From: Desulfobacula sp.
GTDB lineage: Bacteria > Desulfobacterota > Desulfobacteria > Desulfobacterales > Desulfobacteraceae
Assembly: GCA_013792075.1 (NCBI GenBank)
Contig: VMSR01000034.1
Span: 1 to 34,554, forward strand
Reading direction: 5' to 3'
DNA: 34,554 bases
In this document: positions 1 to 34,554 of the stretch, piece by piece
How positions within the stretch are numbered: the first letter of the stretch is position 1
Layout of the letters: the number at the start of each line of letters is the position of its first letter
Made by a program: the position numbers and the translations under genes
Notes under the pieces: generated by a model
Database searches by the model: none
Told to the model about the DNA's origin: nothing
Seen by the model: the letters and a program-made list of their open reading frames with translations, nothing else

Positions 1-120
1 AATCTTTGGTCCTCGTCCTTGAGGACCAAAGAAGCGGACCTGGCCGCGGCCTTTGTCGTCCTGACGCCACGTCCAGGTACGCCATTCCACCCCCTTGCCC
101 GGCCCTGGCCTAGCCCCCAT
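1..120 (-). CDS. Possible partial CDS running off the left edge, unknown product
   Basis: The minus strand is open from an ATG at 120 to position 1, 40 codons with no stop, and an in-frame stop lies just upstream at 157-159. The fragment is rich in Gly, Arg, Pro and Trp and reads MGARPGPGKGVEWRTWTWRQ at its start. Base composition is very GC-rich, in sharp contrast to the AT-rich sequence from 130 onward, which suggests a junction or acquired DNA. A perfect 12-bp inverted repeat (3-14 with 21-32, 6-nt loop) lies inside it. From memory only, the Gly/Arg-rich style resembles short tips of polymorphic-toxin (Rhs-type) proteins, but nothing in 40 residues proves this. It could equally be a chance open frame. 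Confidence 0.3.
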   Translation of the reverse strand, partial: MGARPGPGKGVEWRTWTWRQDDKGRGQVRFFGPQGRGPKI

Positions 121-199
121 GGGACCCCCAATCCTTTTATTTTTCCAAATCAGCACCTATTTTTTGGAATTAAGATTCCCCTTTGGTTTCTATTGGTAA

Positions 200-408
200 T
201 ATACCCGTTGAGTACATTGCAACTAGTTCCGGTTGGATTGCCTTGGCGGCGCATTTTAGGACAGGTTGTTACAGGCTCTGGTGGACGTAACGTTAAGTGG
301 CGGGAATTGTTTGAGCGCAGTGAGTTTTTCCGCCACAAGTGCAGTCCACTTAGAGCCTGTCACCTGGCCTATCCAGCGACAGAAAGGCAATCCGACCGGA
401 ACGGGTAT
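200..408. repeat. Large imperfect palindrome of about 210 bp
   Basis: Matching arms occur in nested order on both sides of a centre near 315: atacccgtt (201-209) with aacgggtat (400-408); ttccggttggattgcc (227-242) with an imperfect complement at 385-400; acaggctctggtggac (271-286) with gtccacttagagcctgt (344-360); and gtggcggga (297-305) with tccgccac (329-336). The loop is about 20 nt and contains gagcgcagtgag. As RNA or single-stranded DNA it would fold into one long bulged hairpin. The several small reading frames across it on both strands are a by-product of the symmetry and are not called as genes. It is probably a dispersed intergenic repeat of the REP/MITE-like kind; one copy cannot prove dispersal. 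Confidence 0.7.
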
Positions 409-464
409 ACGGCTGGTTATTAAAAAGCTAAATGCGATTGCCCTGTCATCCCCCCAAAAGACAA

Positions 465-493
465 TTGATAATAACAAAACCTCGTGATATAAT
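465..493 (+). promoter_or_regulatory. Near-consensus sigma70 promoter
   Basis: TTGATA at 465-470 and a perfect TATAAT at 488-493 are separated by exactly 17 bp, predicting a start near 500 on the plus strand. It follows the large palindrome. No convincing gene begins within the next 600 bp, so a short untranslated RNA or a decayed gene is possible. Confidence 0.55.
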
Positions 494-1162
494 ATTCATT
501 ACCCTTGATGAGACGGTTCAGAACCCCCAAAAATCTGAATCCAGTTTTATTTAAAAAGGGCGATAAAAAGCAAAACCGGATGTTTTCGGTTGGCAAATAA
601 AAAAGGGTTGAAAGGTTGTAGCGGCATAAATTATGTTGATCAATTCCTCTAAATACCGTTCCTTGGCTATACTGGCTTGCCTGCTGATACTTAATATGTC
701 GTTGTCTCCTAACGGATCGCAACGGACTGGTGGCTTGGACAACCCTGTTGCTGACTCAAAACAGGTTCTTTTTGCCTGTTTGACAGCGGACGCATCTTCT
801 GTTCCGATCACTGTCAGAGAACGAACCCGGTTGGATAGTTCCTATAACTTATTCGCCGTATTTTACGGACCGGCTTACCTTGTTTTTATTGGTAATTCTT
901 TTTCCTCTCCTCCCGACGACAGTTCTGATGCTATCAATTTGACAGACTGTTCGATAATTCCCATTCGGGGGCCTCCTTCCCTTCATTCCTTAGTAATCTG
1001 ATCAATAAATATAATTTAGTCCGAAATTTTTCTGCATTGTTTCGATGTTGGATTCGGATGTGATAGTGGAAAATTATTACGCACGAATCTCGTGACCTGT
1101 TCCCAATCCATTTCTATTGTATGGATTGGCTGATCTTCGGGTTTCGTGCCATAGGAGTTTCT
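494..1162. other. Intergenic stretch with no confident gene
   Basis: Frames are open on both strands (plus 633-1001, 122 aa; minus 551-811, 86 aa) but neither has a clear ribosome-binding site or a recognisable domain. Small hairpins can be seen: ttcaga/tctgaa near 514-536, and aaccg/cggtt near 574-592, which is followed by a T-rich run when read on the minus strand. Just before the next gene, ccaatccat (1103-1111) pairs perfectly with atggattgg (1121-1129), and gcacgaa (1081-1087) can pair with ttcgtgc (1143-1149), giving a nested leader-like structure. The stretch may hold a decayed gene or a small RNA. Confidence 0.4.
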
Positions 1163-1348
1163 ATGGTTAAGATAAATTACGAGTCATCAGACCCTAAAGA
1201 AAGCAAGACCCCTCTCTTGAGGCCGGAAATTGATTATTCTCCAAAAACTTACACTCTATCTGAACAAATTCTGTATGGCTTGAAGATGGCTGCCATTATG
1301 GCATTAGTCCTGGCCCCTGTTGTGTTGGAAATACTTTTTTCCAGGTAG
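1163..1348 (+). CDS. Small single-pass membrane protein, unknown function
   Basis: The product is 61 residues. The first 36 or so are polar and Pro/Lys/Glu-rich, and residues about 38-57 form one hydrophobic segment ending close to the C terminus, like a tail-anchored protein. The ATG at 1163 is chosen because an AGGAG lies 5 nt upstream; the frame stays open to 1121, but that earlier ATG sits in the arm of a hairpin and has no ribosome-binding site. A nested stem structure (1081-1149) precedes it and a long hairpin follows. I do not recognise the family. The next gene is tatC, about 290 bp downstream, and no functional link can be shown. Confidence 0.6.
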   Translation: MVKINYESSDPKESKTPLLRPEIDYSPKTYTLSEQILYGLKMAAIMALVLAPVVLEILFSR

Positions 1349-1361
1349 ATAACGAAACGCA

Positions 1362-1418
1362 AAGCAGTGGAAAAAGGGGAGCACAGGATTTGGTCCGTGC
1401 TCCCTTGGACCACTGCTT
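1362..1418 (+). terminator. Long two-part hairpin, possible terminator
   Basis: aagcagtgg (1362-1370) pairs with ccactgctt (1410-1418), and inside it gggagcac (1377-1384) pairs perfectly with gtgctccc (1397-1404). It begins 13 bp after the stop of the small membrane protein gene. There is no strong T-run on either strand, so it may be a weak terminator or an mRNA-stabilising structure. Confidence 0.5.
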
Positions 1419-1560
1419 ATTTCGCCGCACATCAAAGACAATGGAGAACTCAAACCACCCAATTCAAGCAAAGCATCCTTTCATGACAATCCTTAATTTT
1501 CAGACATTTCTTGACACTTGAGGATCATACAAATTGCAGATTAAAGGAGTTTAACACACT

Positions 1561-1649
1561 ATGTTTGATCGTGAAATTCTTGAAAATCTGGGGAAAACAA
1601 TGCTGCTGCTGTCGATGAGATTATAATGAAAGACCCAAAACATGATTAA
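1561..1649 (+). pseudogene. Short, apparently frameshifted ORF just upstream of tatC
   Basis: ATG 1561 has a good AAAGGAG 11 nt upstream, yet the frame stops after 21 codons at 1626. A frame change around the ggggaaaac stretch (1590-1598) would continue the reading as an Asp/Glu/Lys-rich tail and stop at 1647-1649, overlapping the tatC ATG (1642). That stop-start overlap is typical of translational coupling, while tatC itself has no obvious ribosome-binding site. The options are a sequencing or real frameshift in a small gene, programmed frameshifting, or a short leader peptide. No TatA/B hydrophobic N terminus is visible. Confidence 0.35.
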
Positions 1650-2460
1650 TGAAGAAAAAATACCCTTTATCGAACATTTGAGTGAACTCAGAGACCGGCT
1701 TGTCCGCTGTTCAATTGCAGTGGGTATCGGATTCTGCATCGCCTATTTTTTTAAAGAAAAATTATTTGAAATTTTGATAGCGCCCCTTGCCCATGCCATG
1801 GGTGAGAATAAAAATACCCAAATGATTTTTACAGGCCTTCCCGAGGCATTTTTTACCTATCTAAAAGTTTCATTGATGGCCGGTATTGTCCTATCAACGC
1901 CCGTTCTCTTTTATGAATTCTGGATGTTTATTTCTCCCGGACTATACAGAACTGAAAAAAAATATTTTCTACCCATTGTTGTGTTCTCAGTGTTATTCTT
2001 TTTTCTTGGCGCTGCTTTTGGATATTTCATCGCTTTTCCCTACGGATTTAGGTTTTTCCTTGAATTTTCAACCGATACCATCCATGCCATGTTGTCCATA
2101 AGGGAATATCTTTCTTTCGCTTCAGCTCTGCTCCTGGCATTTGGATTTGTTTTCGAATTGCCTTTGGTTTTATCTTTTATGGCCAGGATGGGTCTTGTTA
2201 CCGTCCCTTTTTTACAAAAAAATAGAAAATATGCTGTTTTGATTATTTTCATTGCGGCTGCGATTCTGACGCCAGGACCTGATGTCATCAGCCAGATCAT
2301 AATGGCCGGACCTTTAATGATTTTATATGAAATCGGTATAGTTGGTGCCAGGATTTTTGGGAAAAAATCAGATATGGATAGAGCAACAGACACAAAAGAA
2401 GACGCCCGTGAAGACAAGGGCAAAAATACTGTAAACAATAATTTTGGAGACTATATATGA
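1642..2460 (+). CDS. tatC: Sec-independent protein translocase TatC
   Basis: This 272-residue protein is the membrane receptor core of the Tat pathway, which exports folded, often cofactor-bearing proteins and binds the twin-arginine signal peptide. The N terminus has the family signature FIEHLSELRDRL at residues 9-20. Six hydrophobic segments follow, with an FxxYLKVSL-type cytoplasmic loop and the conserved LTPGPDVISQ stretch before the last two helices. A highly charged tail of about 35 residues follows the last helix and is longer than usual. No tatA or tatB gene is visible in this window, so they must lie elsewhere. The ATG lacks a good ribosome-binding site and overlaps the end of the short upstream frame, suggesting coupled translation. 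Confidence 0.95.
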   Translation: MINEEKIPFIEHLSELRDRLVRCSIAVGIGFCIAYFFKEKLFEILIAPLAHAMGENKNTQMIFTGLPEAFFTYLKVSLMAGIVLSTPVLFYEFWMFISPGLYRTEKKYFLPIVVFSVLFFFLGAAFGYFIAFPYGFRFFLEFSTDTIHAMLSIREYLSFASALLLAFGFVFELPLVLSFMARMGLVTVPFLQKNRKYAVLIIFIAAAILTPGPDVISQIIMAGPLMILYEIGIVGARIFGKKSDMDRATDTKEDAREDKGKNTVNNNFGDYI

Positions 2461-2581
2461 ATACGATTAATGATTTTTGGTAAAGACAAACAAAACTGCA
2501 GGGCCCATAAACATTGTCCTAAGAATCTCATTTGGAATACCCATGAGAAAAAAACAAGACTTAAGTGGTTAAGGAGAAAAT

Positions 2582-4180
2582 ATGTTTTACAAAACCGATG
2601 GGTTTAAGCTGTGTGTAGCGCTGTTGATAGGTGTGATGGTGTTCCTCCTGCCCAGACCCGAGGGAACACAATTTAAGATTAGCGGTGATACCGATAAAAT
2701 CCTTTCTCAACAATTGGGAGAGCATTTTACCATTGCCCTTGATGAAACGGCAAAAAAAATCGGCCAGGCTGAAGACGGGTCCTATATTCTCAAGGCAAAG
2801 GCCCCGGGAACCCTGGAGGGAACGGCAAAATTTCTCACCCAGAAAGCAAAGGAACTGAAACTGGAAACCGTCACAGTGGATTATGTGGATGGTTTGTCTC
2901 CCAAGGCAAAACGGTTTCTAGCGATTCTTTCCGTTCTGGTTTTTCTCTTTGTGTTTGAGCCCATTCCCCTGGAAATCACGGCCCTCTTGATCGGGTTTGC
3001 CCTGGTGGCCTTTCAGATAACCGATGTCAAAAGTGCCTGGGCCCCCTATATGCATCCTGTGGTGGTGTTTATCATGTGCTGTCTGGTGTATGCCATTGCC
3101 CTGGATACGGCAGGCCTGACCAAGCGGCTGGGATACTATATTATCCGGAAGGCCGGGAACAGCGTGACCCGGTTCACGTTTATCATTTGCATTGGCCTCG
3201 GGTATGCCTCCATGTTCATGCATGATGCCGCTGCCTGCGCCATCGGAATTGCGGTCATGCTGCCCATGATGCGGTCCGTGGGCATTGAGCCCCATTCCAA
3301 TACCGCCAAGTTCATGATGTTGTCCCTGCCCTTTGCCTGTTCCAGCGGCGGCATGGGAACCCTGGTGGGAGGCGGGCGCTGCATGGTGTCTGCCGCATTT
3401 TTAAAGGAGTTTACCGGCATGGAGCTTTCCTTTCTTGACTGGATGCTCTATGCCATGCCTGCGGCCATCGTGTGTGTGCCGGCCGCAGTCCTGATTGTCT
3501 ATATGGTCTACCGGCCAGACCCCAAATTCAAGCTGCCGGATTTTAAGGAAGACCTGGGACCCTTCACCCTGGTTGAGAAAAAAACCATGGCCATCATCGG
3601 GTTTTCCTTTTTGCTGTGGATGACCAAGGGACTCCACGGCATTGATTATTCCGTCACCGGTGTCCTGGGTATTGCCGGCCTGGTGTTGTTTAAGGTATTA
3701 AGCTGGAGAGATATCAATGACAACCTGGAATGGGGAACGGCCGTGTTCATTTTCGGCGGCGGGCTTGCCCTGGGGCTTGCCATGGAGTCTTCCGGCGCTG
3801 CCGCCTATTTTGCCAAGCTCTTCTTCCCCCTGATCCAGGGAAAAGGCTGGCTGATTCTGTTTGTGGGGGTAGGGGTTTTCGGAGCGCTTGTCACCAACGC
3901 CATGGCCAATGTGGCGGCAGCAGCCCTGATTCTGCCCATCGTTATTCCCATGGCCCAGCTGGAAGGGGTCAATCCCACGATTCTGGCCCTGTGCCTGGGA
4001 ATGGCCACCTCCTTTGCCATGCTCCTGGTTATCGGCTGCCCGCCCAACGCCATTGCCTACTCTTACCGGTATTTCAAATCCTCAGACCTGACAAGGGTGG
4101 GCCTTGTTGCAACACCGCTCCTGCTGACGCTTCTGGTTCTTGTTGCAGCAACCTGGTGGAAGATACTGGGGCTGGTTTAA
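2582..4180 (+). CDS. DASS/SLC13-family anion:sodium symporter with extra N-terminal extracytoplasmic domain
   Basis: This 532-residue membrane protein belongs to the divalent-anion:Na+ symporter family, which imports dicarboxylates, sulfate or related anions. Helix 1 is at about residues 9-23. A soluble segment of about 80 residues (about 25-105) follows and is predicted to lie outside the cytoplasm. The remaining ten or so helices carry the two family hairpin regions. The family's Ser-Asn-Thr signatures are not canonical here: the first region reads FMHDAAACAIGIAVMLP and the second TNAMANVAAAALILP. GCPPNAIAY near the C terminus matches the family. A strong TTAAGGAG sits 7 nt before the ATG. 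A receiver-domain gene follows 41 bp downstream. The substrate cannot be read from the sequence; sulfate or a C4-dicarboxylate would suit a sulfate reducer. Confidence 0.85.
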   Translation: MFYKTDGFKLCVALLIGVMVFLLPRPEGTQFKISGDTDKILSQQLGEHFTIALDETAKKIGQAEDGSYILKAKAPGTLEGTAKFLTQKAKELKLETVTVDYVDGLSPKAKRFLAILSVLVFLFVFEPIPLEITALLIGFALVAFQITDVKSAWAPYMHPVVVFIMCCLVYAIALDTAGLTKRLGYYIIRKAGNSVTRFTFIICIGLGYASMFMHDAAACAIGIAVMLPMMRSVGIEPHSNTAKFMMLSLPFACSSGGMGTLVGGGRCMVSAAFLKEFTGMELSFLDWMLYAMPAAIVCVPAAVLIVYMVYRPDPKFKLPDFKEDLGPFTLVEKKTMAIIGFSFLLWMTKGLHGIDYSVTGVLGIAGLVLFKVLSWRDINDNLEWGTAVFIFGGGLALGLAMESSGAAAYFAKLFFPLIQGKGWLILFVGVGVFGALVTNAMANVAAAALILPIVIPMAQLEGVNPTILALCLGMATSFAMLLVIGCPPNAIAYSYRYFKSSDLTRVGLVATPLLLTLLVLVAATWWKILGLV

Positions 4181-4221
4181 AAAAATATCCATAACATTAC
4201 GATAGGTAGGGAGAAAGACCG

Positions 4222-4662
4222 ATGATAAAAATACCTGTAAAGGTTCTGATCGTTGACGATGAAAAAGACTTTGTTGAAATTTTTTCCCTGCGGTTAAGCT
4301 CCCAGGGAGAAAAAGTGTCAACCGCTTACAGCGGCAGGGAGGCACTCAGTGTATTGGAAACAACAGCCGTTGATGTGGTTATTCTGGATATACGGATGCC
4401 TGGTATGGACGGTATCCAGGTCTTAAAACAGATCAAGACCCTGTATCCCCTTGTTGAGGTGATTCTGCTGACCGGGCATGGGTCTACGGAGACCGCAGTT
4501 GAAGGGATGAAACTGGGGGCCTTTGATTATCTGATGAAACCCGCTGATTTTAAAGACATCCAGGACAAACTGGAGGCTGCCCTGAAACGCAAGGATGAGC
4601 AGGAAGAACGGATACGGAAAGCCGAGCTCAGGCTTTTGCTGAGAAGAAGCGGTGACCTGTAA
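4222..4662 (+). CDS. Receiver-only response regulator
   Basis: The 146-residue protein is a single CheY-like receiver domain. The acidic pocket is D12-D13, the phosphoacceptor is D56 (in VILDIRMPGMDG), the switch Thr is T84 and the conserved Lys is K106 followed by Pro. After residue 118 comes a short, highly charged helical tail and no DNA-binding or catalytic output domain. It therefore probably acts by protein-protein contact or in a phosphorelay. No histidine kinase is nearby. It follows the anion transporter gene closely and probably shares its transcript, and a strong hairpin terminator follows. Confidence 0.92.
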   Translation: MIKIPVKVLIVDDEKDFVEIFSLRLSSQGEKVSTAYSGREALSVLETTAVDVVILDIRMPGMDGIQVLKQIKTLYPLVEVILLTGHGSTETAVEGMKLGAFDYLMKPADFKDIQDKLEAALKRKDEQEERIRKAELRLLLRRSGDL

Positions 4663-4700
4663 TAACAGACCGTCTTAACCCCTTGGCAAAAGACAAGATA

Positions 4701-4745
4701 ATGACAGAGAGGCCAGGATATAAAAGATCCTGGCCTCTTTGTCAT
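4701..4745 (+). terminator. Hairpin terminator after the response regulator
   Basis: agaggccaggat (4708-4719) pairs perfectly with atcctggcctct (4727-4738) around a 7-nt loop, and the stem can extend through atgac/gtcat. A short T-run follows. It closes the transporter/response regulator unit. Confidence 0.8.
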
Positions 4746-4786
4746 TTATCGAACCGCCTGCATTACATAAAACAGGACGGCTGGTT

Positions 4787-4815
4787 TTGACAAACCCCAA
4801 AAAGTTTTGTAATAC
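4787..4815 (+). promoter_or_regulatory. Sigma70 promoter for the heme-GGDEF gene
   Basis: A perfect TTGACA at 4787-4792 and TAATAC at 4810-4815 are 17 bp apart, about 30 bp before the ATG of the downstream gene. It may also serve the zinc transporter genes that follow closely. Confidence 0.6.
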
Positions 4816-4845
4816 TCTGTCCTTACCACCACACAAGGATATTAA

Positions 4846-6051
4846 ATGAACAAACGGCTGGGCATTGTTATTTTTTTCTGGATATTCACCCTGGGTATAT
4901 CCTTTTCTTTGGGCATTACCTCGGCCAAAAAACACAGGGACGCCATGCTGCTTGCCACTGCCAGAACCTTTTTTGATCAGGTGGTCCTGACCCGGAAGTG
5001 GAATTCCCTGCACGGGGGCGTCTATGCAAAAATCACGGAAACTGCCTTGCCCAATGCATATTTGGAAGATCCTGAACGGGACATCCAGACAACCCTGGGG
5101 CATCGTCTGACCAAAATAAACCCCTCTTATATGACCCGGCAGATTTCAGAACTGGCAGATGCCCAAGACCTTGCCCGGTTTCACATGACAAGCCTATTGC
5201 CCATCCGGCCACAAAATCAGCCGACACCTTGGGAAAAAGCAGCTTTGCTGGCCTTTGATCAGCAGGGCCTGGTGGAAACAAGCCAATTACATCCCGGGCA
5301 GATGCCGGGCTTTATTTATATGAAAGCACTGAAAGCCGAAGCATCCTGCCTTGAATGTCATAAATCCCAGGGATACAAGCAGGGGGATATCCTTGGCGGC
5401 ATCTCTGTTTCCTTGTCCCAGGTTCCGACCATCAATTTGTTTCCCATTCTTTTCATGCACCTGGCAGTGGGTTCCCTGGGGTTGTTTTTTATCCTTTTTT
5501 ACGACAGAAAACTGATAAACGCCTATGAAACCATCCACCACCAGGCCTTGTTTGATACCTTGACCCAGATTCCCAACCGGCGGTATTTTAACCAAACAAT
5601 GGACACAGAATTTGTCCGGAGCCAAAGATCGAAAACCCCTCTCTCGGTTATAATGGGCGATATTGATAATTTCAAACAATACAATGATGCCTATGGCCAC
5701 AACGCTGGAGATGTCTGTCTTAAAGAAGTGGCAGGGGGTATCCGCACCTCCCTTACCCGGCCCGCTGATTTTTGTGCCCGGTTCGGGGGAGAAGAGTTTA
5801 TCATCCTCCTCCCGGAAACCGATGCCCCGGGTGCGCTGCACATTGCCCGGAAAATACAAAAAAACATCCATGGCCTTAACATTAAACACAAGGCCTCTGA
5901 TGTTCGGTCCTTTGTGACCCTGAGCATGGGCGTTACAACGGAAGAAGGATTCAAAACCAGTGCATCGGAGATCATTAAAAAGGCAGATACCGCCCTTTAC
6001 AAGGCCAAGGCAAATGGCCGGGACCGGGTGGAAGTCTTTCTCGTATCCTAG
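4846..6051 (+). CDS. Membrane diguanylate cyclase with periplasmic heme-c (DUF3365/Tll0287-like) sensor
   Basis: This 401-residue protein has an N-terminal membrane segment (about 6-24), a periplasmic DUF3365/Tll0287-like domain carrying one c-type heme motif C168-L-E-C171-H172, a second membrane helix (about 200-221), and a cytoplasmic GGDEF domain. The active-site loop is G314-G-E-E-F318. An RPAD inhibitory-site motif (R305 to D308) stands exactly five residues before it, so feedback binding of c-di-GMP is expected. The enzyme makes c-di-GMP from two GTP. By family analogy the heme would sense redox state or a gas ligand such as NO or O2; this is inference. It has its own sigma70 promoter, and only 37 bp separate it from znuA, so read-through into the metal transporter is likely. 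Confidence 0.9.
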   Translation: MNKRLGIVIFFWIFTLGISFSLGITSAKKHRDAMLLATARTFFDQVVLTRKWNSLHGGVYAKITETALPNAYLEDPERDIQTTLGHRLTKINPSYMTRQISELADAQDLARFHMTSLLPIRPQNQPTPWEKAALLAFDQQGLVETSQLHPGQMPGFIYMKALKAEASCLECHKSQGYKQGDILGGISVSLSQVPTINLFPILFMHLAVGSLGLFFILFYDRKLINAYETIHHQALFDTLTQIPNRRYFNQTMDTEFVRSQRSKTPLSVIMGDIDNFKQYNDAYGHNAGDVCLKEVAGGIRTSLTRPADFCARFGGEEFIILLPETDAPGALHIARKIQKNIHGLNIKHKASDVRSFVTLSMGVTTEEGFKTSASEIIKKADTALYKAKANGRDRVEVFLVS

Positions 6052-6088
6052 GGAAAACATCAAAAAATAGGTACAAACGGAGATAAAA

Positions 6089-6991
6089 ATGAACTTTCGA
6101 AATGTTTTACTTATAATAATTTTTTTTCTGGCGCTTCTGCCGGTTACGGCCTTTGCCAAACACCCCATACTGGTTTTTGTGAGCATCCTGCCCCAGAAAT
6201 ATTTTGTGGAAAGGATAGCCGGAGACGCTGCCGTCGTCCATGTCCTGGTCAAACCCGGAAAAAGCCCTGCCACCTATTCACCCACACCCGATCAGATCAA
6301 AGACCTGACCTCGTCGGATATTTATTTCAGGATAGGGGTTCCCTTTGAAAACGGTATTCTGCATAAAATAATGGAAATTTCAGAAAAAATTCAGATCGTT
6401 GACACCCGAAAAGGCATTCTGCTTCGGACAATGACATCCCATGACCATGAAGATCAGGACCATGAAGACCATGGACCCAAGACAGGAGAACAAGACCATA
6501 CGGGAAAAGACCCCCACATCTGGATGAGCCCTTTGCTGGTAATAGAACAGGCAAAAACCATGGCCGCGGCATTGATCAGCGCTGATCCGGACAGCAAGAC
6601 TTTTTATGAACAAAACCTAACGGCGTTTATAAAGGATCTGGATGCGCTTCACAAGCGTCTTGAAACAAGGCTTGCACCCTTCAAGGGAGAAAATATCTTT
6701 GTGTTCCACCCGGTTTTCGGTTATTTTACAGACGCCTATGGGTTGAACCAGGTGGCCATTGAAACCATGGGAAAGGCCCCCAGAGGAAAAGAATTGTCTG
6801 CCATTATTAAAAAGGTAAAATCAGAAAAAACACGGATAATTTTTGTCCAGCCCCAGTTTGACCGGAATGCGGCCCATAAAATTGCCGCCGCCATCAAGGG
6901 GAGTGTTGTCTCCATTGATCCTCTGGCCTTTGATTACCTGTCGAACATGGACGCCATTGCCCGTATCCTTGAATCGAGCCTGGCCCACTAA
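6089..6991 (+). CDS. znuA: Zinc-type ABC transporter substrate-binding protein (ZnuA/TroA family)
   Basis: The 300-residue protein has a clear signal peptide (residues 1-23, cleaved after AFA) and the cluster A-I metal-binding fold. Between the lobes lies a His/Asp/Glu-rich loop (about 117-141), typical of zinc rather than manganese binders. Expected metal ligands are seen at H143 (DPHIWMSP), the His of FVFHPVFGYF and the Asp of VSIDPLAF. The first ligand of the family, a His in PGxxPHxY, is replaced by Ala61 here (PGKSPATYSP), so the site would have one protein ligand fewer. It is the first gene of a znuA-znuC-znuB unit. No Zur box was recognised. Confidence 0.9.
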   Translation: MNFRNVLLIIIFFLALLPVTAFAKHPILVFVSILPQKYFVERIAGDAAVVHVLVKPGKSPATYSPTPDQIKDLTSSDIYFRIGVPFENGILHKIMEISEKIQIVDTRKGILLRTMTSHDHEDQDHEDHGPKTGEQDHTGKDPHIWMSPLLVIEQAKTMAAALISADPDSKTFYEQNLTAFIKDLDALHKRLETRLAPFKGENIFVFHPVFGYFTDAYGLNQVAIETMGKAPRGKELSAIIKKVKSEKTRIIFVQPQFDRNAAHKIAAAIKGSVVSIDPLAFDYLSNMDAIARILESSLAH

Positions 6992-7005
6992 AATAAGGAG
7001 GATCT

Positions 7006-7761
7006 ATGAAGACTGACCCGGCCATTATCCTAGAAAATGTCTCCTTCTCCTATCATAAACGGCGGATACTTGAAGATGTGACTCTCGGGGTAACAAACAA
7101 AGAATTTGCCAGCATTGTGGGACCCAACGGAGGCGGAAAGACCACCCTTCTCAAATTGATTTTAGGGTTGCTTCAACCGGATACCGGCAAGATCCTTGTC
7201 TTTGGACAACCGCCGGAACAAGCCAGGGAAAAAATCGGGTACATGCCCCAGTTCTCCCACCTGGATATGAATTTTCCGGCAACCGTTCTGGATGTGGTTC
7301 TCATGGGAAGGCTTACCCGAAAAAAACTCTGGTTTTCCAAACAGGACAGACAAATGGCCCGGACTGCCATTGATGAGGTGGATCTGGCAGCCTTTGCCAA
7401 CACCGGCTTTTGTGAATTATCCGGCGGCCAGAAACAACGGGTCCTGATTGCAAGGGCATTGTGCAGCAACCCTTCCATCCTGCTGCTGGATGAACCCACT
7501 GCCAATGTGGACCATGAAACAGAGCTGAACCTTTTTTCCATTCTAAAAAAGCTGAACACGGATATGACCATCCTTTTGGTCTCCCATGACCTGGGCTTTG
7601 TCTCCCAATATGTCAAAAGCGTCATCTGTGTGAACCGGCGGGTGGTCATTCATCCCACTACCCTGATGGACGGCGGCCTCATCAAGGATATTTACAACGA
7701 CGATCTGAAGATGGTTCGCCATGACCACCGTTGCAGCGAAGGAGGCCATTGCCATGATTGA
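7006..7761 (+). CDS. znuC: Zinc-type ABC transporter ATP-binding protein
   Basis: This 251-residue ATPase powers the metal importer. Visible motifs are the Walker A GPNGGGKTT near residue 45, the Q-loop region, the signature LSGGQKQRVLIARAL, the Walker B ILLLDEPT and the switch His in LLVSHD. The C terminus is His/Cys-rich (HDHRCSEGGHCHD), possibly a metal-sensing tail. It starts 14 bp after znuA behind an AAGGAGG and its end overlaps znuB by 8 bp (ATGATTGA), so the two are translationally coupled. Confidence 0.93.
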   Translation: MKTDPAIILENVSFSYHKRRILEDVTLGVTNKEFASIVGPNGGGKTTLLKLILGLLQPDTGKILVFGQPPEQAREKIGYMPQFSHLDMNFPATVLDVVLMGRLTRKKLWFSKQDRQMARTAIDEVDLAAFANTGFCELSGGQKQRVLIARALCSNPSILLLDEPTANVDHETELNLFSILKKLNTDMTILLVSHDLGFVSQYVKSVICVNRRVVIHPTTLMDGGLIKDIYNDDLKMVRHDHRCSEGGHCHD

Positions 7762-8593
7762 GTTTTTCAATGCCCTGGCCGACCCGGACAACCGATTTCT
7801 GCAATTGTCCATGATTATGGGAGGACTTGCTTCCATCTCTTTTGGCATCATCGGCACCTTTGTCACCACCAAACGCATCGGCTACCTGGCCGGAGCCATT
7901 TCCCATTCAGTGTTCGGCGGCATCGGCCTTGCCCTGTATCTTCAGGTAAAAATGGGGATCTCCTGGGCAGACCCCATCCTGGGGGCTGTTCTGGCCGCTG
8001 TCCTGTCGGCCCTTATCGTAGGGTTTGTGAGCATTTATGCAAAAGAGCGGGAAGACACCATCATCGGAACCCTTTGGGCCGTAGGCATGGCCGCCGGTAT
8101 CCTCTTTATTGACAGGACCCCGGGATATTTCAATCTAAGCTCCTATCTATTTGGCGATATTCTGCTGATTTCCACCCGGGATCTGATTTTTGTCGTTTGC
8201 CTGGACCTTTTGGTCGTCGGGTTTTCCCTTCTTTTTTTCAACCGGTTTTTCGGGGTCTGCTTTGACACGGAATTTACACAATTGCGGGGAATCAACACCA
8301 GTTTTTTCTATCTGTTTCTGCTGGTGTTAACGGCTTTGACCGTGGTGCTTCTGGTGCGGATTGTGGGCATCGTCCTGGTCATTGCCCTGCTCACCATTCC
8401 GCCGGCCATCGCCTCCTTTTATGCCCGCCGGCTCTGGCAGATGATGGTCTATTCCATACTTTTCTGCGCCCTTTTTACCTGGGCCGGTCTGGGCGTAAGT
8501 TATTCGTTCAGCCTTTCTTCCGGCCCCACCATTATTGTGCTCAGCGGCGCTGTTTACCTGGTGCTTCTGGTGATCCACAACCAATTTAAATAA
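7754..8593 (+). CDS. znuB: Zinc-type ABC transporter permease
   Basis: A 279-residue polytopic membrane protein of the ABC-3 family with about eight hydrophobic helices and the family stretch RIVGIVLVIALLTIPPA. The start at 7754 is preferred over the earlier in-frame ATG at 7721 because GGAGG lies 9 nt upstream and homologues begin close to MIEFFN-type sequences. It would form the channel for the metal delivered by the upstream binding protein. It is the last gene of this unit; about 100 bp follow before the TetR gene. Confidence 0.92.
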   Translation: MIEFFNALADPDNRFLQLSMIMGGLASISFGIIGTFVTTKRIGYLAGAISHSVFGGIGLALYLQVKMGISWADPILGAVLAAVLSALIVGFVSIYAKEREDTIIGTLWAVGMAAGILFIDRTPGYFNLSSYLFGDILLISTRDLIFVVCLDLLVVGFSLLFFNRFFGVCFDTEFTQLRGINTSFFYLFLLVLTALTVVLLVRIVGIVLVIALLTIPPAIASFYARRLWQMMVYSILFCALFTWAGLGVSYSFSLSSGPTIIVLSGAVYLVLLVIHNQFK

Positions 8594-8637
8594 TACCGTC
8601 CTGCCAAGGACACCTGCAAAGAATTTCAGTTGCTATT

Positions 8638-8668
8638 TTCAAACAAATGTTTTATTCGTTTGTTTGAA
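8638..8668. promoter_or_regulatory. Palindromic operator in front of the TetR gene
   Basis: ttcaaacaaat (8638-8648) and gtttgtttgaa (8658-8668) are inverted arms with one mismatch and a 9-bp centre. A further caaatatttg palindrome (8670-8679) abuts it. A possible -35 TTGCTA (8630-8635) with a poor -10 (8653-8658) overlaps it. Placement 25 bp before the ATG of a TetR regulator fits autorepression and control of the export operon. Confidence 0.65.
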
Positions 8669-8693
8669 ACAAATATTTGAAAAAAGGAATTCC

Positions 8694-9389
8694 ATGCCCA
8701 GGAAAAAACCCCTCCCGACAAAAGAAAGAATTATTGATGTTGCCGGCGATATTTTTGGCAAAAATGGATTCAAAGCGGCAACCATCCGCCAGATAGCCAC
8801 CGCCGCCCAGGCAAACCTTGCTGCCGTCAACTACCATTTCCGGGACAAGGAAGGCCTTTATCGGGCGGTGCTGGAGGATACGTTTTCAAAGGGGTTTCAC
8901 CGTTTTCCCTATCGAAAGAACCCCGAAGAATCCAACGCACCGGACCAACAATTACACTCTTTTATCCGTGCCATGTTCCACCGATTCTTGAACAATGAGG
9001 GATGGGGCGGAATCTCCGGCAGGGGAAAACTCATTGCCCGGGAATTTTTCGAACCCACACCTGCATTTGAACCCATTGTGGACACCTATATAAAACCCCA
9101 CAAAGAGATTCTGGTGTCCATTATTTCAGATTTGTCCCGGGGCAAGGCCGGCATGGACAAGATACTGCCCTGCGCCATAAGTATTATCGGCCAATGTGTT
9201 TATTATACCTTTGCAGCACCCGTCATCCAGCGGATCGCCAAGGAGTTTCTGCCCACACAGGAAAACATTGACCTTCTTGCAGATCATGTTTTCTGGTTTT
9301 CCCTGGGCGGTATTCAACAGATAAACACCCGGCCCGTTGACAAAAAAACACCGATTGTATTGAACACGCTTCAGGAGAAACACCCATGA
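8694..9389 (+). CDS. cecR: TetR-family regulator, CecR (YbiH)-like
   Basis: This 231-residue protein has an N-terminal TetR helix-turn-helix at about residues 8-56 (TIRQIATAAQANLAAVNYHF) and a C-terminal ligand-binding domain resembling the CecR/YbiH type. The ATG at 8694 is chosen because AAAAGGA lies 6 nt upstream; the frame is open to a TTG at 8664, which lies inside the operator. The stop overlaps the next ATG (ATGA). In E. coli, CecR represses itself with the first gene of the ybh exporter and also controls the others, and the same gene order is seen here. It is probably a repressor released by a toxic compound. Confidence 0.85.
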   Translation: MPRKKPLPTKERIIDVAGDIFGKNGFKAATIRQIATAAQANLAAVNYHFRDKEGLYRAVLEDTFSKGFHRFPYRKNPEESNAPDQQLHSFIRAMFHRFLNNEGWGGISGRGKLIAREFFEPTPAFEPIVDTYIKPHKEILVSIISDLSRGKAGMDKILPCAISIIGQCVYYTFAAPVIQRIAKEFLPTQENIDLLADHVFWFSLGGIQQINTRPVDKKTPIVLNTLQEKHP

Positions 9390-10576
9390 AAAAACCATGG
9401 CCCTTTTTAATTGTTGCAATATTGATCCTTCTATCTGCCCTCTCCTGGCATTTGTTTTTCACAAAAGAAAACCGGTCAGACACACTCAGGGTTTCGGGAA
9501 ACATAGAAGTGACCGAAGTGCAATTGGGCTTCAAAATCCCCGGCAGGCTTGAACAAAGACTTGCTGATGAAGGCGACATGGTCTTTCGGGGAGATTTGCT
9601 GGCCCGCATGGAAAACCAGGACCAGAAGATTGGTCTGGGCCTTGCCCAGGCCAATCTTGCCCGGGCAGAATCTGTGCTCGCAGAACTTACGGCAGGAAGC
9701 CGTCCCGAAGAGATACAGCTGGCAAATGCCCGGGTGATTGCGGCCCAGCAAGCGCTTCTGGAACTCACCCGGGGAAGCCGTTCCCAGGAGATTGAATCGG
9801 CCAGATCAGATCTGGACACGGCCTTGGCAGCTTTAAAATCAGCCCAGTCCCAGTTGACCCAGACAAAGGAGGATTACGAACGGTTTTCCATTCTTTTCAA
9901 GAAAAAAAGCGCCACCCAGCGGGATTTTGAACTCTACCGGACCCGGTATGAAATCGCCCAGAATGAGCTGGCCCAGGCAAATTCCAGGGTTAATTCCGCC
10001 CGCCAGGCCCTGTCCCTTCGCAGGGAAGGTCCCAGATCCGAACAGATTGAACGGGCGAGGGCAGTCCTGGGCCAGGTCCAGGCCGAATATGATCTGGTCA
10101 AAGCAGGTCCGAGAAAAGAAAAAATAGACCAGGCACAGGCACTGATTGAACAAGCAGTCCAAACCGTGAACCAGGCAAAACAGCAATTGTCCTATACCGA
10201 ACTTTTTGCCCCCATGGACGGTGTCATCCTGACCCGGTCTGCAGAGCCCGGGGAATATCTGAACCCATCCACCCCGGTTATAACCCTGGGAGATCTTTCC
10301 CGCCCCTGGCTGAGAGCCTTTATCAATGAAACGGATCTGGGCAGGATACACCTCCAGGACAAAGTAGTGGTGACCATTGATTCTTTTCCGGATAAAAAAT
10401 ATGCGGGAATTTTGTCTTTTATCAGCAGCCAGGCGGAATTTACCCCCAAATCGGTCCAGACCTTTGAAGAAAGGGTAAAGCTGATGTTCAGGATAAAGAT
10501 AGACCTGGAAAACCCCCATGGCGAGCTAAAACCCGGAATGCCCGCAGACGCACTTATTGCACTGCCCGTAAATTAA
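9386..10576 (+). CDS. ybhG: HlyD-type membrane fusion protein (YbhG-like)
   Basis: The 396-residue protein has one N-terminal membrane anchor (about 6-24), a first lipoyl-like half near 30-75, a long alpha-helical hairpin (about 80-265) full of Ala, Gln, Arg and Glu with repeated AGSRPEEI / RGSRSQEI / EGPRSEQI / AGPRKEKI motifs, a second lipoyl half (ELFAPMDGVILTR) and a beta-barrel domain. It would link the inner-membrane ABC permeases to an outer-membrane channel or the periplasm. It overlaps the regulator gene by 4 bp and precedes the ATPase gene by 1 bp, so it is in the same operon. Confidence 0.9.
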   Translation: MKKPWPFLIVAILILLSALSWHLFFTKENRSDTLRVSGNIEVTEVQLGFKIPGRLEQRLADEGDMVFRGDLLARMENQDQKIGLGLAQANLARAESVLAELTAGSRPEEIQLANARVIAAQQALLELTRGSRSQEIESARSDLDTALAALKSAQSQLTQTKEDYERFSILFKKKSATQRDFELYRTRYEIAQNELAQANSRVNSARQALSLRREGPRSEQIERARAVLGQVQAEYDLVKAGPRKEKIDQAQALIEQAVQTVNQAKQQLSYTELFAPMDGVILTRSAEPGEYLNPSTPVITLGDLSRPWLRAFINETDLGRIHLQDKVVVTIDSFPDKKYAGILSFISSQAEFTPKSVQTFEERVKLMFRIKIDLENPHGELKPGMPADALIALPVN

Positions 10577-10577
10577 A

Positions 10578-12539
10578 ATGGACCTCCAAACAGTGGAAAG
10601 AAAAGAGTGCTTTGCCATTGAGGCCCGGGACCTGACCAAACACTTTGGCAGCCTTGTTGCCGTGGACAATGTCAATTTTCAGGTCAACAAAGGGGAAATT
10701 TTCGGCATTGTCGGACCCGACGGCGCCGGCAAGACAACCTGTCTGCGCATGCTGGCCAGCATCATGGATCCGGGATCAGGCTTTGCTTCCATAGCGGGTT
10801 TTGATACAAAAACCCAGGCCTCGGACGTAAAAGAGCACCTGGCCTATATGAGCCAGAGATTCGGCCTGTATCCAGATCTGACCGTAGGGGAAAACATTTG
10901 TTTTTATGCCGACCTTTACGGGGTTCCGAAAAAAGGGCGGCAGACACGCATTGCCGATTTGTTAGGATTCAGCCAGATGCAGCCTTTCCAGCAAAGAAAG
11001 GCCCGGGACCTGTCCGGGGGCATGAAGCAGAAGCTTCAACTGATCTGCGCCCTGATCCATACCCCGGAGGTGCTGCTTTTGGATGAGCCCACCAACGGGG
11101 TAGACCCGGTCAGCAGAAGGGATTTCTGGCGGATTCTCTACACGCTTGTCAAACAGGGGGTCTCCATTCTGGTAACAACAGCTTACCTGGATGAAGCGGA
11201 ACGCTGTGACAGAATCGGGCTGTTGGACCAGGGAAAACTGCTGGCCACGGGAACCCCCCGGCAAATCAAAGGATTGCTCAAGGGCCAGGTACTCACCCTC
11301 CGAAGTGAAGATGCAAGAAAGATCAACAAGCTGCTGGGAAAAAAACTGAACGGCCTGATCGTCAATGTCTTCGGGGATACCGTGCATATTGTCTGTCAAC
11401 AGGTTGAGGAAACCCGAAAAAAAGCCCTGGGCCTGATCCAGGAAGCAAATTTACGAATTGATGAAATCAAACAAGCCTTGCCCACCCTGGAAGATGTGTT
11501 TGTGAGCATGATGTCCCAAAAAAATACGCCGGACAATCATCCCCAGATCTTTCACACAGCTGGCCAGGTCTTGTCCGGCAATGCCGTGCAGGTGGAGGGT
11601 CTGACCCGGGTATTCGGCAGTTTTACAGCAGTGGACTCCCTAAGCTTTGAGGTCCCAAAAGGAGAGATTTTCGGATTCCTCGGACCCAATGGTGCCGGAA
11701 AAAGCACCACCATCCGAATGCTCTGCGGACTTCTGACCCCCAGTTCCGGCACAGGAAACGTGGCAGGTTATGATATCAAATCCCAGACCGAACAGATCAA
11801 ACAGCACATCGGGTATATGAGCCAGAAATTTTCTTTGTATGAAGATCTCACGGTGGAAGAAAACATCCACTTTTACGGCGGCATCTACGGCCTTAAGGGC
11901 ACTCTTTTGGACAAAAGGAAAACATGGGCCGTGGACATGGCCGGCCTTCCGGACCATGGCAAAACCCTGACCAAAAATTTAAGTACAGGATACAAACAAC
12001 GGCTTGCCCTTGCCTGTGCCATCCTCCATGAACCCCCCATCCTTTTTTTAGACGAACCCACATCCGGGGTGGACCCCATCAGCCGGCGGCATTTCTGGGA
12101 TCTTATTTACACCATGGCAGACCAGGGAATCACGGTGTTTGTGACCACCCACTACATGGAAGAAGCAGAGTATTGTGACCGGATTGCCTTGATTTATAAG
12201 GGCCGGATGATTGCCATGGGAACCCCCATGGCACTTAAAACCCGCCACATGCATGAACAGATTCTGGATATCCGATGCGATGAACCCCAGGCAATGGCCC
12301 AAACCCTTGCGGACCTGCCGGGTGTAAGGGATGTGTCCTTGTTCGGGGCCGGTCTCCATGTGGTCACCCTGGATGCGGTTTTCGCCCAAAAAAATATCTG
12401 CCAGAAACTTTCCGATCTGAACATTACCGCCTATACCATTGAAAAAATTTTGCCGGGCATGGAAGATGTCTTTATTTCCCTGATCGAAGCGGATGATCGA
12501 AGTCATGGGACCGGCAAAGACAGGGAGCCGCAGACATGA
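10578..12539 (+). CDS. ybhF: Double ABC ATPase of a drug exporter (YbhF-like)
   Basis: At 653 residues this is two complete ABC ATPase domains in one chain. The first has Walker A GPDGAGKTT, signature LSGGMKQKL and Walker B LLLDEPTNGVDP. The second has GPNGAGKST, LSTGYKQRL and LFLDEPTSGVDP. Between them is a linker (about 215-330) of the type that follows ABC-2 exporter ATPases. The Asp in the first Walker A, in place of the usual Asn, is seen in this family. It would drive the two permeases encoded next. Its end overlaps the following ATG by 4 bp. Confidence 0.92.
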   Translation: MDLQTVERKECFAIEARDLTKHFGSLVAVDNVNFQVNKGEIFGIVGPDGAGKTTCLRMLASIMDPGSGFASIAGFDTKTQASDVKEHLAYMSQRFGLYPDLTVGENICFYADLYGVPKKGRQTRIADLLGFSQMQPFQQRKARDLSGGMKQKLQLICALIHTPEVLLLDEPTNGVDPVSRRDFWRILYTLVKQGVSILVTTAYLDEAERCDRIGLLDQGKLLATGTPRQIKGLLKGQVLTLRSEDARKINKLLGKKLNGLIVNVFGDTVHIVCQQVEETRKKALGLIQEANLRIDEIKQALPTLEDVFVSMMSQKNTPDNHPQIFHTAGQVLSGNAVQVEGLTRVFGSFTAVDSLSFEVPKGEIFGFLGPNGAGKSTTIRMLCGLLTPSSGTGNVAGYDIKSQTEQIKQHIGYMSQKFSLYEDLTVEENIHFYGGIYGLKGTLLDKRKTWAVDMAGLPDHGKTLTKNLSTGYKQRLALACAILHEPPILFLDEPTSGVDPISRRHFWDLIYTMADQGITVFVTTHYMEEAEYCDRIALIYKGRMIAMGTPMALKTRHMHEQILDIRCDEPQAMAQTLADLPGVRDVSLFGAGLHVVTLDAVFAQKNICQKLSDLNITAYTIEKILPGMEDVFISLIEADDRSHGTGKDREPQT

Positions 12540-13669
12540 AGCTTCAGCGCCTTTTAGCGGTTGCCAGAAAAGAGTTCATCCATGTGGCAAGGGACTGGCG
12601 CAGCCTTTTTTTATCCCTTGCCATTCCCGTGATCCTGATCATGCTCTTCGGGTATGCCCTGACCCTGGATTTGCGGAAAGTGCCCATGGTGGTCTGGGAC
12701 CAGTCCCAAAGCTCCCAGAGCCGGGATCTTCTGGCCCTGTTTTCAGGCTCCCCCTATTTTTCCATCATTGGCTACTATGACAATTATAAAAACTTGCAGC
12801 TGGACCTGGACAGGGGAAACGCCATGGTCGCCGTTGTGATCCCTTCTGATTTTGCCCAAAAAATCATTGGACAAAAAAAAGTGGCTATCCAGATTATCGG
12901 TGACGGCAGCGATGCCAACACCTCCCGCCTTGCCATGGGGTATGCTGCCACCGTGGGCATGATCTATTCCGCTAATATCACGGCCAGAAAAATGCAGCTT
13001 GCAGGCAGAAAAAATTTGTCGCCCCCGGTGGAAATGGTCAGCCGCTCCTGGTACAACCCGGATCTGCGAAGCCAGAATGTGATCATCCCCGGGATCATCG
13101 CCATTGTCATGGTGGTGATCGCAGCCATGCTCACCTCTGTCACCATTGCCCGGGAATGGGAAACCGGCACCATGGAACAGCTCATCTCAACACCCCTGAA
13201 AGGCCCTGAACTGATTTTCGGCAAGGTGATTCCCTATTTTGTCATCGGCATGGTTGATGTGGCCCTTGCCGTTGCCATGGGCAAATGGCTGTTTGATGTG
13301 CCCATTGTGGGCGCTTCAGGCCTGCTTTTTGCCATGGCCGCCATTTTTCTGACCGGGGCGCTTTTCTGGGGAATGAGCCTGAGCATCATCTTAAAATCCC
13401 AGGTCCTGGCCAACCAGATCGCCATTGTGTCAGGCTATCTTCCCACATTGATCCTAAGCGGTTTTGTCTTTGCCATTGAAAACATGCCCGGCCCCATCCA
13501 GTGCATCACCTATATTGTGCCGGCCCGGTATTTTATTGCGATCCTGCGGGGGATATATCTCAAAGGTATCGGCCTTGAAATTCTCTGGCTGGATGCCTTG
13601 CTGCTTTCGGTTTATGCCCTTGTCATGATTTTTCTGGCCAATCGCAAATTTAAATTCAAACTGGAATAA
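12536..13669 (+). CDS. ybhS: ABC-2 type permease (YbhS-like)
   Basis: A 377-residue ABC-2 permease. It has one N-terminal helix (about 23-43), a large extracytoplasmic domain (to about 170) and then five more helices. The cytoplasmic stretch REWETGTMEQLISTPLKGPELIFGK is the family's conserved EGT(M/I)E coupling region. It is about 30-40 percent similar by eye to the next protein, so the two probably form a heterodimeric channel. Confidence 0.9.
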   Translation: MKLQRLLAVARKEFIHVARDWRSLFLSLAIPVILIMLFGYALTLDLRKVPMVVWDQSQSSQSRDLLALFSGSPYFSIIGYYDNYKNLQLDLDRGNAMVAVVIPSDFAQKIIGQKKVAIQIIGDGSDANTSRLAMGYAATVGMIYSANITARKMQLAGRKNLSPPVEMVSRSWYNPDLRSQNVIIPGIIAIVMVVIAAMLTSVTIAREWETGTMEQLISTPLKGPELIFGKVIPYFVIGMVDVALAVAMGKWLFDVPIVGASGLLFAMAAIFLTGALFWGMSLSIILKSQVLANQIAIVSGYLPTLILSGFVFAIENMPGPIQCITYIVPARYFIAILRGIYLKGIGLEILWLDALLLSVYALVMIFLANRKFKFKLE

Positions 13670-13671
13670 AT

Positions 13672-14799
13672 ATGATCCTTCGCTTAAAACAGATGCTGGT
13701 CAAGGAATTTCTACAAATGCTGCGGGATCCGCGCATGCGGGCAGTCATTTTTGGCATGCCCGTGATCCAGATGGTGATCATGGCCTTTGCCCTGACCACG
13801 GATGTAACCGACATCCGCACGGCCGTGCTGGACATGGACAAAAGCGTCTCCTCCCGGGAGTTGATCAGCGACTTTACGGCTGGCGGTTATTTTCAGATTG
13901 TTCAGGCGGCCGCATCCCAGGGTCAGATTGCAGAACTTCTGGACCAGGCCGTTGTGCGGGCTGTCATTTATATACCCTCAGGATTTGAACAGGCCATTTC
14001 CAAGGGGTCCACTGCCAAGGTCCAGGTATTGACAGACGGAACAGACGCCAATACCACGGCCATTGTCCAGGGATATGCCGGCCGGATCATCCAGGCCTAT
14101 TCCAATAAAAAACTTGAAAATCAGTTGGGGGAAAGGGGAATTACACCTGGGCCCGTCCTGGTGGAGACTGTGGAACGTGCCTGGTACAATGCAAACCAGG
14201 AGAGTAAATACTATTTTGTTCCCTCCCTTATTGCCGTGATGCTCTTTATTTTCAGCCTGCTTCTGACCAGCATCGGCATTGTCAAGGAAAAGGAGATCGG
14301 CACCATTGAGCAGGTCATGGTAACCCCCATCCGGAAAATAGAGTTTATCCTGGGCAAAACCATTCCCTATATGGTCACAGGCTATATCTCCATGACCATC
14401 ATGCTGGTTGTGGCGTTTCTGGTCTTTAACATCCAGGTCAAGGGAAGTCTTGTGCTGCTATATGGGCTTTCAGGCCTCTATTTGTTCGGGAACATGGGCA
14501 TTGCCCTCTTGATCAGCGCCTCTGCTTCCACCCAGCAGCAGGCCATGCTCACCAGTTTTTTGATTTTAATGCCCTGCGTCATGCTGTCCGGGTTCATGTT
14601 TCCCATTAAAAACATGCCGGCCCTGGTCCAGCATGCCACCTATCTGAATCCCATGCGCTGGTATCTTGAAATTCTTCGGGGAATCGTGATGAAAGGCGTT
14701 GGCATACAGGTCCTCTGGCCGGCCATCCTGGGTCAGGCAACCCTGGCCATTGCATTCATATCCCTGGCCTGGGCCCGGTTCAGCAAAACCTTATCCTAG
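13672..14799 (+). CDS. ybhR: ABC-2 type permease (YbhR-like)
   Basis: A 375-residue ABC-2 permease with the same layout as its upstream neighbour: a first helix near 22-42, an extracytoplasmic domain, five C-terminal helices and the coupling stretch KEKEIGTIEQVMVTPI. It starts 2 bp after the preceding stop and is the last gene of the exporter unit. In E. coli the YbhGFSR system exports antibiotics and cations; the substrate here is unknown. Its stop is 19 bp from that of the convergent trmO. Confidence 0.9.
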   Translation: MILRLKQMLVKEFLQMLRDPRMRAVIFGMPVIQMVIMAFALTTDVTDIRTAVLDMDKSVSSRELISDFTAGGYFQIVQAAASQGQIAELLDQAVVRAVIYIPSGFEQAISKGSTAKVQVLTDGTDANTTAIVQGYAGRIIQAYSNKKLENQLGERGITPGPVLVETVERAWYNANQESKYYFVPSLIAVMLFIFSLLLTSIGIVKEKEIGTIEQVMVTPIRKIEFILGKTIPYMVTGYISMTIMLVVAFLVFNIQVKGSLVLLYGLSGLYLFGNMGIALLISASASTQQQAMLTSFLILMPCVMLSGFMFPIKNMPALVQHATYLNPMRWYLEILRGIVMKGVGIQVLWPAILGQATLAIAFISLAWARFSKTLS

Positions 14800-14818
14800 G
14801 ACGCTGCCTGCCGGTTGG

Positions 14819-15298
14819 TTATTTTTCCATAAACCGGTCATCTGATTTCATTGTGGCGGCTTTTTTCTGGGTTTTTTCCAGCCAGCCTGTGGCGGTTACC
14901 TCTTTTATATCAAACTTGGGCACATAGGGTTTGATATCAATAAGGGGGGTGTTGTTAAGGACATCAATGCCGCGAACAAAGATCAAATTTTTATCCCGAC
15001 CGGTGAGTTCCACAATGGACAGTCCGATGGGATTGGGTCTTCTCGGGGCACGGGTAGAAAACAGCCCCCTTTTTTGGGTGTCCAGAAAAGGGGTTACCAG
15101 AAGATCATATCCCGAAGACTTGTGAAAATGATACAATAAGATAATATGGGAAAATCCTTGTATATCTGCCAATCCTGGTTCATATTCCGGGTTGATCACA
15201 AGGGTTCCTTCTATATCCCTGGCACCGGTTGGCTGGATGGGCATGCCTTTTAAATCATTGAACGGGGTTTTGATCACCCCGATGGGAGATATCTGCAT
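14819..15298 (-). CDS. trmO: tRNA m6t6A methyltransferase TrmO (TsaA/YaeB family)
   Basis: The 159-residue protein has the TsaA beta-barrel hallmarks: an N terminus ISPIGVIKTPF, a central GFSHIILLYHFH, and RAPRRPNPIGLSIVEL, which forms the SAM site. The family N6-methylates t6A37 in some tRNAs. The ATG at 15298 is chosen because GAGGAAAA stands about 10 nt upstream and homologues begin there; the frame is open to 15379, but that extension lies within the upstream gene. Length is short because the C-terminal extension found in E. coli TrmO is absent. It overlaps the diguanylate cyclase gene by 44 bp as the last gene of the cobalamin operon. Confidence 0.85.
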   Translation of the reverse strand: MQISPIGVIKTPFNDLKGMPIQPTGARDIEGTLVINPEYEPGLADIQGFSHIILLYHFHKSSGYDLLVTPFLDTQKRGLFSTRAPRRPNPIGLSIVELTGRDKNLIFVRGIDVLNNTPLIDIKPYVPKFDIKEVTATGWLEKTQKKAATMKSDDRFMEK

Positions 15299-16364
15299 GG
15301 CTTGTTTTTTCCTCAAAAAGGGTTGTCCTGTTTCTGCCGTTCTGTTTTGATGCATATAGGGCATGGTCTGCCCTTCCAATGCAGTCGGTCATGGTTCCAA
15401 TGTCAGAAGGGTTGTCAAAATGGGCCACACCAAAGGACATGGTGATGTTCAAAAACTGATCCCCAAGGGTTTTACCGGATCTGTCCACCTGGACAAATTT
15501 GGCGGCCGCTATTTTTTTCCGAATCCGTTCCACAACCCGAACCGCTTCATTGCCGTCTGTTTCATCCAGGATGAATAAAAACTCTTCACCGCCGTACCGG
15601 CCTGCCATATCAAAATATTCCCGCATGGACTCGGAAAGAATCTTCCCCACTTGTTTTAAAACCAGATCCCCCTGGATATGGCCGTAGGTATCATTGACCC
15701 GTTTAAAAAAATCAATATCCCCCATGACAATGCTGGCCGATATCCCCGGTTTCCGTTCAAGCCGTTTTAAAAGCTTTTCCACTTCTTGTTTTATTTTTCG
15801 GGAATTATAAAGCCCTGTAAGGCCGTCATATTCCGCCTGCTGTTTAAATTGGGTTTTTAAAAGGAGGGTGCTCAAAAAATTGCACATGATCTCCACGGTG
15901 CTGACCTCATAATCCTTAACCGAGGCTTCTTTGCCGAAAAAATCCCCCCCGAACAGATAGGCCCCGCCGCAATCCTGGGGAAAAAAAACATACCCCATGA
16001 CATCGCACCCCATGCCCGGAACATTGATATGGGAAACCTTTTTGTTTAAAAAAGCATTGACCTCGTTGACATAGCGTTTGTCCCGGGCATCCAGGAACAA
16101 CCGCAGCTTTCGTCCTTCCTCCAGATCCAGCCGGGAATTTTTGGGATCCAGCACCTTCACCACCTCCAGAATCAGGCGGTCGTTAATAATATTGGTCACC
16201 TTGTACAGCACGCTGATATCAAACATCAGTGTTTTCTGGATAATCTCAAGGGGATAATTAAAGCATTCATCATTGCCGGCATCTGCATCCAGGTCCTTTA
16301 AAAAAACAGATAATTTCCCCAGCCGTTTTAAAATGGTTTTTGCATCGGATTCATGCTTTTTCAT
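15255..16364 (-). CDS. Soluble diguanylate cyclase with N-terminal GAF-like domain
   Basis: The 369-residue protein has no signal peptide or membrane helix. Residues 1 to about 175 look like a GAF-type sensor domain. Residues about 185-345 are a GGDEF domain with an intact GGEEF active-site loop, DGLTGLYNSRKI at its start and MGDIDFFKRVND for Mg/GTP binding. The inhibitory-site position reads EYFD rather than RxxD, so product feedback may be absent. Its ATG overlaps the cbiD stop (ATGA at 16361-16364), so it is translated together with a cobalamin gene. Confidence 0.9.
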   Translation of the reverse strand: MKKHESDAKTILKRLGKLSVFLKDLDADAGNDECFNYPLEIIQKTLMFDISVLYKVTNIINDRLILEVVKVLDPKNSRLDLEEGRKLRLFLDARDKRYVNEVNAFLNKKVSHINVPGMGCDVMGYVFFPQDCGGAYLFGGDFFGKEASVKDYEVSTVEIMCNFLSTLLLKTQFKQQAEYDGLTGLYNSRKIKQEVEKLLKRLERKPGISASIVMGDIDFFKRVNDTYGHIQGDLVLKQVGKILSESMREYFDMAGRYGGEEFLFILDETDGNEAVRVVERIRKKIAAAKFVQVDRSGKTLGDQFLNITMSFGVAHFDNPSDIGTMTDCIGRADHALYASKQNGRNRTTLFEEKTSHADISHRGDQNPVQ

Positions 16365-17467
16365 GGAAGTTCCTTAGGGTTTTGAGAATCAAAGGCGATT
16401 TGCCCGTCAAAAGCCAGGATCACCACCCGGATACAAATTTTACCCCTGGCAAACCCTGCGGCATTTTCCATGATTTTTTTTACCACAAAGCCCAGCAGTC
16501 CGGGATATGCCGGATAAATATAGGAAAATGCGTGGCGGGCGGTATTGGCCTGGCTTATGTCGCAAAAAAGGTGCTCATTTCCTGTGATCTCCCGGGCCCA
16601 TTGGGCCAGGGTTTTCAGGGTCAGTTCAGATTTTGCCGCATGGGTGTGTTCAAATCCCAGGGACATTTTAACGGCCTTGCCGAAAAAAACAGTATAGATA
16701 ATTTCCCGGACAGCCTTTTTTGTGAGGGCCTCATCAATGGCTGCCTTGAAAAAGTCCCCTGTCTGTACAAAGGCTTCCTCAAAAAAGGCGGGAAAAAGTC
16801 CCATGGCATACCGTTCACTCCGTCTTCCCGTGGTAAAGACCAGGGTGTCAATGCCCCGGGCTGCAGCAACGGAGATGCTGGACCGGATGGTGGCAATATA
16901 GGCGTCATGGGACAAGGGTTTTACAATGCCGGTGGTTCCGAGAATGGAGATGCCCCCGACAATTCCCAGGCGGGCATTCAGGGTTTTTCGGGCAAGAATC
17001 TCTCCCCGGGGAACAAAAACTTCAACGATCACCTGTTTGCCGGGCAGGGAGGTTTGGGCAAACACCTCTTTTACCACATTCAGAATCATTTGCCGGGGAC
17101 CCGAATTGATGGCCGGTTCTCCCACCCCGACTTCGAGTCCGGGCTTGGTAACCCTTCCCACTCCTTTGCCGCCCTTAATAATAAGCTTTAGCTCTTTGGC
17201 GGGTGACAGCGTCACTTTGGCTCCGATCTCGGCCTTGTGGGTGATGTCCGGGTCATCCCCGGCATCTTTTATCACGGAGGCCTTGCAGCAGGTGTCTGAA
17301 AGCCGCAGGACTTCCTTTATCGCAATTGTTTTTTTTTCACCTGTTAAAAATTCAATGTAAACAACAACAGGTGTTTGGGAAGTGACAAGGGCCAGCAGAG
17401 CCGCCTTTACCGAAGCGGCTGCTGCCGCCCCCGTGGTGAATCCCTGTTTAAGCACTTTGGAGGCCAT
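16361..17467 (-). CDS. cbiD: Cobalt-precorrin-5B C1-methyltransferase CbiD
   Basis: The 368-residue protein matches CbiD: the N-terminal GFTTGAAAAASVKAAL, the glycine-rich GGKGVGRVTKPGLEVGVGEPAINSGPR region, and GGISILGTTGIVKP. It methylates C1 of the corrin ring in the anaerobic cobalamin pathway. The ATG has AAGGAG 6 nt upstream and overlaps the end of cbiA by 20 bp. It is the third gene of cbiC-cbiA-cbiD; other cbi genes are not in the window. Length is normal for the family. Confidence 0.93.
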   Translation of the reverse strand: MASKVLKQGFTTGAAAAASVKAALLALVTSQTPVVVYIEFLTGEKKTIAIKEVLRLSDTCCKASVIKDAGDDPDITHKAEIGAKVTLSPAKELKLIIKGGKGVGRVTKPGLEVGVGEPAINSGPRQMILNVVKEVFAQTSLPGKQVIVEVFVPRGEILARKTLNARLGIVGGISILGTTGIVKPLSHDAYIATIRSSISVAAARGIDTLVFTTGRRSERYAMGLFPAFFEEAFVQTGDFFKAAIDEALTKKAVREIIYTVFFGKAVKMSLGFEHTHAAKSELTLKTLAQWAREITGNEHLFCDISQANTARHAFSYIYPAYPGLLGFVVKKIMENAAGFARGKICIRVVILAFDGQIAFDSQNPKELP

Positions 17468-19010
17468 GGTGCTCCTTGCCAGATTTTATGGGTTGTTCAG
17501 GTCTTGATGTTTGCCGGGCCTGTCTGAAGCTGGCACAGTGTTCCACAAAAACGGGCGCACAATTGGGGTTGCTGGCAAAATGAACATGGAGATAGGACCC
17601 GAGGGTCTGATTTTTTTGGTATCCTTTGAGCAAAATATCCTGGCCTGCCCGTGAGGTGACCTGGTAGACATTTTTGATTGTCAAATCCCGGGCGCTTTTG
17701 TCCTTTTGGGTGTCCGTATCCTTTTGGGCATTCGTGTCCACCAGAGAAGAATAATGAAATTCATGCCCCCGGATCACATCCCCTTTTCTGCCGATAAGGG
17801 TATCAGCGGTCAGGGTTATCTCCCTGTATCCCAGGGACCGAAGGCGCCGGGACATTTGAACGCAAAAGTCAAAACAACCGGTCATGGCATATTGCGCTTG
17901 TCTGTCCATGCCCGATACCTGGCCGCACAAATACATGAACCCCCCGCACTCGCCGTATATGGGCATACCGGCCCGGCTGAATTCCCTGATCTGGGCCAGA
18001 AGCGTGGTCTTGGCGGACAAGTGTTCGGCAAAGACCTCGGGGTAGCCCCCGCCCAGATAAATCCCGTCAATCCCAGGGGGCAATTGCGTGTCTGTTAAAG
18101 GGGAAAAGGTGACAAGCCTTGCTCCGGCTTTTTTTAAGCTGTCAAGATTGTCCTGGTAATAGAAACAAAAGGCCTTGTCCCTTGCCACGGCAATGACCGG
18201 GCCCTGTTTTTCCATTGTTTTATTTTTGATGGATGCCGGTAAATCTGCCGGAACTTTCCTGGGTTCAATCACGGGCAGGCGCTTGATCAATGCATCCATG
18301 TCCAAGTGCTCCTCGACCATGGAGACCAGAAGGGAGATTACCCGGGGAGACATCACAAGTTCATCGGCCGTCATCAGTCCCAGGTGTCGCTCGGGCATAA
18401 CGATTTCTTCATTCCTGGGCATAAAGCCCAGGCAGGGGGTGGTACAATTTTGTTCAACGGCATCCCTGAGGTATTCATAATGCCGCCGGCTGCCGGTCTG
18501 GCTGAAAATCACCCCGGCCAGAGTAAGATCCGGGTCAAAAGTTTCAAACCCTTTGACAATGGCTGCCGCACTCCTGGCCTTGCCCTTTGCGCTGACGATG
18601 AGCAAAACCGGAAGGTCCAGCCATTTGGCCATCTGGGCCGTGGATCCTGTTTCTGATGTGCTGTCATACCCGTCAAACAGCCCCATGACCCCCTCCACCA
18701 CGGCCAGGTCGCAACCCTGGGAATTTTTGGCAAACAAGCTTTGGTTGTAGGCTTTTGTCAGCATCCAGGAGTCAAGGTTAACGCTTGTTCGCCCGGCAAT
18801 TTTGGTGTGGTGACCGGGATCAATAAAGTCCGGACCCACCTTGAACGGTGCCACTTGAATTCCCTTTGACCGCAAATAGGCCAGGATGGCCAGACTGATG
18901 GTGGTTTTTCCGGTTCCACTGCCCGTGGCAGCAATGACAAAGCCTTTAATGGGAACCTCCCGTAAACGGTTAAGAATTGTTTGTCTGGTAAGCCATGATA
19001 GCCAGAGCAT
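17448..19010 (-). CDS. cbiA: Cobyrinate a,c-diamide synthase CbiA
   Basis: The enzyme amidates the a and c carboxylates of cobyrinate using glutamine and ATP. Visible are the N-terminal P-loop IAATGSGTGKTT, VGPDFIDPGHH, the glutamine-amidotransferase nucleophile in YGECGGFMYL and the C-terminal GYREITL and GHEFHYS motifs. The only conventional in-frame start is ATG 19010 (520 aa), which has no ribosome-binding site and adds about 20 residues. An ATT at 18950 has a perfect GGAGG 5 nt upstream, and homologues start about there, so a rare ATT start (500 aa) is quite possible. A low-complexity Asp/Lys/Thr insert (about residues 435-450, QKDTDTQKDK) is unusual. Confidence 0.93.
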   Translation of the reverse strand: MLWLSWLTRQTILNRLREVPIKGFVIAATGSGTGKTTISLAILAYLRSKGIQVAPFKVGPDFIDPGHHTKIAGRTSVNLDSWMLTKAYNQSLFAKNSQGCDLAVVEGVMGLFDGYDSTSETGSTAQMAKWLDLPVLLIVSAKGKARSAAAIVKGFETFDPDLTLAGVIFSQTGSRRHYEYLRDAVEQNCTTPCLGFMPRNEEIVMPERHLGLMTADELVMSPRVISLLVSMVEEHLDMDALIKRLPVIEPRKVPADLPASIKNKTMEKQGPVIAVARDKAFCFYYQDNLDSLKKAGARLVTFSPLTDTQLPPGIDGIYLGGGYPEVFAEHLSAKTTLLAQIREFSRAGMPIYGECGGFMYLCGQVSGMDRQAQYAMTGCFDFCVQMSRRLRSLGYREITLTADTLIGRKGDVIRGHEFHYSSLVDTNAQKDTDTQKDKSARDLTIKNVYQVTSRAGQDILLKGYQKNQTLGSYLHVHFASNPNCAPVFVEHCASFRQARQTSRPEQPIKSGKEHHGLQSA

Positions 19011-19593
19011 TTACAATACTGGCCGCAATATTGGATCCGCCCTTTCTCCCCTTGTTGGTAATATGGGGAAAATCAAGACCCATGAGTTCATCCTTGGACT
19101 CTGCTGCATTAACAAACCCCACGGGAAATCCGATGATCAAAGCGGGATTTGCCTTTTCTTCCCGGATCAGGGCAATAAGTCTCAAAAGGGCTGTGGGCGC
19201 ATTTCCCACCACATAAATCCCGCCTTCCATCTCCTTTGCCGCCATATCCACGGCAGCCAGGGCACGGGTGGTCCCGGCCTTTTTTCCCTTTTCTGCCACG
19301 GCTTCATCGGCAATAAGACACCTGACCTGCCCGCCAAAGGCATGAACCTCTTTTTTTCGAATTCCCACCCGGGCCATGTTGGTGTCCGTGATGATGTTTT
19401 TTCCCTGTAAGATCGCCTGGATCCCCCGGTCAATCGCCCCTTTGGAAAACCGGACGCTCTTGATATAGTCAAAATCGGCAGAGGTGTGGATCATCCGTCT
19501 GACCACGGGCCATTCCTGTTCATTAAATCCATGATCCCCGGCTTCTTCTTCTATGATCAGAAAGCTCTTGTCTTCTATTTCCTGTGGTTTCAC
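18970..19593 (-). CDS. cbiC: Precorrin-8X methylmutase CbiC
   Basis: This enzyme moves the C11 methyl group to C12 to form cobyrinate in the anaerobic cobalamin route. The 207-residue reading has the catalytic His in VVRRMIHTSADFDY, the ITDTNMARVGI stretch and the C-terminal GFPVGFVNAAESK. The GTG at 19593 is chosen as start because AAGG lies about 9 nt upstream and homologues begin near there; the frame is open to 19671. It is the first gene of the minus-strand cbiC-cbiA-cbiD unit and overlaps the longest cbiA frame by 41 bp. No cobalamin riboswitch was recognised in the 170 bp upstream. Confidence 0.9.
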   Translation of the reverse strand: MKPQEIEDKSFLIIEEEAGDHGFNEQEWPVVRRMIHTSADFDYIKSVRFSKGAIDRGIQAILQGKNIITDTNMARVGIRKKEVHAFGGQVRCLIADEAVAEKGKKAGTTRALAAVDMAAKEMEGGIYVVGNAPTALLRLIALIREEKANPALIIGFPVGFVNAAESKDELMGLDFPHITNKGRKGGSNIAASIVNALAIMAYQTNNS

Positions 19594-19637
19594 TCTGGTC
19601 ACCTTCTGGTTATCGGGTTTGTATATAAAAAATATAG

Positions 19638-19661
19638 GGGCAAAATACCATTTTTTTGCCC
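19638..19661. other. Hairpin in the cbiC/alaC divergent region
   Basis: gggcaaaa (19638-19645) pairs perfectly with ttttgccc (19654-19661). The region around it (19594-19763) is AT-rich and must hold the promoters of both divergent genes, but no clear -35/-10 pair could be assigned. It could be an operator or part of a short leader. Confidence 0.35.
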
Positions 19662-19763
19662 ACCTTTGCAACCGGCTATAAAATTTACTTTTCTTCTGGG
19701 AATAAAATCTGATATGGTTTTAACCTTATATTATTTATTTTACTTTTTATAAGGAGTTTGGTT

Positions 19764-20963
19764 TTGGAAGAAAATCCCATCATTCGATTTGCCGCTCGTA
19801 TGGAACAATTGCCGCCCTATCTGTTCGGCATGATCAATAAAATGAAAATGGAAAAACGGAGAAACGGGGATGATGTCATTGACCTTGGCATGGGAAACCC
19901 CATGGACCCCACCCCGGGTGCGGTGATTGAAAAACTGGTGGAAGTTGCCAAGGACCCAAAGGCCAGCCGGTATCCGGAAAGCTCGGGCATGCCCCATCTG
20001 AAAATTGAAATCGCAAAATATTATAAACGCCATTACAATATTGATTTGGATGCGGAAAAAGAAACCTATTTTACCATCGGGTCAAAGGAAGGGATCTCAC
20101 ACCTTTGCCTGGCCATAATGGGTCCTGGAGATTCTGTCCTGGTGCCGGCTCCGGCTTTTCCCATCCATATTTATGCAGCCGTCATCGCCGGTGCCACTGT
20201 CATGAAAATACCCATTGCCCCGGAAAAAAGTTTTTTGGACCGGATCATCAATGTTTGCGAATCCTGTTATCCCAAACCCAAGGTTTTGCTGCTCAATTAC
20301 CCCCACAACCCCACAGGCGTTGTCACGGACATCGACTTTTTTAAAGAAGTGGTCAAACTGGCCAAACGCTTTAAATTCATGGTCATCAATGATTTTGCCT
20401 ATTCCAAGATCACCTTTGACGGATACCGGGCCCCAAGCTTCCTTGAGGCAGAAGGCGCCAAGGATGTGGGCGTTGAATTTGGGTCCTTTTCCAAATCCTA
20501 CAACATGGCCGGATGGCGAATCGGATATTGTGTGGGCAATGAGCAAATGATCCAGGCCCTGGGTAAAATAAAAGGCTATTTTGACTATGGCATTTTTTCC
20601 GCCATCCAGGTGGCCGGTATTATCGCCTTAAGGGATTGCGACGATACCATCCTTGAATTATGCAAAACCTATGAAGTCCGCAGGGATGTCCTATGCTCCA
20701 GCCTGGAACGCATGGGCTGGGATATCAAGCGACCCAAGGCCGGGATGTTTGTCTGGGCCAAAATACCGGCACCTTTTGACAAAATGGGATCCCTGCAGTT
20801 TGCCATTGAAATGATGAACCGGGCCAATGTGGCAGTGGCCCCTGGAACCGGATTCAGCGACGAAGGGGAAGGGTATCTGCGCCTGGCCCTGGTGGAAAAC
20901 GAAGAACGGTTGAAACAGGCCGCCCGCCAGATGAAAAAAGCCATGGAATCCATGATGCCCTGA
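19764..20963 (+). CDS. alaC: Class I/II aminotransferase, AlaC-like alanine transaminase
   Basis: This 399-residue PLP enzyme resembles AlaC, which interconverts pyruvate/glutamate and alanine/2-oxoglutarate. It has the N-terminal RFAARMEQLPPYLF and IDLGMGNPMDPTP, the NYPHNPTG motif, and the PLP lysine K244 in GSFSKSYNMAGWRIGY; an Arg in the C-terminal YLRLAL binds the substrate carboxylate. A TTG at 19764 is chosen as start because AAGGAG lies 7 nt upstream; a TTG at 19758 would be only 1 nt from it. The related LL-diaminopimelate aminotransferase cannot be fully excluded. It faces the cytidylate-kinase-like gene with 19 bp between stops. Confidence 0.88.
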   Translation: MEENPIIRFAARMEQLPPYLFGMINKMKMEKRRNGDDVIDLGMGNPMDPTPGAVIEKLVEVAKDPKASRYPESSGMPHLKIEIAKYYKRHYNIDLDAEKETYFTIGSKEGISHLCLAIMGPGDSVLVPAPAFPIHIYAAVIAGATVMKIPIAPEKSFLDRIINVCESCYPKPKVLLLNYPHNPTGVVTDIDFFKEVVKLAKRFKFMVINDFAYSKITFDGYRAPSFLEAEGAKDVGVEFGSFSKSYNMAGWRIGYCVGNEQMIQALGKIKGYFDYGIFSAIQVAGIIALRDCDDTILELCKTYEVRRDVLCSSLERMGWDIKRPKAGMFVWAKIPAPFDKMGSLQFAIEMMNRANVAVAPGTGFSDEGEGYLRLALVENEERLKQAARQMKKAMESMMP

Positions 20964-20982
20964 AGAATCCAAAAAAGCCGAA

Positions 20983-21648
20983 TCAGGACGCACTGATGGC
21001 GCATTGAATGATCTGAACTGTCTTGTCCACGGAAAGGGTGCCGGTATTCAGAATCAGGTCATAATTGGCGGGGTCGTTGGCATCACTATTATAATATCTT
21101 TTTACAAATGCGCTTCTGTTGGCGTCTGTGCTGATCATAAATTTTTGGGCATCCTCCGGGGAAAGATCCCGGGCCTTTTGGAGAAATTTTTGCCGAATGG
21201 CACCTGGTGCAACAATTCTAACCCTGAGTATCTTTAATTTTTTAAGGGCAAAATTACCCCCTCTGCCCAGGATGATGGCATTTCCATGTTTTCCAATGGT
21301 ATTTAAAATTTTAAGGAGCAGTTTCGAATAGTCATCCGGCCAGAGATGATGCTCATTGACCAGGGAAGATACGATATCATCCACAATGTTCATGCCTTTT
21401 TCATCCAGGGTTTCCAAAAGGGTTTTGCTGTTTTTAGACGTCTCAATCATGGCTTCCAGAATTTCATGGTGAAACAGGTCAAACCCTGTTTGAGCCGCCA
21501 GTCGTTCAGCCACTTCCAGGCCCCTGCTCCCGGATTCCCTTGAAATAGTGATGAGGTTGGTGGGAAGAACCTGGAGAGAAGGTGAGGTTTTACTCAGTTC
21601 CCACCGCTTGATTTGTTCATCTATAATTTTATGAATGGACCGATTCAT
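20983..21648 (-). CDS. Cytidylate kinase-like family protein
   Basis: A 221-residue protein of the cytidylate-kinase-like family, common in sulfate reducers and not a true Cmk. It has a P-loop-like ITISRESGSRGLEVAERLA, a ILGRGGNFAL segment, an LRVRIVAP strand and a lid-like RSAFVKRYYNSD. The Gly-rich loop is changed from GSGG to GSRG. The biochemical role is unknown; nucleotide or other small-molecule phosphorylation is plausible. AAAGGAGG lies 5 nt before the ATG. It is downstream of pta on the same strand, with a 122-bp gap. Confidence 0.75.
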   Translation of the reverse strand: MNRSIHKIIDEQIKRWELSKTSPSLQVLPTNLITISRESGSRGLEVAERLAAQTGFDLFHHEILEAMIETSKNSKTLLETLDEKGMNIVDDIVSSLVNEHHLWPDDYSKLLLKILNTIGKHGNAIILGRGGNFALKKLKILRVRIVAPGAIRQKFLQKARDLSPEDAQKFMISTDANRSAFVKRYYNSDANDPANYDLILNTGTLSVDKTVQIIQCAISAS

Positions 21649-21770
21649 GATATCCTCCTTTGGTTATGATTATAAGGATGTATGAATGATGTTCATATAA
21701 TAAATAAAATTCATAGCTTCGTCAATTTATATTGTTTTTTAAATCCAAGGGTAGAGGATATGATGCCTCT

Positions 21771-23879
21771 TTAAATTAACCCTTTGCCGGCCTGGGCCTG
21801 GATGGCCGTGATGGCAACCGTGTTGACAATGTCCGGTATGGTGCAGCCACGGCTCAGGTCGTTGATGGGTTTGTTCAGGCCCTGAAGGATGGGGCCGATG
21901 GCCACGGATTTTTCCGAAGCCCGCTGAACCGCCTTGTAGGTATTGTTTCCCGTGTTCAGATCCGGAAAAATAAACACCGTGGCCCTACCGGCCACCCTGG
22001 ACTCGGGCAGCTTTGTCTTTGCCACCTCAGGATCAATAGCGGCATCATATTGGAGGGGGCCTTCAAGCAGTAAAGAAGGGTCCATCTCTTTGGCGATCTG
22101 TGTTGCTTTGATCACTTTTTCCACATCCACTCCGGTTCCGGACGTGCCGGTGGCGTAAGAGAGCATGGCAACCAGCGGTTCAATGCCAAACACCTTTGCC
22201 GTCTTTGCCGAAGTAATGGCAATTTCAGCCAGCTGTTCGGCCGTCGGGTTCGGGTTGACGGCGCAATCTCCAAACACCAGGACCCGGTCCTTGAGACACA
22301 TCAGAAATACAGACGAAACAATGCCGGCGCCCGGTCGGGTCTTGATGATCTGGAATCCGGGTAAAATGGTATGGGCCGTGGTGTTGATGGAGCCGGAGAC
22401 CATGCCGTCGGCATGGCCCTTCTGAACCATCATGGTCCCGAAATAGGTGGGGTCCATCATTGTATCCCTGGCCATGTCCATGGTGATCCCCTTTGCTTTT
22501 CTCAACTGGAAAAAGGTCTCAACATAGTCCTCCAGAAATGGGCTTTTGTCCGGCTGAACAATATGTGCCCCGGAAAGGTTTAAGCCCAGTTCCTTGATTT
22601 TCTGATGGACGGCTTCTTCCTTTCCCAGCAGGGTGATGTCGCACACCAGACGGCGCAACAAAATGTCGGCGGCCCGGAGTATTCTTTCCCCGATGCCTTC
22701 GGGTAAAACAATATGCTGCCGATTCTTTTTGGCCTTTTCAATGAGGCCGTACTCGAACATCTGGGGCGTGATCCGAAGGGATTTTCTTGCGGCAAGCTTT
22801 AGTCTGAGTTCTTCCGTATCCACATGGGCCTCAAAGGTACCAAGGGCCAGGGCAATCCGCTTGGGATTTTCCGGGGAAATCCTTCCATGGAGATGGTTCA
22901 AGGCCATGGCTACGGAATGGTTTGGCTCCCCGGTCTGGATGATGGGCACGGGAACCCCTTTCCATCCTTCGATAAGCCGCAGAATCGTGTCCGGCATCCG
23001 TATCCCTCCGGTTACCATGATACCCGAAATATCGGGGTAGGAAGAGGAGTATCTGGAGGCAAGGCTGGTCAAAACGATGCTGGACCGATCCCCGGAACTG
23101 ATCACCAGGCTGTCCTTTTTGATATGGTTGAGAAAATTGGGGGCCAGCATGGCGGCAATAATATAATCCGAGATCTGGTTGTCCATGGCCTCTTCGCCAT
23201 ACAGAATTTCCGCATTAAAATATTTTTGAACATCCCTGATGGTCGGCCGGCTCAGGGTATCTAGTTCCGGAATTGCGTAGACCAGGCAGTCTGACGAATG
23301 GACCGCCTTTTTAAGGGTTGCCTTCAACGCCTCTATACAAAGGGGATCTGCCCGGTTGACAAGTACCCCCAAAACATCCACCCCTTTGTTCTGAAGGCTT
23401 TCGATGGAGAGTTGGTTGGAGCTGACCACCTCGTCAATGGACTTCTGGTACCCGTTTGAAACCACAATGGCCGGGCTGCCGAGAATCGCCATGATGTCGG
23501 CATTGATATCAAACTCAAAGGCTTCACTGCCCGCCGCAAAATCGGTCCCCTCGCACAGGACAAACCGGCATTTTCCCTCAAGCTGCTTGTATTTGCTGAG
23601 GATGGTTTCCATCATTTCAGCCTGCCGGCCGGAGTTGATCATGTTCTTTGCCTCTTCCATGGTAAAGGCATAGGTCTCTTCATACCGAAGGCCTATATAA
23701 AAATGGGACAGCACCAGATCAATGTCAAAGTCTTTGCCGTTTTTTTCAGATGGATTTATGATGGGCCTGAAAAACCCGACAATTCGGATATCCCTCAATA
23801 GGAGCTGCATAATCCCCAGGACGATCAACGATTTCCCGCTCTTGGTTTCTGTTGGCGTTATGTATAAGCTGTTTGCCAT
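21771..23879 (-). CDS. pta: Phosphate acetyltransferase, long form
   Basis: The 702-residue enzyme interconverts acetyl-CoA and acetyl phosphate. Domains in order are an N-terminal BioD-like P-loop region with ETKSGKS (residues about 10-17), a DRTGG-type regulatory domain (about 215-325) and the catalytic PTA_PTB domain (about 375-700), with GHADGMVSGSINTTAHTI, SVFLMCL and the C-terminal NDLSRGCTIPDIVNTVAITA. Length matches long Ptas such as that of E. coli. No ackA gene is adjacent downstream. AAAGGA lies 6 nt before the ATG. Upstream are about 400 bp with structured elements reading toward this gene, suggesting leader control. Confidence 0.95.
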   Translation of the reverse strand: MANSLYITPTETKSGKSLIVLGIMQLLLRDIRIVGFFRPIINPSEKNGKDFDIDLVLSHFYIGLRYEETYAFTMEEAKNMINSGRQAEMMETILSKYKQLEGKCRFVLCEGTDFAAGSEAFEFDINADIMAILGSPAIVVSNGYQKSIDEVVSSNQLSIESLQNKGVDVLGVLVNRADPLCIEALKATLKKAVHSSDCLVYAIPELDTLSRPTIRDVQKYFNAEILYGEEAMDNQISDYIIAAMLAPNFLNHIKKDSLVISSGDRSSIVLTSLASRYSSSYPDISGIMVTGGIRMPDTILRLIEGWKGVPVPIIQTGEPNHSVAMALNHLHGRISPENPKRIALALGTFEAHVDTEELRLKLAARKSLRITPQMFEYGLIEKAKKNRQHIVLPEGIGERILRAADILLRRLVCDITLLGKEEAVHQKIKELGLNLSGAHIVQPDKSPFLEDYVETFFQLRKAKGITMDMARDTMMDPTYFGTMMVQKGHADGMVSGSINTTAHTILPGFQIIKTRPGAGIVSSVFLMCLKDRVLVFGDCAVNPNPTAEQLAEIAITSAKTAKVFGIEPLVAMLSYATGTSGTGVDVEKVIKATQIAKEMDPSLLLEGPLQYDAAIDPEVAKTKLPESRVAGRATVFIFPDLNTGNNTYKAVQRASEKSVAIGPILQGLNKPINDLSRGCTIPDIVNTVAITAIQAQAGKGLI

Positions 23880-23971
23880 GAATCTATCCTTTTCTTTTTT
23901 TAAATGAAAACCGAAGCAAATTCAAAGGGTGTCATATCGTTTGTGTCATGATGTCTTTAAGCAAAAGAAAT

Positions 23972-24036
23972 GCCATGGAAGGTTTCTCCAGGGATAAGAT
24001 CATTCCGGAGAGCCCAGCAGCCTTGGCAGATCTTAT
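23972..24036 (-). other. Potential pseudoknotted leader element upstream of pta
   Basis: gccatgg (23972-23978) can pair with ccttggc (24021-24027), tctcc (23985-23989) with ggaga (24007-24011), and ataagatc (23994-24001) from that inner loop with gatcttat (24029-24036), an 8-bp perfect match outside the stem. These pairings form an H-type pseudoknot or mutually exclusive folds. The element lies about 100-160 nt before the pta ATG. No known riboswitch class was recognised. Confidence 0.35.
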
Positions 24037-24056
24037 TGCCCCAAAAAATGGGTTGA

Positions 24057-24089
24057 TAAAAAACATCCTGTCTGGGAAACGGGCAGGAT
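24057..24089 (-). terminator. Minus-strand hairpin with T-run, in the pta leader region
   Basis: Positions 24065-24073 pair with 24081-24089 in a 9-bp stem including two G-U pairs and a 7-nt loop. On the minus strand the stem is followed by GTTTTTT (complement of 24058-24064). It would stop a minus-strand transcript about 180 nt before pta, either as an attenuator or as the end of a small RNA. Confidence 0.55.
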
Positions 24090-24104
24090 CTCTATGCATA
24101 GTGT

Positions 24105-24222
24105 AAAAAAAATGGACATGCAGTCTTGCCCATCCCTTTGGTGAACACCTTTTTTATAAGGTTTAAAACCGCTGAGAACATGATAAAAACAAGCCCGCCT
24201 TTCCTTTGGTAAAAGACTGCAT
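24105..24222 (-). ncRNA. Candidate structured RNA or regulatory repeat
   Basis: Arms atgcagtctt (24118-24127) and aagactgcat (24213-24222) are perfect 10-bp inverted repeats about 85 bp apart. Inside are two copies of cctttggt (24135-24142, 24203-24210) and an acctt/aaggt hairpin. On the minus strand the structure is followed 5 nt later by eight T (complement of 24105-24112). It may be the folded 5' part of a long pta leader, a separate small RNA, or paired binding sites for an activator of the sigma54 promoter next to it. Confidence 0.3.
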
Positions 24223-24228
24223 CTCTCC

Positions 24229-24244
24229 TGGTACTTATTTTGCA
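24229..24244 (+). promoter_or_regulatory. Sigma54-type promoter for the hydrogenase operon
   Basis: TGGTAC at 24229-24234 and TTGCA at 24240-24244 match the -24/-12 consensus, with exactly 10 bp between the invariant GG and GC. The predicted start is near 24255, about 27 nt before the TTG start codon of the first hydrogenase gene. Sigma54 promoters need an enhancer-binding activator, which is not encoded in this window. Confidence 0.6.
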
Positions 24245-24281
24245 CATCCCTGGTCAAACGATCTGAAAATAAACAGGACTA

Positions 24282-26315
24282 TTGAATCAAGCGAACAATA
24301 ACCAGACACCTATTGAAACGAATGGGACTCTATTTATGGCTAAAGTAATTTTCGGCGCATGGGATGGTAAGGTCATCGACAATCGAAACAGACAAATATT
24401 TGAAATCGAGGAACACCCAGAATTCAACGACTTTGATGAATTTAATACGGGAAACCCCATCAAGGCTTTTTTCGGGGGACACGGATTTTTTATCTTTGAA
24501 AAAAAGGTGAATCTTTTAGATGCCCTGCTTCATTATATGGAACGGGTGGCCAGAGAATCCTGCGGTAAATGCACCCCTTGCAGGGTCGGTACCCAGATCA
24601 TTAAACGCAAACTTGAAGACCTGGTAAACCGGAAAGGCAGTCCCAAAGACCTGGATGAAATTGAAATCATCGCAGAACAGATAAAAAGCACCTCCCTGTG
24701 CGGGCTGGGACAAACGGCAACCGTAGCCCTCCTTGGGATGTTCCAATTCTTCAGGGAGGCAATCCTGTCAGAACTTTCAACCCCCATCCCCCTGAGGCAA
24801 CCCTGTGAAACCTATGTGTCGGCACCTTGTATAGAGGCCTGCCCTTCAAAGGTGGATGTTCCCAAGTACATTGACTACATCAAGGACGGTAAGTTTACCC
24901 ACTCTCTGGGGGTAATTTTACAAAAATATCCCATGGCCGCCACCTGCGGCCGGGTATGTGTGAGGTTTTGTGAGATGGCCTGCCGGCGCACCCAGGTGGA
25001 CGAAGCTGTCGGGATAAAGGTACTTAAGCGATTTGTGGCTGACCATGAGCAAGGGGTGATCAATGAATGGTTTTCAGCCTATGCCCCCGAAGACCCAAAG
25101 GATCCGCATCTGCAAGTAGCCGTTGTGGGTACCGGGCCGGCCGGCATCGCCGCGGCCTATCATTTGCTGCTCAAGGGATATCCGGTCGATATATTTGAGG
25201 CCAAGTCCATTCCGGGCGGCATGGCGGCCACGGGTATCCCCGAATATCGGCTTCCAAAAGCGGTGCTTGCCAAAGAGGTTTCCATCATCGAAACCTTGGG
25301 GGGCCGGATTTTTTACAATCAGAAAATGGGCCGGGACTTCACCCTTAATGATCTTGTGGAAAGAGGATACGCCTCTGTATTCCTGGGTATCGGGACCCAT
25401 AAGGGCAAAACGATGCAGGTGGCCTATGAAGACCCTGAAATACAAGGCTATGACTTTGGGGTGGATTTTCTGCTTCGCATCAACCACGACTATATTGACC
25501 GGGGTATTCCCATGGAACTTGGTGAAACAATGGTGGTGGTGGGAGGGGGAAACGTGGCCATGGACTGTGCCAGATCAGCCCTGCGAATGAACGTCAAACA
25601 AGTTCATTTGATCTATCGAAGGAGTGAGAAGGAAATGCCCGCCGACCATGAAGAGATTGAAGCAGCCAAAAAAGAAGGCGTTATCTTTCATTTCCTGACC
25701 AACCCCACCAAGATCCTGGTGAAGGATGGCAGGATACGGGGGATTGAACTCATAAAAATGGCGTTGGGAAATCCGGATGAGAGCGGAAGGAGCAGCGTGG
25801 TTCCTGTTGCCGAAAGTGAATTTACCATCGATACCGACCATATCATCCCGGCCATCGGCCAGCAGGTCGAGCTTGGGTTTGTAACGCCAAAAGACGGGGT
25901 TGAACTCAACACCTGGGGAACCATTCGGGTGAACCCGGCTTCGTTAATTACCACCCGGAAAGGGGTGTTTGCAGGCGGCGACTGTGTCAGCGGGCCGGCC
26001 ACCCTGGTCCAGGCCATGGCCCAGGGAGAAAAAGCGGCCAGAAGTATTGACGACTACCTGACCCTGGGCCGCATCCGGTTTCAACCCAAAGAAAGGATGT
26101 CCCAGCTGGTGGCTGATCTTCAGCCCATGATCGCAAAGGGCATTAATATCCCCGTAAAACATGAATACCGGGTGAAGATAAAGGAGCTTGATCCCCTGAT
26201 CCGAAAAAAGATTTTTGAAGAGGTTGAAAAACCCATTTCCGTTGACCAGGCATATACCGAAGCCCAGCGTTGCATGCGGTGTTACCGTGTCTATTCTGCC
26301 ATTACTGAACACTAG
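24282..26315 (+). CDS. Fusion of NuoF-type 4Fe-4S domain with GltD-like FAD/NAD(P) oxidoreductase (hydrogenase partner subunit)
   Basis: In this 677-residue protein, residues about 70-170 match the C-terminal 4Fe-4S domain of NuoF/HydB (C94-G-K-C97-T-P-C100 and C140 in LCGLG). Residues about 180-275 are the GltD-type Cys-rich N-domain (two 4Fe-4S clusters expected). The rest is the GltD/NfnB-like flavoprotein: FAD motif G283-T-G-P-A-G288 and second dinucleotide motif G421-G-G-N424. Cys-x-x-Cys (RCMRCY) lies near the C terminus. The FMN/NADH domain of true NuoF is missing. It probably passes electrons between NAD(P)H and the [FeFe] hydrogenase encoded 23 bp downstream. The start is TTG 24282 (AGGA 3 nt upstream) or possibly ATG 24336. 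Confidence 0.88.
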   Translation: MNQANNNQTPIETNGTLFMAKVIFGAWDGKVIDNRNRQIFEIEEHPEFNDFDEFNTGNPIKAFFGGHGFFIFEKKVNLLDALLHYMERVARESCGKCTPCRVGTQIIKRKLEDLVNRKGSPKDLDEIEIIAEQIKSTSLCGLGQTATVALLGMFQFFREAILSELSTPIPLRQPCETYVSAPCIEACPSKVDVPKYIDYIKDGKFTHSLGVILQKYPMAATCGRVCVRFCEMACRRTQVDEAVGIKVLKRFVADHEQGVINEWFSAYAPEDPKDPHLQVAVVGTGPAGIAAAYHLLLKGYPVDIFEAKSIPGGMAATGIPEYRLPKAVLAKEVSIIETLGGRIFYNQKMGRDFTLNDLVERGYASVFLGIGTHKGKTMQVAYEDPEIQGYDFGVDFLLRINHDYIDRGIPMELGETMVVVGGGNVAMDCARSALRMNVKQVHLIYRRSEKEMPADHEEIEAAKKEGVIFHFLTNPTKILVKDGRIRGIELIKMALGNPDESGRSSVVPVAESEFTIDTDHIIPAIGQQVELGFVTPKDGVELNTWGTIRVNPASLITTRKGVFAGGDCVSGPATLVQAMAQGEKAARSIDDYLTLGRIRFQPKERMSQLVADLQPMIAKGINIPVKHEYRVKIKELDPLIRKKIFEEVEKPISVDQAYTEAQRCMRCYRVYSAITEH

Positions 26316-26338
26316 GAAACCATAGGGAGGCTCTGATA

Positions 26339-28138
26339 ATGATAGGAAGTATAAATGGCAAACAGGTCGAATTCAATAAAAACCAGGTCGTACTCACGGT
26401 TGCAAAGGCAAACAACCACTTCATTCCCACTTTGTGCGAAATGGCGGACCTGAATCATACCCCCGGCACCTGCAGGGTTTGCCTGGTCGATATACAGAAG
26501 AAAAACGATTCCCAACATCGTATCGTCACCGCCTGCACCACCCCCATGGAAGAGGGCATGAGCGTCCTGACCAGGACACCGAAAGTCCGGCAGATGCAAC
26601 GGCTCCAGGTGGAACTGCTCATTGCCGACCATAACCAGGACTGTGCCGCCTGCATCCGTCACGGAAACTGTGAACTTCAGGATGTGGCCCAGTTTGTGGG
26701 ACTGAAACAAACCCGTTATACCTACCCCCAGTTTTACCAGCGACGCAGCAGAGATGATTCGTCTCCGGCTGTTGTGCGGGATATGAGCAAGTGCATTCGC
26801 TGTTTTCGCTGTGTTGCGGTGTGCCGGGACATTCAGGGAATCGATGCACTGGTTATCACGGAAAAAGGGCTTGAAACAGAAATCAGTGTAAGGGATCATC
26901 TGCCCCTGAACCAATCGGACTGTGTTTCATGCGGCCAATGTATCCTGGTCTGTCCGGTGGGAGCCCTGGCCGAGAAAAATGACATTGAAGCAGCCCTGGA
27001 CCTGCTTTTCGATCCCGAGCTTGTCACGGTGGTGCAGTTTGCCCCGGCGATAAGAACGGCCATTGGTGAGGAATTCAACATGACAAAGGGTGAAAATCTT
27101 GAAGGAAAGATCATCACTGCACTCAAACAGCTTGGGGCCGATGTGGTTCTGGATACCAATTTCACCGCAGATCTGGTGATTATGGAAGAGGGGACCGAAT
27201 TATTGGAGCGCATTAAAAACAAGGGGGTTCTTCCCATGTTTACCTCCTGCTGCCCCGGATGGGTGAACTTTGTCGAGAAAAATTATCCGGATATGCGTGA
27301 GCATATTTCCACAACCCGCTCGCCCCAGCAAGCCCTTGGATCAATGGCCAAAACCTACCTGGCCCAAAAGATGGGTCTTGATCCCAGCCGCATCCGGGTG
27401 ATCTCCATCATGCCATGCACGGCCAAAAAAGGAGAAGCAAACCGCCCGGAATTTAAAACAAAGGGCTTTCTGGACGTGGATGTTGTCCTCACCACCCGGG
27501 AACTTGCACGATTGTTGAAACGGGAGGGAATGGACCTTGCTGATCTGCCAGATTCCGGCTTTGACAGCCCATGGATGTCTGACTACTCAGGTGCTGCCGT
27601 GATCTTTGGAAACACGGGCGGTGTCATGGAAGCGGCCGTCAGAACCGTTTATAAAGTTGCGACCGGAAAAGAACTGGCAACGGTAGAATACACCGACCTG
27701 AGAGGGGAGGAAAACTTTCGGGAGGCAGTGGTTGATCTGGGCCCGGATCTGGGTTCCAGAAAGCTGGCAGTTGTGCACACCCTTAAAGCGGCCCGCAGGC
27801 TGCTGGAATCAATAAAAACCGATGGGAATACCTATGACTTTGTGGAGGTAATGGCCTGTCCGGGAGGATGTGCCGGAGGCGGCGGTCAGCCAAGAAGCAA
27901 ACACAGCTACCAGGGCACCTGGCAGGAGCGGAAAAAAGGCCTGTACACCATTGATCAGCATCGCCCCATTCGCCAGTCACACAATAATCCAATGATTACA
28001 GTTCTTTATGAAGATTTTTTGGGCGCCCCCATGGGAGAAACCAGCCACCATCTTCTCCATACAACATACAGGGACAGGCGGCACACCATTAAACACACCA
28101 TGGATGAAATATGGAAAGAGATCGAACAGAGAACCTGA
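26339..28138 (+). CDS. hydA: [FeFe] hydrogenase, multi-cluster catalytic subunit
   Basis: The 599-residue enzyme interconverts protons and H2. The N terminus holds a 2Fe-2S cluster (C33, C45, C48, C66), then the His-Cys3 4Fe-4S site (H98, C102, C105, C111) and a two-4Fe-4S ferredoxin domain (C152/155/158/162 and C195/198/201/205). The H-cluster motifs are complete: L1 TSCCPGW with C304 (proton relay) and C305, L2 MPCTAKKGE with C360, and L3 with C507 and C511 in MACPGGCAGGGGQP. A small-subunit-like tail (HHLLHTTYRDR) is fused at the C terminus. No signal peptide is present, so it is cytoplasmic. It is co-transcribed with the flavoprotein upstream and the maturases downstream. Confidence 0.96.
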   Translation: MIGSINGKQVEFNKNQVVLTVAKANNHFIPTLCEMADLNHTPGTCRVCLVDIQKKNDSQHRIVTACTTPMEEGMSVLTRTPKVRQMQRLQVELLIADHNQDCAACIRHGNCELQDVAQFVGLKQTRYTYPQFYQRRSRDDSSPAVVRDMSKCIRCFRCVAVCRDIQGIDALVITEKGLETEISVRDHLPLNQSDCVSCGQCILVCPVGALAEKNDIEAALDLLFDPELVTVVQFAPAIRTAIGEEFNMTKGENLEGKIITALKQLGADVVLDTNFTADLVIMEEGTELLERIKNKGVLPMFTSCCPGWVNFVEKNYPDMREHISTTRSPQQALGSMAKTYLAQKMGLDPSRIRVISIMPCTAKKGEANRPEFKTKGFLDVDVVLTTRELARLLKREGMDLADLPDSGFDSPWMSDYSGAAVIFGNTGGVMEAAVRTVYKVATGKELATVEYTDLRGEENFREAVVDLGPDLGSRKLAVVHTLKAARRLLESIKTDGNTYDFVEVMACPGGCAGGGGQPRSKHSYQGTWQERKKGLYTIDQHRPIRQSHNNPMITVLYEDFLGAPMGETSHHLLHTTYRDRRHTIKHTMDEIWKEIEQRT

Positions 28139-28157
28139 TCTTGATTTAACCTTAAAT

Positions 28158-28182
28158 ACCCGGATCTATATCCGATCCGGGT
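28158..28182 (+). other. Hairpin between hydA and hydG
   Basis: acccggat (28158-28165) pairs perfectly with atccgggt (28175-28182) around a 9-nt loop; no T-run follows. It sits in the only sizeable gap inside the operon (64 bp). It could be an mRNA-stability or partial-attenuation element that lets structural genes be expressed above maturases. Confidence 0.5.
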
Positions 28183-28202
28183 TTAAATAAAAGGAAGGGT
28201 AA

Positions 28203-29603
28203 ATGGCAAAGCTGCCTTTAGAAGAATACCGGACATTTATCGATTGTGAGGCGTTAAAAAAACTGGCATCCCGACCGGAAGCCGGGGAAGAAAAAATCAG
28301 TGAGGTTCTGTCCCGGGCGGCAGCACTCAACGGTCTGAATGTTGAGGATGCGGCCGCATTGCTGTCGGTCCGAAAACCCGATCAGATCCAACGGATTATG
28401 GACGCGGCGGAACAGGCAAAACAAACGATTTACGGCAAGCGTCTGGTCATGTTTGCCCCCCTGTACACCAGTAATTATTGCATCAATAACTGCCTTTATT
28501 GCGGGTTCAGGAAGGATAACAAAAAACTAAAAAGACGAAAATTAACCCTACAAGAAATTATAGCCGAGACAAGGGCTCTCTTGAAAGAGGGGCATAAGCG
28601 CCTTCTGGTGCTCAATGGGGAAACCTGTGACAATGACCTTGAAGACTTAAAGCAGGCCTTGGATGCCATTTACAAGGTAAGGGAAAACGGCCAGGGCATC
28701 CGCCGGGTGAATGTAGAGATCGCACCTTTGACGGTCGACCAGTTCCGGGAGTTGAAAACCTGTAACATCGGCACCTATATCTGCTTTCAGGAAACCTATG
28801 ACCCGCATCTTTATGGTAGATATCACCCCAGCGGCCCAAAATCAGATTACACGAACCGTTTGTTTGTCATGCACCGGGCCATGGAAGGCGGAATAAACGA
28901 TGTCGGTATAGGCGCCCTTTTCGGCCTGGCAGATCATCGGTTTGAGACCCTGGCTCTTCTCAAACATGCAGAAGAACTGGAACACTTGTTTCATTGCGGC
29001 CCCCATACGGTCAGTGTGCCCAGAATTGAACCGGCCCAGGGCGCCCCTTTGGCAGAAAAGGTTCCGTTCCCGGTGGATGACAATGCCTTTCGCACCATTA
29101 TTGCGGTCATCCGGTTGTGCCTTCCCTACACCGGCATCATCCTTTCCACCCGGGAGACAGCTGAACTCAGGCACGAATTGTTCCGGTACGGGGTCAGCCA
29201 GGTGTCCGCCGGGTCCAGGACCGCCATAGGCGGATATACCCAGGCCAAGACAGAGGAGGGTCAGTTTTCTTTGGGAGATTTGCGGTCCATGGAAACGGTC
29301 ATCAATGATATGGTGGACATGGGATTCATTCCTTCCTTTTGCACGGGCTGTTACCGCCGGGGGCGGGTGGGCAAGGATTTCATGGATCTTGCCAAACCTG
29401 GATTGATCAAATCCTATTGCCATCCCAACGGGGTGGTCTCCTTTGCCGAATATTTGACGGATTTTGCATCGCCCCAAACCCGGGAAAATGGATTTTCTCT
29501 GATTGAACGATTGGTGGCACAAGAGGAAAATCTTGCCATTCAATCCGGCATACAGAACTCTTTAGACCGGATTGCCTCAGGCGAACGGGATATTTATCTA
29601 TAG
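28203..29603 (+). CDS. hydG: [FeFe] hydrogenase maturase HydG (radical SAM tyrosine lyase)
   Basis: The 466-residue HydG cleaves tyrosine to give the CO and CN- ligands of the H-cluster, delivered as an Fe(CO)2CN unit. The radical-SAM cluster motif is C93-x3-C97-x2-C100 (CINNCLYC). The C-terminal auxiliary cluster has C380-x2-C383-x22-C406 with CTGCYRRGRVGKDFM, which separates HydG from ThiH. AAGGAAGG lies 4 nt before the ATG. It is the first of three maturase genes in a row. Confidence 0.96.
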   Translation: MAKLPLEEYRTFIDCEALKKLASRPEAGEEKISEVLSRAAALNGLNVEDAAALLSVRKPDQIQRIMDAAEQAKQTIYGKRLVMFAPLYTSNYCINNCLYCGFRKDNKKLKRRKLTLQEIIAETRALLKEGHKRLLVLNGETCDNDLEDLKQALDAIYKVRENGQGIRRVNVEIAPLTVDQFRELKTCNIGTYICFQETYDPHLYGRYHPSGPKSDYTNRLFVMHRAMEGGINDVGIGALFGLADHRFETLALLKHAEELEHLFHCGPHTVSVPRIEPAQGAPLAEKVPFPVDDNAFRTIIAVIRLCLPYTGIILSTRETAELRHELFRYGVSQVSAGSRTAIGGYTQAKTEEGQFSLGDLRSMETVINDMVDMGFIPSFCTGCYRRGRVGKDFMDLAKPGLIKSYCHPNGVVSFAEYLTDFASPQTRENGFSLIERLVAQEENLAIQSGIQNSLDRIASGERDIYL

Positions 29604-29624
29604 ACACTGGAAAGGATGATGTTA

Positions 29625-30689
29625 ATGGGGACCGGAAAGGATGAAAAAAACGCAACCCAGGTGGTCCCGCTTTCTCCAGACCAGATTATGGATCTTTTTT
29701 ACCATGCCTCTACCCGGGAATTGATGGACATGGGAAATCTTGCTTGTTGCCAGGTGCATGGCAGGGATATTCTATTAAGGGGATTGATAGAATTCACCAA
29801 TGTCTGCACCAATGACTGCCTCTATTGCGGTATCCGGAACAGCAACCACAAGGCAAACCGATATCGCATGGAAGCGTCCATGATCCTTAAAGCCTTACAA
29901 ACAGGGTATGACCGGGGAATTCGAACCTTTGTTCTCCAGGGAGGAGAAGATCCGGTTTACACAATCGATAGAATCTGCGGACTCGTAAGACAGATAAAAG
30001 ACCTGGGAAAAAAGGATGCGGCCGTCACCCTAAGTTGCGGAATTCGAAGCCGGGAAGCCTATTTTAAGCTGGCACAAGCCGGTGCAGACCGCTATCTTTT
30101 ACGGTTTGAAACAGCAGATCCCAAGCTTCATTTTTTATTGCGAAACATTGGCCTGAACGACCGGCTCAAGGCCTTGGAAGATATCCGGGCCGCAGGATTC
30201 CAGGTCGGCAGCGGGTATATGGTGGGATTGCCCGGTGAGACCCGGGAAACCCGGTTGGAAAATATTCTGCTTTGCCAGCGCCTGGAACTGGATATGGTCG
30301 GTCTGGGACCTTTTATCCCCCATCCGGACACCCCGTTGAAACACTCTTTTCAACATCCGTTGGAACACACCCTCCGGAGCGTTGCCCTGGTCCGCCTGGC
30401 GCTTCCCAAAGCCCATATTCCGGCGACAACCGCAGCCGGCAGTCTTATGCCCGACGGACGCGAGCAGATGATTGCCGCCGGTGCCAATGTGCTGATGCCC
30501 AACCTGACCCAGGACAAATTTAAACAAAAGTATCTATTGTATCCTGGCAAAATCTGTCTGAATGAAAAGGGCATTCAGGATATTGAAAGCCTGAACCAAC
30601 GGATAAGACCCTTGAACCGAAACTTAAGTTTTGCAAGGGGCGATGCCCTCTATCACCTGACAAATATGGATACAGGAGAACCCAAATGA
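29625..30689 (+). CDS. hydE: [FeFe] hydrogenase maturase HydE (radical SAM)
   Basis: HydE is a radical-SAM enzyme that acts after HydG in making the diiron precursor with its dithiomethylamine bridge. The cluster motif is CTNDCLYC (C-x3-C-x2-C), followed by FVLQGGEDP and the TIM-barrel motifs FETADP, GYMVGLPGET and LGPFIPHPDTP. Three nearby ATG codons exist (29616, 29619, 29625); 29625 (354 aa) has AAGGA at the best spacing. Its stop overlaps the hydF start (ATGA), so translation is coupled. Confidence 0.95.
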   Translation: MGTGKDEKNATQVVPLSPDQIMDLFYHASTRELMDMGNLACCQVHGRDILLRGLIEFTNVCTNDCLYCGIRNSNHKANRYRMEASMILKALQTGYDRGIRTFVLQGGEDPVYTIDRICGLVRQIKDLGKKDAAVTLSCGIRSREAYFKLAQAGADRYLLRFETADPKLHFLLRNIGLNDRLKALEDIRAAGFQVGSGYMVGLPGETRETRLENILLCQRLELDMVGLGPFIPHPDTPLKHSFQHPLEHTLRSVALVRLALPKAHIPATTAAGSLMPDGREQMIAAGANVLMPNLTQDKFKQKYLLYPGKICLNEKGIQDIESLNQRIRPLNRNLSFARGDALYHLTNMDTGEPK

Positions 30690-31897
30690 CCTCCACCCCC
30701 CTGGCAGAATTAACCACCATTGTGATTGCAGGCATCCGGAACGCCGGAAAATCCTCACTCATGAACAATCTTTTTAAAAAAAATGTGGCCATTGTCTCTG
30801 ATATCCCCGGAACCACCACCGACCCTGTGACCCGAAAAATAGAACTGGGAAAATTGGGAATGTGCGCGGTCACGGACACAGCCGGCCTGGACGATACAGG
30901 TGTATTGGGAGATCTGAGGGTCCAAAAATCAAAAGAAAGGCTGATCGCAGCCGATTTGCTCCTTTTTGCTTCTCCTGTCAACCTGGCCCCCCTTCCCCAG
31001 GAACAGGCATTTTTAGGCTGGCTTAAAGCCCGGAAGATTCCCTGGATCGGTGTTGCCACCTTTTCAGATCAATTGCCCCATCCTGACAAGACAGGATTTT
31101 TCCCAGGTAACCTGTTTATCTCCCAGGATAATTTTAATCCGGAAAGCGCCCTGAAGCTGGTTGAAAGGATGGAGCAGCTTCACCAGAAAATCAACAGGGA
31201 AATCACCCCGGTAGAAGGCCTGGTAAAGGAACAGGATCTGGTCTTGCTGGTCACGCCCATTGATTTGTCGGCTCCGGCAGGAAGGCTGATCCTTCCCCAG
31301 GTGGAGACGATTCGGGACCTGTTGGACCGGGATTGTGCTGCCCTTATTGTTAAAGAAAGAGAATTGTCTTATTTTTACAAAGCCTTAACAATCCGTCCAT
31401 CCCTTGTGATTACAGACAGTCAGGCATTTCATAAGGTGGCGGCAGACTTGCCCGAAGACCAGGCCCTTACCTCTTTTTCTCTTTTGTTCGCAAGGAAAAA
31501 AGGAGACCCTGCCTATTTTATTAAAAGCCTTAAGGCCTTGAAAAATTTTCCGGAAACCGGGCGGGTTCTGGTCATGGAAGCCTGCTCCCACCATTGTCAG
31601 GCCGAAGATCTGGGCCGGGTGAAAATACCGAGGCTTTTTCGTCAGATGGTGGGGTCCCGGGTGGAATTTGTCCACAGCCGCCAGGCGCCAGAACACCCCA
31701 AAGAGTGGGATTTAATCATTCACTGCGGGGGATGCATGCTCACACAAAAAGCCATGGAGGCAAGGCTTGCCGTTTTTCGGGAAAACCGGGTTCCCGTTCT
31801 CAACTATGGTCTTTTTCTGGCCTGGGCCCATGGGCTGCTGCCCAGGGCCCTGGAGCCTTTTTTCGGTCTTGCTGACCTCTACACCCGGTCAGGGTAA
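30686..31897 (+). CDS. hydF: [FeFe] hydrogenase maturation GTPase HydF
   Basis: The 403-residue HydF is the GTPase scaffold on which the 2Fe subcluster is finished and handed to apo-HydA. The N-terminal GTPase has the P-loop G16-I-R-N-A-G-K22-S23, the switch PGTTTDPV and DTAGLDDTG. The C-terminal cluster-binding domain carries CSHHC (300-304) and H346-C347-G-G-C350, the expected HxnHCxxC ligands. It is the last gene of the operon and ends only 5 bp from the convergent gyrB stop. Confidence 0.95.
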   Translation: MTSTPLAELTTIVIAGIRNAGKSSLMNNLFKKNVAIVSDIPGTTTDPVTRKIELGKLGMCAVTDTAGLDDTGVLGDLRVQKSKERLIAADLLLFASPVNLAPLPQEQAFLGWLKARKIPWIGVATFSDQLPHPDKTGFFPGNLFISQDNFNPESALKLVERMEQLHQKINREITPVEGLVKEQDLVLLVTPIDLSAPAGRLILPQVETIRDLLDRDCAALIVKERELSYFYKALTIRPSLVITDSQAFHKVAADLPEDQALTSFSLLFARKKGDPAYFIKSLKALKNFPETGRVLVMEACSHHCQAEDLGRVKIPRLFRQMVGSRVEFVHSRQAPEHPKEWDLIIHCGGCMLTQKAMEARLAVFRENRVPVLNYGLFLAWAHGLLPRALEPFFGLADLYTRSG

Positions 31898-31902
31898 TTA
31901 AA

Positions 31903-34554
<2,652 letters not shown>

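Follow-up and report, generated by a model that had tools for sequence, protein, structure and literature searches.

An [FeFe] hydrogenase gene paired with an FMN-less NuoF-FeS/GltD fusion gene: a candidate two-subunit H2:NADP+ oxidoreductase

The locus described here raises the question of how an [FeFe] hydrogenase exchanges electrons when its neighbor is a single fusion protein in place of the usual NuoE and NuoF subunits. The window, i.e., the whole stretch of 34,554 nucleotides that was analyzed, encodes on one strand and in this order a NuoF-FeS/GltD fusion, HydA, HydG, HydE, and HydF (Table 1), and the gap between the fusion gene and hydA is 23 bp. A preliminary description had proposed a two-gene [FeFe] hydrogenase with an intact HydA and a NuoF-FeS/GltD partner, which was confirmed by the Pfam domains and the H-cluster motifs. 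On balance, we favor with moderate confidence the reading that the two proteins form a soluble two-subunit, non-bifurcating H2:NADP+ oxidoreductase.

Table 1 Positions of the genes, domains, and sites discussed in the text.
Feature	Position	Strand	Remarks
NuoF-FeS/GltD fusion	24336..26315	+	659 aa from ATG
NADH_4Fe-4S (N3/B1-like) cluster domain	24522..24764	+	residues 81-161; Pfam 86.5 bits
Fer4_20, two predicted [4Fe-4S] sites	24804..25049	+	residues 175-256; Pfam 77.6 bits
Codon of Lys249	25026..25028	+	aligns with StnC Lys170; Glu in NfnB
FAD and NAD(P)H Rossmann domains	25113..26027	+	Pyr_redox_2, residues 278-582; 93.9 bits
C-terminal CxxC (C664, C667)	26271..26282	+	position as in StnC; N-terminal in NfnB
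AGGGAGG, ribosome-binding-site-like, ahead of hydA	26324..26330	+	read directly
HydA, [FeFe] hydrogenase catalytic subunit	26339..28138	+	599 aa
NuoG-like N-terminal Fe-S part of HydA	26348..26977	+	residues 4-213
H-cluster domain of HydA	27026..27883	+	
HydG maturase	28203..29603	+	TIGR03955, 487 bits
HydE maturase	29616..30689	+	TIGR03956, 335.1 bits
HydF maturation GTPase	30686..31897	+	TIGR03918, 448.6 bits

HydA contains the Pfam domains Fer2_4, NADH-G_4Fe-4S_3, Fer4, Fe_hyd_lg_C (300.9 bits), and Fe_hyd_SSU. The H-cluster motifs TSCCPGW, MPCTAKK, and MACPGGCAGGGGQP are all intact, and the Cys residues and His98 of the N-terminal Fe-S part are conserved across copies. The protein passes the broad model for group A [FeFe] hydrogenases (TIGR02512, 509.6 bits against a cut-off of 405.95). 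Its top NCBIfam model, "NADH-dependent, group A6", scores 752.8 bits, slightly below the cut-off of 765, and the best PDB matches are the HydA subunits of HydABC complexes.

The ORF of the fusion opens at TTG 24282 and ends at 26315 (677 codons), and residue numbers are counted from this TTG. The gene probably starts at ATG 24336 because the first start codon of the ORF falls there in 8 of 13 other copies. Cys 94, 97, 100, and 140 of the NADH_4Fe-4S domain are kept in all same-type copies (13/13), other relatives of about 660 aa (23/23), and NuoF-GltD fusions (19/19). Most PDB sequence relatives of this part are NuoF or HydB subunits from enzymes of the bifurcating type; among the matches listed by the fold search, which barely probed the N-terminal domain, none falls over it. 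The FMN domain, Complex1_51K, is absent from the fusion in the Pfam scan, which does detect it in a control, the NuoF-GltD fusion of locus L108 (161.6 bits). By homology to StnC and NfnB, the predicted ligands are C187, C226, C230, and K249 for the proximal cluster and C183, C234, C664, and C667 for the distal cluster; some of these assignments lean on the ligands of dihydropyrimidine dehydrogenase. The position of Lys249 was counted by hand on the StnC/NfnB alignment, and its equivalent is Lys in all 13 other copies. The best folds for the GltD unit are StnC, NfnABC, and NfnL chains (Z 28.6-33.7). The AlphaFold model of the fusion is weak near the clusters, with a mean pLDDT of 66.5 and 215 of 659 residues below 50.

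Of 291 genomes sampled from the host's order, at least 8 carry both genes, which are adjacent in all eight found, one copy of the pair being broken. The pair also occurs in Spirochaetota and Bdellovibrionota and in one more genome of the host's phylum, with adjacency in loci L004, L005, L007, L106, and L107; it is thus rare but spans three bacterial phyla. These presence counts are lower bounds, as the first 3-4 candidates (up to 6 in one search) were scored per genome and long lists of matches were truncated. The gap between the genes is 6-55 bp in all 13 copies measured, including the window. Across the same 13 copies, the divergence of the fusion and that of HydA are correlated (mirror test, r = 0.96), partly due to shared ancestry. 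Three loci were left out of this test: L006 (GltD frame interrupted; also out of the GltD tree), L005 (HydA cut; also out of the HydA tree), and L095 from genome G257 (stops and frameshifts; out of both trees). In the spirochaete locus L004, the pair is preceded at a distance of about 0.45 kb by an 82-aa ORF for a NuoE-like [2Fe-2S] ferredoxin (PF01257, 28 bits); a third subunit may therefore exist in that copy.

Phylogenetic trees of HydA and of the GltD unit were obtained by quick searches with SH-aLRT values only, and both include several long branches. The HydA tree comprises 93 of 142 HydA ORFs, with the L029-L036 copies and near-identical rows dropped. For the GltD tree, 133 ORFs were reduced to 99 by removing incomplete or duplicate rows and then to 70 by removing 29 cut by short flanks. 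The window-type HydA proteins form one clade (SH-aLRT 100), apart from those of the canonical NuoE, NuoF, and HydA arrangement and from those accompanied by NuoE and a NuoF-GltD fusion. The window type is also one clade in the GltD tree (99) once two labels are corrected: L147 owed its window-type label solely to a truncated locus, a NuoF-GltD fusion being visible in the longer L187, and L025, labeled solitary, is the window itself. The NuoF-GltD fusion precedes HydA in 24 HydA rows, with NuoE in 23 of the 24 in the available flanks. These systems resemble the window in having the NuoF Fe-S domain followed directly by GltD and then HydA, but they keep NuoE and the FMN domain, both of which the window type lacks. 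The origin of the window type by simple deletion from such a fusion was considered and rejected: its GltD units join the FMN-less relatives of about 660 aa (98), not the NuoF-GltD fusions, and the HydA placement is loose.

The host is a sulfate-reducer-like bacterium. Searches of its whole assembly yielded one HydA match and two NADH_4Fe-4S matches. NuoE-type matches were found only on contig C63 and not among the window ORFs, and a NuoF-like subunit with an FMN/NADH domain was not found with HydA at the window locus. The window ORFs and the assembly searches thus agree with the preliminary description that HydA lacks NuoE/NuoF partners of its own: no dedicated HydB/HydC was found in the assembly. 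The sole NuoE/NuoF pair found is in a Bam-like, AOR/Hdr-type locus on C63 with the order AOR-Fd-Hdr-MvhD-NuoE-NuoF-FdhD-Etf (named mostly by eye, the AOR confirmed by Pfam).

In the electron path that we propose, electrons from NADPH would enter at the FAD of the GltD unit and pass through the Lys-ligated [4Fe-4S] cluster, the distal [4Fe-4S] cluster, the NuoF-type [4Fe-4S] cluster, and the NuoG-like Fe-S chain of HydA to the H-cluster, and the path would be reversible. We propose that the NuoF Fe-S domain is retained because it makes electrical contact with the NuoG-like end of HydA. In StnC, the GltD FAD was shown to serve NADPH without bifurcating there, according to the available part of that study (PMC10482914). 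The authors of the Thermococcus sibiricus study predicted a non-bifurcating, NADPH-serving GltD FAD, in the portion of the text at hand (PMC9304861). The excerpt on StnC (PMC7483475) reads a GxGxxA pattern as NADP(H)-type, and the second Rossmann motif of the fusion, GGGNVA, fits this pattern. As suggested previously, H2 turnover is likely coupled with NAD(P)(H).

The pair is probably covered by HydDB group A2, judging by gene neighborhood and class description; HydDB states that group A is not divisible by sequence alone. This group is named "glutamate synthase-linked, putative", without an assigned role (PMC5037454), and the accessible text of a 2025 paper still counts it among classes needing characterization (PMC12578642). 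A GltD-like gene adjoins HydA in both, but the window partner carries a NuoF Fe-S domain, and no link to glutamate synthase is seen, no GltB being recognized among the window ORFs, of which eight proteins were scanned with Pfam. The A2 text does not separate the two GltD arrangements found here, and it guesses NAD as the cofactor (PMC5037454). Together with the NADH-dependent name of the nearest NCBIfam model for HydA, this would suit a two-subunit enzyme specific for NAD(H). We consider such specificity unlikely, as the nearest solved relatives bind NADP(H) and the fusion has GGGNVA and YRR motifs like theirs.

The preliminary description suggested that ferredoxin might also be coupled, by a flavin site related to Nfn; an Nfn-like bifurcating GltD FAD would split electrons between HydA and ferredoxin or confurcate them. 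The GltD unit does share the NfnB fold with its two cluster sites, and in the alignment R323 pairs with StnC R239, which corresponds to NfnB R201. However, the proximal cluster has Lys rather than Glu (a criterion for bifurcation drawn from few studied enzymes), a single Fe-S branch is visible, and no NfnA adjoins the fusion. An NfnA of the host is paired on a separate contig (C104) with its own NfnB, which has Glu at the proximal-cluster position. For these reasons an Nfn-like partner was rejected, and they speak against the ferredoxin coupling; we regard bifurcation at this FAD as improbable and favor simple, reversible H2:NADP+ oxidoreduction over it. Lys at the proximal cluster, the C-terminal CxxC, and the nearest fold are instead shared with the StnABC transhydrogenase (Nfn-Bfu), as described in the available parts of PMC10482914 and PMC9304861. 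The window differs from StnABC in that a NuoF Fe-S domain takes the place of NuoG in the fusion with GltD, an H-cluster enzyme is the partner protein, and no StnA/StnB (NuoE/NuoF) bifurcating core is encoded with the fusion.

The fusion alone could be an NADPH:acceptor oxidoreductase beside a separate, ferredoxin-linked HydA. For all 23 other relatives of about 660 aa, the available sequence shows no same-strand HydA gene within 600 bp, and the module is therefore not hydrogenase-specific. Wherever the pair was found in the order sample its genes are adjacent, which, together with the distinct clade of window-type HydA, makes two independent proteins quite improbable. A HydA that borrows NuoE/NuoF to act as an ordinary bifurcating HydABC is highly improbable, despite its HydABC-like PDB matches and the NuoE/NuoF/HoxU-like set on C63, as that set, the only one found, belongs to an AOR/Hdr-type locus with its own NuoG-like subunit, and the fusion adjoining HydA retains the same contact domain. 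HydABC (FeFe-Bfu, group A3) likewise combines a HydA with a NuoG-like N-terminus and a NuoF-type [4Fe-4S] contact domain, but the window system lacks NuoE, the FMN domain, and the ferredoxin domain and has GltD. The preliminary description had named a HydA clustering firmly in A3, with NuoE/NuoF encoded elsewhere, as the case against it. The separate HydA clade and the nature of the C63 locus stand against that case in the parts tested, whereas the best PDB matches of HydA are those of HydABC and the tree places the window-type clade loosely with NuoF-type rows (88, and 86 above).

The wider proposal is a minimal ferredoxin-independent [FeFe] class, in which HydA and an FMN-less NuoF-FeS/GltD cassette with a Lys-ligated cluster act as a reversible two-protein H2/NADPH enzyme; we put it forward tentatively, as an almost evenly balanced proposition. 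If true, the putative GltD-linked [FeFe] hydrogenases would gain a concrete, simple mechanism that is testable with two proteins and three maturases, and the part of NuoF needed for contact with HydA would be indicated. The pair would also be a compact enzyme for NADPH production from H2, by a route separate from the bifurcating complexes. NADPH is near -370 mV and H2 at -340 mV under 250 Pa, according to the portion of PMC6288185 available. Calculated by hand from these values, the reaction is near equilibrium, with reversal at roughly 3 kPa H2; the pair could therefore serve as a redox valve. Elsewhere, a relative of the cassette would be plugged into a formate-dehydrogenase-like enzyme: in locus L103, one of the wider family of 660-aa proteins adjoins a molybdopterin enzyme of this kind with the same NuoG-like N-terminus, a neighborhood expected of a plug-in module.

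The hydrogenase gene pair of the window is real, intact and conserved, and is rare in the samples searched. The preliminary description placed HydA directly after a NuoF-FeS/GltD fusion without the FMN domain, which was borne out by the Pfam domains (see table) and by a gap of only 23 bp, containing AGGGAGG, between the two genes. No FMN domain was found in the FeS-GltD protein in the Pfam scan. Because the domains of the pair score 78 to 301 bits, chance matches are of no concern. The genes encoding HydG, HydE, and HydF follow HydA downstream on the same strand, so that the gene run holds a full maturation set. The first start codon falls at the residue of ATG 24336 in 8 of 13 other copies (ORF comparison), and this ATG is likely the true start of the gene, giving a protein of 659 aa. 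Elsewhere in the window (16361-19671, minus strand), three genes look cobalamin-biosynthetic by eye (CbiD, CbiA, and CbiC types).

Features of the gene pair (residues counted from position 24282) and loci of the fusion-type arrangement in other genomes
Feature	Position or loci	Remarks
NuoF-FeS/GltD ORF	24282-26315	677 aa
NADH_4Fe-4S domain of FeS-GltD protein	residues 81-161	Pfam
Fer4_20 of FeS-GltD protein	residues 175-256	Pfam
Pyr_redox_2 FAD/NAD(P)H unit of FeS-GltD protein	residues 278-582	Pfam
HydA, downstream of FeS-GltD gene		599 aa; NuoG-like N-terminus, H-cluster domain, and SSU (Pfam)
NuoE + NuoF-GltD fusion + HydA	L108, L158-L160, L162-L166, L168, L170-L173, L177, L179, L181, L183, L184, L186-L189	

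At least 8 of 291 genomes sampled from the order Desulfobacterales have a window-like GltD-type gene (69-100% identity), and the same eight, among at least 21 with any HydA match (E ≤ 1e-70), encode a HydA of the window kind (≥66% identity). The genes are adjacent in all eight, one copy being broken: at locus L095 (G257:C1), stops or frameshifts interrupt both genes, which would reflect either recent loss or an assembly error. Outside the order, the pair was present in at least 1 of 395 genomes of the phylum sample (G629, with two copies, L106 and L107), at least 2 of 296 Spirochaetota (L004 and L005), and at least 1 of 191 Bdellovibrionota (L007). Further copies occur in three named Desulfobacterium/Desulfobacula MAGs (L002, L003, and L006, the GltD frame of L006 being interrupted). 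Neighbouring genes vary from locus to locus and the pair itself is kept, with a gap of 6-55 bp in 13/13 measured copies. Pairwise divergences of FeS-GltD and HydA are correlated (r=0.96), shared ancestry being part of the cause. Judged by its ORFs, the Spirochaete copy L004 is one exception to the two-gene picture, with an 82-aa NuoE-like [2Fe-2S] ORF (7298-7546; PF01257, 28 bits against a cut-off of 24.8) about 0.45 kb upstream. This ORF is of the thioredoxin-like [2Fe-2S] ferredoxin type, and a Pfam-negative 148-aa ORF likewise precedes the pair. The maturases near the pair at four loci (L091-L094) are only 36-44% identical to those of the window (28203-31897), compared with about 70% for the hydrogenase pair; thus, the maturases seem to have joined it independently.

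Of the solved structures, NfnABC and StnC match the GltD part best (fold search, Z 31.9-33.7 over 420-435 residues). The Fe-S domain has its best solved relatives chiefly among NuoF/HydB subunits of enzymes of the bifurcating type. According to PMC10482914, the FAD of StnC is non-bifurcating and its proximal cluster is ligated by K170, the equivalent in NfnB being Glu. K249 of FeS-GltD aligns with StnC K170 (counted on the alignment). Lys occupies this position in 13/13 other window-type and 23/23 other 660-aa rows, and NuoF-GltD fusions have Lys (14/19) or His (5/19). The predicted cluster cysteines (94, 97, 100, 140; 187, 226, 230; 183, 234, 664, 667) and R323, the counterpart of StnC R239, are invariant in these 13 + 23 + 19 rows, and the accessory cysteines and His98 of HydA are kept in 14 window-type rows. 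We infer a single, reversible chain in which electrons would pass from NADPH through FAD, three [4Fe-4S] clusters, and the HydA Fe-S clusters to the H-cluster, with no built-in bifurcation. A bifurcating flavin giving the Nfn-related ferredoxin coupling that was tentatively suggested earlier is less well supported than this simple NADPH reading, as the residue at K249 is Lys, as in StnC. With a mean pLDDT of 66.5, the AlphaFold model of FeS-GltD is reliable in the FAD/NADPH domains and in some of the Fe-S helical domain, but not elsewhere. One of the two cysteines in the HydA L1 motif TSCCPGW (residues 302-308) is presumably the proton relay. The second is Cys in 12/14 window-type and 20/22 NuoF+Fd-type HydAs, and Ser in 24/24 fusion-type and 17/17 short-NuoF-type rows.

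In the HydA tree (93 rows out of 142 ORFs), all 14 rows of the window type fall into a single clade (SH-aLRT 100), placed weakly nearest to five NuoF-type rows (support 88). Window-type GltD is also one clade (support 99) in the GltD tree, where two mislabelled rows were corrected, and is joined with 23 FMN-less 660-aa relatives (support 98). None of these 23 has HydA within 600 bp on the same strand in the available flanking sequence. Many genomes of the order encode FMN-less FeS-GltD proteins of about 650 aa (L037-L058, L096-L105), for most of which no partner gene is evident. At L103, the 660-aa relative adjoins an 808-aa molybdopterin oxidoreductase (formate-dehydrogenase-like) with a NuoG-like N-terminus as in HydA; this one case is consistent with FeS-GltD being a plug-in module that would contact NuoG-like ends through its NuoF Fe-S domain. 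No NuoG-like partner was found among the scanned neighbours at six other loci of 660-aa relatives; the neighbour at L100 is an Fe-S/CCG protein.

Three arrangements were found upstream of HydA: canonical NuoE and NuoF, in some cases with a ferredoxin-like tail; NuoE and a NuoF-GltD fusion of 1013-1085 aa; and FeS-GltD by itself, as in the window. GltD in the fusion occupies the place of HydB's ferredoxin-binding tail, which suggests that this enzyme works with H2, NADH, and NADPH but without ferredoxin, and may divide electrons between NAD+ and NADP+. Aligned fusions keep RGRGGxGF (18/19) and the N3 cysteines (19/19), and the N-terminal [2Fe-2S] cysteines are complete in at most 13/19. Four genomes of family f125 (L165, L166, L168, and L177) have short-NuoF-type and fusion-type HydA operons in tandem.

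By its neighbourhood, the window pair likely belongs to HydDB group A2, which the HydDB text describes as a putative GltD-linked class whose role is not known. A 2025 paper names A2 among the classes still needing characterisation (PMC12578642); 'A2' in PMC9431212 denotes CpI, a different meaning. Among the titles and abstract openings listed, mostly from open-access literature, on hydrogenases with GltD, A2, or glutamate synthase, none pointed to the two-gene form. The words GltD, fusion, and fused are absent from the accessible text of PMC9304861; therefore, the NuoF-GltD fusion is undiscussed there under those words.

The host assembly (5.3 Mb, 98.9% complete) has one HydA match, two NADH_4Fe-4S matches, and NuoE-type matches on contig C63 only. 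The gene order there (AOR, ferredoxin, Hdr-like, MvhD, NuoE, NuoF, HoxU-like, FdhD, EtfB, and EtfA; mostly assigned by eye, AOR by Pfam) reads as a Bam-like locus. Among four PF10418 (NfnA/PyrK-like) genes, one on contig C104 directly precedes an NfnB-like gene with the ligand motif LERF. The genome also encodes NiFe hydrogenases, and the matches on contigs C273 and C118 contain an in-frame TGA, possibly encoding selenocysteine.
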